Below, one piece after another: positions 1 to 64,000 of a stretch of DNA of 64,000 nt. The stretch lies in NCBI GenBank assembly GCA_944363715.1, contig CALVUX010000001.1:1-64000 (forward strand). The letters run 5' to 3'. Made by a program: the position numbers and the translations under genes. This stretch comes from an uncultured Bacilli bacterium. Its GTDB lineage: Bacteria > Bacillota_I > Bacilli_A > RF39 > UBA660. Under the pieces are notes generated by a model. The model was not told the origin of the DNA, made no database searches, and saw only the letters and a list, made by a program, of their open reading frames with translations. Every line of letters begins with the position of its first letter. Positions within the stretch are counted from its first letter, which is position 1.

Positions 1-15
1 AATCTAACTTTTATA

Positions 16-69
16 TTGAGACATTTTCACTAATTTTCTATCTTTAACTTTGAGACATTTTCACTAATT
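16..69. repeat. Pair of 20-bp direct repeats
   Basis: The 20-mer TTGAGACATTTTCACTAATT occurs exactly at 16-35 and again at 50-69. Two close copies of such a motif resemble the repeated terminal sites of some transposable elements (for example IS21-type ends), but no transposase is visible in the window. The identity is an inference. The repeat lies just upstream of the tRNA promoter. Confidence 0.6.
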
Positions 70-104
70 AATCACAAGTATGGCTATTTTTTTTGCAAAA
101 ACTC

Positions 105-133
105 TTGCAGAAGTCTAGAATTTATGCTAATAT
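105..133 (+). promoter_or_regulatory. Promoter of the tRNA pair
   Basis: TTGCAG at 105-110 and TAATAT at 128-133 are separated by 17 bp. The -10 is preceded by TGC, an extended -10 element. It lies about 20 bp upstream of the first tRNA. Confidence 0.7.
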
Positions 134-153
134 TAAATAGCAGTGATTGATAT

Positions 154-230
154 GGACCCTTAGCTCAGTTGGTTAGAGCATCCGGCTCATAACCGGACGG
201 TCGATGGTTCGAGTCCATCAGGGTCCACCA
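154..230 (+). tRNA. tRNA with CAT anticodon, probably tRNA-Ile2
   Basis: Full cloverleaf: acceptor GGACCCT (154-160) pairs with AGGGTCC (220-226), discriminator A, and CCA is encoded. The anticodon loop is CTCATAA, giving CAT. A second CAT tRNA at 18134-18210 has the TTCATAC loop of elongator tRNA-Met. This one matches the Gram-positive tRNA-Ile2 pattern, whose C34 becomes lysidine (TilS) to read AUA, a codon used heavily here. A tRNA-Met label cannot be excluded without scoring. Confidence 0.95.
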
Positions 231-238
231 TTTATCTT

Positions 239-322
239 GCGGGTATGGCGGAATTGGCAGACGCGCTAGACTTAGGATCTAGTGTCTTAGACGTGCAGGT
301 TCAACTCCTGTTACCCGCACCA
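239..322 (+). tRNA. tRNA-Leu (TAG)
   Basis: Class II tRNA with a long variable arm. Acceptor GCGGGTA (239-245) pairs with TACCCGC (312-318), and CCA is encoded. Anticodon stem CTAGA/TCTAG encloses loop CTTAGGA, anticodon TAG. It is 8 bp downstream of the preceding tRNA and shares its promoter. Confidence 0.97.
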
Positions 323-332
323 AATTGCATGT

Positions 333-357
333 AACCCTTATTTTATAAGGGTTTTTA
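333..357 (+). terminator. Intrinsic terminator after the tRNA pair
   Basis: An 8-bp stem AACCCTTA/TAAGGGTT (333-340, 346-353) with a 5-nt loop is followed by a T-rich tail. Confidence 0.85.
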
Positions 358-434
358 TTATATGTTAATATTCTTGCACACTAATTACGTACTATTTTTC
401 GTTTTTTCAGAAATTATTTAAAAAATTCTAGTTC

Positions 435-463
435 TTGTCTAAACACTCATTATTTGATAAAAT
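435..463 (+). promoter_or_regulatory. smc promoter
   Basis: TTGTCT (435-440), a 17-bp spacer and TAAAAT (458-463), with TGA directly before the -10. It is 26 bp upstream of the smc start. Confidence 0.75.
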
Positions 464-489
464 GATAAGAGTAAAGAGTGGTGTTTTAA

Positions 490-3435
490 ATGTACTTGAA
501 AGAAATTGTAACAAATGGTTTTAAATCGTTCGCTGATAAAATGGAGATAAAACTAGATGATGAAGTTACTTGTATTGTTGGACCTAATGGAAGTGGTAAG
601 AGTAATATTGTCGATGCTATACGTTGGGTATTAGGAGAACAATCAGTTAAAAATTTACGTGGTGACGGGGGTATGAGTGATGTAATATTCGCTGGAAGTG
701 CATCTCGTAAATCTAAAAATGTCGCTAGTGTAGAACTTATCTTTGATAATAGTGATCACTATCTAAAAATAGATTATAGTGAAGTTAGTATTAAAAGAAG
801 AGTCTATAGAAGTGGAGAGAATGAATACTTTATTAATAATAATAAAGCAAGGCTAAAAGATATAGTTAATCTTTTTCTAGATAGTGGTGTTGGAAAAGAA
901 TCATTTAATATTATCTCTCAAGGAGAAGTATCTAAAATAATTAGTGAAAGTACTGATGATAGAAGAGTTGTTTTTGAAGAGGCAGCAGGTATTTTGAAAT
1001 ATAAAAAGCGTAAAGAAGAAGCCTTAAGAAAACTAGATAAGACAAATGATGCACTTGACAGAGTAGAAGATATTATAAAAGAGTTAGAAGTACAAGTAGA
1101 GCCTTTAAAAGAACAAAGTGAGAAAGCGAAAGAATATAAAACTCTTAAAGAAGAATTAGAAAACCTTGAAATAGCTTTAATCGCTTATGATATTTATTAT
1201 CTATCTACTAATGAAGAAATATTAAAGAAAGAAAAAGATGCTCTAGATAAAGAGATAGTAGATTTAGAGAGTACTGTTAATAAAGATAGTGGTGTCTCTT
1301 TAAAGAAAAAGACAGATTTATTTAACTTAGAGAAAGATTTGGAATTTACACAGAAAGAGTTACTTAATAAAACAGAAGAGATAGGTAAATTAAACGTGCA
1401 ACTTAATATCTTAAAAGAACAAAGAAAGAATAAAGATACTACTAAAGTAGAAGAAGAGTTAAGAGCCTTAATAGATGAGAAAGGTAAGATTAGTAAAGAT
1501 ATTAGTGTCTTAGAAGATGAGATAAATATTATAAATCAAGATATTTCCAATATGAATGATGATATTAACTCTAGTAAGAATAATCTTAAAGGTCTTAGAT
1601 TAACTCTAAAGAACTATGAACAGACACAGAGTAAGCAAGATAGAGATATCTTAACTAATAAACATAAAGTAGAGTTGTTGAGATTAGAAGCAGAAAGAGG
1701 TAATAATTTACCTAATGCTATTAAGAAAATACTAGAAGAAGATAAATTACAAGGAATCTATGATATTATAGGTAATGTTATTAAGACTAAAGATGAGTAT
1801 GTAAGATGTTTAGATGTTGCTATTTCTAGTAGTAAAAACTTTGTTATAGTTAAAGATGAAGATAGTGCTAAAGAAGCGATTAGATATTTAAAGAATAATA
1901 ATTTAGGAAGAGCGACATTCTTTCCTATTAATGTTATTAAAAGAAGATATGTAGATGAAAATACTTTATCAGTTTTAAAAACTATAGATGGATATATTGG
2001 TGTTTTGGCAGACTTGGTTACTACAGATAAAGAATATAAAAATATTGTCTATAATCAATTAGGACTTGTATTAGTTGCAGAAGACATGGACACTGCTTTA
2101 AGAATAAGTAGAAAGATAGATAGACGTTATAAAGTAATTACTCTAGCAGGTGATGTTATTAATGTAGGAGGATCAATGACAGGAGGTGCTAACTATAAAG
2201 GAAGAAGCTCTGTTATGATTAATCAAGAGATTACTAACTATATTAATATAATTACTAGTTTAGAAGAATCTAATAAGAAAATTAGTCTTGATATTAACGA
2301 TACTAAAGAAGATATAAGAAAATTAGAAGATAAGATATATCTTAAAGAAAAGGACTTAAAACTATTAATAGATGATGTTACTAATAAAAATCATGCTCTA
2401 ATAAGTGATAAAGATACTCTTAGTAGTATTAGTGATAATATTGATAATTTATCAAGTAATGAGAATACTCTTGATACTAAAGAAGAAGAGTTAGTAACAA
2501 GATTCTATGATTTAGAAAGTTTTAAAGAAAAATTAGAACTTAAACTAACTACTCTTAAGAAAGATATAAAACTATTAAAAGACGAAATAGAAGAAGATGA
2601 AGAGAAGAGTAAATATAAGAATAATTTAATTAGAAAGACTGAAGAGAAAAGAAATAGTTTAGATCTTAAACTTAAAGAAATAGATGTAAAATTAGATAAT
2701 TTACTTAATACTTTAAGTAGTGAATATTCTATTACTTATGAAAAGGCTAGAAAAGATTATGAACTTGATGTAGAAGAACGTGATGCTAGAAGTAAAGTAA
2801 GTAACTACAAAGCTAGAATTAAAAGTCTTGGTATGGTTAATTTAGCAGCGATAGATGAATATGAAAGAGTTAATACTAGATATATGTTTTTATTACATCA
2901 AAAAGAGGATTTAAGTAAAGCAATTGCAACACTACTTGAGATAATGAATGAGATGGATGAAGTTATGAAAGAAGAATTCTTAAAGACTTTTGAATCTATT
3001 AGAAAAGAGTTTAAAGAAGTCTTTAGAGCATTGTTCCATGGAGGAGAAGCAGATTTAAAACTAACTAGTGATGATATCTTAACAACAGGAATAGAAATAG
3101 TTGCATGTCCTCCAGGTAAGAAGTTAACTACTATTAGTTTATTATCAGGAGGAGAAAAGACTTTAACTGCTATAAGCCTCCTATTTGCAATCATCAATGT
3201 TAGAACAGTGCCATTCTGTGTCTTTGATGAAGTAGAAGCAGCTTTAGATGAAGCGAATGTTATGGAATTTGGTAAGTATCTCGCTAATTATAAACATAAA
3301 ACACAGTTTTTAATAATTACTCATAAGAAAAAGACAATGGAGTATGCAGATACTTTATATGGTATTACGATGCAAGAGTCAGGGGTATCTAAACTTGTTA
3401 GTGTAAAGTTAACTAATAATGAAGAATTGATATAG
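490..3435 (+). CDS. smc: Chromosome segregation ATPase SMC
   Basis: SMC condensin subunit. It is an ATPase that, with ScpA and ScpB, organises and segregates the chromosome by loop extrusion. The Walker A motif GPNGSGKS is at residues 31-38. Long coiled coils (about 165-395 and 600-800) flank a hinge that ends near the glycine-rich GGSMTGG. The ABC signature LSGGEK and the Walker B FDEVEAALDEAN close the C-terminal head. At 981 aa it is roughly 200 residues shorter than the usual ~1180 aa, with the loss in the coiled-coil arms and all head motifs intact. The usual neighbours rnc and ftsY are absent. It has its own promoter. Confidence 0.96.
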   Translation: MYLKEIVTNGFKSFADKMEIKLDDEVTCIVGPNGSGKSNIVDAIRWVLGEQSVKNLRGDGGMSDVIFAGSASRKSKNVASVELIFDNSDHYLKIDYSEVSIKRRVYRSGENEYFINNNKARLKDIVNLFLDSGVGKESFNIISQGEVSKIISESTDDRRVVFEEAAGILKYKKRKEEALRKLDKTNDALDRVEDIIKELEVQVEPLKEQSEKAKEYKTLKEELENLEIALIAYDIYYLSTNEEILKKEKDALDKEIVDLESTVNKDSGVSLKKKTDLFNLEKDLEFTQKELLNKTEEIGKLNVQLNILKEQRKNKDTTKVEEELRALIDEKGKISKDISVLEDEINIINQDISNMNDDINSSKNNLKGLRLTLKNYEQTQSKQDRDILTNKHKVELLRLEAERGNNLPNAIKKILEEDKLQGIYDIIGNVIKTKDEYVRCLDVAISSSKNFVIVKDEDSAKEAIRYLKNNNLGRATFFPINVIKRRYVDENTLSVLKTIDGYIGVLADLVTTDKEYKNIVYNQLGLVLVAEDMDTALRISRKIDRRYKVITLAGDVINVGGSMTGGANYKGRSSVMINQEITNYINIITSLEESNKKISLDINDTKEDIRKLEDKIYLKEKDLKLLIDDVTNKNHALISDKDTLSSISDNIDNLSSNENTLDTKEEELVTRFYDLESFKEKLELKLTTLKKDIKLLKDEIEEDEEKSKYKNNLIRKTEEKRNSLDLKLKEIDVKLDNLLNTLSSEYSITYEKARKDYELDVEERDARSKVSNYKARIKSLGMVNLAAIDEYERVNTRYMFLLHQKEDLSKAIATLLEIMNEMDEVMKEEFLKTFESIRKEFKEVFRALFHGGEADLKLTSDDILTTGIEIVACPPGKKLTTISLLSGGEKTLTAISLLFAIINVRTVPFCVFDEVEAALDEANVMEFGKYLANYKHKTQFLIITHKKKTMEYADTLYGITMQESGVSKLVSVKLTNNEELI

Positions 3436-3495
3436 CATAAATTATAATATTATGTTAAAATTACAGTAATGAAAGTAGAAGAAAGAAGGTAAAAA

Positions 3496-3624
3496 ATGAG
3501 AAGACTATGTTTACTAAATGTTACCTGGGGGGGGGGATACTTAAATTACCAGAATGGTAGTTTAAACATTGCTTTCTTTCATTATGACTTAAAAGAACAG
3601 AGGATAATTATAGTCTTTTTATAG
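3496..3624 (+). CDS. Small ORF containing a G10 tract (42 aa)
   Basis: An AGAAGG SD lies six bases before the ATG. The frame runs 42 codons from MRRLCLLNVTWGGG and crosses ten consecutive G residues (3527-3536) before ending in TAG. With 9 or 11 G the same start gives about 15 or 21 residues, so tract slippage would switch the C-terminus. No family is recognised. Its position just before a surface-protein gene suggests a contingency-type leader, but it could be a decayed gene or a non-coding leader. Confidence 0.35.
   Translation: MRRLCLLNVTWGGGYLNYQNGSLNIAFFHYDLKEQRIIIVFL
3527..3536 (+). repeat. Homopolymeric G10 tract
   Basis: Ten consecutive G residues, followed directly by an 11-bp inverted repeat (3541-3551 with 3555-3565, loop GAA, one G-T pair). 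Such a run is highly improbable in this AT-rich background and is typical of slipped-strand phase-variable loci. The exact length may be uncertain for sequencing reasons. Confidence 0.8.
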
Positions 3625-3648
3625 TGTAATAATGGAAGGAGTAGGAAA

Positions 3649-5136
3649 ATGAAAAAATTATTATTAGAAGCAAGTTTTAGTAAGATATATATGATATTAA
3701 TGATTATAATAACTCTATTAATATTAGGAGGATACTTTTCGTATGCCATGTTTACAGTGACAAAAGAGAAAAGTAATGCTATTAGTATAGTAACAGGTAA
3801 TTTAGTCTATAAAATGACAATAAATGATGAGGATACTAATATAATTACTATACCTAAAGGAAGTATAATGGATTTTAAAGTAGTACTATCTAATCCTAAT
3901 AATATATCGGCAAGATTTAATATAGCATACAAAGAAAGAGAAGGAGTAGTATTGGGATATATAGAAACTAGCGAAAATATACCTCCAAAAGAAGAGGGAG
4001 TTAACTTAGAAAAAGATAAGACTATAGGTTCAAGTAATATCTATAATCTAAGAGTAAGAAATGAAACAAGTGAAGATATAGAAATAGAATTAGTAGTAAA
4101 AGTAGGACTTGATTATAATGATTTAACTATAGATGAAGATAAAATAACAATAAAAAAATATGATGATATATTATTAAAAGATTATATAATGAAATTAAGA
4201 AATGAAGATAGTAATAAAGATTATAATAGTAGTAGTGAATATGAGAAAAAACAAATGTATACCTTTAATCATGAAGTAACTGAACAACAAACAAGTTGGA
4301 GTGAAGATGAATTAACAGATTATAGATATATAGGAGATAATCCTAATAATTATATAGAATTTAATAATGAATTATGGCGAATAATAGGTGTATTTACAAC
4401 AGAAAAACAAGATGGAACAAAAGAACAATTAGTGAAGATAATAAAAGAAACCCATATTGCAGATACTACATTATCTTGGGATGCTAATGCTGATAAAACA
4501 TATAAAGATATATGGGCTCAAGCCGAAGTTAATAAAATGTTAAATGGCGCTTATTTAAATTCAAGTACAATGACTTATTATAATTATCAATATAGAACAG
4601 GAATATTAACAACTGTAAACTTAGATTTTAGAGAAGAAGGAAATGGAACTGAAACAGGCCTAAGTAATGTAAGTGATATGATAGAGCCTGTTAAATGGTA
4701 TACGTCATCTTATAAATTTACTAACGTAAGTGATCCAGAATATGTTAAACTTAGTGTTGATGAAATGTATGCAAGCGAAAGAGGAACACTAACAGTAAGT
4801 GGAGGAAGTCCTAATTTCATTGGTAAAATAGCATTACCATATCCATCAGATTATGGTTATACAGTAGGTTATAATTATAATATTAGTTGTTATAATAAAC
4901 CTTATGCTAATACAAATTGTACTAATCCTAGAACATGGATATTTTCTAATTATCAGTCTACAATTACAACATTATCTATGGGTAGAAATTTCATTCAAGT
5001 TGTTAATACAGGTTTAGTTTCAACTGATTCATCAAGAGACTATTACATATCGCCTACACTTTATTTAACATCAAATATAATTGTTAAAAGTGGTAATGGA
5101 ACAAAAGAAAATCACTTTATTTTATCAGTAAATTAA
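3649..5136 (+). CDS. Membrane-anchored surface protein, LWRIIG-type
   Basis: A 495-aa exported protein with SD GGAAGGAG. A single hydrophobic segment (about residues 14-34) is followed by SYAMFT and a beta-rich region (about 40-170), resembling TasA/camelysin-type signal regions that end SYA-FT. From about residue 220 there is a module with NELWRIIGVF, a Trp-rich middle and a closing PTLYLTSN...GNGTKENHF motif, a pattern I associate with surface proteins of gut Firmicutes. No sortase motif is seen. It probably remains anchored by the N-terminal helix. The biochemical role is unknown. It lies downstream of the G10 tract, so phase-variable expression is possible but unproven. Confidence 0.6.
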   Translation: MKKLLLEASFSKIYMILMIIITLLILGGYFSYAMFTVTKEKSNAISIVTGNLVYKMTINDEDTNIITIPKGSIMDFKVVLSNPNNISARFNIAYKEREGVVLGYIETSENIPPKEEGVNLEKDKTIGSSNIYNLRVRNETSEDIEIELVVKVGLDYNDLTIDEDKITIKKYDDILLKDYIMKLRNEDSNKDYNSSSEYEKKQMYTFNHEVTEQQTSWSEDELTDYRYIGDNPNNYIEFNNELWRIIGVFTTEKQDGTKEQLVKIIKETHIADTTLSWDANADKTYKDIWAQAEVNKMLNGAYLNSSTMTYYNYQYRTGILTTVNLDFREEGNGTETGLSNVSDMIEPVKWYTSSYKFTNVSDPEYVKLSVDEMYASERGTLTVSGGSPNFIGKIALPYPSDYGYTVGYNYNISCYNKPYANTNCTNPRTWIFSNYQSTITTLSMGRNFIQVVNTGLVSTDSSRDYYISPTLYLTSNIIVKSGNGTKENHFILSVN

Positions 5137-5139
5137 TAT

Positions 5140-5188
5140 TATCACTTGATACTTTTATATTTTTTTACTATTCTATTATCAGGTGATA
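5140..5188 (+). promoter_or_regulatory. Inverted repeat covering the hemW SD
   Basis: Twelve bases at 5140-5151 pair with 5177-5188 (one G-U), loop 25 nt. The 3' arm contains AGGTGAT, the Shine-Dalgarno of hemW. The hairpin could hide the ribosome-binding site in a read-through transcript. Confidence 0.5.
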
Positions 5189-5191
5189 TTT

Positions 5192-6292
5192 ATGTCTAAA
5201 GTAGATGCAGTGTATATACATATTCCTTTCTGTAATTATATATGTGCATATTGTGATTTTTGTAAAGTTTTTTATAATAGAGAATATGTTAATAAATATT
5301 TAGATGCTCTTAATAAAGAAATAAAATCTATTTATAAAGGGGAATTAATAACATCTTTATATATAGGAGGAGGTACTCCTAGTAGTCTTAGTCTTGATGA
5401 ATTAGAAAAACTATTTAGTATTATTAGTATCTTTAACTTAAGTAAAGACTGTGAAATTACTATAGAATGTAATCCTGATAGTTTATCTTTAGATAAGATT
5501 AAATTATTAAAAAGATATAATGTAAATAGAGTTAGTCTTGGAGTAGAGACTATTAATGATAAGTTACAAGATACACTTGATAGAAAGACTAATAAAAATC
5601 AAGTAGTTAGATGTGTTAATAATTTAAAAAGATTTGGTATTAATAATATTAATGTAGATTTAATTTATGCAATAGAAAGTGAAACATTAGAAGATTTAGA
5701 GAAAGATTTAGACTTTATTCTATCTTTAGATGTCCCTCATATATCAACATATTCTTTAATTATAGAAGATAATACTAAATTAAAGATAAAAGGTATTAAG
5801 AATATAGATAAGTCTTTAGATAGATGTATGTATGACTTTATTTGTAAAACATTAAAAGATAATTCCTATATTCATTATGAAATATCTAATTTTTCAAAAG
5901 AAGGATACTACTCAAAACATAATTTAAAATATTGGAATAATTTAGAATATTATGGTTTTGGAGTAGGAGCTAGTGGTTATATAGATAATATAAGATATAC
6001 TAATACTAGAAGTATAACTAACTATATTAATGGTAAGACCATTTTGGATAAAGAGATACTTACTATTAAAGATATGATTTGCTATGAAGTTATATTAGGA
6101 CTAAGAACAAATAAAGGTATAGATAAAAAGTTATTTGTAGAGAAATATAATACTAGATTAGATGAATTAATGAATTATAAGGAACTTGTTAAAAATGGAG
6201 TCTTAGTTGAAACAGATAATTATTTAAAAGTTAGAGAAGATTATTTTTATGTATTAGATGAAATTGTAATACAACTTATTACTAAATTATAG
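5192..6292 (+). CDS. hemW: Radical SAM heme chaperone HemW
   Basis: HemW/HemN-like radical SAM protein. In this family the clade without true coproporphyrinogen oxidase activity delivers heme to apoproteins. The 4Fe-4S ligands are C14, C18 and C21 in HIPFCNYICAYCDFC, followed by the SAM-binding GGGTPS. A start 9 bp upstream (GTG) lies inside the SD AGGTGAT, so ATG 5192 is used (366 aa). The extra Cys at 24 fits the HemW CxxxCxxCxF pattern. No other heme genes are in the window, which supports a chaperone rather than a biosynthetic role. Confidence 0.85.
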   Translation: MSKVDAVYIHIPFCNYICAYCDFCKVFYNREYVNKYLDALNKEIKSIYKGELITSLYIGGGTPSSLSLDELEKLFSIISIFNLSKDCEITIECNPDSLSLDKIKLLKRYNVNRVSLGVETINDKLQDTLDRKTNKNQVVRCVNNLKRFGINNINVDLIYAIESETLEDLEKDLDFILSLDVPHISTYSLIIEDNTKLKIKGIKNIDKSLDRCMYDFICKTLKDNSYIHYEISNFSKEGYYSKHNLKYWNNLEYYGFGVGASGYIDNIRYTNTRSITNYINGKTILDKEILTIKDMICYEVILGLRTNKGIDKKLFVEKYNTRLDELMNYKELVKNGVLVETDNYLKVREDYFYVLDEIVIQLITKL

Positions 6293-6315
6293 AATATTAA
6301 AAATAAAATAACTAT

Positions 6316-6657
6316 CTATTCCTTTCCTTTTGTCATTATTCTTAACTTATCATAATTCTCTAATCCTTTAGAACTTCCTTCAGGAAGTAGATATATGTAA
6401 TAAGCTTTTAATCTTGGCCTTATAAAGCTTTCTGTTTTAATACTAGGATATATTGCAAGTATATTATTCTCTTTATCAGTAACAACTATATCTAATTTTT
6501 GACAGACAAAATATGTATTAATCATTTTCTTTTTAGGATAACATAATCCCTCTTTTATAGGATAAAGATAAAATCTAAAGCCTTTAACTCTATCTGTAAA
6601 TTTAGTGACTGTTTTAAACTTAATTTTTTTATTACCATTCTTTATATATTTTTCCAT
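6316..6657 (-). CDS. DUF192 family protein
   Basis: A 113-aa protein. It matches the DUF192 layout: a KGFRFYLYP opening, a central MINTYFVCQKLDIVVTD strand where typical members have MKNT...LDIIFID, and a late LLPEGSSKGL where typical members have LELPAG. Most DUF192 proteins carry a signal peptide, but this one does not. Function is unknown. The start at 6657 has SD AGGTGA; the upstream GTG overlaps that SD and is rejected. It converges with hemW and is divergent from yebC. Confidence 0.6.
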   Translation of the reverse strand: MEKYIKNGNKKIKFKTVTKFTDRVKGFRFYLYPIKEGLCYPKKKMINTYFVCQKLDIVVTDKENNILAIYPSIKTESFIRPRLKAYYIYLLPEGSSKGLENYDKLRIMTKGKE

Positions 6658-6757
6658 GTATTTCACCTAGATGTATAATAACATTATTTTTTATATAAAG
6701 CTAGAATAAATATCGTAAATATGTTATTATAGTGAAGAAAGAAAGGGAGGTAATAAC

Positions 6758-7480
6758 ATGAGTGGACATTCAAAATGGGCTACTATTCATAGAAAGAAAG
6801 GATTAATAGATGCAGCACGCGGTAAAGTTTTTCAAAAACTTGCTAAAGAATTATATGTTGCAGCTAAGAGTGGAGCGCCAGATCCAGATAGTAATGCAGC
6901 ACTTAGACTTGTAGTTGAGAAAGCTAAAGCTGCTAATATGCCTAAAGATAATATACAGAAAGCTATTGATAAAGCTAAAGGGGCCGGTAATGGTGAAAAT
7001 TATGAAAGTATAAGATATGAAGGTTATGGACCAGCAGGAGTTGCCATTATGGTAGATTGTTTAACTGATAACCGTAATAGAACAGCATCAATGGTACGTA
7101 GTACTTTTTCTAAACGTGGAGGTAATTTAGGTACTGATGGTTCTGTTAGTTATATCTTTGAGAGAAAAGGAATTATAGAAATACCTAGTGACTATGACGA
7201 AGATGAAGTAATGTTAACTGCTCTAGATGCAGGAGCACTAGATATGGAAAATACTGGGGATACATATTTAATTACAACACCTAGTGATAAGTTTATCGCA
7301 GTAAAAGATGCTTTATCTAATATGGGAGTTGCAGAATTCTTAACTAGTGAAGTTACATTTGTACCAAACAATGAAGTAGAACTTGATGATGAAACTAAAG
7401 AAAAAGTATATAATCTAATAGAGGCTTTAGAAGATATAGATGATGTACAGGATGTTCATCATAATATGAAAGAGGCCTAA
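6758..7480 (+). CDS. yebC: YebC/PmpR family protein
   Basis: A 240-aa YebC/TACO1-family protein. Members have been described as transcriptional regulators and as factors that help ribosomes through difficult peptide stretches such as polyproline. The family opening MSGHSKWATIHRKK and the later FSKRGGNLGTDGSVSY are both present, and length is typical. A strong SD (GGGAGG) precedes ATG. It starts an apparent operon yebC-ruvA-ruvB-unknown-queA. Proximity to efp is notable given the proposed polyproline role, but efp is 5 kb away with its own signals. Confidence 0.93.
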   Translation: MSGHSKWATIHRKKGLIDAARGKVFQKLAKELYVAAKSGAPDPDSNAALRLVVEKAKAANMPKDNIQKAIDKAKGAGNGENYESIRYEGYGPAGVAIMVDCLTDNRNRTASMVRSTFSKRGGNLGTDGSVSYIFERKGIIEIPSDYDEDEVMLTALDAGALDMENTGDTYLITTPSDKFIAVKDALSNMGVAEFLTSEVTFVPNNEVELDDETKEKVYNLIEALEDIDDVQDVHHNMKEA

Positions 7481-7481
7481 G

Positions 7482-8042
7482 ATGTATAGTTATATTATAG
7501 GTAAAGTAACAGAAGTTATGTCTAATGCTATCATCTTAGAAAATAATGGAATAGGTTATCTTATCAATACACCTAATCCATTCTCTTTTGAAGAAGGAAA
7601 TGACTATAAAGTATATTTATATCAACAAATAAAAGAAGATGAACATAATCTGTTTGGTTTTAAAACTAAAGAAGAAAAAGAACTATTCTTAAAACTTATT
7701 GGCGTTAAGGGACTTGGACCTAAAATGGCTCTACCTATTATCGCAACGGGATCAATTAATGGTATTAGTGATGCGATTAATAGAGAAAATATTCTTTATC
7801 TAAAGAAGTTCCCTAAAATAGGAGAGAAACTTGCTAAACAAATGATTCTTGACTTAAAAGGAAAACTTGATGATTTAAGTAGTGGAGAAGAAGTTGTTAA
7901 AGATACAAGTGAAGAGTTAAGAGAAGCATTGCTTGGACTTGGCTATAAAGATAAAGAGATTAAGAGTATAATACTAAAAGTAGATAATTCTTTAAGTATA
8001 GAAGACCAAATAAAAGAAGCCTTAAAATTATTATTAAAGTAG
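7482..8042 (+). CDS. ruvA: Holliday junction helicase subunit RuvA
   Basis: RuvA binds four-way junctions as a tetramer and loads the RuvB motor for branch migration. At 186 aa it has an N-terminal OB fold (YSYIIGKVTEV), helix-hairpin-helix motifs (LIGVKGLGPKMAL and KKFPKIGEKLAKQMI, about 72-125), and a flexible linker before the C-terminal RuvB-binding domain (about 140-186). It starts one base after the yebC stop and is followed by ruvB 8 bases later, so co-transcription is almost certain. No LexA box is visible ahead of this operon. Confidence 0.96.
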   Translation: MYSYIIGKVTEVMSNAIILENNGIGYLINTPNPFSFEEGNDYKVYLYQQIKEDEHNLFGFKTKEEKELFLKLIGVKGLGPKMALPIIATGSINGISDAINRENILYLKKFPKIGEKLAKQMILDLKGKLDDLSSGEEVVKDTSEELREALLGLGYKDKEIKSIILKVDNSLSIEDQIKEALKLLLK

Positions 8043-8050
8043 GTGTTTAA

Positions 8051-9073
8051 ATGGAAAGAATTGTAACAGGTGAAGAATTAGTTGATGATGGTGTAGTAGA
8101 TAATACTATTAGACCTGAAGTCTTAGATGAATATATAGGACAAAGTGAAGTAAAAGAAAATATTAGAGTCTTTATAGAAGCTAGTAAGATTAGAGGAGAA
8201 GTGTTAGACCATGTTCTTTTATATGGTCCTCCAGGATTAGGTAAGACAACTCTTGCCTTTATTATTGCAAGAGAACTTGGTGTTAATATTAAAACTGCTA
8301 GTGGTCCATCAATTGAGAAAAGTGGAGATTTAGCAGCGATACTTTCAACTTTAGAACCAGGAGATGTCTTATTTATAGATGAGATACATAGAATGCCTAG
8401 ATTTATAGAAGAAATACTTTATCCTGCTATGGAAGACTTTACTTTAGATATAATAATTGGAGGAGAAGGAAGTTCTCGTAGTATAAAAATAGACTTACCT
8501 CCATTTACACTTGTTGGGGCAACTACAAGAGCAGGAGATTTATCGGCTCCGCTTCGTGATAGATTTGGTATTATCTCTAAATTAAAATTCTATACAACAG
8601 AAGAGTTAACAGAAATTATTAAAAGAACAAGTAGAGTTTTAGAGATGCCTATAGATGATGATGCTGCCATTGAACTTGCTAAAAGGAGTAGAGGAACACC
8701 ACGTATTGCTAATCGTCTATTTAAAAGAGTTAGAGACTTTGCTTTAGTAGATAAAAAAGAATCTATTGATTTAGATGTTATGAATAAAGCCTTAGAGAGA
8801 CTAAAAGTAGGTAAGAGTGGACTTGATGAGACTGACCATCAATTACTTAGAGCGATTATTGAAAGATTTAATGGAGGCCCTGTTGGAATAGATGCTCTAG
8901 CATCATCAATAGGAGAAGAAACATCTACAATAGAAGATGTAATAGAGCCATATCTATTACAAGAAGGATATTTAAAAAGAACAAGTCGTGGTAGAATGGT
9001 AACAGAAAAAGCTTATAAGGAACTTAATATAAACTACCAAGGAGGACTTTTCGGAGTTGATTTAGATGTATAA
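8051..9073 (+). CDS. ruvB: Holliday junction branch migration ATPase RuvB
   Basis: AAA+ hexameric motor of the RuvABC branch-migration machine. Walker A GPPGLGKT is at 59-66, Walker B is FIDEIH with D110/E111, sensor 1 is in [19 protein letters not shown] with its arginine finger region, and a C-terminal winged-helix domain includes the GGPVG segment. At 340 aa it is full length. It follows ruvA by 8 bp, and its last codons overlap the start of the next gene by 8 bp. Confidence 0.97.
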
Positions 9074-9596
9074 TGAATTAATTAGTCTTTTGGAAAGAGA
9101 GATACGAGTTAATACTTACAGTAAAGAGTTATTACCTTTTTGGTTAGATAATTTAGAAAAAAGTAAGAACTTTGATGCTACTAAAAAAGATATTGTCCTT
9201 AAAGTAAATGAATTATATTTAAAACAAAAGAAATCTAAACATACAGAATTTCTTGGTTTATTAGGTTTAATATCACTTTTAAATAAAATAACTAATTATG
9301 ATTCTTATACACTTAAAGGACTTTCTTTTTTAGGCTTTTATTTAAGTGATTATGATAGTGTTGAGCTAGAAAATTTTGTTAATGCTAAAATATCACCTAA
9401 AATAATAAATATAATTGCTGAAAAAGTGGATAGTTTATATGAAAAGAGTAGTTATCTAGATTATTACCAAGGAAAAGATAATGAAGTGTTAGATGGCCTT
9501 ACTACTAAGTCTTTGGAAGAAGTAAGAGAAAAAATTGGCTATGTAGAAAATGCAAGTTTTGATAAGGGGGATGCTCATGAAATTAGAAGAATTTGA
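9066..9596 (+). CDS. Unknown 176-aa protein between ruvB and queA
   Basis: I do not recognise a family. The protein is soluble-looking, mostly helical and rich in Leu, Lys, Asn and Tyr. A modestly hydrophobic middle (about 62-95, [12 protein letters not shown]) is probably a buried helix rather than a membrane span. It overlaps ruvB by 8 bp and queA by 20 bp and ends in TGA, showing TGA is a stop codon here. Tight overlap with both neighbours argues that it is real and translated. Confidence 0.7.
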
Positions 9597-10602
9597 TTAT
9601 TATTTACCAGAAGAATTAATCGCTCAAACACCAATTAAACAAAGAGATGCTTCAAGACTTATGGTACTTGATAAGAAAAATGGTGAAATATGTCATAAAC
9701 ATTTCTATGATATTATAGATTATCTTAACCCAGGTGACACTTTAGTATTAAATGATACTAAAGTCTTACCTGCTAGATTAATAGGTGAAAAGGTAAGTAC
9801 TAAAGCAGTTATTGAAGTATTATTATTAAAAAATAAAGAAGGGGATACATGGGAGTGTTTAGTTAAGCCTGCTAGACGTATTCATGTAGGAGATGTTGTA
9901 TCTTTTGGTGATGGATTATTAAAATTAACTTGTACAGAAGTTAAAGATGAAGGTATTAGAGTATTTGAGGCAAGTTATGAAGGAATATTCTATGAACTAT
10001 TAGATAAGCTTGGCACTATGCCACTACCTCCATATATTCATGAAAAACTAGAAGATAAAGATAGATATCAGACTGTGTATGCTAAAGAAGTAGGTAGTGC
10101 AGCTGCTCCTACTGCAGGGCTACATTTTACAGAAGAGTTACTTGAAAGAATAAAAGATAAAGGTATAAATATCGTATATCTTACTCTTCATGTTGGACTT
10201 GGTACTTTTAGACCTGTTAAAGTAGAAGATGTTACAAAACATAAAATGCATAGTGAGTTTTATTCGTTAAGTAGTGAGGTTGCTAATATCCTTAATAAAA
10301 CAAGAGAAAATGGTAAAAGAATTATTGCAGTTGGAACAACATCAATTAGAACATTAGAGACGGTTTATGGTAAGTTTGGAGAGTTTAGAGAAGACTCTGG
10401 CTTTACTGATATTTTTATCTATCCAGGTAAAGAGGTTAAGAGTATAGATGGACTTATAACTAATTTCCATTTACCTAAATCAACCTTAATCATGTTAGTA
10501 TCTGCAATAGCAGGAAAAGATAATATCTTAAATGCATATAACATTGCAGTTAAAGAAAAATATAGATTCTTCTCTTTTGGAGATGCAATGTTTATAAAAT
10601 AG
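9577..10602 (+). CDS. queA: S-adenosylmethionine:tRNA ribosyltransferase-isomerase QueA
   Basis: QueA transfers the ribosyl part of SAM to preQ1-modified tRNA, making epoxyqueuosine at position 34 of GUN-anticodon tRNAs. It begins [17 protein letters not shown], with conserved blocks [25 protein letters not shown] and GTTSIRTLE. At 341 aa it is the usual length. ATG 9577 is chosen because AAGGGGG sits six bases upstream; an in-frame ATG 27 bp earlier lies before the SD and lacks one. The usual partner tgt is not in this window. Confidence 0.95.
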
Positions 10603-10616
10603 GTTCATATGATTAA

Positions 10617-10652
10617 ACCAGAGAAACTTTATAGGCCTCTGGTCATTTTTTT
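10617..10652 (+). terminator. Terminator of the yebC-queA operon
   Basis: Stem ACCAGAG/CTCTGGT (10617-10623, 10637-10643), then CATTTTTTT. Confidence 0.85.
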
Positions 10653-10683
10653 GCAGATTTCTAGAAAAGTTAGGAATTAAATG

Positions 10684-10712
10684 TTGAAAAACTATTATTT
10701 ATCATATATAAT
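10684..10712 (+). promoter_or_regulatory. tig promoter
   Basis: TTGAAA at 10684-10689, a 17-bp spacer and TATAAT at 10707-10712, 24 bp before the tig start. Confidence 0.85.
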
Positions 10713-10736
10713 AAGAGACGTATTGGAGGAAGAAAT

Positions 10737-12023
10737 ATGGAAAAGAAAGAAACTAAAAAAGAAACAAATAAGAAAAATTATCATAATATTGAAATAAAAG
10801 TTGAAGGAAAAGAGTGGACTGATGCTGTTGATAAGGCTTTTAAAGAAAGAGTTAAAAAAGTTGAAGTAGACGGTTTTAGAAAAGGTAAATGTCCTAAGAA
10901 TATCTATGATAAGAAATTTGGACAAGATTATTTACTAGATGCTGCTGACTTAGTAATTCAAGATGCTTATACTAAAGCTTTAAAAGAAAATGACTTAGTA
11001 CCAGTAGTACAACCTGAACCTAATTTAAAGAGTTTAGATGAAAATAGTGTTACTTTTACATTTAAAATTATTACTAAACCAGAAGTTAAAATTAAAAAAT
11101 ATAGAGATTTAGGTATTAAACCTAATGAAGTTAAAGTAACTAAAGAAGAAATAGATCATGAGTTAGGTTATCTCTTAGAAAGATATGAAGAATTAGTTAA
11201 TAAGAGTGATGATGCTAAAGTTGAAAACGGTGATGTTGCAGTTATTGACTTTGAAGGATTTAAAGATGGAGTTGCTTTCGATGGTGGAAAAGGAGAAAAC
11301 TATTCTCTAGAAATAGGTAGTGGTTCTTTTATTCCAGGATTTGAAGAACAATTAATTGGTATGAAGTCTGGTGAAGAAAAAGAAATTAATGTAACTTTCC
11401 CAGAAGATTATATGGAAGAGTCTTTAAAGGGACAAGATGCTACATTTAAAGTAAAAGTACATGAAATTAAAACTAAAGAAAAAAGAGAATTAGATGAAGA
11501 CTTCTTCTTTGACTTAGGCATTGAAGGTGTTAATGATGAAGAGAGCCTTAGAAAAGAAATAGAAGCTAATATAAAAGCTAATAAAGATATGGAAGAAGAA
11601 AATAAATATATTGATAAACTACTTGAAGAAGTGTCAAAGAATGTAGAAGTTGATATTCCAGAAGAAATGGTAGATGATGAAACAGAAAGATTACTTAGAA
11701 GAACAGAACAACAGATGGCTATGCAAGGAATTAGTTTAGATTTATATTATCAAGTTACTAAATCTACTGAAAAAGATTTAAGAGATCAACTTGAAAAAGA
11801 AGCTTATCAAAACGTATTATATAGATTAATGCTTGAAGAGATTATGAATATGGAAAAGATTGAAGTAAGTGAAGATGAAGCGATGGAAGAAGCTAAAAGA
11901 CTTGCTGAACGTTATAATATGGAATTAGATGATTTCTTAAATGAATTTGGTGGTATTGAGATGGTTCAATATGACGTGGAGATGAGAAAAACTATTGAAT
12001 TATTAAAAGAATTAAATAAATAG
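10737..12023 (+). CDS. tig: Trigger factor (ribosome-associated chaperone)
   Basis: Trigger factor docks at the ribosome exit tunnel and folds nascent chains, with peptidyl-prolyl isomerase activity. The ribosome-binding signature appears as VDGFRKGKCPK (about residues 42-52). The FKBP-type domain spans about 155-245 (DFEGFKDG, FIPGFEEQLIGM), followed by a helical C-terminal chaperone domain. At 428 aa length is normal. A Lys/Glu-rich N-terminal extension of about 14 residues precedes the first strand. SD GGAGGAAG is close to ATG, and it has its own promoter. Confidence 0.95.
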   Translation: MEKKETKKETNKKNYHNIEIKVEGKEWTDAVDKAFKERVKKVEVDGFRKGKCPKNIYDKKFGQDYLLDAADLVIQDAYTKALKENDLVPVVQPEPNLKSLDENSVTFTFKIITKPEVKIKKYRDLGIKPNEVKVTKEEIDHELGYLLERYEELVNKSDDAKVENGDVAVIDFEGFKDGVAFDGGKGENYSLEIGSGSFIPGFEEQLIGMKSGEEKEINVTFPEDYMEESLKGQDATFKVKVHEIKTKEKRELDEDFFFDLGIEGVNDEESLRKEIEANIKANKDMEEENKYIDKLLEEVSKNVEVDIPEEMVDDETERLLRRTEQQMAMQGISLDLYYQVTKSTEKDLRDQLEKEAYQNVLYRLMLEEIMNMEKIEVSEDEAMEEAKRLAERYNMELDDFLNEFGGIEMVQYDVEMRKTIELLKELNK

Positions 12024-12079
12024 TTGATATAATTTAAAAACTTTGATAAAATTACTAGAGAAAAAAGGAGGGAAAACGT

Positions 12080-12247
12080 ATGGCAAAAAAGCTTGGACAT
12101 AGACAAAAGAAGACTTTTGTATGCTCAGTTTGTGGTAATGAGAATTATAGAGAAGAAAAAAATGTAAATAATACTCCAGGAAGAATGGAGATTAGTAAAT
12201 ATTGTAAATTCTGTGGTAAACACACAACTCATAAAGAGAAGAAATAA
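12080..12247 (+). CDS. rpmG: 50S ribosomal protein L33
   Basis: A 55-aa L33 with a four-cysteine zinc ribbon: CSVC (about 15-18) and CKFC (about 45-48). The zinc-binding form differs from the zinc-free paralogue induced under zinc starvation. The N-terminus has an extra basic stretch (MAKKLGHRQKKTF). SD GGAGGG is eight bases from ATG. It lies between tig and efp with a hairpin downstream. Both Cys pairs and the order of conserved residues support the call. Confidence 0.9.
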   Translation: MAKKLGHRQKKTFVCSVCGNENYREEKNVNNTPGRMEISKYCKFCGKHTTHKEKK

Positions 12248-12253
12248 TAATAT

Positions 12254-12276
12254 AACAGTCATTAAATGACTGTTTT
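12254..12276 (+). terminator. Weak terminator after rpmG
   Basis: Stem AACAGTCAT/ATGACTGTT (12254-12262, 12266-12274) with only a short T run, so read-through into efp is likely. Confidence 0.55.
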
Positions 12277-12302
12277 AAGTCTATAAGAAAGGAGTAAGTA
12301 AA

Positions 12303-12860
12303 ATGGTTAATTCTAATGATTTTAAACCAGGTATGACTATTCAATTTGAAGGCGGTATTTATACTATAATTGAAAGTCAACATGTTAAACCAGGTAAAGG
12401 TGCTGCTATAGTAAAAGCTAAGATGAAAAACTTAAGGACAGGTTCTATTGTAGAGAAAACATTTAATGCAGGAGTTAAAGTAGAAACTGCTCATATCTCT
12501 AAGAAGACAATGCAATTCTTATATTCTATGGGAGATACTTATTATTTTATGAGTATGACAGATTATGAACAAATAGAACTTGATAAAAGCGTTATTGGCG
12601 ATGATGCTAAATACTTAAAAGAAAACTTAGAAGTTGAGATTACTTTCTTTGAAGGTGAGATGTTAGGATTATCATTACCTGATAAAGTAGTTATGAAAGT
12701 AACTAAGACAGAAGATGCAGTTAAAGGTAATACTTCAAGTGGTGCTATGAAAAATGCAGAGTTAGAGACAGGTATGACTATTCAAGTACCATTATTTATT
12801 AAACAAGATGAAGATATCTTAGTAAGTACTAAAGATGGTAAGTACGTATCACGTGCTTAA
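12303..12860 (+). CDS. efp: Elongation factor P
   Basis: EF-P binds between the P and E sites and rescues ribosomes stalled at consecutive prolines. Three OB/KOW-like domains are present. The loop tip VKPGKG carries K32, the residue commonly modified in this family. The terminal domain ends in DGKYVSRA, close to the usual DG.Y..R. At 185 aa it is full length. SD AGAAAGGAG is nine bases from ATG. No modification enzyme (EpmA, EarP, YmfI-type) is recognised in the window. Confidence 0.96.
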   Translation: MVNSNDFKPGMTIQFEGGIYTIIESQHVKPGKGAAIVKAKMKNLRTGSIVEKTFNAGVKVETAHISKKTMQFLYSMGDTYYFMSMTDYEQIELDKSVIGDDAKYLKENLEVEITFFEGEMLGLSLPDKVVMKVTKTEDAVKGNTSSGAMKNAELETGMTIQVPLFIKQDEDILVSTKDGKYVSRA

Positions 12861-12886
12861 ACAGTAACTATTGTTACTGTTTTTTC
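12860..12886 (+). terminator. efp terminator
   Basis: Stem AACAGTAAC/GTTACTGTT with loop TATT, then TTTTCTTTT. It begins at the efp stop codon. Confidence 0.88.
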
Positions 12887-13102
12887 TTTTCCCATAATTT
12901 CCCACATTTCTTTTATAATTTATACACTTTTAATTGATATGATTAATTTGTAAAAGAAAGGAAGTGGTAAATGTAGTAGAGAATTTTAAGTTACGTTTAC
13001 AACTATAGTTTTTTTACATAAATTATAGAAAAGAAAGGATGTGATAAGCCTACTTGTAGGCAAAACAATAAAATAATGTTATACTAGGGGTAGGTGGTGT
13101 CT
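12887..13102 (+). other. Leader region upstream of the two-component genes
   Basis: About 215 bp without a convincing gene. It holds several AAAGGA-type stretches without a usable frame, a small hairpin GCCTAC/GTAGGC at 13048-13061, and a TATACT box at about 13080-13085 that could be the -10 of the following operon. I see no riboswitch that I can name. Confidence 0.4.
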
Positions 13103-13765
13103 ATGTATAAAATATGTTTAGTTGAAGATGAAACTGATTTAGCGACTGTAGTTAAAATGTATTTAGAAAAAGCAGGCTATGACGTTGTTACCTTTACTAA
13201 AGGAAGTGATGCTATTTCCTATATTGGTAATCCTGTCGATGTCTGGATTCTCGATATTATGTTAGGAGATGATGTTAATGGCTATGATGTAATCAAAGCA
13301 ATTCGTGAAAAATATCCCCTTGTACCTGTAATATTTACATCTGCAAGAGATCAGGATTTGGATCGAATTTTAGGCCTTGAGTTAGGTAGCGATGATTACA
13401 TTACTAAACCTTATTCTAGTAAAGAACTTGTACTTAGAGTTAATAATATTATAAAAAGAGTATATCAAAGTACTGAATCTAAGATTCTAAATTACTTAGA
13501 TTATTCTATAGATTTAGATAAACGTATTGTAAGTGTTAAAGATAAACCTATTAAGCTTACAACATTAGAATTTGATTTACTTGTATTATTAGTAGAAAAC
13601 CTTAACAAAAGTTTTTCAAGAGAAGATATCCTTGATGCTGTATGGGGTAATGATTACTTTGGTAGTGATAGAGCCGTAGATGATTTAGTTAGAAGACTTA
13701 GAAAGAAAATGCCTTTATTAAACGTTAATACTATTTATGGATATGGATATAGATTAAGTGCATGA
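13103..13765 (+). CDS. DNA-binding response regulator, OmpR/PhoB type
   Basis: A 220-aa two-component regulator. The receiver domain has the acidic pair E8/D9, phospho-acceptor D51 (VWILDIML), the switch Thr in FTSA and Lys in ITKPY. The C-terminal winged helix (about 125-220) has the LTTLEFDLLVLL and RAVDDLVRRLRKK signatures of the OmpR class. The ATG at 13103 has SD AGGTGG; a GTG nine bases upstream is inside that SD. The stop TGA overlaps the ATG of the histidine kinase (ATGA), indicating translational coupling. The stimulus is not deducible. Confidence 0.93.
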   Translation: MYKICLVEDETDLATVVKMYLEKAGYDVVTFTKGSDAISYIGNPVDVWILDIMLGDDVNGYDVIKAIREKYPLVPVIFTSARDQDLDRILGLELGSDDYITKPYSSKELVLRVNNIIKRVYQSTESKILNYLDYSIDLDKRIVSVKDKPIKLTTLEFDLLVLLVENLNKSFSREDILDAVWGNDYFGSDRAVDDLVRRLRKKMPLLNVNTIYGYGYRLSA

Positions 13766-15036
13766 AATATCTAAATAAACTGTCTCATCAGTTATTAATA
13801 TTAATAATAGTAGTATTTCTAGCTTTCTTTCTAACTCTTGGCATAATATTACCTCAAGTAATAGTTCCATCAGCTGAAAGTAATATCTATAGTTACTTAA
13901 GAGAACCTCTTGAATTTGTCCAATCAGATATTAATGAAGACTTAGTTACAACTGAGATTGCATACCTATATAAAATAGGAAATACAGTTGCTTATTCAGA
14001 TAACATCCATGATATTATAGACTTTAATGATGTTAATGATATTATGGATGCCTTTAAAAGTAATTACGGAAAATTTATTTATAAAAATCAAATTTATTAT
14101 TATTATACACTCCATAATGATGATGTTACTAAAATAGCTCTTACCAATGATACTTATATTGAAAAGACTAAACAAGATATATTAGATGCTGTCTTCCCTG
14201 TAGTTATAGTAGCTTTTCTAATAATAGCTTTAATCCTTATATTCTGGGGAAGCTTTATAGTTAGAAAAATAGAAAAGTTAAAACAAAAAATAGACAATAT
14301 AGATAATGATAACTATGATCATAGTATATCATTTCAAATTGACGATGAAATGCGTTCATTAGAACTGGCTATTGAAGATATGCGTATCTCTTTAAAGAAC
14401 CAAGAAGAGTATCGTAATCAAATGTATCAAAATATTTCACATGATTTTAAAACACCTCTCACCGTAATAAAATCATATATAGAAGCTTATAATGATAAAA
14501 TAGAAGATGCTAATACTGTAATAGATGTTATTAGTGAACAAACAGAAAAATTAGAATTAAAAGTTCATTCACTTCTTTATTTGAATAAATTAGATTATTT
14601 AAAAGATAATAAAAAAGTAGACTATGAGTTAGTAGATATGAAAAAAATAGTAAATACTGCGATAAAAGAATTTAAGTTTAGAAGGAAAGATGTTAAGTTT
14701 GAAGTTGCTTTTGATAAAAATAGTAAATTCTATGGTACTTACGATTACTTTGAGACTGTAATAGATAATATCCTTGCTAACTTCATGAGATATGCAGAGT
14801 CTACAATTAAAATTACTGCCAAAAATAACCGTTTAACCTTATATAATGATGGTCCTAATATAGATGATACTCTCCTTGAAGGAATCTTTACTCCGTTCCG
14901 GAAAGGTATTAAGGGTGAATTTGGATTAGGACTTTCAATAGTCAAAAAAACCTTATTACTAATGAACTATGATATTAAAGTTAAGAACGAGAAAAAAGGT
15001 GTATCCTTTGTTATATTTAAGAAGACTTCTAAATAA
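13762..15036 (+). CDS. Sensor histidine kinase
   Basis: A 424-aa membrane kinase partnered with the upstream regulator. TM1 is about 10-30 and TM2 about 142-163, enclosing an extracellular sensor of about 110 residues. A HAMP-like linker leads to the HisKA helix with phospho-acceptor H227 in NISHDFKTPL. The ATPase domain has the N box (DNILANFMRYAES) and the G box FGLGLSIVKK. The N box reads NILANFMRYA where HNALKYA-like sequences are usual, so it is divergent but keeps Asn. Overlap with the regulator is 4 bp. The ligand is unknown. Confidence 0.93.
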   Translation: MKYLNKLSHQLLILIIVVFLAFFLTLGIILPQVIVPSAESNIYSYLREPLEFVQSDINEDLVTTEIAYLYKIGNTVAYSDNIHDIIDFNDVNDIMDAFKSNYGKFIYKNQIYYYYTLHNDDVTKIALTNDTYIEKTKQDILDAVFPVVIVAFLIIALILIFWGSFIVRKIEKLKQKIDNIDNDNYDHSISFQIDDEMRSLELAIEDMRISLKNQEEYRNQMYQNISHDFKTPLTVIKSYIEAYNDKIEDANTVIDVISEQTEKLELKVHSLLYLNKLDYLKDNKKVDYELVDMKKIVNTAIKEFKFRRKDVKFEVAFDKNSKFYGTYDYFETVIDNILANFMRYAESTIKITAKNNRLTLYNDGPNIDDTLLEGIFTPFRKGIKGEFGLGLSIVKKTLLLMNYDIKVKNEKKGVSFVIFKKTSK

Positions 15037-15049
15037 TAGAGGTCTTTTT
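15022..15049 (+). terminator. Terminator of the two-component operon
   Basis: Ten-base stem (15022-15031 with 15037-15046, one G-T pair) overlapping the kinase stop codon, then TTTTT. Confidence 0.75.
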
Positions 15050-15077
15050 GGTTATATTAATACTAGAGGTGAATCTA

Positions 15078-15860
15078 ATGAATATATTAATAACTGGTTC
15101 TAGAAGTAATATAGGTTATAGTCTTGCTAAGTCCTTATCTTTAAGAGGACATATTGTTTATGCAGGATGTAAGACTATGAAAGAAAAAGAAGCTTTAGAA
15201 GAAAAGATTAATCATGAGAAGATTATTATGTTTCCTATAGTATTAAATTTATTAAATAGTGATTTTGATATAGATAAACTTGATATAGACTGTTTAATAT
15301 TACATGCATCTATTGGTAATGGAGGTAGTATCTTAGAACTATCTAATGAAAGATTTAATGAAGTAATAGATGTTAATATAAAGGGTAATTTTAGACTATT
15401 ACAGAAGTATCTAAGATACTGTTATTATCATAAAAGACGTGGTAAAGTCTTTATAACTTCATCCATGGCTGTGTTTTATCCTTTACCATATCTATCTACT
15501 TATACTTCAAGTAAATTATATCTATATCAACTTGCAAATACTCTTAGACTTGAACTATTATATCAAGGTCTTGATATAAGTATCTCTTTAATAATGCCTG
15601 GTGCCTATTATACAGGTTTTAATGATTTAATGATTGATAATAAATCTAAAGATGAATATATACTTAAAGATAAAGCATTAACTATCTCAAAATATCAAAA
15701 GATAATGTTTAGTTTATTAGAGAATGTTGATTATAGTGATTTAGTTAAAGAAGTAGTTAGAGAACTAGAGAAGCCTAAGCCTAAATTTATTATAAGTAGA
15801 CCTCTTAATCAAAAATTATTTACAAAAATATATATCTTAATTAAGACACTTATAGTATAA
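15078..15860 (+). CDS. Short-chain dehydrogenase/reductase
   Basis: A 260-aa classical SDR with an N-terminal Rossmann fold. The nucleotide motif TGSRSNIG is at 6-13, the catalytic Ser is in ITSSMA (about 128-129), and Y142/K146 are in YTSSK. The substrate is not predictable. A hydrophobic Lys-rich tail (about 240-260) may contact the membrane, as in some lipid-acting SDRs. SD AGAGGTGA supports ATG 15078 rather than an earlier in-frame start. It is followed 31 bp later by an unknown gene, possibly in one operon down to the GDPD gene. Confidence 0.85.
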   Translation: MNILITGSRSNIGYSLAKSLSLRGHIVYAGCKTMKEKEALEEKINHEKIIMFPIVLNLLNSDFDIDKLDIDCLILHASIGNGGSILELSNERFNEVIDVNIKGNFRLLQKYLRYCYYHKRRGKVFITSSMAVFYPLPYLSTYTSSKLYLYQLANTLRLELLYQGLDISISLIMPGAYYTGFNDLMIDNKSKDEYILKDKALTISKYQKIMFSLLENVDYSDLVKEVVRELEKPKPKFIISRPLNQKLFTKIYILIKTLIV

Positions 15861-15891
15861 TAAAGTGGATGTAGAAAAAAGAGGGATGTAA

Positions 15892-16791
15892 ATGGATGCC
15901 AAGACATATTTAAATAGTATAAGAGATAAGAATGATGATAATAGTCTTAAGTATGATAAGATGATTAGTGAAATACCTTATATTACTAATCCTAAAGATT
16001 TAGATAAATTAAAAGAAATACTTACTGAGTTAAGAAATGAAAATAAAGATTTATATGACTATATTATTTCTTTATTAAAAAAGACTGATGATTTAAATGA
16101 ATTATTTCTTTTATATAAAGAATATAAAGAAGCGAAATTAAGAGAAGAAGTACTAGATAGTGAGGTTAGATCTAAGAATATAGAATTTAATAATATTAAA
16201 GAAGATTTAAGTGATAAAGAGGATGATTTAAAAGACTTTGAAAATATCGCTAAAGAACTTAAATCTACTGGTAAAATTCTTGATGATTTAAGTTCTACTA
16301 CTAGTATTAATTTAGATAGAACATTTATAGATTTAGAGAAAGAAGAGTCTAAAAGACTAGGATTTGGTACTAAAGCTTTGCTTGCTCTTGGTAGTTTCCT
16401 TGCTTTTAAAAATAATCATAATATCGTTGGAACACTCCTTGCAACATATCTTTCTTATAAAGTATTAAGTGAATTATCATCATCTAGTAAGAATAATTAT
16501 ATAGATTTATGTAATGAATATATAGATAGTTTGGAGTCTTATAAAGATAATGCAATAGAAGTAGAGAAAAACTTATTAAGTAACCTTGATAATATAGAAA
16601 AAGTAGAGGAAGAATTAAAGACTAAATATAAAGCTTATCTAAAAGAGTCTGAATTTAAAAGAATCTTTAAAGTAATAGATGATATTAAAGATACTGTTAA
16701 ATATAGTCTAAAAGATATAGATAAAACTAAAGATGATATAGATAGAAGTATAGATAATGGTAAAGCGAAAGTAAAGATAATGGAAGGGTAA
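15892..16791 (+). CDS. Unknown protein with coiled coils and a membrane hairpin
   Basis: No family recognised. At 299 aa it is largely charged helix with a predicted coiled coil (about 80-130) and a central hydrophobic stretch (about 160-195, ALLALGSFLAFKNNHN then IVGTLLATYLSYKVL) that could form two short spans or a re-entrant hairpin. A second coiled coil follows (about 210-299). The architecture suggests a membrane-associated scaffold. It starts after a GAGGGATG-type SD and is followed by the pentapeptide-repeat gene after 2 bp, so the two are translated from one transcript. Confidence 0.65.
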   Translation: MDAKTYLNSIRDKNDDNSLKYDKMISEIPYITNPKDLDKLKEILTELRNENKDLYDYIISLLKKTDDLNELFLLYKEYKEAKLREEVLDSEVRSKNIEFNNIKEDLSDKEDDLKDFENIAKELKSTGKILDDLSSTTSINLDRTFIDLEKEESKRLGFGTKALLALGSFLAFKNNHNIVGTLLATYLSYKVLSELSSSSKNNYIDLCNEYIDSLESYKDNAIEVEKNLLSNLDNIEKVEEELKTKYKAYLKESEFKRIFKVIDDIKDTVKYSLKDIDKTKDDIDRSIDNGKAKVKIMEG

Positions 16792-16793
16792 AA

Positions 16794-17381
16794 ATGTTTA
16801 GTAAGTTTATAGATGATGAGACATTTTATGGTAAAGAGTATGCTAATGATAAATTTCCTAATACTTCTTACTATATAAGTTTTAGAGATTGTACTTTTAC
16901 CAATATAGATTTTAGTAATAGTGATTTAGAAAAGATAGATTTTAAATCATGTAAGTTTAAAAATTGTGACTTTCGTAATGCTAATTTTAGTAATAATGGG
17001 ATAAAAGATTTAACTTTTACTAATTGTAATTTGTTAGGAATAGATTTTAGTAGTAGTATACTTATGGATACTACTATTAGTGATTGTAATTTGGATTATG
17101 CAAATTTTTCTAGTACGAGATTTAAAAGTTTTAAATTTATTAATTGTTCTTTAAAAAATTCTAGTTTTGAAGAAGTTAAATTTAAGAAAGTAGAGTTTGA
17201 AACTTGTGATTTAACAGATTCTTTATTTATACATACTTCATTAGATAAAATAAAATTAAATACTTGTAATATTAAAAATATTAAAGTATCTTTAAATGAC
17301 TTGAAGGGTGTAGTAGTTAATACACTTCAAGCATTAGATTTAAGTCTATTATTAGGTATTAAAATAGAAGAGAGTGATTAG
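16794..17381 (+). CDS. Pentapeptide-repeat protein
   Basis: A 195-aa protein made mostly of A(D/N)LXX-like pentapeptides with F, D, N and C at recurring positions (for example FTNIDFSNSDLEKIDF and CKNCDFRNANF), which build a right-handed quadrilateral beta-helix. Functions in the family vary (gyrase mimicry, immunity, structural roles), so none is assigned. There is no signal peptide. It sits 2 bp after the coiled-coil gene and overlaps the GDPD gene by about 8 bp if GTG is used, or ends just before TTG 17383. Confidence 0.85.
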   Translation: MFSKFIDDETFYGKEYANDKFPNTSYYISFRDCTFTNIDFSNSDLEKIDFKSCKFKNCDFRNANFSNNGIKDLTFTNCNLLGIDFSSSILMDTTISDCNLDYANFSSTRFKSFKFINCSLKNSSFEEVKFKKVEFETCDLTDSLFIHTSLDKIKLNTCNIKNIKVSLNDLKGVVVNTLQALDLSLLLGIKIEESD

Positions 17382-17382
17382 A

Positions 17383-18081
17383 TTGAATATATATGCCCAT
17401 AGAGGTTTATTTGATAATAAAAAAATAGTAGAGAATACTATTAGTTCTTTTAAGAAAGCTTTACTAGATAATCTTAATATTGAACTTGATATTAGAGTAA
17501 CTAAAGATAATAAAATAGTAGTTTTTCATGATGATAATATTAAAAGATTAACTGGTATAGATAGCTTAGTTAAAGATATGACATATGCTGAGTTAAGTAA
17601 TGTTAAACTTTTAAATACAACAGATAAAATACCTCTTTTAGAAGATGTATTAAAGTTAGTAAACGGTAGAGTCACTTTACTGATAGAAATTAAAGTAAAT
17701 CTTTCTAATAATACTTTAAATGAATTAAATAAGTTATTACTTGATTATAATGGTAAAATATTATTACAAAGTTTTAAGCCTATAATACTTAGAAAAATGA
17801 CTTATACAAGCTTAAAAAGATATAAGATGGGTATTTTATTAACTAATGATTATAATGGCTTTAAAAGGACTTTATACGATGTTTTTATCTATAAATATTT
17901 AATTAAACAAAAATATATTAGTTTTATCTCTAGTCCTAAAGAATTAGTACTTAAAGTAAAAGAAGTTTCTTTAAAAGAAATATTTATATGGACTATTAAA
18001 ACTAAAGAAGAATTTATTGAGTATAAGAAATATAGTAATAATTTGATATGTAATGAAAAAGGAATAGTTAGAGATAAGTAA
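17383..18081 (+). CDS. Glycerophosphodiester phosphodiesterase
   Basis: GDPD-family enzyme that hydrolyses glycerophosphodiesters to glycerol-3-phosphate and an alcohol. Motifs: AHRG near the N-terminus, EN with TISSF, ELDIR (metal-binding E and D), FHDDN, LLED and LLIEIK. At 232 aa it is a compact cytoplasmic member without a signal peptide. The start is uncertain. A GTG at 17374 lies within the SD-like GAGAGTGAT, so TTG 17383 is preferred. It is the last gene of the operon, with a terminator overlapping its stop codon. Confidence 0.85.
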   Translation: MNIYAHRGLFDNKKIVENTISSFKKALLDNLNIELDIRVTKDNKIVVFHDDNIKRLTGIDSLVKDMTYAELSNVKLLNTTDKIPLLEDVLKLVNGRVTLLIEIKVNLSNNTLNELNKLLLDYNGKILLQSFKPIILRKMTYTSLKRYKMGILLTNDYNGFKRTLYDVFIYKYLIKQKYISFISSPKELVLKVKEVSLKEIFIWTIKTKEEFIEYKKYSNNLICNEKGIVRDK

Positions 18082-18092
18082 CTATTCCTTTT
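18061..18092 (+). terminator. Terminator of the GDPD operon
   Basis: Perfect 10-bp stem GGAATAGTTA/TAACTATTCC (18061-18070, 18079-18088), then TTTTAT. It spans the stop codon. Confidence 0.88.
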
Positions 18093-18098
18093 ATAAAC

Positions 18099-18123
18099 AA
18101 AAAAACTAGGTGTGGAGCCTAGT
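18099..18123 (-). terminator. Terminator of the tRNA-Met gene
   Basis: On the minus strand, stem ACTAGG/CCTAGT (18118-18123, 18105-18110) is followed by a run of T (plus-strand A at 18099-18105). Confidence 0.8.
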
Positions 18124-18133
18124 GATTGATAAA

Positions 18134-18210
18134 TGGTAGCGAGAGGGGGAGTCGAACCCTCGACCTTTCGGGTATGAACCGAGCGCTCTAGCCAACTGAG
18201 CTATCTCGCC
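18134..18210 (-). tRNA. tRNA-Met (CAT), elongator type
   Basis: Acceptor GGCGAGA pairs with TCTCGCT (G-T at the end), CCA is encoded, and the anticodon loop is TTCATAC, giving CAT. It matches the Gram-positive elongator pattern (GGCG...GGTTCATACCCG). It lacks the three G-C pairs typical of the initiator stem. Confidence 0.95.
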
Positions 18211-18229
18211 ATAAAAGATTAACAAATTA

Positions 18230-18258
18230 ATTCTAGCATATTTATTTCAACTTGACAA
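18230..18258 (-). promoter_or_regulatory. tRNA-Met promoter
   Basis: On the minus strand TTGTCA (18258-18253), a 17-bp spacer ending in TATGC, and TAGAAT (18235-18230). Confidence 0.78.
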
Positions 18259-18325
18259 TATATTTTTTTAATTTTTCATAAGTGATACTAATTATATTAT
18301 TAACTAATTACTTTCAAATATACAT

Positions 18326-18360
18326 ATAAAGAAGAAGTAATATATTAATACTACTTCTTC
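18326..18360 (-). terminator. Terminator of the kinase gene
   Basis: Stem GAAGAAGTA/TACTTCTTC (18352-18360, 18331-18339) in the minus direction, then TTTATA. Confidence 0.7.
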
Positions 18361-19070
18361 ATACTATAAACATAATCTATTGGTCTTTTATAGCCGTTAA
18401 GTCTTTTAGATAAAACTTTCATCGCTCTATCTTTATTACTAGTTAAAGGAAATAATTTATTACTAATAACATAATCATACAAATTATTTTCTATAAGAAA
18501 GTCTAAATAATTATTTTTTAAACTTTCTTTTGTAATTTTACTAAACATAGCCATAATATTATTAATATTTAATTTTTCTATTTCCTTTTCACTATCTTTA
18601 AATTTGTAGTACCATCTATCTGGATCAATTAAGACTATATTGTCCTTAGTAAGAATTATATTTTCTCTTTTTAAATCATGAAGTCTAATTTTAAAAATAC
18701 TAATTTCTTTAATCAGTTTAAATATTTCTTCTAAATTATATAATAAATAATCAGTATATATTTCTAAAAAATCATCATATTTTTCTTCGTAATAAGTAAG
18801 TAAATAAGCATCTGTTATACTTTTATTTTCTTTATCTTTGTATAATGCCATTTTTATATCAACAAGATTATCACTTTTAATCTTCTTTAAATCTTCATAT
18901 ATATCAGTATTTAAAAGGCAATGGTCAAAGTCTATGCCTCTATTATATATTTTTATACATAAATCATCGTTATATTTGTAGACAGTTCCACATTTACCAT
19001 GACCGTTTTCTTTATTTAAAATGCTATTTGGAATAAAAATTTTGTTGTTATCTTTGGTGTAATATATCAT
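18351..19070 (-). CDS. Minimal eukaryotic-like protein kinase
   Basis: A 239-aa protein with a kinase fold: a glycine-rich stretch GHGKCGTVYKY (23-33), putative ATP-anchoring Lys K40 in LCIKIY, catalytic loop HDLKREN (131-137) and a metal-binding DPD at 149-151 where DFG is usual. The C-lobe after DPD is short, with no recognisable activation segment or APE. It is therefore a stripped-down Ser/Thr-kinase-like or small-molecule-kinase-like enzyme, with no membrane span and no PASTA domain. It is a single gene, monocistronic with its own terminator. The substrate is unknown. Confidence 0.75.
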   Translation of the reverse strand: MIYYTKDNNKIFIPNSILNKENGHGKCGTVYKYNDDLCIKIYNRGIDFDHCLLNTDIYEDLKKIKSDNLVDIKMALYKDKENKSITDAYLLTYYEEKYDDFLEIYTDYLLYNLEEIFKLIKEISIFKIRLHDLKRENIILTKDNIVLIDPDRWYYKFKDSEKEIEKLNINNIMAMFSKITKESLKNNYLDFLIENNLYDYVISNKLFPLTSNKDRAMKVLSKRLNGYKRPIDYVYSMKK

Positions 19071-19106
19071 ACTAATCCCTCTTTCTGCTATCTATTGTAT
19101 CACAAT

Positions 19107-20909
19107 TTATTCAACAGTAACAGACTTTGCTAAATTTTTAGGTTTATCAATATCAGTACCTTTAAATACTGCAGTATAATAGGCGATTAATTGATAAGGA
19201 ATAATAACTAATAAAGGTTTAATAAAATCACTTGTTTTAGGAATATTTATGATAGTAAAGGTATCATCCTTATAATTATCATCACATATTAAGTAAATAA
19301 CTGCTCCTCGTGCTAATACTTCTTTTAAATTACTAATAGTCTTAGCATTTAAACAAGAGTTAGTAGCACTTGCAATAACAGGAGTATTTTTCTTAATTAA
19401 AGAAATAGTACCATGTTTTAATTCTCCTGCTGCATATGATTCACTATGAATATAAGATATCTCTTTTAATTTTAAAGCGCCTTCCATACTAAGATAATAA
19501 TCAAGGCCTCTTCCTATATAGAAGATATCTTCTTCTTTATAGATGTTTTTTGCAATAGATAGATATGTATCTTTATCATTTAATAGAGGAGTGATTAGTT
19601 TCTCTATACTTTTAAATTCATCTATTACTTCTATTACTTTATCCCTACTTATTGTTTTATTCCTTAGTCCATGAGAAAGTACTAGAATAGAAAGAAGAGC
19701 AACTTGGGCCGTATAAGCTTTAGTAGATGCTACTGCTATCTCATTACCTGCTTTAGTATATAGACATGTATCTACTAAATAAGAAATAGTAGAGTTTTCT
19801 ACATTAATAATACCAAGAGTAGGGCAGTCTTTACTTTTAACTAATTTTAAAGCAGCGATAGTATCTGCAGTTTCCCCTGATTGTGAGATAAAGATAGTTA
19901 GTATATCTTTAGATAAAAAGTTATTTTGATATCTATATTCACTAGCTAAATAAACACTACATCTAGTATTAGTAACTTCTTCAAAAAGATATTTAGCATC
20001 TAAACCTGCATGATAAGCAGTACCACATCCTACAATAGATATTTCTTTATATTTAGTTAAATCAGGTAATGTCATTAAAGAGTCTATTCCTTCTTCTATA
20101 AAAGGTAATACTGTCTTTAAAATAGTAGTTTTTTGTTCCATAATCTCTTTTAACATATAATGTTTATAATGACCTTTAGAATTATCATTATCTTTTAAAT
20201 CAAGAGTATGTAATTCTTTATTTAATATTTCTCCCTTAATAGATTTAATTATAACTTCATTAAAACTAACTTTAGCATACTCAAAGTCATCTAAGATATA
20301 GTATTTATTAGTATATTTTAATATCGCTCTAATATCACTAGCGACTATATTAGTATTATCACTAATACCTATTACTAAAGGACTTTCTTTCTTTAAGACA
20401 TAAAGATTGTCTAAGTCATTATCAATAATCATTGTAATAGCATAACTACCAATAACTTTATCCATAAAAGCTTTAATAGTCTTATCTACATCATTAAACT
20501 TTTCATAATAGTAATTTAATAAAGCACATCCTACTTCTGTATCTGTACTAGATTTAAAAGAGTAGTTATTATCTTCTAACATATCTTTAATTTCTTTAAA
20601 GTTTTCTATTATACCATTATGAACAATAGTAACATGTTTAACTCTATGAGGATGAGCATTAATACTATTCGCTTTCCCATGAGTTGCCCATCTAGTATGA
20701 GCGATACCTATATTACTTTCATCACTTTTATTAAGTTTATTTTCAAGTTTACTTATTTTACCACTTGTTTTTACAATATTTATTTTATTATTTTTAAGGT
20801 ATGCGACTCCTGCTGAGTCATAACCTCTATATTCAAGATTTTTTAATCCCGTTATTAAAATAGGCAATATATTTCTATTTTTAGAAATTGCCCCAACAAT
20901 TCCACACAT
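19107..20909 (-). CDS. glmS: Glutamine-fructose-6-phosphate aminotransferase GlmS
   Basis: Makes glucosamine-6-phosphate from fructose-6-phosphate and glutamine, the first step of UDP-GlcNAc and cell-wall synthesis. The N-terminal glutaminase starts MCGIVGA with nucleophile Cys2 and has RWATHG and SDTEVG. Two SIS domains follow (SQSGETADT, ASTKAYTAQ), ending in NLAKSVTVE. At 600 aa it is full length. Expression is controlled by the glmS ribozyme in its leader, and the gene has a TTGACA promoter. This is the only cell-wall precursor gene in the window. Confidence 0.97.
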   Translation of the reverse strand: MCGIVGAISKNRNILPILITGLKNLEYRGYDSAGVAYLKNNKINIVKTSGKISKLENKLNKSDESNIGIAHTRWATHGKANSINAHPHRVKHVTIVHNGIIENFKEIKDMLEDNNYSFKSSTDTEVGCALLNYYYEKFNDVDKTIKAFMDKVIGSYAITMIIDNDLDNLYVLKKESPLVIGISDNTNIVASDIRAILKYTNKYYILDDFEYAKVSFNEVIIKSIKGEILNKELHTLDLKDNDNSKGHYKHYMLKEIMEQKTTILKTVLPFIEEGIDSLMTLPDLTKYKEISIVGCGTAYHAGLDAKYLFEEVTNTRCSVYLASEYRYQNNFLSKDILTIFISQSGETADTIAALKLVKSKDCPTLGIINVENSTISYLVDTCLYTKAGNEIAVASTKAYTAQVALLSILVLSHGLRNKTISRDKVIEVIDEFKSIEKLITPLLNDKDTYLSIAKNIYKEEDIFYIGRGLDYYLSMEGALKLKEISYIHSESYAAGELKHGTISLIKKNTPVIASATNSCLNAKTISNLKEVLARGAVIYLICDDNYKDDTFTIINIPKTSDFIKPLLVIIPYQLIAYYTAVFKGTDIDKPKNLAKSVTVE

Positions 20910-20939
20910 ATAAACTCCTTACTACTTTGATATATGTTT

Positions 20940-21052
20940 TGTTGTAATCTTTATTTTACTTTTTGTCATATATCTTACGACTAGTAGCCGTGGCAACATC
21001 CGCCGAATTTTCGATAGTTACCAACCTCGTCAACCAAACTGGTTCTGGCGCT
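20940..21052 (-). ncRNA. glmS self-cleaving ribozyme/riboswitch
   Basis: The minus strand carries the conserved core in order: AGCGCC (cleavage just 5' of the G at 21051), a P2 hairpin, TTGACGAGGTTGG, TATCGAAAATTCGGCGGATG, a GCCACGGC...CGTAAG arm and an A/G-rich 3' domain. This matches the glmS ribozyme, which uses glucosamine-6-phosphate as cofactor to cut its own mRNA and expose the downstream piece to decay. It sits 31 bp upstream of the glmS start. Confidence 0.93.
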
Positions 21053-21092
21053 AAAATAAGTTATTACCTCCATCTAACTTATCCTTAATAAT

Positions 21093-21122
21093 AGTTTATG
21101 TTAATTTTCATAAGTTTGTCAA
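21093..21122 (-). promoter_or_regulatory. glmS promoter
   Basis: On the minus strand a perfect TTGACA (21122-21117), an 18-bp spacer and TAAACT (21098-21093). Transcription would start about 35 nt upstream of the ribozyme cleavage site. Confidence 0.75.
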
Positions 21123-21139
21123 ATTACATATGTTAATAA

Positions 21140-21168
21140 TTGTAAAATAAAGGGAGCAATGCTATAAT
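21140..21168 (+). promoter_or_regulatory. tRNA-Arg promoter
   Basis: TTGTAA (21140-21145), a 17-bp spacer ending in ATGC, and TATAAT (21163-21168). It is divergent from the glmS promoter. Confidence 0.85.
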
Positions 21169-21176
21169 TTAGTTAT

Positions 21177-21253
21177 GTTCACGTAGCTCAGTAGGATAGA
21201 GCGTTTCCCTCCGAAGGAAAAGGTCGCAGGTTCGATTCCTGTCGTGGACGCCA
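21177..21253 (+). tRNA. tRNA-Arg (CCG)
   Basis: Acceptor GTTCACG pairs with CGTGGAC (one G-T), CCA is encoded. Anticodon stem TTTCC/GGAAA encloses loop CTCCGAA, giving anticodon CCG, which reads CGG, a codon that is rare in these AT-rich genes. Confidence 0.95.
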
Positions 21254-21267
21254 TTTAAGAGGTAATT

Positions 21268-21762
21268 ATGAAAATAGTAATTATAAATAAAAACGAGTTT
21301 TATAAATATAAAGATATTATTGATAGTATTCATCTAGAAAATGCCTATCCTTGTGGTTATTTAATAGATGATGACTATTTAACTAATGCTAATAAAATAG
21401 TATTAGCATTTATAAATAGCAGAGTAGTAGGTTATGCTTCTTTATCAAAAGAAGATATTACTCCAGATGAAGAATGTAAGTTTTATATTGAGTTATCACC
21501 TAATAATATAAAAATAAAACAAATTGCGATTACTAAAAGTTATCAAAATAAAGGTATTGGAACAACTTTAATAAATTTTATAAAGAAGTATGCTAAAGAT
21601 AATAGTATTGATTATATTTATCTATATTCATTTAGTTTAAATGATAAAGGTAAAAACTTTTATTTAAAGAATAATTTTGTTATTAGTGGAGTATGGAGTG
21701 CTCTAGAATATAAAGGTATTAAAAATCCTAAATCATATTTTTATTCATATAATGTCAAATAA
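21268..21762 (+). CDS. GNAT-family N-acetyltransferase
   Basis: A 164-aa GCN5-related acetyltransferase. The acetyl-CoA-binding segment IKQIAITKSYQNKGIGTTLI (about 93-112) contains the Q/RxxGxG-type loop QNKGIG, and a later NDKGKNFYLKNNF matches motif B. The substrate cannot be predicted; many such proteins modify small molecules or protein N-termini. It starts 14 bp after the tRNA-Arg CCA with SD AGAGGT. There is no terminator in between, so tRNA and mRNA probably share a transcript. The gene ends in a bidirectional hairpin. Confidence 0.8.
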   Translation: MKIVIINKNEFYKYKDIIDSIHLENAYPCGYLIDDDYLTNANKIVLAFINSRVVGYASLSKEDITPDEECKFYIELSPNNIKIKQIAITKSYQNKGIGTTLINFIKKYAKDNSIDYIYLYSFSLNDKGKNFYLKNNFVISGVWSALEYKGIKNPKSYFYSYNVK

Positions 21763-21786
21763 AAAGAAGCATTTCGCTTCTTTTCT
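21762..21786. terminator. Bidirectional terminator
   Basis: Stem AAAAGAAGC/GCTTCTTTT with loop ATTTC between the GNAT gene and the convergent lipid-face gene. Useful in both directions. Confidence 0.85.
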
Positions 21787-21787
21787 T

Positions 21788-23071
21788 TTACATTGCAATA
21801 CCCATGAAGTTATATAAGATAGTCATTAAGTTTGTTTGAATTGTTGTAATATCAGTTTCTGTTAAACTATTTATATCAATGTTATTTGTAGGATTAATAT
21901 TAGAAAAATCTGCAACTCCATCTGTTACTGTTTTAGTATCAGTTACAGTTAAGACATCAATATTACTTCCATAACTTGATATAGCCATATTAAATGTAGT
22001 TGTTATAATATTATTTTCTGTACTACTAGTTAAATTAGCATTTACTAAAACTCCTGTAGATGCATCACCTATACTAAGACTAATATTATTATCATTAATA
22101 GAAACAGTACCAATACTAGTATTATCACTACTTAAATTAATAGTTGTAGTTCCATTACTTTCTTCTATAACTGCTTTTAAACTCTCAGTATTTCCTTCTT
22201 TAATAACAAAGCTTTTTTCCTTTCCATTATTAAATTCTATACTATAATTACCATCATTATCATTTAAACCAAATTCATAAGTTACAATGTCATCTTTCTC
22301 TAGATAAATACTATAGTATAAATAACTATTATTATCAGATGAACTACTAGATGTAGTTGTATCTAACTCATCTAAACTATTACCAAGTATCTCTTTAGCT
22401 TTCTTATCTTTCTTTAAGTCATTAACTATATTTTTACTAATTTCATTAAGTCTTTCTTCATTAAGTTCTAAACTTATTTTTTTCTTACCATCTTGATTTG
22501 TTACTTTAATATCATCAGTAGTAATATTATTACCAAGACTTTCTATTATCTTATCATAAATATAGTTAACATCATCCACTGCTTGATTACTTTCTTCTAA
22601 ATAAGTAAAGATATCACTATTTTCAATAACAATATACTTATCAAAGATATTCCTTAGAAATACATAACTAATATCTTCAGCTTGATAAAAGTTAATACCT
22701 AATAGTTCAGTTGCATTTAATAATAATGAACCATCCATATACATTCTTTTAGATTCAGTATCAAGACGGTACTCATAGTTAAAAGTACTATTATTTAAGT
22801 TACCAATAACAACATCAGTTCCATCTTCACTATTTCCTAACATAGGATTAATATTAAATCTAGTAGATCCCGTTACAGTTTGGGTAATTTTAGTATTTGT
22901 AGTATTTTTATCAAGATTAAGTGTCTCAGTCAAAGCTGTCTTTAGTTCATTAAACGATGTTACAATTCTATTCTTATTAGAATAGTTTTGATATAGCAAA
23001 ATACCTCCTGCCACTAATAGTCCTATCGCTACAATGATTACTATTGTAACAATAATTTTTTTCTTCTTCAT
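21788..23071 (-). CDS. Unknown membrane-anchored extracellular protein
   Basis: A 427-aa protein with a Lys-rich start (MKKKKI) and one TM helix (about 6-28), then a long Ser/Thr/Asn-rich extracellular region with beta-strand periodicity and a Ser run (SSSSS). No catalytic motif is seen. The low-complexity composition suggests a cell-envelope protein; some Firmicute DUF6583-like proteins look similar, but I cannot confirm that family. The start at 23071 is preferred (SD AAGGAGTGAA); an earlier in-frame start overlaps the SD. It is divergent from the sortase gene 147 bp away. Confidence 0.6.
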   Translation of the reverse strand: MKKKKIIVTIVIIVAIGLLVAGGILLYQNYSNKNRIVTSFNELKTALTETLNLDKNTTNTKITQTVTGSTRFNINPMLGNSEDGTDVVIGNLNNSTFNYEYRLDTESKRMYMDGSLLLNATELLGINFYQAEDISYVFLRNIFDKYIVIENSDIFTYLEESNQAVDDVNYIYDKIIESLGNNITTDDIKVTNQDGKKKISLELNEERLNEISKNIVNDLKKDKKAKEILGNSLDELDTTTSSSSSDNNSYLYYSIYLEKDDIVTYEFGLNDNDGNYSIEFNNGKEKSFVIKEGNTESLKAVIEESNGTTTINLSSDNTSIGTVSINDNNISLSIGDASTGVLVNANLTSSTENNIITTTFNMAISSYGSNIDVLTVTDTKTVTDGVADFSNINPTNNIDINSLTETDITTIQTNLMTILYNFMGIAM

Positions 23072-23217
23072 AAATTCACTCCTTACCAATATTATTATAA
23101 GTAAATTATATCTTAAAAATTTATTTAATTAAAGCGAATAATAAAAAAACTTAAACTTTTACATAATATGACATATTTTATCTAATAATAATAGTGAACT
23201 TTAATGGAGGTGATTAA

Positions 23218-23913
23218 GTGAAGAAAAGAAAATGGTCTTTAGTTTTTATAATTAGTAGCATTATTATCATGATACTAATTTATAATATTACTAGTTATTA
23301 CTATAGTTATAAAAAAGATTTAGAATTTAAAGAAAAAATAGCAGAATACGATTTTGATAAGTTAAAAAAAATGAACTCTGATATAGTTGGCTATATAGAA
23401 GTAGATAATACTAATATTAGTTATCCAGTTGTAAAGAGTAGTGATAATAGTTATTACTTAAACCACTCTTATACAAAAGAAAAAAATAATATAGGTTCTA
23501 TTTTCTTAGATTATCGTAACGACTTAGATAATTTATCAAAGAATAATATTATTTATGGTCATGGTAGACTTGATAATACTATGTTTGGTAGTTTAAATAA
23601 TCTATTAGATAGTAATAACCTAGATAGTAAAGAAAGTTATTATATAACGCTTTCTACTCCTAATAGTATAATGACATTTAAAATATTTAGTGTTTATACT
23701 ATACCTAAAGAAGGTTATTATATTAAGACATATTTTAGTAGTAATAAGTATTTTAAAGAGTTTTTAGAAACTATTATGAAAAGAAGTATTTATAATTTTA
23801 ATACAGATGTAAATACAAATGATAAAATACTAACACTTTCTACTTGTAAAGATAATTTTGGTAAAAGGGTAGTGGTGCATGCTAAACTCTTAAAAAAAGA
23901 AGAAACTAGCTAG
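23218..23913 (+). CDS. Class B-like sortase
   Basis: A 231-aa cysteine transpeptidase that cleaves a sorting motif in exported proteins and couples them to the cell wall. An N-terminal TM anchor (about 8-22) is followed by the sortase barrel. The triad is H115 in IIYGHGR, C210 in TLSTC and R217 in KRVVVHAK. The layout, including the MFGSL segment and TLSTC, is that of class B. GTG 23218 has a near-perfect SD GGAGGTGATT. The neighbouring convergent gene encodes a likely substrate ending in an NPETSD motif. Confidence 0.9.
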   Translation: MKKRKWSLVFIISSIIIMILIYNITSYYYSYKKDLEFKEKIAEYDFDKLKKMNSDIVGYIEVDNTNISYPVVKSSDNSYYLNHSYTKEKNNIGSIFLDYRNDLDNLSKNNIIYGHGRLDNTMFGSLNNLLDSNNLDSKESYYITLSTPNSIMTFKIFSVYTIPKEGYYIKTYFSSNKYFKEFLETIMKRSIYNFNTDVNTNDKILTLSTCKDNFGKRVVVHAKLLKKEETS

Positions 23914-23919
23914 TTTCTC

Positions 23920-24669
23920 TTATTCTTTATTTAGAATTTTATTGAAAGCATAACTTGATAAAATAACAAAGATAGATAAAAAGAATATATTTAACAATAA
24001 TGAGTCACTTGTCTCTGGGTTTTCAATAGATTCTTCTAATTCATTAATTTCATCAAGAGTTAGTTCTTCTCCAGAATTTAGTTCAAATTCTGTATTACCT
24101 ATTTCTATAACAGCACCATCTGTATCAGCAGGTACCCATATTGTTGGTTTATCAGCACTTTCTGTTGTATTAATGATTTCAGCATTATCAGTTATTGTTA
24201 GAATAGGAGCTTCTGTAACTCCACTACCTTTACCAAGTTCAATACCACCAAAACCATTACCAGATACATCTATTTTACCTACAAATGTAGCATGTCCACC
24301 ATTTATAAGAAGTCCTGCATTACCACCAGTTAGTTTAATATTTTTTAAAGTAACATTGCTCTTATAAATCTGTAATACATAAATTCCTCCCCATACAGTA
24401 TTATCACTACTACTGCTAGAGCCAAACTTTCCTACATACTTAATTGTTTTATTATTACCATCAATAGTAACATCTCTCATTATATTAATCTTTTCAGTTG
24501 TTTCTATATTACTACCAAGAATAATGGTTGATATATTACTATCATTTAAAGCTTCTTTTAGTTCAGCCTGGTTATTAACAGTTTTACTAGTTGTGGCATT
24601 AACGTTTAGAGTAGCACTTAGTGTAATAGTTAAAACAAATAGTAATAGAATTTTACTGATTCTTTTCAT
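23920..24669 (-). CDS. Sortase-anchored surface protein with beta-helix repeats
   Basis: A 249-aa secreted protein with a signal peptide (MKRISKILLLFVLTITLSA, cleavage about residue 27) and a pectate-lyase-like beta-helix body (residues 30-190, repeated strand motifs such as VTIDGNNKTI, VTLKNIKLTGG and GKIDVSGNGF). A Glu-rich stalk and a C-terminal sorting signal follow: NPETSD (about 217-222), a hydrophobic span, and a Lys/Glu tail. Wall anchoring by the adjacent sortase is a strong inference. Start 24669 has SD GGAGG; an upstream in-frame start lies inside the SD region. Confidence 0.8.
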   Translation of the reverse strand: MKRISKILLLFVLTITLSATLNVNATTSKTVNNQAELKEALNDSNISTIILGSNIETTEKINIMRDVTIDGNNKTIKYVGKFGSSSSSDNTVWGGIYVLQIYKSNVTLKNIKLTGGNAGLLINGGHATFVGKIDVSGNGFGGIELGKGSGVTEAPILTITDNAEIINTTESADKPTIWVPADTDGAVIEIGNTEFELNSGEELTLDEINELEESIENPETSDSLLLNIFFLSIFVILSSYAFNKILNKE

Positions 24670-24704
24670 TATTTTCCTCCTTTCCACTATTAGTCTTTGT
24701 TATC

Positions 24705-24734
24705 TTAATAGAAAATATGCAAGAAATTTGTCAA
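24705..24734 (-). promoter_or_regulatory. Promoter of the surface-protein gene
   Basis: On the minus strand TTGACA (24734-24729), an 18-bp spacer and TATTAA (24710-24705), about 36 bp upstream of the start. It lies downstream of the 24751-24780 hairpin. Confidence 0.65.
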
Positions 24735-24750
24735 ATTATAGATGTAATTT

Positions 24751-24780
24751 TTGGAAAAAGAAAAGAGCTTGTAGCTCTTT
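24751..24780 (-). terminator. Intrinsic terminator, minus strand
   Basis: Stem AAAGAGCT/AGCTCTTT (24773-24780, 24762-24769) followed by TTCTTTTTCC on the minus strand. It ends a transcript from 24780-24928 that has no recognised gene. Confidence 0.75.
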
Positions 24781-24850
24781 AGACCAGTAGTAAGACTTCC
24801 TGGTGTTGTACATATTATTTATGTACATTATTATAATAACCAGTATCTTC
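24781..24850 (-). ncRNA. Possible small structured RNA
   Basis: Upstream of the terminator the minus strand carries three alternating elements CTGGT (24843-24839), ACCAGG (24804-24799) and CTGGT (24787-24783), with a TGTACAT/ATGTACA hairpin in between. The middle element can pair with either flank. This is riboswitch-like or an sRNA, but no promoter is convincing and no known class is recognised. Confidence 0.3.
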
Positions 24851-24928
24851 TTAATTATTCATATATTTTTTTAAAAATTTAAGTTATAATTAATTTAATA
24901 AGTTTAAAGTAATTATGGGAGGTTTGTT

Positions 24929-25552
24929 ATGAAGAAATTATTAATTACTGATGAAGATATAAAAGAATATGCAAATAGGAATAAAGAAAAATGGATTAGG
25001 GAAAAGAAAGAAAGAGATGCTAAATTAAAAAGTATATTTTCTAGTTATGATTATATGAATTGGCTTAATAGCTTTACTGCTAATACCAAAGGCTTTTCCG
25101 ATGAAGATTTTCTATATTTTCCTGAAAAAATTTCTAAAGAAGATTTAGATAAAGTAAATAATTTAGGACTATTCTTTGAAGGGATAGAGAAATATGCAGA
25201 TAAGAATTATATTTATCCAACTATGTATGAGTATCAATCATATTATGGTATAAAAGATAATACTAATGAAGTTTACTATAAAATAGGTGTTATAGAAGGT
25301 CAAGGAGGTTCATTTTTCTGTGAGAGAGTAGAAGATACCAGTGAACTAGATTTTATAGATTTTAATGATATTATGGATGATAAAGTTAGAGATAATGTGA
25401 AGAAAATAGAAACTGATTTAGACAATATGTCGAACTTAATTAGTTTTATACATGAAAAGGGTGTTCCACTTGAAGCGATTAAAGAGACTTTTGATAAAAC
25501 TATTAGTGAGATAGAATTATCTAAAGAAAAGGGAAAAGAGTATAAAAAGTAA
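24929..25552 (+). CDS. Unknown 207-aa protein
   Basis: I do not recognise a family. It is acidic and soluble-looking, with a Lys/Glu helix (about 10-35), an aromatic-rich centre (about 60-120, including SDEDFLYFPEK and YIYPTMYEYQSYYG) and a terminal helical stretch with Glu/Lys (about 150-205). No signal peptide or membrane span is present. It has a strong SD (GGGAGG) and its own hairpin terminator, so it is expressed as a single-gene unit. Confidence 0.6.
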   Translation: MKKLLITDEDIKEYANRNKEKWIREKKERDAKLKSIFSSYDYMNWLNSFTANTKGFSDEDFLYFPEKISKEDLDKVNNLGLFFEGIEKYADKNYIYPTMYEYQSYYGIKDNTNEVYYKIGVIEGQGGSFFCERVEDTSELDFIDFNDIMDDKVRDNVKKIETDLDNMSNLISFIHEKGVPLEAIKETFDKTISEIELSKEKGKEYKK

Positions 25553-25555
25553 GAA

Positions 25556-25594
25556 GAAAACTACTATCAAATTAATTGAAAGTAGTTTTCTTTT
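25556..25594. terminator. Bidirectional terminator
   Basis: Stem GAAAACTACT/AGTAGTTTTC (25556-25565, 25581-25590), then TTTT. It separates convergent genes. Confidence 0.8.
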
Positions 25595-25595
25595 A

Positions 25596-26045
25596 TTAGA
25601 TATTGGTCATGTAACTAGTAAATATTTTTCTTTTAACTTTATCATTAACAGTCTCTTTAATACTAAATTCTTTTAATAATTTTTTTTGAATAAAAGAAAT
25701 ACAGTCTTTATATTTGGGTTTTATTTCTTTTGTGCCAGCACATAAATACCAAATGTATTTAATACACCAATTAATATCTACATTAAATCCATCTCTAGCA
25801 TCTGCTATTAAAAGACTCAAATAATTAGCCATTGCTTCTATAGCTTCCTCATCATTTATTCTTAGTCTTAAGACATCATACACTGTATTAAATATTCTAT
25901 TAAAGTCATCTTTACTAATATTTTTTTCATAATTTAATTCAAAACTTTTTTCATCATAATATTGATAGAGATTCTCTAACAATGAATCATCTAATTTTCT
26001 TTCTTCGTTTGTTTTGCTTAATAGTTTATATACTACTATATTCAT
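25596..26045 (-). CDS. Unknown 149-aa protein
   Basis: No family recognised. It is all-helical in appearance and acidic, with NDEEAIEAMANYLSLLIADARDG in the middle (quoted only in part as a helix-rich region) and a Trp/Cys-containing stretch INWCIKYIWYLCAG (about 96-110). Its start overlaps the end of the upstream DUF1835-like gene by 20 bp, so the two are translationally coupled and probably act together. Confidence 0.6.
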   Translation of the reverse strand: MNIVVYKLLSKTNEERKLDDSLLENLYQYYDEKSFELNYEKNISKDDFNRIFNTVYDVLRLRINDEEAIEAMANYLSLLIADARDGFNVDINWCIKYIWYLCAGTKEIKPKYKDCISFIQKKLLKEFSIKETVNDKVKRKIFTSYMTNI

Positions 26046-26802
26046 AATCGCTCTCCTTTATTTTATCACTTAAGTCAATTGCATCTACAAAGTGCCTTGT
26101 TCCTTGTTTAATTATTTTTATTTTATTCAAGTCAATTAATTGATCTATTAAAGTTAAATAGACTAAATCACTTGCATCATTGAGGATTTCTTTTCCCATA
26201 CATTCTGCAATTAAGATTGATATTTTACAAGGTGCTCTTTCTTTTAAAATATTTAAAATGATATCATAGTAGTCAGAATATTTTTTGTTTTTAACTTCAC
26301 CATTTTCTAATTTCCTTAATTCACTATTAATTTCAACTAAGTCGTTCCACTCTTTAGCATAAGCTATAATTTCACCTTTATACAAAGTTTTTTCATATTT
26401 TAGTACATCATTAACTTTTCTATAATCTAAAGCACTAATACTACATAAAAATTCATTATAATCATTAGCAAAGACAACATTAATTTTATTTATTTTATCT
26501 TTTAAAAAGTTACATAGAAATAGTAAAAGCATATATTCATCATCATTATTCTTAGAAGACCAGATTCTAATTATTGTATCATTTGTAATATTATTTGATA
26601 TTTCATTTAACGATTTAGTATAATCATAATTGTTATCTTGATAAAATTTTCTTAAAAAATCAATACGATTCTTTTTTAGATCTCCTATTGATAGACTCAT
26701 TCCAAGTGGAAAAATTATATAGTCTTTTATGTTATTGCTTTCGTAATAATGTTTTAAACAGCCACAAGCTGAAAAGTTTTCACAAATATCAATTATTTTC
26801 AT
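26026..26802 (-). CDS. DUF1835/DUF3658-like protein
   Basis: A 258-aa protein. The N-terminal half begins with a strand, then NFSACGCLKHYYESNN and PLGMSLSIGDLKKNR, matching the DUF1835 pattern (H-GDS-GSLK..., D-LSIGPI). The C-terminal half has EWNDLVEINSELRKLENGE and a helical end as in DUF3658. Proteins of this family are often encoded in accessory regions and their biochemistry is unknown to me. The DUF assignment is by eye and needs a profile check. Its SD is weak (AGGCAG). It is first in a two-gene operon. Confidence 0.55.
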   Translation of the reverse strand: MKIIDICENFSACGCLKHYYESNNIKDYIIFPLGMSLSIGDLKKNRIDFLRKFYQDNNYDYTKSLNEISNNITNDTIIRIWSSKNNDDEYMLLLFLCNFLKDKINKINVVFANDYNEFLCSISALDYRKVNDVLKYEKTLYKGEIIAYAKEWNDLVEINSELRKLENGEVKNKKYSDYYDIILNILKERAPCKISILIAECMGKEILNDASDLVYLTLIDQLIDLNKIKIIKQGTRHFVDAIDLSDKIKESDYEYSSI

Positions 26803-26986
26803 TTTATTTCACTGCCTTTTTGATTAATATAATTATATCAAACTTTAAAGCATATTAAAACTTAATTTTATTCTGGCAAATAAATCATAATGTTTCATGG
26901 ATGAATAGCGAAAACGAATTATTAAACAAAATATACTTTAGCACTTTCTATGATTGTTGTATAAAATAATTATAGGAGGTGCTTTT

Positions 26987-27949
26987 ATGTCTGAAAATTT
27001 AAGCAACTTAATTGGTAATACACCTATGATTAAGATAAAGTATCGTTACGAGAATAGGGAAGGCTATGTCTATGTCAAATTAGAGTATTACAATTATACG
27101 GGTAGTATTAAAGACCGTCTTGCTTATTATATAATTAAAAAGTCAAAGGAAGAAAAAATATTAAAAGAAAATCAAGCGATAGTAGAAGCGACAAGTGGTA
27201 ATACAGGTATTTCTTTTGCCGCTTTAGGAGCTTATTTTTCTCATCCAGTTCATATATTTATGCCAGATTGGGTAAGTGAAGAGAGAATAAAGATAATGAG
27301 GCTATACAGTGCCAATGTATATTTAGTAAGTAAGGAAGAAGGGGGATTTAAGGAGGCGATTAAAAGAAGTGAAGAATTTGCCTCTAAAATAAATGGGTTT
27401 TTACCAAGACAATTTGAAAATACATTAAATATAGAAACTCATTATTTAACTACTGCTAAAGAAATATTAGAACAAGTAAATGAGATAGATACCTTTGTTA
27501 GTGGTATAGGAACAGGTGGAACTTTAATGGGTGTTGCTAAAAGATTAAAAGAATATAATAAAAATATTAAAATAATTGCTTTAGAACCTGATAAAATGCC
27601 CCTTTTAAGTGGTGGTAAAATTATAGGTGAGCATAAGATTGAAGGGATAGGTGATGAATTTATTCCTAAACTTGTTGACTTTAATTTAATAGATAAAGTT
27701 ATTAGAATTAATGATTTAGATGCTATTAATATGAGTAGAATATTAGCAAGTAAACTAGGTTTAGGAGTAGGTATCTCTTCAGGAGCTAACTTTTTAGCCA
27801 GTGTATTAAGTGGTGGAAAGTCTGTAGTAACTGTATTTCCAGATGATTTAAAGAAATATTTATCTACTGATTTATCAAAAGATATTGATAATAACAAAGA
27901 ACTTTTGTCTAATAAAATAGAATTACTAGGTTTAGAAGTAGTTAGTTAA
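26987..27949 (+). CDS. Cysteine synthase/PLP-dependent beta-replacing enzyme
   Basis: A fold-type II PLP enzyme of the CysK/CysM family, which makes cysteine from O-acetylserine and sulfide (or a related beta-replacement). The Schiff-base Lys is K42 in GSIKDR. The substrate loop TSGNTG is at 69-74, the phosphate-binding GIGTGGT lies near 170, and GISSGAN is present near the C-terminus. At 320 aa it is full length. ATG 26987 has SD GGAGGTG; an ORF extension upstream lacks an SD. I cannot separate CysK from CysM or cystathionine beta-synthase by eye. Confidence 0.85.
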   Translation: MSENLSNLIGNTPMIKIKYRYENREGYVYVKLEYYNYTGSIKDRLAYYIIKKSKEEKILKENQAIVEATSGNTGISFAALGAYFSHPVHIFMPDWVSEERIKIMRLYSANVYLVSKEEGGFKEAIKRSEEFASKINGFLPRQFENTLNIETHYLTTAKEILEQVNEIDTFVSGIGTGGTLMGVAKRLKEYNKNIKIIALEPDKMPLLSGGKIIGEHKIEGIGDEFIPKLVDFNLIDKVIRINDLDAINMSRILASKLGLGVGISSGANFLASVLSGGKSVVTVFPDDLKKYLSTDLSKDIDNNKELLSNKIELLGLEVVS

Positions 27950-28135
27950 CTTGAAATGATAATAATAAAAAGAACTTTTAGCAAGTTCTAAGTCTATATT
28001 AAGTCCGATTAGTTTGCTCAATTTTCCAATAGTGTGCACAAAAACTTTTATGGAACCATATTCTTTTGCAATCGCCAAATGAATTGTTGCACTTGCCATA
28101 TTATCATTACTTTCTTCATCTGCATATTGATTATA
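27932..28135 (-). pseudogene. Remnant of an unknown gene
   Basis: An open frame on the minus strand ends at TAA 27934-27932, overlapping the cysK end, and reads upstream to an in-frame TGA (28138-28136). The segment MASATIHLAIAKEYGSIKVF and a following SKLIGLNIDLELAKSSFYYY look like real protein. The remaining ATG has no SD. Codons such as GCG, GTG-CAC and ATC differ from neighbours. It is best read as a decayed C-terminal fragment, possibly of foreign origin. No family is recognised. Confidence 0.5.
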
Positions 28136-28392
28136 TCAATTTGTAAGCATGTTTTTAATTTAACGAAATCAAATTAATTTATATAAGTATTGTATCATAA
28201 ATTTAGGTACATTAAAACTCAAAACAAAAAGTTCGAGCTTAGTATCAACCTGTGTTATATAAGAAGTTATCTATAACTTTTACCAAAGATGATTGGTGTA
28301 TGAATCATCTTTAAAAGTATTTTATCACATTTTTTATAATATTAAAAGGAATTGGAAAATTTTTGTGGTAGAATATATAGAGAGGTGAGAAA
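28136..28392. other. Non-coding stretch upstream of the 309-aa gene
   Basis: About 250 bp with no gene. It holds two hairpins: AAGTTAT/ATAACTT at about 28263-28279 and AAAGATGATT/AATCATCTTT at about 28286-28314, with the latter followed by AAAAG. They could be a terminator or regulatory structure. Nothing else is recognised. Confidence 0.45.
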
Positions 28393-29322
28393 ATGTACGA
28401 TAGAAATATTAATTATTTATTTAATGAAGTTTCTTTATATACTAAAGAAATATTTAACGTTTTCAATTACAAAGATAATCAATACCATTTAGATAATGAA
28501 CAACTTAATCAATTTTTATGCTATATAGGATGTTTAGAAGAAAGATTAATTAGTTATTGCCATCAATGTAAAAAAACATTTCCATTTATAATTGTTAAAA
28601 ATGTTATAATACACAATACAGAAGAAATTTATGCTGAAAATATGATTCATTTTACAAAGCAAAGTCGATTCGGTGCCGGTCGCCTTTCAATTGACAATGG
28701 AGCTATTTTAGGGCTTCAACCACCTTATGACAAAACTGAATTATTAAACAATCATATTTGGTATATTCATTACTTTTTTAGTTGTACTAATAACGATAGT
28801 CATAATTATCACATGATTATATCAGTGGAATTAAATGATGGAAGATTCATTGTAAGAAAAGTAGGTCAAAATCCATCAATGTTAACTATAAAAGGTTTTG
28901 ATTTTGATAAATATAAAAAAGAACTAGAAAAGATCAATGCATATAATGACTATAAAAAAGCAGATTTATGCAATGCTGAACATTTTTATGTGGGTGCATA
29001 TGCTTATTTAAGAAGAATTTTTGAAAAAATGATTAATAGGTATTTAACCGGGTTAGAAATAAAATATAATCACATGAATACAAAAATTGATGTTACAAAA
29101 GATAAATTCGATCCAAGAATACAAAAAATGTTAAAAAATCTTTATGGAATTTTAAGTGTTAGCATTCATGAATTAGATGAAGAAAAAAGCAAAGAATATT
29201 ATGAATATTTAAAAGCAATTATTGATATTCAATTAGAATATGAAAAAACAGAAGACGAAAAAGAAAATCAGACAAAGTCCCTAGAGGCAACATTAAATAA
29301 AATTAAAGCAGGTATTGTATAA
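28393..29322 (+). CDS. Unknown 309-aa protein in a foreign-looking islet
   Basis: I cannot name a family. The N-terminal half has a CHQC pair (about 57-60) and a beta-rich middle (residues 65-165). The C-terminal half is helical, with HFYVGAYAYLRRIFEKMI (about 197-214) and SIHELDEEKSKEYYEYLKAI (about 258-277), reminiscent of HEPN-like or DUF4145-type helical domains seen in abortive-infection proteins. That likeness is by shape only and no R-x4-H motif is present. Codon use (CGA, CGC, GCC, CAC) differs from the AGA-dominated neighbours, suggesting recent acquisition. SD AGAGGTGAG. Confidence 0.6.
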   Translation: MYDRNINYLFNEVSLYTKEIFNVFNYKDNQYHLDNEQLNQFLCYIGCLEERLISYCHQCKKTFPFIIVKNVIIHNTEEIYAENMIHFTKQSRFGAGRLSIDNGAILGLQPPYDKTELLNNHIWYIHYFFSCTNNDSHNYHMIISVELNDGRFIVRKVGQNPSMLTIKGFDFDKYKKELEKINAYNDYKKADLCNAEHFYVGAYAYLRRIFEKMINRYLTGLEIKYNHMNTKIDVTKDKFDPRIQKMLKNLYGILSVSIHELDEEKSKEYYEYLKAIIDIQLEYEKTEDEKENQTKSLEATLNKIKAGIV

Positions 29323-29344
29323 AAAATAGTTAAAGGAGGCAACA

Positions 29345-29395
29345 ATGAAAAAAACATTCATTTCTGATTGTTTCCTATATCAAAAGTTCGAATAA
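29345..29395 (+). pseudogene. Truncated ORF with a strong SD (16 aa)
   Basis: A perfect AAAGGAGG SD sits before ATG, encoding only MKKTFISDCFLYQKFE before TAA. It lies 23 bp after the 309-aa gene in the same direction and ends about 20 bp before tRNA-Thr. It is probably the 5' stump of a second operon gene lost by deletion. A functional short peptide cannot be excluded. Confidence 0.4.
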
Positions 29396-29414
29396 TTCGA
29401 CCAAATTTCTAAAA

Positions 29415-29488
29415 TGGTGCCGGAAGTAAGAATTGAACTTGCCTCTGATCCTTACCAAGGATCTGTTTTACCACTAAACTATACCGGC
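29415..29488 (-). tRNA. tRNA-Thr (GGT)
   Basis: Acceptor GCCGGTA pairs with TTCCGGC (one T-T mismatch at the inner end), CCA is encoded. Anticodon stem GATCC/GGATC encloses loop TTGGTAA, giving anticodon GGT. Acceptor and discriminator match Firmicute tRNA-Thr. The D arm (TAGTTTAGTGGTAAAAC) is unusually like that of tRNA-Gly. It was not scored by covariance model. Confidence 0.85.
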
Positions 29489-29495
29489 ATTACAA

Positions 29496-29525
29496 CTAAA
29501 TTTTAGCATAGTTCCCTTACATAAT
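29496..29525 (-). promoter_or_regulatory. tRNA-Thr promoter
   Basis: On the minus strand TTGATT, a 17-bp spacer ending in TATGC, and TAAAAT close to the tRNA 5' end. Positions are approximate. Confidence 0.6.
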
Positions 29526-29538
29526 CAATAAACTTTTT

Positions 29539-29566
29539 TTGACTTAATTCGTAAATATGATATGAT
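29539..29566 (+). promoter_or_regulatory. tkt promoter
   Basis: TTGACT (29539-29544), a 16-bp spacer and TATGAT (29561-29566), with TGA before the -10. It is divergent from tRNA-Thr. Confidence 0.75.
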
Positions 29567-29589
29567 AGTATTAACTAAGGAGTGATAAT

Positions 29590-31572
29590 ATGCTAGCTTT
29601 TACTAAAAGTAGTGAAGATAATATTAATGAAGAAAGAATTGTTAATCAAATAAGAGGTCTAGGTATTGATATGATTCATGAAGCGAATAGTGGACATCCT
29701 GGTATTGTTCTAGGTGCTGCATCAATCATCTATACAGTTTATGCTCATCATTTAAGATTTTCTAAAGATAACCCTAACTTCTTTAATAGAGATAGGTTTG
29801 TTATGAGTGCAGGACATGGTTCAGCTTTACTTTATGCAACTCTTGCGATGGCAGGATTTAATATTGAACTAGATGATTTAAAGAGTTTCAGAAAAATAGA
29901 TTCTATCACACCAGGTCATCCTGAATATGGAGTTACACCTGGAGTTGATGCGACAACTGGGCCTTTAGGCCAAGGAGTTGCAATGGCTGTTGGTATGGCT
30001 ATCGCTGAAAAACATACAGAAGCTTTAATTAACGATAAGAAAAATAATATTATTGACTATAAAGTATACTGTCTATGCGGAGATGGAGATTTAATGGAAG
30101 GTGTAAGTTACGAAGCCTTATCTCTTGCAGGTAATCTTAAACTTAATAACTTAATACTTCTATATGACTCTAATCACGTATGTCTTGATAGTGATACTAA
30201 GAAAACATTTACTGATGATATAGAAGCTAGATTTAAGGGAATGGGCTTTAATGTTAGTACAGTTAATGATGATATTAAAGAGATTGATAAAGCGATAAAT
30301 AATGCTAAAAATAGTGATTTACCTAGCTTAATTCAAGTAAAGACAACAATAGGAAAATATTCTCGTAATGCTGGTAAAAATATTGTTCACGGTAAACCTT
30401 TAGATGATGAAGATATTACTAGTATAAAAACTGAATTAGGACTTAGAGATATACCATTTACAATCTCTAATGAAGCATTACAAGACTTTCAGAAGCTTAT
30501 AGATGATAGATGTAGTAATTTAGAAAATGATTTTAATGAAAAGTATAATAATCTTGATGATAAGACTAAAGAGTTATTAGATTCAATAATTTCTAATGAT
30601 AAGAAAATAGAATTAACTAATTTAGATTATGCTTATCCAGAAGAAAGAGTTGAGTCATTAAGGAAAGCAAGCAGTAAGATATTAAATTCTCTTGCTAACT
30701 CTAGTAAATTAATCTTTGGAGGAGCAGCAGATCTATCTAGTTCAACTCTAACATATCTAACAGATAAAGGAGACTTCTCTCGTGATGATTATAACGGTAG
30801 AAATATCTTCTTTGGTGTAAGAGAATTTGCTATGGCATCTATTGCTAATGGTCTTGCTTTATCAGGTTATCGTCCTTTTGTCTCTACTTATTTAACCTTT
30901 AGTGATTATTTAAAACCAGCTTTAAGACTAACTTGCCTTATGAATTTACCAGTTACTTATATCTTTACCCATGATTCAATTACAGTAGGAGAGGATGGAC
31001 CTACTCATCAAGCAGTTGAACAATTAGTGGGATTAAGAGCAACACCTAATTTAGAAGTGTTTAGACCAAGTGATAGTAATGAAGTTATTGGTACTTATAA
31101 AACTATTTTTGAAGAAAATAAACCTGCTTGTATTATCTTAGGACGTAATGAAACTAAAATAAGAGAAACATCTTCTGTTCCAAATGTTGCTAAAGGAGCA
31201 TACGTTATAAAACAAGAAGAAAGAAAGCTAGATGGTGTTATTATTGCAACAGGTGAAGAAGTAGATCTTGCTTTTGATGTAGTTAATGCTTTATTTGAAA
31301 AAGGTTATGACTTTAGAATAGTATCAATGCCAAGTATAGAGAGATTTAATCTATTAAGTGATGAAGATAAAGAAGAACTACTTCCTATTGGTAAAAAGAA
31401 ATTTATTATTGAAAAATCATCTGCTTACTCATGGTACCGTTTCGCTTATAATGATAACTACTTATTTACAGTAGATAGATTTGGATACAGTGGTAAAGCT
31501 AGTGATATAAATGCTAAGTTTAATTTCACTAGTGAAGAAATCGCTCTAAAAATAGAAGAGATAATTAAATAA
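29590..31572 (+). CDS. tkt: Transketolase
   Basis: Thiamine-diphosphate enzyme of the pentose phosphate pathway that moves two-carbon ketol units between sugar phosphates. The full 660-aa layout is seen: EANSGHPGIVLGAA at the N-terminus, TGPLGQGVAMAVGMA, the TPP motif GDGDLMEGVSYE, and the Pyr domain with HDSITVGEDGPTHQ. SD AAGGAGTGAT fits ATG 29590. It is followed by sirA and yneF, the same order as in Bacillus (tkt-yneE-yneF), which supports the neighbouring calls. Confidence 0.97.
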   Translation: MLAFTKSSEDNINEERIVNQIRGLGIDMIHEANSGHPGIVLGAASIIYTVYAHHLRFSKDNPNFFNRDRFVMSAGHGSALLYATLAMAGFNIELDDLKSFRKIDSITPGHPEYGVTPGVDATTGPLGQGVAMAVGMAIAEKHTEALINDKKNNIIDYKVYCLCGDGDLMEGVSYEALSLAGNLKLNNLILLYDSNHVCLDSDTKKTFTDDIEARFKGMGFNVSTVNDDIKEIDKAINNAKNSDLPSLIQVKTTIGKYSRNAGKNIVHGKPLDDEDITSIKTELGLRDIPFTISNEALQDFQKLIDDRCSNLENDFNEKYNNLDDKTKELLDSIISNDKKIELTNLDYAYPEERVESLRKASSKILNSLANSSKLIFGGAADLSSSTLTYLTDKGDFSRDDYNGRNIFFGVREFAMASIANGLALSGYRPFVSTYLTFSDYLKPALRLTCLMNLPVTYIFTHDSITVGEDGPTHQAVEQLVGLRATPNLEVFRPSDSNEVIGTYKTIFEENKPACIILGRNETKIRETSSVPNVAKGAYVIKQEERKLDGVIIATGEEVDLAFDVVNALFEKGYDFRIVSMPSIERFNLLSDEDKEELLPIGKKKFIIEKSSAYSWYRFAYNDNYLFTVDRFGYSGKASDINAKFNFTSEEIALKIEEIIK

Positions 31573-31622
31573 TTCGACAAAGTTTTTAAAACTTTCTTGT
31601 TATAGTTAAGATGGTGATTATA

Positions 31623-32048
31623 ATGAGAGAGTTTTTTATTTTTGAACTTAAAGATGAATTTAAGAATCTATATATAGATAAACCTAGTATTCTATATAAT
31701 ATCTTTGAACAAATCTATACTTTAAAAAAAGAAGAATTAAATTATGGTTATAGTCTTTTTAGACAATTAACTAAGAAAATAGATAAAGATAAGACTGATA
31801 GATATTTATTTATTAAATATCATCAGAGTATTCCTTATAGTAAGAAAAAGGAAGTTCATTATTATAATAATCCTGCTCATGATGAGATAAGTACTTTAGT
31901 AGTAAAACGTGCCTATATGCTAGTTAAAACTAACTATTATGATTGTTTCTTCTTTGATGAGTTAAATAGTATTAATAACACTTATTTTGCTATTGACTTT
32001 AAGAATCAAGATTATTTCTTTTTAGATAGTAAGAAAATTCTTGTTTAA
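31623..32048 (+). CDS. sirA: SirA-like replication inhibitor (YneE family)
   Basis: A 141-aa protein resembling SirA, which binds DnaA and blocks replication initiation during Bacillus sporulation. From memory of the Bacillus protein, the N-terminus (REFFIFELKDEFKNLY...ILYNIFEQ) and the C-terminus (YFAIDFKNQDYFFLD) align in pattern. Position between tkt and yneF matches the Bacillus order exactly. No sequence search was possible. ATG 31623 is chosen over an earlier in-frame ATG because GATGGTGAT forms the SD. Whether this organism sporulates is unknown, so the role may differ. Confidence 0.65.
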   Translation: MREFFIFELKDEFKNLYIDKPSILYNIFEQIYTLKKEELNYGYSLFRQLTKKIDKDKTDRYLFIKYHQSIPYSKKKEVHYYNNPAHDEISTLVVKRAYMLVKTNYYDCFFFDELNSINNTYFAIDFKNQDYFFLDSKKILV

Positions 32049-32092
32049 TTTTCTAATTTAAGGTAATATATTGTTGTAAGGAGAGTGTTATT

Positions 32093-32302
32093 ATGTTACA
32101 CGATATATTAATGATTTTAATAGGTTTAGTAATAGGAGCGATTATTGGTTTCTTTATAGCAAGAGTTGTTACTAAAAGATATATGAAGAAGAATCCACCT
32201 ATTAATGAAGAAATGATTAAAGCTTTAATGATGCAGATGGGTAGAAAACCTAATCAAAAACAAATTAATCAAATGATGAAATCAATGCAAAAATATATGT
32301 AG
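32093..32302 (+). CDS. yneF: UPF0154 small membrane protein YneF
   Basis: A 69-aa protein with one N-terminal TM helix (about 5-26, ILMILIGLVIGAIIGFFIA), then a conserved soluble tail KKNPPINEEMIKALMMQMGRKPNQKQINQMM typical of UPF0154/YneF (quoted here only by its ends KKNPPINEEM and KPNQKQIN). Function is unknown across the family. Position after the sirA-like gene matches Bacillus. SD AAGGAGAG. Confidence 0.88.
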   Translation: MLHDILMILIGLVIGAIIGFFIARVVTKRYMKKNPPINEEMIKALMMQMGRKPNQKQINQMMKSMQKYM

Positions 32303-32316
32303 TTTTTGCATGTTTT
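32286..32316 (+). terminator. Terminator overlapping the yneF stop
   Basis: Stem TGCAAAAA/TTTTTGCA (32286-32293, 32303-32310), then TGTTTTTT. Confidence 0.75.
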
Positions 32317-32333
32317 TTCTAATGGAGGAGTAT

Positions 32334-33077
32334 ATGAAATATGATAGTTTAGAAAAAATAGTAAATGATACTGCTAGACAAAATATTCATTTATCTAAAG
32401 ATATGATAGTAAGTATTATAGAAAAAGAATTAGGTTTAGATTTAGATAGTCTTAAATCTTATATATTATATACTAATATAACTTTAACTAGCGAAAAGAT
32501 AGTTAATTATTTATGGGAACTATCTAAAGGACAAAAAATATTAGATAGAAGATTTGCTTTAGAACTTGATAATAAATATAGTTTTGAACCATTTACTTTA
32601 GAGTATTTTACTACATATTTAGATATTTTAAAAAAGAAAACAATTAAATTACTTAATCTCATTGATAATATTAATAACGAAGAATATAGAAAGGTTTTTC
32701 AAAGTTTAGATATTACTATTTATGATGATGGTATTCATTATAAAGATGTTATTAGACTATGTAAGCCTATTGTTTATAATGTTTTAGAGATTAGAGAAAT
32801 TAGTAAAAAGGCAAATGATAAGAGAACTTATATAACTACTAAAATTAATAAAGATGCTCTATTTAGAGACGGTTGGACTTTAAGAGAAATATACCCGCTT
32901 ATAGATTATCAAGATAAAAAAGGAGAAGCTTTAACTGATGATGGTTATATAGAATTATCTGATAGGCAAAAAGAAGAAATGATAAAACTTACTAGAAATA
33001 ATATATCGTATATAATTGGACTGTTAGAGAATCATAGTGATGAAGTTAAGGATTATAGTAAAGTTAATAGGAAATGA
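32334..33077 (+). CDS. Unknown 247-aa helical protein
   Basis: No family recognised. It is mostly helical and charged, with no signal peptide or membrane span. Conserved-looking segments include YLWELSKGQKILDRRFALEL (about 55-75) and DGWTLREIYPLIDYQDKKGE (about 175-195). ATG 32334 has SD GGAGGAG; an upstream in-frame ATG overlaps the preceding terminator. It ends in TGA. Separated from yneF by a terminator, it may have its own promoter, which I could not locate. Confidence 0.6.
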   Translation: MKYDSLEKIVNDTARQNIHLSKDMIVSIIEKELGLDLDSLKSYILYTNITLTSEKIVNYLWELSKGQKILDRRFALELDNKYSFEPFTLEYFTTYLDILKKKTIKLLNLIDNINNEEYRKVFQSLDITIYDDGIHYKDVIRLCKPIVYNVLEIREISKKANDKRTYITTKINKDALFRDGWTLREIYPLIDYQDKKGEALTDDGYIELSDRQKEEMIKLTRNNISYIIGLLENHSDEVKDYSKVNRK

Positions 33078-33159
33078 TAATAGTGAAAAAGATAGATAAA
33101 AAGAATTTAGATAACTAAAAAACGTCTTGTATTAATACGGGCATTTACTTGTAGAATTC

Positions 33160-33183
33160 AGATATCATAAAAATATCTTTTTT
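33160..33183 (+). terminator. Possible terminator before tRNA-Gln
   Basis: AGATAT...ATATCT stem, then TTTTTTTC, in a 155-bp gap with no other feature. Confidence 0.5.
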
Positions 33184-33188
33184 TCAAG

Positions 33189-33217
33189 TTGTCAACAAAA
33201 CCTTTTTGTGATAGAAT
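33189..33217 (+). promoter_or_regulatory. tRNA-Gln/gltX promoter
   Basis: TTGTCA (33189-33194), a 17-bp spacer, TAGAAT (33212-33217) preceded by TGA. Confidence 0.78.
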
Positions 33218-33232
33218 TTAATTGTTATTTAT

Positions 33233-33307
33233 TGCCCCATAGCCAAGTGGTAAGGCAGTGCGCTCTGACCGCATTACGCGTTAGTTCGAATCTAACTGGG
33301 GCAACCA
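33233..33307 (+). tRNA. tRNA-Gln (CTG)
   Basis: Acceptor TGCCCCA pairs with TGGGGCA and CCA is encoded. The T1-A72 end pair is characteristic of tRNA-Gln. Anticodon loop CTCTGAC gives anticodon CTG. The adjacent gltX makes indirect charging likely. Confidence 0.95.
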
Positions 33308-33345
33308 ATTTAGATAATTATTTTTTAATAGATGGAGTGATTTAA

Positions 33346-34977
33346 ATGAATAAAGAACTTGCAGAACTTTTATTTCCTAATATCAAGATAACTGTTGATG
33401 AAATAGAAGCAAAGTATCCTCTTAGAAATTTAAAAGATGGAGCATACGTTACAAGATTTGGACCTTCTCCTACAGGTTTTATGCATGTAGGTAATTTATA
33501 TGGGGCTTTCATTAGTTCAATGCTTGCTAAACAAACTGAAGGTATTTTCTATCTTAGAGTTGAAGATACTGATAGTAAAAGAGAAAAAGAAGGAGCGATA
33601 GAAGCTATTATAAACGGTCTTAAAGCCTTTGATATAGATTATGATGAAGGATATGGAAAAGATGGACAATATGGTCCTTATTTACAAAGTGAAAGAGTAG
33701 AAATTTACAGGGCTTATGCTAAAAAGTTAGTTAGTGAAGGTAAAGCTTATCCTTGTTTTATGAGTGAAGAAGAAATCGCTGATATTAGAAGTGGTCAAGA
33801 ATTAAGAAAAGAAAAAATTGGTATTTATGGAAGTTATGCTGTTGATAGAGAGTTAACACTTGAAGAAGTTAAAACTCATTTAGATAATGGTGATAGTTAT
33901 GTTATTCGTCTTAAATCACCAGGGGACTCTCATAATGAGATAATATTACATGATTTAATTAAAGGTGATATTAGTTTGCCTGAAAATGATATTGATGAAG
34001 TAATACTTAAAAAAGATGGTATTCCAACTTATCATTTCGCACATGTTATAGATGACCATTTAATGCATACAACTCACGTTTTAAGAGGAGATGAGTGGGT
34101 ACCAAGTTTTCCTAAACATTTACAACTTAATCAAGTTTTAGGATTTAAACCATGTAAGTATGCCCATATTGCACCTCTTACTAAAAAAGAAGATGGTAAA
34201 ATCCGTAAGTTTAGTAAGAGAAAAGATCCAGAATTTGCTGTTAGTTACTATGAAGAAGCAGGTATACCAAAAGAAGGTGTTAGACTTTATCTTGCAACAC
34301 TAGCGAACACTAACTTTGAAGAATGGTATTTACAAAATAAAGATAAATCTATAGAAGACTTTAAATTCTCATTTAAAAAAATGCCTACAGGTGGAACTTT
34401 ATTTGATATGGAAAAGTTAAATAATATCTGTAGAACTTATTTTTCAAGAATTAGTGCCGATGCTATTTATAACGATGCATTAAACTATTATAAAAAGTAT
34501 GATGAAGATTTCTATGATTTAATGCTTAAAGATAAAGATAAGTTAATTTCTTTCTTAAATATAGAACGTGATAGTAAAAGACCTCGTAAAGATATTGCAA
34601 CATATAAAGACATTAAAACAGAAAGTGCTTATATCTTCAATGATTTATTTTATAAAGATAGAAATGAAACATATAAAGATATAAATGATAATATTGATTA
34701 TGATGTTATTAATAAATATATAGAGATATATCAAGATTTTAATAGTGAAGATGATTGGTATAATCAGGTTAAAGTACTTGCCGAAGAAATGGGTTATGCT
34801 CCTAGTGTTAAAATGTATAAAGAAGATCCAACTCTATATAAAGGACATATAGGAGATGTTTGTGAGATGATTAGACACTTACTTACTGGTAGGGTTAAAA
34901 CTCCTAATTTATATCAATTATTAAAGATTATTGGTATTGATGAATTTAAAAATAGAGTAGAGTTTTATAAGAATTAA
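33346..34977 (+). CDS. gltX: Glutamyl-tRNA synthetase
   Basis: Class I aminoacyl-tRNA synthetase that attaches Glu to tRNA-Glu. In organisms lacking GlnRS it also charges tRNA-Gln for conversion by GatCAB. The HIGH motif is HVGN (47-50) within FGPSPTGFMHVGN, and the KMSKS motif is KFSKR (288-292). The N-terminus has about 25 extra residues (MNKELAELLFPNIK...), as in a Firmicute subfamily of longer GluRS; total 543 aa. It begins 38 bp after tRNA-Gln with no terminator, so both are probably transcribed together. Confidence 0.93.
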   Translation: MNKELAELLFPNIKITVDEIEAKYPLRNLKDGAYVTRFGPSPTGFMHVGNLYGAFISSMLAKQTEGIFYLRVEDTDSKREKEGAIEAIINGLKAFDIDYDEGYGKDGQYGPYLQSERVEIYRAYAKKLVSEGKAYPCFMSEEEIADIRSGQELRKEKIGIYGSYAVDRELTLEEVKTHLDNGDSYVIRLKSPGDSHNEIILHDLIKGDISLPENDIDEVILKKDGIPTYHFAHVIDDHLMHTTHVLRGDEWVPSFPKHLQLNQVLGFKPCKYAHIAPLTKKEDGKIRKFSKRKDPEFAVSYYEEAGIPKEGVRLYLATLANTNFEEWYLQNKDKSIEDFKFSFKKMPTGGTLFDMEKLNNICRTYFSRISADAIYNDALNYYKKYDEDFYDLMLKDKDKLISFLNIERDSKRPRKDIATYKDIKTESAYIFNDLFYKDRNETYKDINDNIDYDVINKYIEIYQDFNSEDDWYNQVKVLAEEMGYAPSVKMYKEDPTLYKGHIGDVCEMIRHLLTGRVKTPNLYQLLKIIGIDEFKNRVEFYKN

Positions 34978-35012
34978 AGAGTTAGTTTTTTAAATAAACT
35001 AACTCTTCTTTG
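34977..35012 (+). terminator. gltX terminator
   Basis: Twelve-base stem AAGAGTTAGTTT/AAACTAACTCTT (34977-34988, 34996-35007), then CTTTG. Confidence 0.8.
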
Positions 35013-35110
35013 ATATTCTCTAAACATAACCATTTAGTTATTAAATTTATCATGTTAAAATTCGTATTAAAACCATTATAATAGATATACTATTAAAGGA
35101 TGGTGATAAT

Positions 35111-36418
35111 ATGGAAATTAAAAGAGAAATACTTGAAGAAATAAGTAATAACTATATACAAGGTATTGAAAATAAAGCAGTAAGATGTGCCCTTGTAAAC
35201 AATAATATAAGAGATATTATGAGAAATAAAGAAAGAGAAGGACAACTACTATTTAATTTTTCTATTAACCTTGATACTTTAAAGGCTGTAAATCAAAAAA
35301 ATGCGAATAATTCTTTTATATATGCAGGGTGTAATGTATTAAGAGAATCTATATGTAAAAAATATGATTTAGAAAATTTTGAAATTTCTCAAAGTTATAT
35401 ATCTTTTTATGATAAATTAGAAAAATGTAATTATATAATGGAAAGTTTAGCCCAACTTAAAGATAAAGATGCAGATGATAGAGAAAGATACTTTTTATTA
35501 ACAAAAGGTATAGAGGACGGTGGAGTTTGGGATTTCTTTTCTAATATTATTAACAAATATGGTTTTGTTCCTAAAACAGCAATGAGTGATACATATCAAA
35601 GTCTTAATCCAGATGAAATGAATCATCTACTTAACAGAAAATTAAGGCAATTTAATGCAAGATTACTTACTAGTAATGAGAATTTAGATTATTTAAAAAG
35701 TTTATATTTAGATGATATTTATAGAATACTAGCTTGTTGTTATGGTGTTCCACCAAAACAGTTTGATTTTGAATATACAGATAAAGATAAAAAATATCAC
35801 ATTATTAAGGGAATAACTCCTTTAGAATTTTATCATGAATATACTGATATAAATATAAATAACTATGTATGTATTACTAATGTACCAACAAAAGATAAAA
35901 CTTTTAATAGAACTTATAGTGTTAAATATTTACAAAATGTTATAGAAGGTAAAACACCTATATTTCTTAATCTTCCTATTGAAGAGTTAAAAAAACTTGT
36001 AATTAAGCAATTACAAGCAAAAGAAGTAGTTTGGTTAGGTTGTGACTTCAAAAAAACAATAGATAAAAGAGATGGAATATTTGATGATATGAGTTTTAAT
36101 TATTATGATACCTTTAAAACTGATTTCTTTATGACTAAAGAAGAAGCTCTTGATAATTATGAAAGCTCAATGAATCATGCTATGATAGTTACTGGAGTTA
36201 ATTTAGAGGATAATAAAGCAACTAAATGGAAACTTGAGAATAGTTGGGGTGAAGATGTAGGTAATAAAGGATATTTTGTCGCAAGTGATTCTTGGTTTGA
36301 AAAGTATGTATATCAAGTAGTTATTAATAAGAAATATTTAACTCAAGAACAATTAGATGAAATGTTATATGAACCAGTAGAGTTAAAACCATGGGATCCT
36401 TTAGGAACATTAGCATAG
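35111..36418 (+). CDS. PepC/bleomycin hydrolase-like protein lacking catalytic Cys
   Basis: A 435-aa C1B papain-fold protein. Active PepC enzymes carry NQKxSGRCWxFA, where Cys is the nucleophile. Here the segment is NQKNANNSFIYAGCN, so the aligned residue is S68 (codon TCT, 35312-35314). The oxyanion Gln (Q62), His (H356 in MNHAMIVTG) and Asn (N377 in ENSWG) are kept. It is therefore either a dead homologue, perhaps retaining binding or scaffolding, or one that uses Ser. The rest, including GGVWDFF...KYGFVPK, is intact. SD GGTGAT. The following 153-aa gene is 51 bp away. Confidence 0.82.
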   Translation: MEIKREILEEISNNYIQGIENKAVRCALVNNNIRDIMRNKEREGQLLFNFSINLDTLKAVNQKNANNSFIYAGCNVLRESICKKYDLENFEISQSYISFYDKLEKCNYIMESLAQLKDKDADDRERYFLLTKGIEDGGVWDFFSNIINKYGFVPKTAMSDTYQSLNPDEMNHLLNRKLRQFNARLLTSNENLDYLKSLYLDDIYRILACCYGVPPKQFDFEYTDKDKKYHIIKGITPLEFYHEYTDININNYVCITNVPTKDKTFNRTYSVKYLQNVIEGKTPIFLNLPIEELKKLVIKQLQAKEVVWLGCDFKKTIDKRDGIFDDMSFNYYDTFKTDFFMTKEEALDNYESSMNHAMIVTGVNLEDNKATKWKLENSWGEDVGNKGYFVASDSWFEKYVYQVVINKKYLTQEQLDEMLYEPVELKPWDPLGTLA

Positions 36419-36469
36419 ATTAATTAATTTATTTGTGTTACAGTAGTAAATAAGAAAGAAGGAATTAAT

Positions 36470-36931
36470 ATGATAGATGAATTAAAATATCCTAGAGCAT
36501 ATGCCCTTATGAAAGTACCTAAACAAAAGAGTGATGAAGGTTTTTATATTGTATCTCCGTGTTACATAGTTAAAGAATTATTAATTCATATGGCAGATAG
36601 TAGAAATGAAAAAAGTTATGAAATTGTTTATCCTAGAAGAGGTTATAATAGTAGAGAAGAACAAATTCCAGAAATAAACAAACTTGACTCTTGGGAATGC
36701 ATTAATGGTTTTACTACAGACTATGTAACGTATGACTATGAAGAAGCAATTAAAGAAAGAGATAGAGTAAACTCAAGTCTATTAGCAAGTTTACATCCTA
36801 AAGAAGGAGAAACCTTCGGAGAAATGTATAGACGTTGTAGAGAAGATATAGAATTCTATCAAGAAGAACTTAATAAATTAGAGCCTAAAGAACAAGTTAA
36901 GAAAAAAATAAAAACACCTGCAAATAAGTAG
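36470..36931 (+). CDS. Unknown 153-aa protein
   Basis: No family recognised. It is soluble, with YPRAYALMKVPKQKSDEG at the start, a beta-rich centre and a Lys/Glu coiled tail (ECREDIEFYQEEL-like, about 118-150). It follows the PepC-like gene in the same direction after 51 bp with SD GAAGGA, so they may be co-transcribed. A weak hairpin follows before tRNA-Glu on the other strand. Confidence 0.55.
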   Translation: MIDELKYPRAYALMKVPKQKSDEGFYIVSPCYIVKELLIHMADSRNEKSYEIVYPRRGYNSREEQIPEINKLDSWECINGFTTDYVTYDYEEAIKERDRVNSSLLASLHPKEGETFGEMYRRCREDIEFYQEELNKLEPKEQVKKKIKTPANK

Positions 36932-36947
36932 GTGTTGAATACTTTAT

Positions 36948-37024
36948 TGGTAGCCTGTACGGGGTTCGAACCCGTGAATACGAGCTTGAGAGGCGCGCGT
37001 GTTAAACCACTTCACCAACAGGCC
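36948..37024 (-). tRNA. tRNA-Glu (CTC)
   Basis: Acceptor GGCCTGT pairs with ACAGGCT (G-T end pair), CCA is encoded. T arm ACGGG/CCCGT. Anticodon loop CTCTCAA gives anticodon CTC. The anticodon stem CGCGC/GCTCG has a C-T mismatch at its middle pair (29-41), which is unusual. The body resembles Bacillus tRNA-Glu. Confidence 0.88.
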
Positions 37025-37042
37025 ATAACAAGTTACTAATAA

Positions 37043-37071
37043 ATTTTAGCATACTTTTTTTAAACATGCAA
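37043..37071 (-). promoter_or_regulatory. tRNA-Glu promoter
   Basis: On the minus strand TTGCAT (37071-37066), a 17-bp spacer ending in TATGC, and TAAAAT (37048-37043). Confidence 0.75.
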
Positions 37072-37074
37072 TAC

Positions 37075-37103
37075 TTGTCAAGAATAAAAATATGTGGTAT
37101 AAT
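37075..37103 (+). promoter_or_regulatory. Promoter of the 275-aa gene and tcdA
   Basis: TTGTCA (37075-37080), a 17-bp spacer and TATAAT (37098-37103), 29 bp before the start codon. Confidence 0.82.
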
Positions 37104-37132
37104 ACTCTTCCTATGGAAAGGCAGTGATTTAT

Positions 37133-37960
37133 ATGATAAGTTTACCATTAATGATAAATGATGTAATACTAAAAGTAACTATTAACTTTAAAGATTTAGA
37201 GGTAAAAAAAGATAGGTTAGATTCAGGAGCAAAAGATGTAAAAGAAAGTGATATAATTATTGGTAAAACTCATCTTAAAGCTTATGAAGATACTAAAAAA
37301 CCTATTACAAATCCTAAAGCTATTACAGATTTTATTAGAAGAAATGTTAATTATGGAAGTGAGAATGCTAATTATATCGAAGTAAATACTAAAAGATATA
37401 AAGATAGAGATTTTTATGATACTTATATAGTTCCTGCTCCTAGTTATAAACCTAATGAAGTAAATGATTATATTTATGGTACACTTGTTAATAATATTAG
37501 ACTTAGTATTCCAGATAAAATAAAGAAAACAAATATATCACTTGCTAGTATTGGTTTTGATGAATTATTTAATGGAGAATTTTATAATAAAATTGCAAGT
37601 ATAAAAAACAATAATCCTAATCCACTTTATATTAGAAATAGTTTAATGAATGCTGGATGTGAAAAACAATTAGAAATATTAGATTTCCTTAATACTTTAG
37701 ATTATGAGAATAGTAAAAATAGTGATGTTTTATTAACTGATGAATTAGATACAGTTAATGCTTTCTTTAATGATTCTAACAAGATAAATAACTTTTTAAC
37801 AAATTATAAAAACACTTCTATAAATAATTATGATTGTTATATGTATCTTGCTACCTTAAATACTTTAGTAAATGGTAGGAATCTAAATTGGCCAGTACTT
37901 TCAGAAGAACAACAAAAAATACTTATCAAAAAATTAAATTCTAATAGTAGGGTTGCTTAA
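37133..37960 (+). CDS. Unknown 275-aa protein
   Basis: No family recognised. It begins MISLPLMINDVILKVTINFKD, a beta-strand-rich region, and continues with charged helices. There is no membrane span or signal peptide. ATG 37133 is chosen because AAGGCAGTGAT forms an extended SD, so the in-frame GTG at 37124 is part of the SD. tcdA follows after 2 bp, so the two genes form an operon under the TATAAT promoter. No functional link to TcdA can be seen. Confidence 0.6.
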   Translation: MISLPLMINDVILKVTINFKDLEVKKDRLDSGAKDVKESDIIIGKTHLKAYEDTKKPITNPKAITDFIRRNVNYGSENANYIEVNTKRYKDRDFYDTYIVPAPSYKPNEVNDYIYGTLVNNIRLSIPDKIKKTNISLASIGFDELFNGEFYNKIASIKNNNPNPLYIRNSLMNAGCEKQLEILDFLNTLDYENSKNSDVLLTDELDTVNAFFNDSNKINNFLTNYKNTSINNYDCYMYLATLNTLVNGRNLNWPVLSEEQQKILIKKLNSNSRVA

Positions 37961-37962
37961 TT

Positions 37963-38649
37963 ATGAAGTTTAATAGATTAGAGAACTTAATTGGTTCTTT
38001 TTCTTTAGAGAAGTTAAAAGAATCTACTGTTTTAGTTGTTGGTCTTGGAGGAGTAGGGGGATATGTTGTTGAAGCACTTGCTAGAAGTGGTATAGGTAAT
38101 TTGATACTAGTAGATTATGATAAAGTTGATATTACAAATTTCAATAGACAAATAATCGCTATTAATGAAAATATTGGTAAGTATAAAGTAGATTGCTTTA
38201 AAGAAAGAATAGGAAGCATTAATGAAGAATGTAATGTTATTTCCTATAACTTAAGAATAGATAATGATAACTTTAAAGATATTTTTAATACTAAAATAGA
38301 TTTTGTTGTTGATGCAGTTGATGATGTAAGAGCAAAGGCTGCTATTATTAACTATTGCTTAGAACATAATATAGACTTTATTAGTTCTATGGGTACTGGT
38401 AATAGATTAGATCCAAGTAAACTAACTATTATGACACTAGATAAGACTTATAATGATCCGCTTGCAAGAGTTATGAGAAGTAAGTTTGATAAGAGTGTAC
38501 AGAAAAAAATAACCGTTTGCACATCAACTGAATTACCTTTAAAAGTTAAAGATAAAACTGTTATTGGGTCGAATGCTTTTGTACCTAGCAGTGCAGGACT
38601 TTTAATAGCAAGTTATATAGTTAGAAAAATAAACGAGACTAAATGTTAG
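37963..38649 (+). CDS. tcdA: tRNA threonylcarbamoyladenosine dehydratase TcdA
   Basis: E1-like ATP-dependent enzyme that converts t6A at position 37 of ANN-decoding tRNAs into the cyclic ct6A. It has the ThiF/MoeB Rossmann signature VLVVGLGGVGGYVVEALARSGIG (quoted here as GLGGVGG at about 27-33), the conserved NFNRQ, DAVDD, and a late GSNAFVPSSAGLLIAS. At 228 aa it is the compact TcdA/CsdL form. The CxxC zinc pair of MoeB is absent, which separates it from MoeB and ThiF. It ends in a terminator shared with lexA. Confidence 0.88.
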   Translation: MKFNRLENLIGSFSLEKLKESTVLVVGLGGVGGYVVEALARSGIGNLILVDYDKVDITNFNRQIIAINENIGKYKVDCFKERIGSINEECNVISYNLRIDNDNFKDIFNTKIDFVVDAVDDVRAKAAIINYCLEHNIDFISSMGTGNRLDPSKLTIMTLDKTYNDPLARVMRSKFDKSVQKKITVCTSTELPLKVKDKTVIGSNAFVPSSAGLLIASYIVRKINETKC

Positions 38650-38660
38650 CCTCGTTTTAA
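38631..38660. terminator. Bidirectional terminator between tcdA and lexA
   Basis: Stem AAACGAG/CTCGTTT (38631-38637, 38651-38657) with inner CTAA/TTAG. Overlaps both stop regions, T-rich on both strands. Confidence 0.8.
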
Positions 38661-39274
38661 AATTTCCTATATAGTCCTACAACTTTACCAAGTATTGTAA
38701 CTTCATCTAATATGATAGGATCCATTGTATCATTTTCTGGTTGTAATCTAAAATGACCATTTTCTTTATAAAATGTTTTAACAGTCGCTTCATTATTATT
38801 ATTCATAGCAACTACAGTTTCACCATTTCTAGCAGTGCTTTGTCTTTCAACTATTAGGATATCTCCATCATATATACCTACATTAATCATAGATTCACCA
38901 CTTACTTTTAAAGTAAATATTTCTTTTTGATTACCAAATAATTCAGTAGGTAAAGCGAAAGTCTCATCAGGTCGTTCTATCGCCTCAATTGGTGTACCTG
39001 CAGTAACTTTACCAAGTAAAGGAACTTTTACAACTTCGTCATCATTATCTAAATATTCATTATCAACTAATACTTCAATTGTTCTATTAGTACCGCTACC
39101 TTTCTTAATATATCCTTTTTTAACTAGTTGTTTAATATGAAAATGAATAGTAGCAGGACTAGATAATTTCGCTTCATCTCCTATTTCTCTTACAGTAGGT
39201 GGATAACCATTTTTCGCAATTAATTTCTTAATAATCTGTAATATATCATACTGTCTATCAGTTAGTTTTTCCAT
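38657..39274 (-). CDS. lexA: SOS repressor LexA
   Basis: A 205-aa repressor of the DNA-damage response. The N-terminal winged helix starts MEKLTDRQYDILQIIK with TVREIGDEAKLSSPATIHFH. The self-cleavage site is A92-G93 (VTAGTP). The serine-lysine dyad is S128 (SGESM) and K166 (ATVKTFY). RecA filaments trigger the autocleavage. An in-frame GTG nine bases upstream sits just behind the SD GGAGGAAG, so ATG 39274 is used. Its promoter region holds LexA boxes shared with a divergent small ORF, implying autoregulation. Confidence 0.96.
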   Translation of the reverse strand: MEKLTDRQYDILQIIKKLIAKNGYPPTVREIGDEAKLSSPATIHFHIKQLVKKGYIKKGSGTNRTIEVLVDNEYLDNDDEVVKVPLLGKVTAGTPIEAIERPDETFALPTELFGNQKEIFTLKVSGESMINVGIYDGDILIVERQSTARNGETVVAMNNNNEATVKTFYKENGHFRLQPENDTMDPIILDEVTILGKVVGLYRKF

Positions 39275-39303
39275 TTGACACACTTCCTCCTTTATTTGTA
39301 TCT

Positions 39304-39332
39304 AGTTTAGCATATAGAGTGTAAAATGTCAA
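39304..39332 (-). promoter_or_regulatory. lexA promoter
   Basis: On the minus strand TTGACA (39332-39327), a 17-bp spacer ending in TATGC, and TAAACT (39309-39304). A degenerate LexA box (CGAAGATTTGTTTG, 39343-39330) overlaps the -35. Confidence 0.82.
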
Positions 39333-39351
39333 ACAAATCTTCGAAAATATA

Positions 39352-39380
39352 TTGACATAAACATCTGTTCGATATAAAAT
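39352..39380 (+). promoter_or_regulatory. Promoter of the divergent small ORF
   Basis: Perfect TTGACA (39352-39357), a 17-bp spacer and TAAAAT (39375-39380). A LexA box fills the spacer. Confidence 0.85.
39358..39371. promoter_or_regulatory. LexA/DinR box
   Basis: The minus strand reads CGAACAGATGTTTA, one or two changes from the Gram-positive SOS consensus CGAACRNRYGTTYC. Located between -35 and -10 of the small-ORF promoter, so LexA binding would block RNA polymerase. Confidence 0.8.
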
Positions 39381-39406
39381 GATATCAGAAAGAAGGAGTG
39401 ATAGAT

Positions 39407-39565
39407 ATGTTAAATTTAAAAAATATTTTAAAAACTGCAATTGGTGTTAGCCTAATCTATATGATGGCTGTTGTTCTTACTTTATTTATGTGTGATCGAG
39501 TTAATGAGTTAGAGAGTAGTGAAGAGGAAATAATCAACACTACAGTTGCTTTATCTTTAAAATAA
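39407..39565 (+). CDS. SOS-controlled small membrane protein (52 aa)
   Basis: Begins MLNLKNILKTAIGVSLIYMM, has one TM helix (about 10-29), then a short acidic tail with NELESSEEE. It has a strong SD (GAAGGAGTGAT) and its own promoter with a LexA box, divergent from lexA. In Bacillus the gene divergent from lexA is yneA, an SOS cell-division inhibitor with one TM helix. The LysM domain of YneA is absent here, so this is a functional analogue at most. Comparable small SOS membrane division inhibitors exist in Caulobacter (SidA). Role is inferred from position, topology and regulation. Confidence 0.75.
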   Translation: MLNLKNILKTAIGVSLIYMMAVVLTLFMCDRVNELESSEEEIINTTVALSLK

Positions 39566-39619
39566 TTTTAAAAACTCCCTAGTAGTGTGGTACAATAAAT
39601 AAAGAAAGAGTGGTTAGAT

Positions 39620-42250
39620 ATGAAAAAAATAATATTAGTTGATGGAAATAATCTTTTATTTAGGAGTTACTATGCTACTAGTTATAGTGGAGTTATTATG
39701 AGAAATTCTAAAGGTTTTCCTACTAATGGTTTATATGGTTTTATTAATATGATGAATAAAATTATTGAAGAGGAGAAACCTAGTTATATTATGGTAGCTT
39801 TCGATAAAGGTAAGACTTTTAGACATGATAAATATGATTCATATAAAGCAGGACGTAAAGAAATGCCAGATGATTTGAGAAGCCAATTTCCTAAAGCTAA
39901 GGAAGTTCTTGATGCTTTAGGTATTAAACATTTTGAAATAGATAATTATGAAGCGGATGATATTATTGGTACTCTTGCTAAAGAAGTAGATGAAGAGGAT
40001 GAATTTGTCGCTACAATTATCTCTAGTGATAAAGATTTATTGCAGTTAATTAGTGATGAAGTAGATGTAAAATTATTAAAGACTAAAGGGTCTATTAGAT
40101 TTAATAGAGAGGTATTTAAAGAAACATATAAAGTTGAACCAATTAATATGATTGATCTTAAAGCTTTAATGGGAGATATGTCTGATTATATACCTGGTGT
40201 TAGAGGAATTGGTGAAAAGACTGCAATCAATCTATTAGAAAAGTATAAGACTTTAGATAATTTATATAATCATCTTGATGAGTTAACTCCTAAAACTAGA
40301 GAAAAGTTAGAAAGTGATAAAGAGAATGCTTATATGAGTTATGATCTTGCAACTATATATAGAGATGTAGATATTCCTTTTAATTTAGAAGATTGTAAAT
40401 ATAAGGGATTTAATAGAAAAGAATATATAGAGATTCTAGAAGAATTAGAGTTTAAATCTTTACTTAAAAAAGTTAATACTATAGATTCTAATAATTTAGA
40501 TGATAATGACAGTGATAGTAATGATAAAATTATAGAAGTAAAAGAAGTAGATGTTAAAGACTTTGATAGTAGTAAAGATTATTCCTTTTATATTGAAATG
40601 GATGCTTATAACTATAATGAATCAGTTATTATAGGAGTTAGTTTTACAAATGATAGTGGGACTTGTTTTATAAAAGGAGAAGATGTTATTACTTATAGAA
40701 ATCTTTTTGAAAATGATACACCTAAATCTACATATGATGTTAAGAAGTGTTATATTCTATTAAATAAACTAGGTATAAAATTAAATAACTGTAACTATGA
40801 TGCCATGATTGCATCTTACCTATTAGACTATAAAATGAATGATGATATTACTACTTTAATGAATGATTTAAATGTAGAGATTAAGTCTTTTGAAGATACT
40901 TATGGAACACTTAAAAGAAGAAAGAAAGTAGAACTTGAAGAGACAATTAAACAGTGTAACTTAAAGAGTAGTTTTATCTATAATACTAAAAGTGATTTCT
41001 TACTTAAAATTGATGGATATGGAGAGACTAAATTATTTAGTGAAATAGAGATGCCTTTAGCATATGTTCTTATCGATATGGAACTTACTGGTATTAGAGT
41101 AGATAAAGATTATTTATTAAAGCTAAAAGATGAGTTAGAAGTCAAGATAAAAGACATGGAAGAAGATATATATAAAGATGCTGGATGTGAGTTTAATATT
41201 AGTTCTCCTAAACAATTAGGTGAGGTTTTATTTGTAAAGTTAGAACTACCTTATCCAAAAAAGAGAAAAAAAGATGAGACTAGTTACTCTACTAGTAGAG
41301 ATATTTTAGATAAAGTTAGTCCATATCATCCTATAGTAAATAAAGTATTAGAATATAGAATGCTTACTAAGTTATATGCAAATTATGTAGTTGGACTTTT
41401 AGATAAGATTAAAGAAGATGGTAAGGTTCATACAATCTTTAACCAATGTTTAACTAGGACAGGTAGACTTTCATCAACTGAACCTAATTTACAAAATATT
41501 CCTATTAGAAGTGATTATTCAAGATTAATTAGAAAAGCATTTATACCTGAAGATAATTCTATTATTATGAGTTCTGATTATTCACAAATAGAGTTAAGAG
41601 TCTTTGCTTCACTATCTAAAGCGACTAACTTAATACAAGCTTTTATAGAAGATAAAGATATCCATTCTAAGACCGCTAGCGATATCTTTAAAGTAGATAT
41701 TAAAGATGTAGATAAATCTATGAGAAGAACTGCAAAAGCCGTTAATTTTGGAATTCTTTATGGTATTAGTAGTTTTGGTCTATCAGAAGATTTAAAGATA
41801 GATGTAGGTAGTGCTAAGAAGTTTATGGATAATTACTTAGAGACTTATCCAGGTATTAGTGAATATATGGATAAAGAAAAAAGAGAAGCTTATAAGAATG
41901 GTTATGTTACTACTATTATGAATAGAAGAAGGGTTATTGATGAATTAAAGAGTAGTAACTATATGGTAAGAAGTGGTGGAGAAAGAATGGCTCTTAATAC
42001 TCCTATTCAAGGAAGCGCTGCTGATATCCTTAAAAAAGCGATGGTAGACTTATATAGTGAGATGACTAAAAGAAATTTAAAGAGTAAAATACTTATTCAA
42101 GTACACGATGAACTTGTTTTAAATGTTTATAAAGATGAGTTAGATGTAGTTAAAGAGTTAGTAAGAGATAAGATGGAAAATGTTATTAAGTTAGATGTTC
42201 CTTTAAAAGTAGATATTGAAACAGGTAATGATTGGTATGAAGCTAAGTAG
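39620..42250 (+). CDS. polA: DNA polymerase I
   Basis: Repair and Okazaki-fragment polymerase. The 5'-nuclease domain (1 to about 290) has LLVDGNNLLFRS-type start and the DNYEADDIIGTLA and GDMSDYIPGVRGIGEKTA blocks. The middle domain lacks the DxE residues of an active 3'-5' exonuclease (IEMDAYN instead), as in Bacillus and Thermus enzymes. The polymerase domain has motif A with D653 (SSDYSQIELR), motif B (RRTAKAVNFGILYG) and motif C D830 (QVHDELV). At 876 aa it is full length. mutM follows after 16 bp, as in Bacillus. Confidence 0.97.
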   Translation: MKKIILVDGNNLLFRSYYATSYSGVIMRNSKGFPTNGLYGFINMMNKIIEEEKPSYIMVAFDKGKTFRHDKYDSYKAGRKEMPDDLRSQFPKAKEVLDALGIKHFEIDNYEADDIIGTLAKEVDEEDEFVATIISSDKDLLQLISDEVDVKLLKTKGSIRFNREVFKETYKVEPINMIDLKALMGDMSDYIPGVRGIGEKTAINLLEKYKTLDNLYNHLDELTPKTREKLESDKENAYMSYDLATIYRDVDIPFNLEDCKYKGFNRKEYIEILEELEFKSLLKKVNTIDSNNLDDNDSDSNDKIIEVKEVDVKDFDSSKDYSFYIEMDAYNYNESVIIGVSFTNDSGTCFIKGEDVITYRNLFENDTPKSTYDVKKCYILLNKLGIKLNNCNYDAMIASYLLDYKMNDDITTLMNDLNVEIKSFEDTYGTLKRRKKVELEETIKQCNLKSSFIYNTKSDFLLKIDGYGETKLFSEIEMPLAYVLIDMELTGIRVDKDYLLKLKDELEVKIKDMEEDIYKDAGCEFNISSPKQLGEVLFVKLELPYPKKRKKDETSYSTSRDILDKVSPYHPIVNKVLEYRMLTKLYANYVVGLLDKIKEDGKVHTIFNQCLTRTGRLSSTEPNLQNIPIRSDYSRLIRKAFIPEDNSIIMSSDYSQIELRVFASLSKATNLIQAFIEDKDIHSKTASDIFKVDIKDVDKSMRRTAKAVNFGILYGISSFGLSEDLKIDVGSAKKFMDNYLETYPGISEYMDKEKREAYKNGYVTTIMNRRRVIDELKSSNYMVRSGGERMALNTPIQGSAADILKKAMVDLYSEMTKRNLKSKILIQVHDELVLNVYKDELDVVKELVRDKMENVIKLDVPLKVDIETGNDWYEAK

Positions 42251-42266
42251 TAAGGAGTGATTAACA

Positions 42267-43085
42267 ATGCCTGAAAAACCAGAAGTAATTACTGTAAGTA
42301 AGACACTAGAAAAGATTATTATAGGTAAAACAATTAAGAAAGTAGATGTTTACTGGGATAATATAATTATAGGTGATATAGATAATTTTAAAAAGGATTT
42401 AGTGGGAGAAAAAATAGAATCTATTACTACAAGAGGTAAATGGATAGTTATTTTTCTTACCACTAAAGCTTTAATATGTCATTTAAGAATGGAAGGAAAG
42501 TTCTTTTTTAGAGATCCTAGTGTACCTAAAGAAAAGCATGAACATGTTATTATTACTTTTACTGATAATACTGATATGAGATTTAATGATGTTAGAAAGT
42601 TTGGAAAGATGGCTTGTTTACCTAAAGAAGAAGTTTATAATTTAAAACCACTTTCTGATTTAGGATTAGAATATTATGATAAGAGCCTAACACCTAGTTA
42701 TTTGTTAGAGGCCTTAAAAAAGAAGAAAGTGCCTATTAAAACTGCTTTGCTTGATCAATCAATTATTACTGGTATTGGTAATATTTATGATGATGAAATC
42801 CTATTTGCAAGTCATATTAACCCTTTAAGGAAAGCAGATAGTATTAGTATAGAGGAAGCAGATGCTATCATTAAAAATACAAAGATAATACTAGATAAAG
42901 CAGTTACTATGGGAGGTACTACTATTAAGAGTTTTACATCAGCAGAAGGTGTACATGGCTTATTTCAAAATGAATTATCTGTTCATGGTAAGAAAGATGG
43001 TATTTGTCCAGACTGTGGAAAGAAACTTGTTGTTACTAAAGTAGGTGGAAGAGGAACTTATTATTGTCCTAATTGCCAAAAATAA
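42267..43085 (+). CDS. mutM: Formamidopyrimidine-DNA glycosylase MutM
   Basis: Removes oxidised purines such as 8-oxoguanine and cuts the abasic site. Pro2 is the expected nucleophile, Glu3 is present (MPEKPEV instead of the common MPELPEV), and the helix-two-turn-helix and FMN-like N-terminal blocks are followed by a C-terminal zinc finger with CPDC and CPNC (about residues 247-270). At 272 aa it is complete. It is co-transcribed with polA, a common Firmicute pairing. A promoter for an antisense RNA begins 4 bp after its stop. Confidence 0.94.
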   Translation: MPEKPEVITVSKTLEKIIIGKTIKKVDVYWDNIIIGDIDNFKKDLVGEKIESITTRGKWIVIFLTTKALICHLRMEGKFFFRDPSVPKEKHEHVIITFTDNTDMRFNDVRKFGKMACLPKEEVYNLKPLSDLGLEYYDKSLTPSYLLEALKKKKVPIKTALLDQSIITGIGNIYDDEILFASHINPLRKADSISIEEADAIIKNTKIILDKAVTMGGTTIKSFTSAEGVHGLFQNELSVHGKKDGICPDCGKKLVVTKVGGRGTYYCPNCQK

Positions 43086-43089
43086 TTTT

Positions 43090-43118
43090 TTGACAAAAAT
43101 ATATATTTATGATACTAT
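43090..43118 (+). promoter_or_regulatory. Antitoxin RNA promoter
   Basis: TTGACA (43090-43095), a 17-bp spacer and TACTAT (43113-43118), with TGA before the -10. Starts transcription near 43125. No ORF with an SD follows. Confidence 0.82.
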
Positions 43119-43124
43119 GAATAT

Positions 43125-43246
43125 GTAAAAGAAATTTACATACAATAAAAAAAGAGAACATTTAATGTCGCTTGTGTTAAGTGTTTCTCCTGTAAAAGGG
43201 TACGCACCTAATTAAACATGCTGTTTAGTTAAGTGCTTTCTTTTTG
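43125..43246 (+). ncRNA. Antisense antitoxin RNA candidate
   Basis: About 120 nt from a strong promoter to an intrinsic terminator. It forms two hairpins: GAGAACATTTAA (43154-43165) with TTAAGTGTTTCTC (43177-43189), and a 15-bp stem (43204-43218, 43222-43236) followed by TTTCTTTTTG. It is transcribed opposite to the small hydrophobic ORF and is fully complementary to that mRNA's predicted 3' region, as in 3'-overlap type I systems such as txpA/RatA or bsrG/SR4. Confidence 0.75.
43146..43189 (-). terminator. Toxin mRNA terminator
   Basis: On the minus strand GAGAAACACTTAA ... TTAAATGTTCTC forms a long stem followed by TTTTTTT (plus-strand A at 43147-43153). The same DNA is the first hairpin of the antisense RNA. 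Confidence 0.75.
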
Positions 43247-43255
43247 TTTTATGTT

Positions 43256-43348
43256 TTATATTAATATAATGATAACTACAAAAAGTAATACAATAAGTAA
43301 AATTATTATAAATAATAATGTTGAAACTAAAAAGTCTTTTTTACTCAT
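43256..43348 (-). CDS. Small hydrophobic peptide, type I toxin candidate (30 aa)
   Basis: Thirty residues: MSKKDFLVS followed by an unbroken run of Leu, Ile, Val and Phe, i.e. one membrane helix. SD GGAGGTGAT is excellent but is paired in a 12-bp hairpin with upstream leader sequence (one mRNA arm at 43375-43386), so translation is expected to be off in the full-length mRNA. A convergent antisense RNA covers the 3' UTR. The 14-nt GAGAACATTTAATG near the mRNA 5' end is perfectly complementary to the 3' terminator arm. Together these are hallmarks of type I toxins that depolarise membranes. No name from databases is assigned. Confidence 0.75.
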   Translation of the reverse strand: MSKKDFLVSTLLFIIILLIVLLFVVIIILI

Positions 43349-43386
43349 AGTATCACCTCCAAATATAAATACTCGGAGATAACACT
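43349..43386 (-). promoter_or_regulatory. SD-sequestering hairpin of the toxin mRNA
   Basis: Leader AGTGTTATCTCC (minus strand, 43386-43375) pairs with GGAGGTGATACT (43360-43349) using three G-U pairs, loop 14 nt. It hides the whole SD just before ATG. Confidence 0.75.
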
Positions 43387-43390
43387 CAAC

Positions 43391-43404
43391 CATTAAATGT
43401 TCTC
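43391..43404 (-). repeat. 5' element complementary to the mRNA 3' end
   Basis: The 14-mer GAGAACATTTAATG on the minus strand recurs inverted at 43154-43167 on the plus strand. In the toxin transcript the two copies are complementary and could close a 5'-3' end interaction as in hok mRNA. Confidence 0.65.
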
Positions 43405-43411
43405 TATATAA

Positions 43412-43440
43412 ATAGTATCATATTAATTTCTCTATAGCAA
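43412..43440 (-). promoter_or_regulatory. Toxin promoter
   Basis: On the minus strand TTGCTA (43440-43435), a 17-bp spacer and TACTAT (43417-43412) with TGA before it. The -10 region matches that of the antitoxin promoter. Confidence 0.7.
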
Positions 43441-43503
43441 GGAAAAATGTAATAAATTAGTTACGAATTTTCGTAATATGATTTAAGAAAAATACTCTTT
43501 TAA

Positions 43504-43526
43504 TTTTAATAAAACTATGCTATAAT
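43504..43526 (+). promoter_or_regulatory. pyk promoter (-10 region)
   Basis: TATAAT (43521-43526) preceded by TGC, an extended -10. The -35 (TTTTAA, about 43498-43503) is weak. Confidence 0.6.
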
Positions 43527-43559
43527 TATATAGCTTGATTAGAAGGAGTGAAGTAAATA

Positions 43560-44969
43560 ATGAAAAAGACAAAGATTGTTTGTAGTATAGGTCCTGCTAG
43601 TAATGAAGCCGATGTTATGGAAAAAATGGTTAGAGCAGGAATGAATGTAGCAAGAATTAACTTTTCTCATGCTACTATAGAAGAAAGAGAGAAAGCTTGT
43701 GCATCAGTTCGTGAAGTTAGAAAAAGAACTGGTATGAATGTAGCTATTCTTTGGGATACTAAAGGTCCAGAGTTTAGATGTGGAATTATGGAAAATGATT
43801 CTATTGAACTTGTTCCAGGTGAGACTATTGATATAGTTAAAGAGACTGTTACAGGTACTAAAGAAAGATTTTCTGTTAATCATCCTAGTGCTATTGATTC
43901 TCTTAATGTTGGTGATATTATCTTATTAGAGAATGCTAAGATGAAACTTGAAGTTATCGCTAAGTATGAAGATAGAGTTACATGTAAGATTATTGATGGT
44001 GGAGTATTAGGAAATCGTAAGAGTATGAGTGTTCCTGGTATTAAACTTAATATCCCATATGTTAGTGATGTAGATCGTGAAGATATTATCTATGCTTGTG
44101 AACACGGAGGAGAATTCCTTGCACTATCTTTTGTTTCTACTAAAGAAGATGTATTAGAAGTTAAAGAAATCTTAAAAGAACATGGTAGAGAAGACTTACA
44201 AATTATTTGTAAGATTGAGAGTGCTTTAGGTATTGAAAACTTAGAAGAAATCTTAAGTGTTAGTGATGGTGTTATGGTAGCACGTGGTGACCTTGGTACT
44301 GAAGTACCTAGTGAAATGGTTCCAATCTATCAAAAACAAATGATTAATACTTGTAGAAGACTTGGGAAAATATCTATTGTTGCTACTGAAATGCTTGAGA
44401 CAATGATGGATAATATTCGTCCTAAAAGAGCAGAAACTAGTGATATTGCTAATGCTGTATTAGACGGTACAGATGCTGTTATGTTAAGTGGTGAAACTAC
44501 TGTAGGAAAACATCCAATTGAAACAGTTGCTGCTATGGCTCATATTTGTGAAACTACTGAAAAATACGCAAGTTTTGATTATGCTTTTGATATCGAAAGC
44601 TTAGATAACATTACTAAATCTATTGCTTCTAATGTTGTACTTAGTACAGATGCTTTATCTGCTAAATTAATCTGTGCTGCTACTATTAGTGGTAGAACTG
44701 CAAGAGTAATTAGTAATTTAAAACCAGATGCTCCAATACTTGCTTTATGCACTGATGAGAAAACTGGTAGAAGATTAGCTTTAAACTGGGGTGTTTATGC
44801 TGGAACATTACCATTCTTAGATACAACTGATGAAGTATTAACACAAAGTGTTGAGAAAGCTAAAGAGTTTATGGAACTTAATGAAGGAGATTTAATCGTA
44901 ATTACTGGAGGTTTCCCTAATACAGAAACTAAGAGAATTACTAACTTAATGAAGATTGAAGAAATATAA
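43560..44969 (+). CDS. pyk: Pyruvate kinase
   Basis: Final glycolytic step: phosphoenolpyruvate plus ADP to pyruvate plus ATP. Begins KKTKIVCSIGPAS with RINFSHAT. The active-site Lys/Glu region appears as IICKIESALGIENL, and VARGDLGTEVP and the SGETTVGKHPIE block are intact. At 469 aa it is a full A/B/C-domain enzyme without the extra phosphohistidine domain found in some Bacillus versions. SD AGAAGGAGTGA. It ends in a strong bidirectional terminator. A small inverted repeat (TTACGAA/TTCGTAA, 43461-43476) lies upstream. Confidence 0.97.
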   Translation: MKKTKIVCSIGPASNEADVMEKMVRAGMNVARINFSHATIEEREKACASVREVRKRTGMNVAILWDTKGPEFRCGIMENDSIELVPGETIDIVKETVTGTKERFSVNHPSAIDSLNVGDIILLENAKMKLEVIAKYEDRVTCKIIDGGVLGNRKSMSVPGIKLNIPYVSDVDREDIIYACEHGGEFLALSFVSTKEDVLEVKEILKEHGREDLQIICKIESALGIENLEEILSVSDGVMVARGDLGTEVPSEMVPIYQKQMINTCRRLGKISIVATEMLETMMDNIRPKRAETSDIANAVLDGTDAVMLSGETTVGKHPIETVAAMAHICETTEKYASFDYAFDIESLDNITKSIASNVVLSTDALSAKLICAATISGRTARVISNLKPDAPILALCTDEKTGRRLALNWGVYAGTLPFLDTTDEVLTQSVEKAKEFMELNEGDLIVITGGFPNTETKRITNLMKIEEI

Positions 44970-44970
44970 A

Positions 44971-45006
44971 AATAAGCGAGGATTTATTCCTTGCTTATTT
45001 TATTTC
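44971..45006. terminator. Bidirectional terminator between pyk and gmk
   Basis: Stem AATAAGCGAGGA/TCCTTGCTTATT (44971-44982, 44988-44999, one G-T pair), then TTATTTC. It also ends gmk. Confidence 0.85.
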
Positions 45007-45684
45007 TATCTTAGAATTATCAAAGTCTTTAACATCATCAAGTAAAGCTTCGTGGATTTTTTCTTCTTTACTATCTAGATAAACTTCTTCAATTCTATCA
45101 ACACGACAGCGTTCTGCTTCTAATATAGCATCAACCTTTTTAACAGCTTTATCTAAATCATCATTAACAACTACATAGTTATATTTAGGTATTTCGTTTA
45201 TTTCTTCATAGGCTCTAATAAATCTTTTTTCTATTTTATCTAAACTATCAGTATTTCTATTAATAAGACGTCTTTTTAACTCATTCATAGTAGGTGGCAT
45301 TATAAAGATAAAGACAGTCTCATCTAACTTTTCTTTAATCTTTAAAGCTCCTTGAATCTCTATTTCAAGAATTACATCTTCACCATTATCTAAATGTTCT
45401 TTAATATATTTCTTAGGAGTACCATAGTAATTACCAGAGTATTCTGCATACTCTAAGAATTCATCATTTTTAATATCTTCTTCAAACTCTTCTCTAGACA
45501 AGAAATAATAGTTAATACCATCTTTTTCTTCACCTCTTGGTTCTCTACTAGTACAGGAAACAGAAACCCAAGTATTCTTTCTTATCTTTAATAATTCATT
45601 AATAATACTATTCTTACCACAACCAGAAGGCCCTGAAATAACTATTAAAAGCCCTTGCTTCTTTGTTTTAACCATATTATCCAT
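44995..45684 (-). CDS. gmk: Guanylate kinase
   Basis: Phosphorylates GMP to GDP for nucleotide and (p)ppGpp pools. P-loop GPSGCGKN is at residues 18-25, followed by SCTSREPR with GEKDGINYYF and EYAEYSGNYYGTPK, the GMP-binding block. The usual P-loop ends GKST/GKGT; Asn at the Ser/Thr-preceding site is a small oddity. At 229 aa it includes an extra C-terminal tail of about 20 residues. ATG 45684 follows AAGGGAGTGAT; the in-frame GTG upstream lies within the SD. It is downstream of tmcAL by 5 bp, forming an operon. Confidence 0.92.
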   Translation of the reverse strand: MDNMVKTKKQGLLIVISGPSGCGKNSIINELLKIRKNTWVSVSCTSREPRGEEKDGINYYFLSREEFEEDIKNDEFLEYAEYSGNYYGTPKKYIKEHLDNGEDVILEIEIQGALKIKEKLDETVFIFIMPPTMNELKRRLINRNTDSLDKIEKRFIRAYEEINEIPKYNYVVVNDDLDKAVKKVDAILEAERCRVDRIEEVYLDSKEEKIHEALLDDVKDFDNSKIEIK

Positions 45685-45689
45685 AACAA

Positions 45690-46853
45690 TCACTCCCTTA
45701 TAGGTTTCATCTTATATTCAGCTTCTATTAAGCTTTTAGCCTTATCTTTATCAAAAACTAAAGAATATATCTTTGTAATTTTGTATTCATATTCTAACAT
45801 CTTATCTTTTTCTCTTGTAAATTTACTAATAATAGGTATATCTACATCTTTTTTTATCTTATTTAAATAATCTCTTCCTTTATTAGAAAATCCTAATAAT
45901 CTAATATATTCAACTTCCTTAAACTCTTTAGCTTGCACCTTAGTATAATCACATAGTATATAAATTAAAGTTCTAGAAAGTCTAGAGTAGGTTAGGTTTT
46001 TACTTTTAACTTTATTAATAAGTTCATCAAAATTATAATTATTAAGTATTTCTTTTTTTAGTTTAGTAGCAATACCACTATCTACTAGATTATAGATAGT
46101 TAAATCATTACAACTTATTATTTTATACTTTAAGAGATTAAAATAATCATCTAACTTAGGCATCTTCTTATCTTTTAAATAACTATAAGTAATAGATGGA
46201 ACACTATCTTTAATATCTTTATTATTTAGCAAAGCTTCTCTTATACTAGTTGCACTGTTTATACTCATATTATTTAATTCTTTACTATGATAATCATTAG
46301 TTCTTTTAATAGTATGAGGAGTAATTTTATAATTATTAGAGAAAATCGCTTTTACATAACTAATACCTAAAATATCATTAGGTAATTTAAAACAATCTCC
46401 TGTTATATCTTCTAAAGCTTTAGATAAAGAAGTAGGGTAATTATAACCCATTCTTAAATAAACTTGTACTAGATTATCAAAATCAGGGTTAGAAAGCTCA
46501 GTCTCTACTAATTTTTTAATCCCTTCTATATCGTCAGATTCACTACCAAAGACTAAATCAGTAACTCCTAAATAGTTTAATATATCAATAGATCCTTTTG
46601 CAAAGATATCTGCAGAAGCACAAGAGAAAGGGAAGGGTAGTTCTACTACTAAATCTATACCATTTTTTATAGCAATAGCAGTTTTCTCCCATTTATCTAA
46701 TATTGATACATCTCCTCTTTCTGTAAAATTACCTCCAAGTACTAATATAATAGGACTATCTGGAAACATTTCTTTAACCTTTTCTATATGATATAAATGT
46801 CCATTATGAAAAGGATTATATTCAGCGATAATACCAACTATATGTTTAGACAA
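45690..46853 (-). CDS. tmcAL: tRNA(Met) cytidine acetate ligase TmcAL
   Basis: ATP-dependent enzyme (YlbM family) that uses acetate to make N4-acetylcytidine at C34 of elongator tRNA-Met. The N-terminal nucleotidyltransferase fold has IIAEYNPFHNGHLYHI with the HxGH signature, GGNFTERGDVS, DLVVELPF and FGSES. At 387 aa with the TTG start it is full length. TTG 46853 is used because GGGG lies eight bases upstream, whereas GTG 46862 has no spacing to the SD. Its substrate tRNA-Met(CAT) is encoded at 18134-18210. Confidence 0.88.
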   Translation of the reverse strand: MSKHIVGIIAEYNPFHNGHLYHIEKVKEMFPDSPIILVLGGNFTERGDVSILDKWEKTAIAIKNGIDLVVELPFPFSCASADIFAKGSIDILNYLGVTDLVFGSESDDIEGIKKLVETELSNPDFDNLVQVYLRMGYNYPTSLSKALEDITGDCFKLPNDILGISYVKAIFSNNYKITPHTIKRTNDYHSKELNNMSINSATSIREALLNNKDIKDSVPSITYSYLKDKKMPKLDDYFNLLKYKIISCNDLTIYNLVDSGIATKLKKEILNNYNFDELINKVKSKNLTYSRLSRTLIYILCDYTKVQAKEFKEVEYIRLLGFSNKGRDYLNKIKKDVDIPIISKFTREKDKMLEYEYKITKIYSLVFDKDKAKSLIEAEYKMKPIRE

Positions 46854-46975
46854 GACTAACACCCCTTTCTTAATTTGTTTACTAATTATAACACTGTTTT
46901 AGTAGTAAATCAATATCAAGCCTTTTTAAAATAAGAAAACTGTTGTATAATTTTAATATACGGAGGTAGTATAAT

Positions 46976-49900
46976 ATGGATAACAATAGAAAATTAACTA
47001 TAGAAGAATTTAATAGCATAAAAAAAGAAATGCAAAGAATTTATAGAGAAGCAGAAAGTATAGTGGAAAGTAATGAAAATAATCCTAATTTTAATGAACA
47101 AGATTTTTTAAGACAGTTTTTTAATGAATATTTATCTTTACAAAATCTATTATTATCAAGTGATTTAAGTGACATACCTTCTGAAGAATATAGAGATTTA
47201 CCATTTTTAGCAGCTACTCAAAATGATGTGCTTGATTTTTCCAAAACAAAAGCGAATATAGATTTTAATATTATAGAACTTGATGGAAATAATTTTAATT
47301 TTAAAAACTGTACTATAAGAAACTTAGAAAGATTTTATGGTTTAAAAGAAGAATATTTTGATGATAAGACTATTAGTGAAAATCAAGATATATTTTTATC
47401 TTCTGATTTTTCTGCTAATTTTAAAGAAAAATACTATAATATGACATTATCTATCAAAGATTTTATCAATTTAACAGATAGCCAAATAGAAGAAGTAAGT
47501 AGAAAAGGAATACATAGATTTCGAAATTTAGGTAATTTTATTAGAGCTAATGATATAACAAATAGAATGATAAACAGTTTGGGATTAGAAAATGCTATTA
47601 AATTATATAAAGAAAGTCCAAATGATTATCATGAAGTAGAACAATTATTAAATTTAAATAACTTTAGTAGAGGATACCGTTTTTTATCTGGCTATGAATT
47701 AGAATCATTATTAAGTAATGTAGAACCTAAAGATATAAAAAATACATTTTATAACTATATTAGAAATAATTTGCTAAATACAAATGTAGTTATAGATCCT
47801 AAACAATTTACAGAAGATTTTATTAAAGAAAATAATGATATATTCTTAATAGATATTAATATTCCTGATGAGTTAAGAGATCATTTTTATAATAAACAAT
47901 TAACTTATGAAGATATTGTTAATAATCTAAATATTTTGGAAAAAATTGATTATCATAGTTTTATAGATGCTAGAAACTTTGATAATTATAATATTATAGA
48001 ACTTATCAATAAAATTGATATAAATAACTTCAATTATTTCATTAAAGAACATAAAGATGTATTAGACCATCTTTATTATAATAAAAAATTAAATGAATTT
48101 AATAAATATTTAAATGACACCAAAGATTTTGAAGATAATTTATCTATTGCTTTGCAAAAGTATATCCATGAATGGGAAAATGAAAGTATACAAGAAAAAA
48201 CTAATGAAGACGGTAGTAAATCATATATGGTAGATTGGGCTAAATCTATGAATTATGATTTTGTGAGTCATTATGAAACTTTTGAAGAGTTATTAAATTA
48301 TACTGATGAAACTTTTATAATTAATAAAAGACAATTTGATGCAATTAATGCTTTAGGTATTAAAAATATTTTGGAATTCGAAAAAGAAACTAGTATTTTT
48401 TCTTCTAAATCTTTTTTGTTTGGATCTATTTTAACTTCTATTGGTTATGATCTTTATATTCATAATAATGCTGATGCCATTTTCGCGGCTTTAGAACGTA
48501 TTAAAGCAGTTTCAAAAACTACATTGTCTGATAAAATTTTAACAGAAAAAGTTTTTGATATATTTTTAAACAATGAAGAAGCAAATAAAATTACTGCTAA
48601 TACTCTGCAAAAACATAGAAATTATATACCTATATTAGCTAATAAAAATATTAAAGTAGCTGGCAATTTTAATATAGTATACAATGATAAAAATATAGAT
48701 TTTCAAGAATATTATATACAAAGATTTGGTAAAGAAAATTTTTTAAATTTAATGGCTAAATATGGAAACTATGCAACTAAACTTAATGGTGCTTATTTTG
48801 ATTTATCTAGTGATGATAGCATTGAAGAAAATCTTTGTAACAATGTTGTTGACAAAATAATTAAAGAACCTAAGTGGAATTTTTTAGAAAATTTATATAA
48901 TGACTTTGATGTTAATGAAGCAAGTAAAAGAAAATTTCATATATATAATATTATTAGAAAGTATAATAATGGAGAAATTACCAATATAGTAAAGGATTGT
49001 ATTAAAGGCAACAATTATGATGATAATAAAATTGAAACATTAGTTAGTATTGCTGCTAAAATTATTAATTCTAATTCTAGTGAACTTAGAACTCATACTA
49101 GGGCTATGCTTACAGAAATTATTAAATCTAGTAATCCAGAAGAAAATTATGAGAAAGTAGAAAATATATTTATAAAAAACAACTTACCAACAGTGGGTAA
49201 AATTTTCTTAACTTTTGAAACACTTCATCCGAGTCTTAATGGTTTTGATTTTAGTGACAGTTCTATTGTATCGCCAATTTTAAAAAGCAAATCAATAAGA
49301 GGTAGAGAAACAATTATTTTTTCTGATTTAATAAAATCTGCAGTTGGATCTAACAATAGATCTATACGAGAATATATTAATAATTTAAAGAATGGTAGTT
49401 ATTTATTTAATGAACTTGCTAGTGATAATATAAGTTTTAAAGATTTAAATGATGTACAGCATACTTTATTAAATATCTTTATGAGTCATTTAGATACATT
49501 ATATGATAATACTATAAGAGGAAAGAATAATACTTATAATCAAAATATGAATTTAAATGAAAAAATAAATTTTTATATAAATAATTTAAATATAAATGAT
49601 AAAGAAAATATAGGTGATAGATTAGTTAGTATGTTCTGTCACTTTGCAGGTTTTGATAGTGTAGAAAGTTTAGAAAAAACTATGAATGATAGTATTAATA
49701 TAGCGGATAACAAAAATAGAGAAAGAATAAAAAAAAATCAACAAATTTTGGAAACTGGAGATTTTATTAAAGGAATTGGAGACATTAGATATTTAACTAA
49801 TATATTACAAAATGGTTCAGTTTCAAAAGAATATTTAGGTTCTGATGCAGGGAGTGATTTAACTCCTTTAGATACAGATGTAACAAAGGTTAATCAACCT

Positions 49901-51229
49901 ATTAGAATGTCTGATACCATTTCTTCATCTTATAGTGGAATATATGGTCCAATATGGCTTGTTTTAAAGAATGATGATAGATTTATAATGACAAGAGATG
50001 AAAATGGTGAGCATATACCTTCAAGAAATATTAAAGATATAATGGACAAATTAGAAGTATTTTCAACTTTCGCTGGTAAAGATACCTATGGTATTAGAAC
50101 TGGTTTTGCTTCAAGTAATATTGATTATATTGTTACTGCTAATAATGATAATCGTATAGGTGTTGAAATTGCTAAAAATGGCTTTTATATTCCTGTTGTT
50201 GATAAAGAAACAGAAAAGGTAATTTTTACACCTGATGATTATGATAATTTGCGTTCTAAAATGCAAGGATTATCTTATTACGGAACTAGTGAATATCAAG
50301 TATCTAGTAACTTAGAAACTGATGAAATAGATAAAATTGCTAGTGCTTTAGAACAAAGTAAAGAAGAAAATAAAAGAAATAGAGAAGCAATAAATATAAC
50401 ACTTAGAGATGCTTTAAACACAGTTAATTTGTGTTTAAAAGATACTATAGATAAAAAACTAGAAACTGGTACAGTTGAACTTATTGATACAGGTTCTACT
50501 GGAAGAGATACAAACTTACCAGGTGATGGGGATTATGATTTTATTATGCGACTTGATAGAGAAATAATTTCTGATCCAGTAAAACTTGAAAATGTTAAAG
50601 ATGCTCTAATTAAACAATTAGGAATAGAACATAAAGGAGAAGTTCTAAATGGTAATTTTAGATTTAAAAATGTAAATATCGAGGGAATAGATAAACCTAT
50701 TGATATTGATATTACTTTTATACCTAAAACTGATAAATTAGAATATTCTTCTGATGAAGCTTTAGAAGATAGATTTAATTCAATTAAAGAACAAAGTAGT
50801 GATAAATATAATCTTGTCATTGCAAACGTAATTGAAGCGAAAAAGATATTAAAAGAAGCAGAAGTTTATAAAAAACAGCAAGGTGGAATTAGTGGTATTG
50901 GCATTGAAAACTGGATATTACAAAATGGAGGATCTTTCCATGATGCAGCTACTAGTTTTATTGAAGCTTCTAAAGATAAAACAGTAGAGGAATTTAAAGT
51001 TTCTTATGCAATATGGGATTTTGGAGAGAATCACTATGCAGATGAAAAAGGAATATATAAACACGATAATTTTATAGATAATTTAACAGCCGATGGATAT
51101 GATAAGATGAAACAAGTTCTAACTATGTATCTAATTAGAGAAAAGCAAAAAGAAGACCTTAAAGATATTTTAAAGCTTGATAATGAAAGCGAAAAAGGTA
51201 TTATTCCTAGTACTACGATGTCTCATTAA
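46976..51229 (+). CDS. 1417-aa protein with helical repeats and a nucleotidyltransferase domain
   Basis: Three parts can be seen. (1) About 1-900: helical repeats; two copies of an ENxDIFL...F(Y)xKxYY/FYN...LT/SxxD(F/I) motif lie near 135-167 and 285-317. (2) About 930-1110: a mixed region with YLTNILQNGSVSKEYLGSD and GIYGPIWLVLKNDDRFIM, which recalls ADP-ribosyltransferase-like folds, unproven. (3) About 1130-1340: a pol-beta-type nucleotidyltransferase, GS at 1173-1174, D1186/D1188 (DYDF) and D1243/D1245 (DIDI), followed by GGISGIGIENWILQNGGSF, similar to class I CCA-adding/OAS enzymes. No signal peptide. Strong SD. Function is unknown. Confidence 0.7.
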   Translation: MDNNRKLTIEEFNSIKKEMQRIYREAESIVESNENNPNFNEQDFLRQFFNEYLSLQNLLLSSDLSDIPSEEYRDLPFLAATQNDVLDFSKTKANIDFNIIELDGNNFNFKNCTIRNLERFYGLKEEYFDDKTISENQDIFLSSDFSANFKEKYYNMTLSIKDFINLTDSQIEEVSRKGIHRFRNLGNFIRANDITNRMINSLGLENAIKLYKESPNDYHEVEQLLNLNNFSRGYRFLSGYELESLLSNVEPKDIKNTFYNYIRNNLLNTNVVIDPKQFTEDFIKENNDIFLIDINIPDELRDHFYNKQLTYEDIVNNLNILEKIDYHSFIDARNFDNYNIIELINKIDINNFNYFIKEHKDVLDHLYYNKKLNEFNKYLNDTKDFEDNLSIALQKYIHEWENESIQEKTNEDGSKSYMVDWAKSMNYDFVSHYETFEELLNYTDETFIINKRQFDAINALGIKNILEFEKETSIFSSKSFLFGSILTSIGYDLYIHNNADAIFAALERIKAVSKTTLSDKILTEKVFDIFLNNEEANKITANTLQKHRNYIPILANKNIKVAGNFNIVYNDKNIDFQEYYIQRFGKENFLNLMAKYGNYATKLNGAYFDLSSDDSIEENLCNNVVDKIIKEPKWNFLENLYNDFDVNEASKRKFHIYNIIRKYNNGEITNIVKDCIKGNNYDDNKIETLVSIAAKIINSNSSELRTHTRAMLTEIIKSSNPEENYEKVENIFIKNNLPTVGKIFLTFETLHPSLNGFDFSDSSIVSPILKSKSIRGRETIIFSDLIKSAVGSNNRSIREYINNLKNGSYLFNELASDNISFKDLNDVQHTLLNIFMSHLDTLYDNTIRGKNNTYNQNMNLNEKINFYINNLNINDKENIGDRLVSMFCHFAGFDSVESLEKTMNDSINIADNKNRERIKKNQQILETGDFIKGIGDIRYLTNILQNGSVSKEYLGSDAGSDLTPLDTDVTKVNQPIRMSDTISSSYSGIYGPIWLVLKNDDRFIMTRDENGEHIPSRNIKDIMDKLEVFSTFAGKDTYGIRTGFASSNIDYIVTANNDNRIGVEIAKNGFYIPVVDKETEKVIFTPDDYDNLRSKMQGLSYYGTSEYQVSSNLETDEIDKIASALEQSKEENKRNREAINITLRDALNTVNLCLKDTIDKKLETGTVELIDTGSTGRDTNLPGDGDYDFIMRLDREIISDPVKLENVKDALIKQLGIEHKGEVLNGNFRFKNVNIEGIDKPIDIDITFIPKTDKLEYSSDEALEDRFNSIKEQSSDKYNLVIANVIEAKKILKEAEVYKKQQGGISGIGIENWILQNGGSFHDAATSFIEASKDKTVEEFKVSYAIWDFGENHYADEKGIYKHDNFIDNLTADGYDKMKQVLTMYLIREKQKEDLKDILKLDNESEKGIIPSTTMSH

Positions 51230-51250
51230 AATTTGAAAGAAGATGATGTT

Positions 51251-52150
51251 ATGAAAATTATAACTGCTTATGAAAATTTTCTTAATTACTGTGAGTTTGA
51301 AAAAGGACTTTCTAATAATAGTATTAAAAGTTATGGTTATGAGATGAAAGACTATATTAGTTTTTTAGAAAAAGAAAAGATTGATAATACTAAACAAATT
51401 ACAAAAGACATTATAACTAAATATCTAAAATACTGTTATGAACGTAATGAAGATAGTAAAACTGTCGCTCATAAACTTACTACTATTAAAAACTTCCATA
51501 ACTATTTAGAAAAAGAAGAACATGAGACTAATAATCCTAGTGAATTTATAGATAGACCTAAGACTACTAAAACACTTCCTCATAGTTTAACTATAGAAGA
51601 AGTAGATAAACTCTTAGATATAGAACTAAATACCCCATTTGACTATAGGAATAAAGCTATGTTAGAATTAATGTATGGTTCAGGGCTAAGAGTATCTGAA
51701 CTTATTAGTCTAACAGTTTATGATATAGATTTTAATAATGATATTATTAGAATTAAAGGTAAAGGTAGTAAAGAGAGAATTGTTCCTATTAATGATGTTT
51801 GTAAGTACTATTTAAAAGAATATTTAGACAAAAGATACCTGCTATTAAAAAAGAAACAGTCTGATGCTTTATTTTTAAACTCTAGAGGAACAGGTATATC
51901 AAGACAAGGATTTTTTAAGAATTTAAAAGAGATTTTAAAAGAAAAAGGACTTAATCCTGATATATCTCCTCATAGTTTAAGACATTCTTTTGCCACACAT
52001 TTATTAAATGGGGGAGCAGACCTTAGAAGTATTCAAATGCTCTTAGGACACTCTGATATTGCTACTACCCGTATATATACACATATTACTAATGAAAAAG
52101 TTAGGAATGATTACTTAGATAATCATCCTCGTGCTAAAAAGGAGAATTAA
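51251..52150 (+). CDS. xerD: Tyrosine recombinase XerD
   Basis: Site-specific recombinase that resolves chromosome dimers at dif with XerC, activated by FtsK. The N-terminal SAM-like DNA-binding domain is about 1-90. The catalytic residues are R147 (GSGLRVSEL), K171, H241/R244 (HSLRHSF), H267 (LGHSDI) and nucleophile Y276 (RIYTHI). Position directly before deoB matches Bacillus xerD-drm, which favours XerD over XerC. The start is ambiguous: ATG 51251 has AGAAGATGATG upstream; TTG 51233 is possible. It follows the 1417-aa gene by 21 bp and precedes deoB by 2 bp. Confidence 0.88.
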   Translation: MKIITAYENFLNYCEFEKGLSNNSIKSYGYEMKDYISFLEKEKIDNTKQITKDIITKYLKYCYERNEDSKTVAHKLTTIKNFHNYLEKEEHETNNPSEFIDRPKTTKTLPHSLTIEEVDKLLDIELNTPFDYRNKAMLELMYGSGLRVSELISLTVYDIDFNNDIIRIKGKGSKERIVPINDVCKYYLKEYLDKRYLLLKKKQSDALFLNSRGTGISRQGFFKNLKEILKEKGLNPDISPHSLRHSFATHLLNGGADLRSIQMLLGHSDIATTRIYTHITNEKVRNDYLDNHPRAKKEN

Positions 52151-52152
52151 TT

Positions 52153-53322
52153 ATGAGATTTAAAAGAATTTTTTTAATGGTTTTAGATTCCTTAGGAGTA
52201 GGGGAAGCGAATGATGCAGCAAGTTATGGAGACGGTGGCGCTAATACATTAGGGCATATTAAAGAAAATTATGATTTATTTGTTCCTAACCTTGCTAAAG
52301 TAGGATTCCTTAATACTTTAAATATGGATGAAAATACTGATGTAGATGCTTATTATACTATTGCAAGGCCTAATAATGCTGGTAAAGATACTTTAGCAGG
52401 GCATTATGAAATGATGGGAATTACTTCTAATATTCCATTTAAAACTTTTAATGAAAATGGATTTCCTATTGAGTTAATAGATGAGATTGAAACAGTTACA
52501 GGTAGAAGAGTTATAGGTAATAAATGCAGTAATGATAACAGTATTATTAATGAACTAGGAGAAAGACAAGTAGATTATGGTTCTTTAATAGTCTATACAT
52601 CAGCAGATTCAGACTTACAAATCGCTGCTCATGAAGATGTTATTAGTCCCGAAACTTTATATAGTTATTGCGAAAAGGTACGTGAATTAACTTTAAAAGA
52701 TGACTTTTTAGTAGGTAGAGTAATTGCAAGACCTTTTACAGGTAGTAATGGTAAATTTAAATTAAATAATGCTGGTAGAAAAGATTATCCAGTAGCACCG
52801 CCATCTAAGACTATTCTAGACGATTTAAATGCTAATAACTATAATGTTATCGCTATAGGTAAAATGAATGATATATTTAGTAAAACAAGTATAAACAAGA
52901 CTTTGAAAGCTAACTCTAATATAGATGCTATTAATAAATTAACTAATATCATGGATAAAAAATTTACTGGATTATGTATGGTTAATTTATGCGATTTTGA
53001 TAGCTTATATGGTCATTTAAGAGATGTAGATGGTTATGCTAAAGCAATAGAGGAATTAGATGTAGAAATACCTATGATTTTAAATAAACTAGAAGTAGAT
53101 GATTTATTTATTATAACAGCAGACCATGGTAATGATCCAACTTTTAAAGGAAATGATCACACTAGAGAAAATGTACCTTTGATATTTTATTGTAGAAATT
53201 TTAAAAATCCTAAAAGATTAGAAATACAGGATACATTAGCAGTAATAGGAGCGACAATAGCAGATAATTTTGAAATAACACCTCCTGAAATAGGAACTAG
53301 TATATTAGACGAACTAGAGTAG
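52153..53322 (+). CDS. deoB: Phosphopentomutase
   Basis: Interconverts ribose/deoxyribose 1- and 5-phosphate in nucleoside salvage. It has the alkaline-phosphatase superfamily fold with two metal sites: MVLDSLGVGEAND, AGKDTLAGHYEMMG with the phospho-Thr, IAHED-type histidines, and the late ITADHGNDP and GNDHTRENVPL motifs. At 389 aa it is full length. It is co-transcribed with xerD, the same order as in Bacillus (xerD-drm). The SD is AAGGAG. No nucleoside phosphorylase follows here. Confidence 0.96.
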   Translation: MRFKRIFLMVLDSLGVGEANDAASYGDGGANTLGHIKENYDLFVPNLAKVGFLNTLNMDENTDVDAYYTIARPNNAGKDTLAGHYEMMGITSNIPFKTFNENGFPIELIDEIETVTGRRVIGNKCSNDNSIINELGERQVDYGSLIVYTSADSDLQIAAHEDVISPETLYSYCEKVRELTLKDDFLVGRVIARPFTGSNGKFKLNNAGRKDYPVAPPSKTILDDLNANNYNVIAIGKMNDIFSKTSINKTLKANSNIDAINKLTNIMDKKFTGLCMVNLCDFDSLYGHLRDVDGYAKAIEELDVEIPMILNKLEVDDLFIITADHGNDPTFKGNDHTRENVPLIFYCRNFKNPKRLEIQDTLAVIGATIADNFEITPPEIGTSILDELE

Positions 53323-53343
53323 GGAAGAGTAGTGTTAATACAT

Positions 53344-53377
53344 AAAAAAACTAGTAGATGTTACTCTATTAGTTTTC
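53344..53377. terminator. Bidirectional terminator
   Basis: Stem AAAACTAGTAGA/TCTATTAGTTTT (53347-53358, 53365-53376, one G-T pair). It ends deoB and the convergent DUF1540 gene. Confidence 0.8.
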
Positions 53378-53545
53378 TTCTTCTTGCTTTTCAAAGCTAG
53401 CACATACAGTTTGTTCTTGATCACAAACCTCATCTTTTGGACAATCACAGTTGCTACTAACTTGTATTTCATCTAAGTTGCATTCTTTATTATTACTATT
53501 ATATTTGCAACTATCGACATCACATTTAATATTTTGTTTTTTCAT
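53369..53545 (-). CDS. DUF1540 domain protein (58 aa)
   Basis: Fifty-eight residues with the DUF1540 pattern: IKCDVDSCKYNSNNKECNL then DEIQV, and further Cys at C33, C35, C41 and C48. Six or more Cys in short spacing suggest metal binding. Such proteins are common small Firmicute proteins of unknown role, some linked to spores. SD AAGGAGA is nine bases before ATG. It was too short for an automatic ORF call. Confidence 0.8.
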   Translation of the reverse strand: MKKQNIKCDVDSCKYNSNNKECNLDEIQVSSNCDCPKDEVCDQEQTVCASFEKQEEEN

Positions 53546-53570
53546 CTTCTATCTCTCCTTCACTATTTAT

Positions 53571-53984
53571 ATTTCCCAAAAATATATAGTTTATTCACCT
53601 ATTTTTAAAATTCACTTCCCCTACTTTGATTTTTAATTAAAATAGAGTAGTACTTAACATAAAAATATTACTTTTTTAAACTATAATATAATAAGTAGAT
53701 AATTTAGTAATGAATTATAATTAATAAGAGTATAGATATCTTAATCTTAAATATATTAAGTAAAGTAATATAATCAAATAATTATAGAGTATAAATTGAA
53801 TAATAATTATAAGTATCATAGATAAATTAATTATAAGAACAATTAACATAAATTAGTAAGATTTAAAAGATTAACAACTATTAGTCTAAATGAACAAAAT
53901 ATTTAACTTCCTATAATATATATTATGTTAACTAACATAATATAAGATAATTATTATCTCATATATAATTAATATTATAGTAAT
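53571..53984. other. Extremely AT-rich intergenic region
   Basis: About 410 bp with no ORF of note. It includes a 22-bp palindrome (TATTATGTTA ... TAACATAATA, 53921-53942) and the AGATAAT/ATTATCT hairpin (53945-53959). No tandem DnaA boxes are visible, so I do not call an origin. It may hold regulatory sites for the small membrane gene. Confidence 0.5.
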
Positions 53985-54245
53985 TTAATCAAATGAAAAA
54001 ATTAATACAATAAAAATTAAGAATATAACTAATCCTGATATAATTATTGCAGGTACTATCGTGGCATCATATAATGTTTTAGGTTGTTTTTTAGAATTTG
54101 AAGAATCATCATTATCATCTAATAATTCTATCTTTTTTTCTTTATTAAAAGACATTAATAATTTCTTATTAATACTTGATAAATAAACAATAATAAAAAT
54201 TAATAATATTATTAAAAGTATTGGAAAAACATAAGTTAAAAACAA
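53985..54245 (-). CDS. Unknown small membrane protein (86 aa)
   Basis: Two predicted TM helices: about 4-25 (YVFPILLIILLIFIIVYL) and about 64-84 (IIISGLVIFLIFIVLIF), joined by a charged Asp/Lys/Ser loop. No known family. It stands alone between AT-rich gaps, 175 bp downstream (in minus direction) of the DUF2726 gene's terminator, so it is probably expressed from its own unrecognised promoter. Confidence 0.5.
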   Translation of the reverse strand: MFLTYVFPILLIILLIFIIVYLSSINKKLLMSFNKEKKIELLDDNDDSSNSKKQPKTLYDATIVPAIIISGLVIFLIFIVLIFSFD

Positions 54246-54400
54246 ACCATAATAATAATTATATGTTACTATATTAGAAATATTTTCTACTGTATCGTAT
54301 TTAAATATTTAAAAGCACCTCTACTATTTAATTATATCAAAAAGCATATAACTACTGCCCTACTCTTTAATTACTTTACACTTAGTTTACATCACATATA

Positions 54401-54432
54401 AATAATAACTAGATAAAAAGCTAGTTATTATT
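54401..54432 (-). terminator. Terminator of the HTH/DUF2726 operon
   Basis: Perfect 12-bp stem AATAATAACTAG/CTAGTTATTATT (54421-54432, 54401-54412), then T-rich on the minus strand. Confidence 0.8.
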
Positions 54433-54921
54433 TTCACTATTTATAATTTCTTTTATTCTATTAATAACATACTCTTTTTCATTTGGATAGTTTGTGTAAA
54501 AATATATTAAAGGTATTCCTGCTGCTTTGCATATTTTTTTAACTTTAAAATCTCTTGCTTTTCTTTTCTTTAACTTATGAGTTCCATCATTTAATTCAAT
54601 TAATAATAATACATTTCTTTCTTTATTATCAAAAATGGCAAAGTCTATATTTCTAAATAAATCTGTATAATACTTATTATTGTTTTCTTTATTTATGATG
54701 GAAGCTAAATTTAATTGTGGTATAACCTTATATTCTGGCTCTAAACTTTTAAGTTTTAGATAAAACTCATATTCAGCATTAGTCATAAAACTTTTCTTTT
54801 TATAAATAGTTTTTAACTTTTTATCATCATTAAAATTATTGTTATATAATAAATTATCTATTAAATTTGTTAGTGCTCTAAAAATTATTAAAACAGCTAC
54901 TAAAACTAAAAAGGTATACAT
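54421..54921 (-). CDS. DUF2726 protein with TM anchor
   Basis: A 166-aa protein with one N-terminal TM helix (about 3-20), a basic linker, then a DUF2726 domain: FMTNAEYEFYLKLKSL, VIPQLNLASII, FRNIDFAIFD, LLLIELNDGTHK and GIPLIYFY. DUF2726 has been linked to the PD-(D/E)XK nuclease fold; here D, E and K occur in the right order (IDFAI, LIELND, KK). Nuclease activity is only inferred. It starts 4 bp after the HTH gene, so it belongs to its operon. Confidence 0.75.
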   Translation of the reverse strand: MYTFLVLVAVLIIFRALTNLIDNLLYNNNFNDDKKLKTIYKKKSFMTNAEYEFYLKLKSLEPEYKVIPQLNLASIINKENNNKYYTDLFRNIDFAIFDNKERNVLLLIELNDGTHKLKKRKARDFKVKKICKAAGIPLIYFYTNYPNEKEYVINRIKEIINSENNN

Positions 54922-54925
54922 ATTT

Positions 54926-55693
54926 CTATACCTTTCTTGATTGTATTTCAGCTATTTTCTCTAGTACTTCTTTAGCATTAGTCTCATTAATTTCACTGTA
55001 TCCTAGTTCTCTTAATGCTTGTACTTTAGCAGTATTTAACTCTTGAGTACGACTAAGTTTCTCTTCTTTTTTCGCTTCAATATCTTGAACAAATCTCTTA
55101 TGAGTTTCAGCAATTTTATTTTTAGAAGCACCTCCATTATGATATAGTGTCATTGCAGAAAATAGAATACTTTCAAATATAAACTGTTTATCTTTATCAA
55201 AAGTAAATTCCATTGGATCAGTAAATCCCATGGATTTAGACATATAAGCCAATATATATCTTAATTCATCTGCAGTTTCCATAGATTGTAAATAATGATA
55301 TAAATATACATATGTATTATAAGTAGTTTTTGTCTTATCTTCAGCTAATTTTTCTTTTAATAGGTTAATTATATCAGCCATTATTTCTTGTTCTTTTTTA
55401 TTAAAACATTTAAGGTCTGCTAACACTTCTCTATTTGATGAGTCTTTTACTCCTTCGTTTAATCTATTTTCAACTTCAATAATATAATCACTTGTAACAC
55501 TTACTCCACTTACGCCTTCTTCATCTTCTATATTTAATAAGGCAAGTAGTCTAACTGCTTTTTCTTTAGGCCATTGTGATAGACTATCCATTGCTAAATA
55601 GTTATATAACATTTGTCTTGATACTCCTAAATACTTAGCAAGTCTTACTTTTGAAATTCCAAGTTCACTTAATAATATATTTAATTCTTTCAT
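54926..55693 (-). CDS. Helix-turn-helix protein
   Basis: A 255-aa protein. Residues 1-30 form an HTH: LLSELGISKVRLAKYLGVSRQMLYNYL, of the Xre type (written here as GISKVRLAKYLGVSRQMLY). The remainder is helical, with a possible sensing domain and a Lys/Glu-rich C-terminus. No ligand site is evident. ATG 55693 has SD AGGTGGTG; an in-frame GTG upstream lies in the SD. Its promoter carries an inverted repeat TTGAC...GTCAA overlapping the -35, which suggests autorepression. It is followed by the DUF2726 gene. Confidence 0.75.
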   Translation of the reverse strand: MKELNILLSELGISKVRLAKYLGVSRQMLYNYLAMDSLSQWPKEKAVRLLALLNIEDEEGVSGVSVTSDYIIEVENRLNEGVKDSSNREVLADLKCFNKKEQEIMADIINLLKEKLAEDKTKTTYNTYVYLYHYLQSMETADELRYILAYMSKSMGFTDPMEFTFDKDKQFIFESILFSAMTLYHNGGASKNKIAETHKRFVQDIEAKKEEKLSRTQELNTAKVQALRELGYSEINETNAKEVLEKIAEIQSRKV

Positions 55694-55714
55694 GTCACAC
55701 ACCACCTATAATAC

Positions 55715-55743
55715 ATTTTAATTAGTTTGACAAGTTTAGTCAA
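55715..55743 (-). promoter_or_regulatory. HTH-gene promoter and candidate operator
   Basis: On the minus strand TTGACT (55743-55738), a 17-bp spacer and TAAAAT (55720-55715). An inverted repeat TTGAC/GTCAA (55727-55731, 55739-55743) overlaps the -35. Confidence 0.7.
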
Positions 55744-55765
55744 GTAAAATCTGTGTAAAATACTT

Positions 55766-55794
55766 TACAAAAAGAAAAAGAGATAATCTCTTTT
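55766..55794 (-). terminator. mnmA terminator
   Basis: Stem AAAAGAGA/TCTCTTTT (55787-55794, 55776-55783) with a 3-nt loop, then TCTTTTTG on the minus strand. Confidence 0.75.
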
Positions 55795-56902
55795 AAAGTA
55801 AATACCAGAGTTTTTTATCATCTTTTCTAACTTCTTTAACAATACCACCGCCTAAGCAGTATTCACCAAGATAGAAAACACAAGCTTGTCCAGGAGTTAC
55901 CGCTTTAACATTATTATATCTAACGATTATTTCTCCATTATCTAGATATTCTAGTTTAACAGGAACATCAGGCGCTCTATATCTAAATTTAGCAGTGCAC
56001 TCTAAAGGTCTTTCATCACAGTTAAAGTTAATAGTCTCTAAAACAGCACTATCTGAATATAAATATTCATTATCCTCCCCTTCTGCCACATATAAAACAT
56101 TCTTATTTAAATCTTTTCCAACAACAAATAACTTATCTTTAGTACCACCAACATCAAGTCCCTTTCTCTGCCCTATTGTATAGTACATAAGACCAATATG
56201 TTCTCCTAATACTTCATTAGTATCAATATTAACAATATTACCTTTTTTATTAGGTAAGTAATTCTTAAGAAAGTTTTTAAAGTTTCTCTCACCTATAAAA
56301 CAAATACCAGTAGAGTCTTTCTTTTTAGCAGTAACTAAATCATATTTTAAAGCAATCTCACGTACTTCCTTTTTATCTTTAATATCTCCTAGTGGAAATA
56401 AAACATTTTTAAGTTGTTCTTTAGATACTTGTGATAGAAAATAAGTCTGATCTTTATTATGTTCATGACTTCTCATAAGTCTACCGTTTTCAATTTTAGC
56501 ATAATGACCTGTAGCAATATAGTCAGCACCTAACTTTTTCGCTTCCCTAACAAATAGATCAAACTTAATATATTTATTACACATAATATCAGGGTTAGGT
56601 GTTCTCCCCTTCTTTAATTCATCTAAAAAGTAAGTAAAGACGTCATCCCAATACTCTTTAATAAAATCTACTCTATGTAAAGGTATTCCTAACTTATCAC
56701 ATACCGCTTTAGCATCATTATAATCTTCTTCTTGTGGGCATATATTATTGCCTAGATTAGGATTACCTAAGAAGTCATTATTAATAGAACTATCCCAATT
56801 ACGCATAAATAAACCAATAACATCATAGCCTTGTTCTTTTAAAAGAATAGCAGCGACAGATGAATCTACTCCACCACTTATTCCTACTACAACTTTCTTC
56901 AT
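55793..56902 (-). CDS. mnmA: tRNA-specific 2-thiouridylase MnmA
   Basis: Thiolates U34 of tRNA-Lys, -Glu and -Gln using ATP and a sulfur relay. PP-loop SGGVDSS at 9-15, catalytic cysteines C108 (NPDIMCNKY) and C201 (STGICFIG), and the tRNA-binding [10 protein letters not shown] are present. At 369 aa it is full length. ATG 56902 has SD GAGGTGG; the upstream in-frame GTG is within it. The substrate tRNA-Glu and tRNA-Gln genes are elsewhere in this window. No cysteine desulfurase is adjacent. Confidence 0.95.
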
Positions 56903-57000
56903 AGATACCACCTCTAACTCGTACTAATTATACTATATATGCCCTTTACTTTCAAGGAAAATATGTTATAATATGTAGTGCAACTTTAAGGGGTGGTTTA

Positions 57001-58773
57001 ATGAATAAAAGCTTTAAAAAGATAATTAATTTAGAAGAAAATATCTCTATAGATGATTTAAAAGCAGCTTTAGAATACTTTATAACTATCAAAGATAATG
57101 ATTTAAAAGAAGAATTTCTATTAAAATGTAAAAAAGTTATTATATCTTTTCTTAATAAATTATTACCTATGGTAGATGAGTATCCTATTTCTATATCATA
57201 TGACAAAACAGTTTTTAAAATAGATAGGCTTCTATATTGGGCTAATTTTTTATATGGTAATAAAATTTTTCCTATATTTACTAAAGATATACAAAATATA
57301 AATGATAACTCTTTTTATTTAGCCTCTTTAGATAGATACCGTAATAATGTCAATATAGATTTATTTGATGATAAAGAATTACTGTTAGATTTAGATATGT
57401 ATAGTAAATCAATTGAATTAGAATCTAAATATAGTGATATTAATAAAGATGTATTAGAGGAAGCTTATTACTTATATTTTAGTCTTAATAATTTTTTAGA
57501 TAAAGAAGATTATGAAGAAAGAAAAAGAAAATTTATGGATAAAAATAATATTTATCCAGGTACATTAAAAGATTATGTTGAAACATATGGAATGCTATAT
57601 TTAAATATTCCCTTAAAAAAGATAGATAAGATGATAAACTTTGTTGAAAGTGCCACTAGTCATTTCTCTAATGATTTCTTTAAATTTGAAGAAGTTTTAA
57701 ACAATATCATAAATAGTAATGATATTAACTATATAAAAGAAATTGTATTTACTAATCATCTTTCTCCATATGTAATAAAAAGTTTTATTGAAAAATATAG
57801 ATTTTATAATAGAAAATACTCTAATAATTTAGATAATATAATTAAGAAAATAAACACTGCTATAAAATCATTAGAAAAAGAACATAAATATATTCATTAT
57901 TCTATCGCTTTAACTAAAATAGAAAGTAGTAATGATTTAGAAGAAATTAAAATTATAGTAAAAAACAATATAACATATTTAACAAAAGATAATGTGGAGA
58001 GATTTATTACAATTTATAGAGTTACTTTATCTGATAAAAAGAAACAAGAATTAGAAGAAGAATTACTCAAAAAAACTGAAATAGCAAAAGAGGACATAAA
58101 AAAAGACAATGCTGCTGATAGAGCATTAGGAATAGAAAGAAGAAAAGAAAATTTATATAATAGTATTGATTTCAATATATTTTTAAGCTCTGATATTAAG
58201 AGTAAGGATGATTTTTGTAAACTAATGGATATCAGAGAAAGTGATTTTAATACTTTATTTTCAATGTTAGAAGTTAGAGATAATGAACTATACTTAAAAA
58301 TTAAAGGAAAAATAAGAAATCTACAAGGCCAAAGATATGCAGTATTAATTAACAAAGTAAATTCTATTGCCGATAACATTATTAATGGAATAGAACTAGA
58401 AGATGGTAGTAGAAGAAATTTTGAAATACTTGATTATTTTCTTAGTACTAAATTAGACTTTAATGAATTTATAGACTTATATAATAAAAACAGAAATATA
58501 GATATAGAATCACTAAAAGCAATTAAGATCTTCTTTGCTAAAAATAAACTAACTAATAAACTAAATATCAATCAAGAACTTGATGGAAGAACTATATTTA
58601 TTGTAGATGATAAACCATATGAAGTAAGTAAAGAGGAAAAACAAACAGTTCTTAACTATCTAGGAGTTAAAGATATACCTCTTTATACAAAAGTATATAA
58701 ACAAGCTTTAAAAAGACATATAAGTGGTAAATTAATATTAGAAGATGATAAAAAAATGATTAAGAAAGGATAA
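57001..58773 (+). CDS. Unknown 590-aa protein
   Basis: No family recognised. It is long, mostly helical and charged, with alternating Asp/Glu-Lys stretches and no signal peptide. A C-terminal segment IFIVDDKPYEVSKEEKQTVL and a distal ALKRHISGKLILEDDKK may form a small alpha/beta domain. SD AAGGGG. The next gene, a membrane metalloprotease, starts 2 bp after the stop, so both are made from one transcript and may act together. Confidence 0.6.
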   Translation: MNKSFKKIINLEENISIDDLKAALEYFITIKDNDLKEEFLLKCKKVIISFLNKLLPMVDEYPISISYDKTVFKIDRLLYWANFLYGNKIFPIFTKDIQNINDNSFYLASLDRYRNNVNIDLFDDKELLLDLDMYSKSIELESKYSDINKDVLEEAYYLYFSLNNFLDKEDYEERKRKFMDKNNIYPGTLKDYVETYGMLYLNIPLKKIDKMINFVESATSHFSNDFFKFEEVLNNIINSNDINYIKEIVFTNHLSPYVIKSFIEKYRFYNRKYSNNLDNIIKKINTAIKSLEKEHKYIHYSIALTKIESSNDLEEIKIIVKNNITYLTKDNVERFITIYRVTLSDKKKQELEEELLKKTEIAKEDIKKDNAADRALGIERRKENLYNSIDFNIFLSSDIKSKDDFCKLMDIRESDFNTLFSMLEVRDNELYLKIKGKIRNLQGQRYAVLINKVNSIADNIINGIELEDGSRRNFEILDYFLSTKLDFNEFIDLYNKNRNIDIESLKAIKIFFAKNKLTNKLNINQELDGRTIFIVDDKPYEVSKEEKQTVLNYLGVKDIPLYTKVYKQALKRHISGKLILEDDKKMIKKG

Positions 58774-58775
58774 AA

Positions 58776-60356
58776 ATGAAGAAACTACTTGATGATGAGA
58801 TTATAAATGATATTTTAGATATTAACATATATAAAGATAAAAAAGATTCTTATATTATAAAACTTGGTAACAACGTACTATTATATTTCATAGCAAATAT
58901 AATTTTAAGAATATTAAAAATGAATCTTTTTATCGCTAACTTTACTATACCAGTTCTTACTATTAAATATATTGGAGAAATTTGTGTTAATAGATACAAT
59001 AATAAGAAAAAGTTAAAACTAAGTAAAAGGAAATTAAGTGGTAAAGTAAATAAATTAAACATTGAGGGAATTTCTATTGATGTCAATGACTTATTAAATG
59101 CAAGAATAACAAAAGATAATTCTAATGATGAAAATATTAAAAGAATAATAATAGAAAGTAACAACGAATTAAATATCCTAGAACAAAAAGCATCAAAAGA
59201 TAAATATGGTAAACTATACTATAAAATATATAGTCTTAGTGAAGAGGAAAAAGAAAAGTATTTAGAACATGAAAAAGATAATCCTAATATTAAAAAATTA
59301 AAAATAGAAAAAATAATAGAAAAGAAACAATTTAAGCCTTACTTTAATTACTTTAAAATACTTGCTATATATACCCTTTTAAGTTGCTTGTATATTATAA
59401 ATACTATTTATAATATCTCTTCTAATTCTTCAACTACAGAAAAAATTTTAGATTATTATGATGGAAAAGATAGCCTTAGTGATGAAGAACTAGATAATAT
59501 TTTACATGACCTTGAAACTAAAGTTATTGAAGTAACTAATGATGATAAGTTTAAACTTGATAGTGTCGATACTAAAGAAGAGGTTGATAATTATTTATTA
59601 CTCAATGCTATCAATGATAATCCTTATGCTAATAAGAAAGAAAAAGAAGTAATGTATAACTTTTTAGATTTCTTTAATGATAACCCCTATTTAGATAAAG
59701 AAAAAACTTATCTTAATTTAGTTTATCTTGATTTTGACCGTAACTATAATCCCTTCTCTTCTGGAAAAGATAATAATAATGGCACTGTTACCTTAGCAGA
59801 TTATGATTATGAGGATATTACTTATTATACTAATCCTACTGAAGAACTAATCGCTCATGAAGTTACTCATGCTATTTTTGATACTATAACAATTCCTTCC
59901 GCCTATGTAGAAGGCTTTGCAAAAATAACAGAAAGTGAATATTTTACTAAAGAAGACGATAGTAATAATTCCTACAATAAGAACACTGCAGTTACTAAAG
60001 CTACTATAGAACTTATTGGTAAAGATAAATTTTTAGAAGCAATGAGTAATGATAATATAAATACAATTAAAAATGCTTTATTAGATTTAAATGTTAATAC
60101 TTGGTCTAATGATATTGAGGCAGAAAAAGAGATAGATAGCCTCCTAAATACTTTATATAGAGGACTTAATGATTATGAAACTTATAATGATATTGCAGAT
60201 ACTCTTATTAGTCTTGGTAGTGATTCTTTTACTGATATAGATAGATTTGGAAGATTATGTACTTGTGCTAATGTTTTAAAAGTTGAAGACTATAATGTTT
60301 ATCTTCCCTATTACTATTTTAATGAAGAAAAAGATAAGACTTTAACTCTTAATTAA
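58776..60356 (+). CDS. Membrane-anchored HEXXH metalloprotease-like protein
   Basis: A 526-aa protein with hydrophobic segments near 25-60 and 195-215. The zinc signature HEVTH is at 361-365 and a third-ligand Glu sits in YVEGFAK (E379), a gluzincin-type layout. Upstream, a predicted cytoplasmic charged region (60-190) gives an N-terminal intracellular and C-terminal extracellular topology. Cleavage targets are unknown. It is coupled to the 590-aa gene. The protease motif is solid, but activity needs the rest of the fold to be intact. Confidence 0.75.
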   Translation: MKKLLDDEIINDILDINIYKDKKDSYIIKLGNNVLLYFIANIILRILKMNLFIANFTIPVLTIKYIGEICVNRYNNKKKLKLSKRKLSGKVNKLNIEGISIDVNDLLNARITKDNSNDENIKRIIIESNNELNILEQKASKDKYGKLYYKIYSLSEEEKEKYLEHEKDNPNIKKLKIEKIIEKKQFKPYFNYFKILAIYTLLSCLYIINTIYNISSNSSTTEKILDYYDGKDSLSDEELDNILHDLETKVIEVTNDDKFKLDSVDTKEEVDNYLLLNAINDNPYANKKEKEVMYNFLDFFNDNPYLDKEKTYLNLVYLDFDRNYNPFSSGKDNNNGTVTLADYDYEDITYYTNPTEELIAHEVTHAIFDTITIPSAYVEGFAKITESEYFTKEDDSNNSYNKNTAVTKATIELIGKDKFLEAMSNDNINTIKNALLDLNVNTWSNDIEAEKEIDSLLNTLYRGLNDYETYNDIADTLISLGSDSFTDIDRFGRLCTCANVLKVEDYNVYLPYYYFNEEKDKTLTLN

Positions 60357-60982
60357 ACAACTAATTTAATTAATGCAGGAGATAAAAATACTTCTATAAA
60401 ACTACAACCTATAAATATTAATAGAACTGTTACATATACTTGTAGATATCTTTTCATAGAACTTCTTAAATTTATATCTATACCTCTAAATAAATATTTA
60501 AATAATTTAATACCAAAATAAAGGGCATAGAAGCCTAAAAATAGACTCATTAATAAAGTAATCAACTGATGAGGAAAAAGATAGAAAAAAGCCTTTAAAA
60601 TACCATTAAAATGATATGTATAAATGATAGATGATAAAGAGAATCCAAAGATAAAAGCAGATGATGCTAAACTAAAGATAATTAAAGGTATTCCTATAAT
60701 AGATATACCTAATAAAAAGATAAATGTTACAAAAGAAATATTACCAACTAAACTATTAATTAAAGCACTTTTATAGTCTATATCATTATTTTTTATACTA
60801 GTAAAGAAACTATCTAGACTAGTAGTTACTAAATTATGATCACTCTTATTTAATATAACAGCATATATAATACCAAGTATTAACCATATAGTCATTACTA
60901 TTATTAAAAAGATATATATTTTCTTTTGTTCTGCTAATTTGTTAGTTACTTTATTCTTTACTTTTTTAAGTTTTAAATCCAT
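60353..60982 (-). CDS. SpoIIM-family membrane protein
   Basis: A 209-aa protein with about five TM helices, including SALINSLVGNISFVTFIFLLGIS and ALYFGIKLF (shown here only as short pieces). The layout matches stage II sporulation protein M, a factor in the DMP peptidoglycan machine during spore engulfment, although SpoIIM-like proteins also occur in non-sporulators. Start 60982 has SD AGGTGATTATA. SpoIID and SpoIIP are not seen in the window. The SpoIIM label is by topology and local motif, so moderate confidence. Confidence 0.65.
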   Translation of the reverse strand: MDLKLKKVKNKVTNKLAEQKKIYIFLIIVMTIWLILGIIYAVILNKSDHNLVTTSLDSFFTSIKNNDIDYKSALINSLVGNISFVTFIFLLGISIIGIPLIIFSLASSAFIFGFSLSSIIYTYHFNGILKAFFYLFPHQLITLLMSLFLGFYALYFGIKLFKYLFRGIDINLRSSMKRYLQVYVTVLLIFIGCSFIEVFLSPALIKLVV

Positions 60983-61082
60983 TATAATCACCTAGTAAAT
61001 ATTATTCAAAAATGACTATTATTTACCTAAATTCATTTTACAAAAATAGACTTTTTATATATAATTAATTTGAGGTGAAAAC

Positions 61083-61175
61083 ATGAATCAAAAAATAGTA
61101 AAGGTAGTTTCTGCTATTATGTTAGTAGCAATACTAGCTTCTGTAATTAGTGTAATATTTTTCTATGTAATATAA
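61083..61175 (+). CDS. Single-pass mini-membrane protein (30 aa)
   Basis: Thirty residues, MNQKIVKVVSAIMLVAIL then ASVISVIFFYVI, with SD GAGGTGAAA at ideal spacing. The Lys-rich start followed by one helix resembles Prli42/DUF4044-type mini-membrane proteins, an uncertain link. It ends in a bidirectional terminator shared with the next gene. Confidence 0.55.
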   Translation: MNQKIVKVVSAIMLVAILASVISVIFFYVI

Positions 61176-61211
61176 AAAAGAAATAGATTAAACAAAACCT
61201 ATTTCTTTTTA
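61175..61211. terminator. Bidirectional terminator
   Basis: Stem AAAAAGAAATAG/CTATTTCTTTTT (61175-61186, 61199-61210). Ends both converging genes. Confidence 0.8.
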
Positions 61212-62224
61212 AATTCTATAACTTCTCCTTCTTTAATATCATAATCACTATTATCATTATAAACTACATCTTCTTTAAATAGTTCATTAATTAGTTTATC
61301 TATATCAGAAGTAAATTTCTCTTTTAAGTATTCACTATCTTTTAAATCAAATTCTTCTAATTCTTCTTCAAGTTCAAACACTTCTTCTAAATGATATTTA
61401 CGAATTATTTTATCTAAAGCACCATATATATCAAAATAGAATTTTCCTCGATAATCTTCCATAAATTGTTCTACTACTTGATAAACCGCTACTCGTTGCT
61501 GATTAACTCTATTAATATAATTATCCCAATTATTCTTAACTAAATCTAAGTCTTTATCTAAATTATCTAAAAGATATAAATGACCCTCTAAATATTCTTT
61601 TAAATAAAAATCTAAATTACCAATATAATCTAATAAATACTTAATATTCCCTATTTTAATCAATTTTTCTTTATCTTTAATATTTTTATGAACTAGTTCT
61701 TCAAAATTCTTATCTTGATAAAATATTTCATATAAAAAACATATAGCATAGTAATCAAGTATTAAAGGCTTATCTTCATATTTAGATAAAACTACTTCAA
61801 AACCTAGGCCTATTAATTCTTCAAGTTCTTTATCACTATTTTGAATAGCACCTACTTCTACTTTATCTGTAACATAAAAACCTGCTCTTGATATTTTATA
61901 ATCATTAAATTTATTTTTATCTATAGCAGCAATTAAAACAATAATCTCTTTATATTCTAAACTCTCTACATCTAAACTATCTAATAAGTAATCAGCATCT
62001 TCCTGATAGACATCTAAGTTATCTTTAAAGTTAAGTAACATATATTTAATAACATCATAACTTCTTCTATAAGATGCATCTAAATAACTATAATATGTTA
62101 TATCACGAGATAGTTTTAAAACATCAAAAAGAAAGTTATTATCACTTTCTAATTCTTCTAGATTATCTATATCATTACCAATAATATAGTCATATATTAA
62201 TTTCTTAGTATATATAATAGCCAC
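61199..62224 (-). CDS. Unknown 341-aa protein
   Basis: No family recognised. It is all-helical and acidic, with many Leu-Asp-Asn-Tyr repeats and a Glu-rich end (FELEEELEEFDLK, about 280-292). No membrane span. It is encoded 8 bp after the WG-repeat gene in the same direction, so the two are probably co-transcribed. An earlier start cannot be excluded because no strong SD is seen. Confidence 0.55.
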   Translation of the reverse strand: MAIIYTKKLIYDYIIGNDIDNLEELESDNNFLFDVLKLSRDITYYSYLDASYRRSYDVIKYMLLNFKDNLDVYQEDADYLLDSLDVESLEYKEIIVLIAAIDKNKFNDYKISRAGFYVTDKVEVGAIQNSDKELEELIGLGFEVVLSKYEDKPLILDYYAICFLYEIFYQDKNFEELVHKNIKDKEKLIKIGNIKYLLDYIGNLDFYLKEYLEGHLYLLDNLDKDLDLVKNNWDNYINRVNQQRVAVYQVVEQFMEDYRGKFYFDIYGALDKIIRKYHLEEVFELEEELEEFDLKDSEYLKEKFTSDIDKLINELFKEDVVYNDNSDYDIKEGEVIEFKKK

Positions 62225-62232
62225 CCTTCAAT

Positions 62233-63636
62233 TTAAACATTCCTTTTTTGTTTCTTTGTTAACTTTTTATAATTATAACTAGAATCTATATTGAAAGTTT
62301 CATCAAGTAATTTAATAAACTCTTCTCTTTCTTCATCAGAATTAAATAAAACTCTATTATCATCCTGAAAGTCTAAAGCATAACCTGTTTTAGTATCTAT
62401 TATAGTGCTATTATTTGGAATAGTTAAAACATCTTTAATATTGGTTATCATTAACTTTAAATTTAATTTTTGATTATTTTTATCAATATAATAAGGCTCT
62501 CCATCATTTATAACCTGTACAAATCCATCATGAAAAGCATAAACATAATCATAAACACAAGGAATAACTTCTTTTCCAGTTGTATCAATGAATCCATATT
62601 TACCATTCTTTCTAGCCGCTGCTAAGCCTTCATGAAAAGCATAAACACTATCATAAACACAAGGAATAACTTCTTTTCCAGTTTTATCAATGAATCCCCA
62701 TTTATCATTCTTTTTAACACTTGCTAAGCCTTCATGAAAGTCACCAACGCCATCATATTTAAGAGAAATAACTTCTTTTCCAGTTTTATCAATGAATCCA
62801 TATTTACCATTCTTTCTAGCCGCTGCTAAGCCTTCATGAAAAGCATAAACAATATCATAAACACAAGGAATAACTTCTTTTCCAGTTTTATCAATGAATC
62901 CCCATTTTCCGTTCTTTCTAGCCCCTGCTAAGCCTTCGTGAAAATCACCAACGCCATCATATTTAAGAGAAATAACTTCTTTTCCGGTTTTATCAATAAA
63001 TAAAAATTTATCATTTTTTAGAACTAGTGCTAATCCATCACGAAAACAATTTACTAAATCATACTCAAAAGGAATAACCACTTTTCCAGTTGTATCAATG
63101 AATCCATATTTACCATTATTTTTAACACTTGCTAAGCCTTCGTGAAAAATACCAATAGCATCATATTCAAGAGGAATAACCACTTTTCCAGTTTTATCAA
63201 TAAATCCAAGTTTTCCATCCTTATTAACTCTTGCTAATCCATCATGAAACTCATCAACTGCATCATAAACACAAGGAATAACTAATTTTCCAGTTTTATC
63301 AATAAATCCCCATTTACCATTCCTTTTAATAGCAGCTAAACATTCGTGAAAATCCTTAATATCGTCAGCATCAAAAGCTAATTCAATTATTGGAAAATCA
63401 AAAGTATTAAATGATTTTTGGGCTTTTTTATTAAGACAATTATTAATTATTTTTAAAAATTCAGTTCTCCTTTTACTATCACTAAAATTTATTTCATTTT
63501 CTTCTATTTCAAGTATATATTTATAACCTTTTATTGTGCAATTTATATATTTTTCTATATCAAAACTTTCAGCTGGTATTTCTAAAGTTTTTCCTTCTTC
63601 ATTTTTAAGTACTACCTTATTACTACTTTTAATCAT
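62233..63636 (-). CDS. WG-repeat protein
   Basis: A 467-aa protein with eight clear and one degenerate WG repeats of 34 residues (about 105-395), consensus FHEGLAxxxKNGKWGFIDKTGKEVIPCVYD. Each copy folds as a small beta hairpin unit. Repeats 5-6 and 7-8 are nearly identical, a 204-bp duplication. N- and C-terminal flanks are unique. The function of the family is unclear, sometimes linked to surface or binding roles. ATG 63636 has SD GGAGGT; an upstream in-frame start is rejected. Confidence 0.88.
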   Translation of the reverse strand: MIKSSNKVVLKNEEGKTLEIPAESFDIEKYINCTIKGYKYILEIEENEINFSDSKRRTEFLKIINNCLNKKAQKSFNTFDFPIIELAFDADDIKDFHECLAAIKRNGKWGFIDKTGKLVIPCVYDAVDEFHDGLARVNKDGKLGFIDKTGKVVIPLEYDAIGIFHEGLASVKNNGKYGFIDTTGKVVIPFEYDLVNCFRDGLALVLKNDKFLFIDKTGKEVISLKYDGVGDFHEGLAGARKNGKWGFIDKTGKEVIPCVYDIVYAFHEGLAAARKNGKYGFIDKTGKEVISLKYDGVGDFHEGLASVKKNDKWGFIDKTGKEVIPCVYDSVYAFHEGLAAARKNGKYGFIDTTGKEVIPCVYDYVYAFHDGFVQVINDGEPYYIDKNNQKLNLKLMITNIKDVLTIPNNSTIIDTKTGYALDFQDDNRVLFNSDEEREEFIKLLDETFNIDSSYNYKKLTKKQKRNV

Positions 63637-63655
63637 TATATTACCTCCATACATT

Positions 63656-63763
63656 TTATTTAAATAATTTTATAGTATTAACTCTCTTACTATTAGAAAG
63701 ACAATTTACTTTCTTAACATTTTTCTTTTTATTATAATTTCCTTTAACTTTTCTTATTTCCAT
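63656..63763 (-). CDS. Basic small protein (35 aa)
   Basis: MEIRKVKGNYNKKKNVKKVN followed by CLSNSKRVNTIKLFK, with SD GGGGAG three bases before ATG. It is highly basic and lacks a known domain. It lies between the partial gene and the WG-repeat gene on the same strand, so it is a plausible operon member, but a short conserved-looking ORF could arise by chance. Confidence 0.4.
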   Translation of the reverse strand: MEIRKVKGNYNKKKNVKKVNCLSNSKRVNTIKLFK

Positions 63764-63772
63764 AAACTCCCC

Positions 63773-64000
63773 TTACCTTTCTATATATCCTTCTATTTCT
63801 GGTGTAATATCACTAACTAATAAATCACTAGTATCATACTTTAATACTATATCATTAAGCCTTTTCTTATCTTTAGCAAGATATAATATAAGAAGTCCTG
63901 CAATTCTATTAGCAGTATATTGATTTAATTTATAAACATCACTTGGATTAATATTATATTTCCTAATAATATCGTTAATTGGGCCATATTTATATATATA
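63773..64000 (-). CDS. Partial CDS at the window edge (C-terminal 75 aa)
   Basis: An open frame enters from beyond the window and ends at TAA 63775-63773. It reads PINDIIRKYNINPSDVYKLN, then a Leu/Ala-rich helix with AGLLILYLAKDKKR and a final DITPEIEGYIER. The family is not recognised from this fragment. It precedes the 35-aa ORF on the same strand, 9 bp apart. Confidence 0.6.
   Translation of the reverse strand, partial: YIYKYGPINDIIRKYNINPSDVYKLNQYTANRIAGLLILYLAKDKKRLNDIVLKYDTSDLLVSDITPEIEGYIER

Follow-up and report, generated by a model that had tools for sequence, protein, structure and literature searches.

Poly-G tracts in the leaders of surface-protein genes as a predicted phase-variable, translation-coupled attenuator in an uncultured genus of Bacilli

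Introduction

In ribosome-coupled attenuators such as pyrBI and trp, translation of a leader decides whether an intrinsic terminator forms, with no phase variation, and self-sequestration of the leader Shine-Dalgarno sequence (SD) has been described for trp. In Neisseria porA, a poly-G tract in the promoter spacer mediates phase variation. Slippage and leader-peptide attenuation had been found together, as far as the open-access literature shows, in one species and two operons, pil1 and pil3 of Streptococcus gallolyticus. In pil1, GCAGA repeats within a leader ORF determine where its stop falls with respect to a stem-loop terminator, and this mechanism was proven by showing its dependence on translation and by testing terminator and start-codon mutants (PMC3894217). 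We found no other work joining phase variation with leader-peptide attenuation in the open-access literature, and papers beyond it may exist.

The locus described here was singled out by an earlier note, which called the surroundings of a poly-G tract a classical phase-variation layout. Comparison across a large family of leaders places it instead in the rarer attenuator type, with a terminator further down, and not in the classical promoter or coding-frame layout.

Results

The window, by which we mean the whole 64-kb stretch of DNA that was analysed (26% GC), contains a single run of G or C of at least seven, a G10 tract at 3527-3536. All features of the window given below lie on the + strand. 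The description in the earlier note held for each part near the tract: a small ORF spans it (3496-3624, 42 aa at G10) and begins 6 nt after its SD, AAGAAGG (3483-3489); a hairpin lies just 3' in the variable middle segment (3541-3565, -9.5 kcal/mol, z -4.3); and a surface-protein gene, put at about 110 bp, lies 112 nt beyond the tract, with its start at 3649. Immediately 5' of the tract is a core, GTTTAC-N5-GTTACCT (3509-3526), and further down follow an element termed D, TTGCTTTCTTTCATT (3569-3583), which is complementary to the SD region of the leader ORF, a degenerate remnant of an intrinsic terminator (3591-3621), and the SD of the surface gene, GGAAGGAG (3634-3641). A weak promoter-like match 5' of the leader (TTGATA-18-TATGTT, 3427-3456) has 9 of 12 matching positions, which is not above the shuffled expectation, and marks a putative promoter of uncertain position.

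The surface gene (3649-5136) was defined by its ORF, a paralog search and a structure model. It encodes a protein of 495 aa, a member of a multigene family with many paralogs in the home genome, and is predicted to have an N-terminal membrane helix (residues 10-35) followed by a beta-rich domain (55-155), in a model of low confidence (mean pLDDT 44). Pfam and NCBIfam searches of this protein gave no confident family match. Leader and gene form a cassette (3437-5150, borders approximate) that is missing from close relatives. Because smc stands directly beside hemW in these relatives (L131, L132, and L137), we read the cassette as an insertion between smc and hemW.

The 1.4 Mb assembly of the home genome (26% GC) contains 12 tracts of G8 or longer, and all 12 lie in one type of leader, a concentration far beyond chance. 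Eleven of these leaders precede surface-protein paralogs and one lies in a prophage-like locus. The latter (L039:2586-2595, G000:C23) is the only G8+ tract of the home genome outside surface-gene leaders; it has tail-like genes on one side and a holin-like gene on the other, and the next gene is apparently frameshifted at an A7 run. About 30 of the 35 genomes from the genus, which comprises Candidatus Onthousia and relatives, carry the leader, with a maximum of about 30 loci in one genome; the string GTTACCTG6 occurred in 29 of 100 related genomes, every one of them in this genus. We assembled a set of 84 distinct leaders, whose tracts are 7-12 G long. Their order is SD, start of the small ORF, core, G7-12, variable middle, D (TTACTTTCTTTCATT in the family), intrinsic terminator, SD, and gene, and the gene nearly always encodes a large surface protein from one of several subfamilies. 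The diverged genomes G017, G019, and G028 share this design, though their core is altered and their middle and stem differ. An Rfam covariance-model search of the leader found nothing with an E value of 1 or less, and a search for the core in viral contigs gave no matches.

Two further observations concern the leader DNA. In every leader family the tract is preceded by a repeat with 11-bp spacing, GTTWAC-N5-RTTAMC (3509-3526 in the window), which is read in different reading frames. At L105:4370-5378 and in L064, an element with a XerD-like tyrosine recombinase lies directly 3' of the leader tract, and fragments of its end (TTTTTATCCTTAAGCATAAAA) recur in the middle of leaders L059, L087, L109, L117, and L126, possibly as scars.

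We then asked where the leader ORF ends at each tract length, with ORF starts picked by SD score. The segment from the tract to D was open in one frame in all 76 leaders that have a TTTCTTT anchor. Counted as distinct middle segments, 62 of 62 were open in that frame, compared with 24 expected in shuffles (at most 37 in 2000), and the other two frames were open in 0 and 2 of the 62. In 76 of 78 leaders, the ORF ended within the 5' arm of the terminator stem in exactly one of the three tract-length phases, although the leaders share ancestry and such counts are not independent. In this phase, designated ON, nearly all stops fell +9 to +17 nt into the 5' arm, whereas stops in the other phases (OFF) lay at least 20 nt upstream of the terminator in 154 of 154 cases. 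Applied to leaders outside its derivation (the diverged genomes and one other genus), the rule fitted 22 of 27; of the five misfits, one was at a contig end, two had no real terminator, one had two passing frames, and one had its ON stop 3 nt before the stem. At the assembled lengths, 15 of 78 leaders were in the ON phase, which is less than one third (p = 0.008, relatedness ignored). Tract length thus alters the end of the small ORF as the earlier note had expected, in a one-of-three pattern, but the predicted effector is the terminator together with an SD-sequestering segment and not the hairpin at the tract. The tract-adjacent hairpin was rejected as effector, most leaders being without it. 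A conserved leader peptide was also rejected, as neither its N-terminus, its middle, nor its end is constant and the reading frame of the core differs between leaders.

A hairpin followed by a T run was present between leader ORF and gene in 80 of the 84 leaders, typically at -9 to -14 kcal/mol, and one pair of its stem covaried (T-A in 45, C-G in 30). Pairing of D with the SD region of the leader ORF had a mean energy of -14.9 kcal/mol and a mean z of -3.4. Among representatives of dissimilar families, the native SD/D pairing beat all but 0, 2, 10, and 2 of 5000 permutations in four draws, and it was kept with unrelated sequence in, for example, L052, L059, L074/L241, and L233. D also paired with the SD of the surface gene at good energies; that pairing was no better than in permuted pairs (345-969 of 5000) and was dropped as a candidate. 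Since D and the terminator do not overlap, D would act to stop renewed translation of the leader when no ribosome is passing.

Based on these results, the tract probably acts as a phase-variable switch within a transcription attenuator that is coupled to translation. The short leader ORF would be translated across the G tract, and replication slippage would lengthen or shorten it by one or two Gs. In a single phase out of three, the ORF would stay open through D and end in the 5' arm of the terminator, so that the ribosome would hold terminator and D open, RNA polymerase would read on, and the surface gene would be expressed. In the other two phases, the ORF would stop at least 20 nt upstream, the terminator would form, and the gene would be OFF; D would then pair with the leader ORF's own SD and block further leader translation, presumably sharpening the OFF state. 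The anatomy, the one-of-three frame gate, the covariation of terminator and of SD with D, and the tract-length differences between orthologs were established by comparison; from these we infer slippage, the activity of the terminator, the effect of the ribosome, and the sharpening by D. The proposed attenuator does not account for the conserved core, and in some cases a promoter-like sequence follows the leader, with the gene only about 185 nt further on, which counts against it.

The earlier note had proposed a comparison with other strains, and tract length does vary at orthologous loci. In three pairs, compared between species-level MAGs that are mostly short-read assemblies in which homopolymer lengths may be off by one, the predicted state differed: L080 (n=9, OFF) and L089 (n=11, ON) represent one locus from two MAGs, with 99.0% identity across 4.9 kb and leader flanks that do not differ; L109 (n=7, OFF) and L087 (n=8, ON) are 90.8% identical; and L115 (n=10, OFF) and L073 (n=9, ON) are 89% identical. 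Loss of mismatch repair was rejected as the cause: MutS is present in 34 of 35 genomes, so there is no general defect of repair, a point that counts against the proposed switch. Tracts of G9-G11 are long enough for transcriptional slippage, and most leaders stand one base away from the ON phase, as would suit slippage of RNA polymerase or the ribosome in every cell. Each leader would then yield leader peptides in fixed proportions, and expression would be tuned and leaky instead of switching heritably. We consider this unlikely, given that genomic tract length and phase differ between orthologous loci; moreover, such slippage would use the same gate, and it is compatible with slippage of the DNA rather than exclusive of it.

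Alternatively, core and tract could serve chiefly as a joint at which surface-gene cassettes recombine, to be moved or exchanged, with length variation incidental. The absence of the cassette between smc and hemW in close relatives agrees with such a joint, as do leaders L071 and L103, which are alike from 27 nt before the tract onward and not upstream, leaders L088 and L080, which have a common upstream part and different middles, and the core itself, which is kept at the DNA level regardless of reading frame. A joint would, however, leave the frame gate, the placement of stops in the terminator stem, and the SD/D covariation unaccounted for, and we regard it as improbable compared with the attenuator.

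Exceptions to the surface-gene rule include leaders L060 and L062, which precede EssC of type VII secretion (TIGR03928). Two EssC leaders contain a tract (G10 and G9), and each is at a length at which the ORF stops inside the stem of a different terminator. In two further EssC leaders the tract was lost (L159) or absent (L164), and the ORF in each stops only a few nt from the base of the stem. In all four EssC leaders, two of them tract-free, the ORF stops in, or at the margin of, the stem of a different terminator. The attenuator seems to outlive the tract here, as is expected if locked-ON forms are allowed. Across species (L157, L161, L159, L164, and L158), EssC has the leader in some and a tract-free, locked form in others, and EssC of the home genome is without this leader.

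In other genera of the bacterial family (L177-L189, L197, L202, L208-L210, L214-L216, L220, and L226), many G8+ tracts lie in apparent promoter spacers, for example TTGACA-N6-G12-TAAAAT, and precede signal-peptide proteins; in L198, also of another genus, the tract is inside the start of the surface gene itself. Because these promoter-spacer tracts belong to related surface genes, the bacterial family is taken to use poly-G switches in more than one position. The tract of the present genus might likewise be a spacer between -35 and -10. Tracts in G044, G046, G048, and G051 do lie between TTGACA-like and TAAAAT/TAGAAT/TATCCT-like hexamers, at a total spacing near 17, and TTTACA occurs within the core. 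Against this, no conserved -10 follows the tract in this genus, as one does in the other genera, the tract is within an ORF having an SD, and in the EssC leaders an extended -10 (TTTGCTATAAT) is upstream of the ORF. We therefore hold a spacer role to be highly improbable here and retain the translation-coupled attenuator.

The window copy departs from its family. Its ORF would end at 3544 with G9 or G12, at 3560 with G8 or G11, and at 3624 with G10, the last because the leader stop TAG has mutated to CAG. Element D and its pairing with the segment that contains the leader SD (-15.0 kcal/mol) are retained. Most paralogs in the same genome have terminator stems of about -9 to -13 kcal/mol, whereas a terminator search of the window leader found none, and the remnant folds at -3.0 kcal/mol (z +0.84). 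With G10 in the passing frame and the terminator degenerate, the window copy is probably ON and may be locked ON, no longer switchable via its terminator. Phase variation as proposed in the earlier note is consequently strongly favored for the family, by the tract lengths of 7-12, the differences in length and state between orthologs, and the one-of-three stop rule, and may no longer operate in the window copy, given the decay of its terminator.

Discussion

We lean, by a modest margin over even chances, toward a still broader interpretation: a genus-wide regulon of poly-G frame gates that takes in tens of surface loci in each genome as well as a type VII secretion locus. Its attenuators would be self-locking, in that out-of-frame tracts allow termination and also shut leader translation via a covarying anti-SD. 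Each locus would have a sharp, heritable ON/OFF state independent of the others, and the surface repertoire would be combinatorial. Dozens of surface genes would be randomly switchable in each cell. Since the ON/OFF state would be readable purely from sequence, the expression states of the surface repertoire could be read from metagenomes, and the leaders would offer many natural replicates for testing at what distance a ribosome begins to disarm a terminator.

The system can be set against those already described. pyrBI and trp are switched by a metabolite or charged tRNA, and the poly-G leaders would be switched by the length of a DNA tract. Like porA-type systems, the leaders have poly-G before surface-protein genes, but in a translated leader and not between -35 and -10. 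The closest relatives are pil1 and pil3. In both systems a tandem repeat lies inside a leader ORF, here with its own SD, and surface genes follow a stem-loop terminator; the repeat length modulo 3 puts the leader stop either before this terminator or inside it, the longer leader is predicted to prevent termination, and OFF is commoner than ON. The pil1 mechanism was tested by experiment and the poly-G leaders are known from comparative data; judged by these, with the repeat in an SD-bearing leader ORF, the terminator, the modulo-3 stop placement, and length variation between relatives, the family is probably of the pil1 type. The differences lie in the details and in the scale. The repeat is a homopolymer of G7-12 rather than a series of GCAGA pentamers, and, unlike in pil1 and pil3, the middle segment has one open frame and two closed ones, a covarying downstream element pairs with the leader SD, an 18-bp core is conserved, and the leader also occurs before a type VII secretion gene. 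In place of two pilus operons, there are up to about 30 loci per genome throughout a genus. Joined in this way, repeat slippage and leader-peptide attenuation seem to have turned into the usual means by which an uncultured genus of gut bacteria controls a large family of surface genes.
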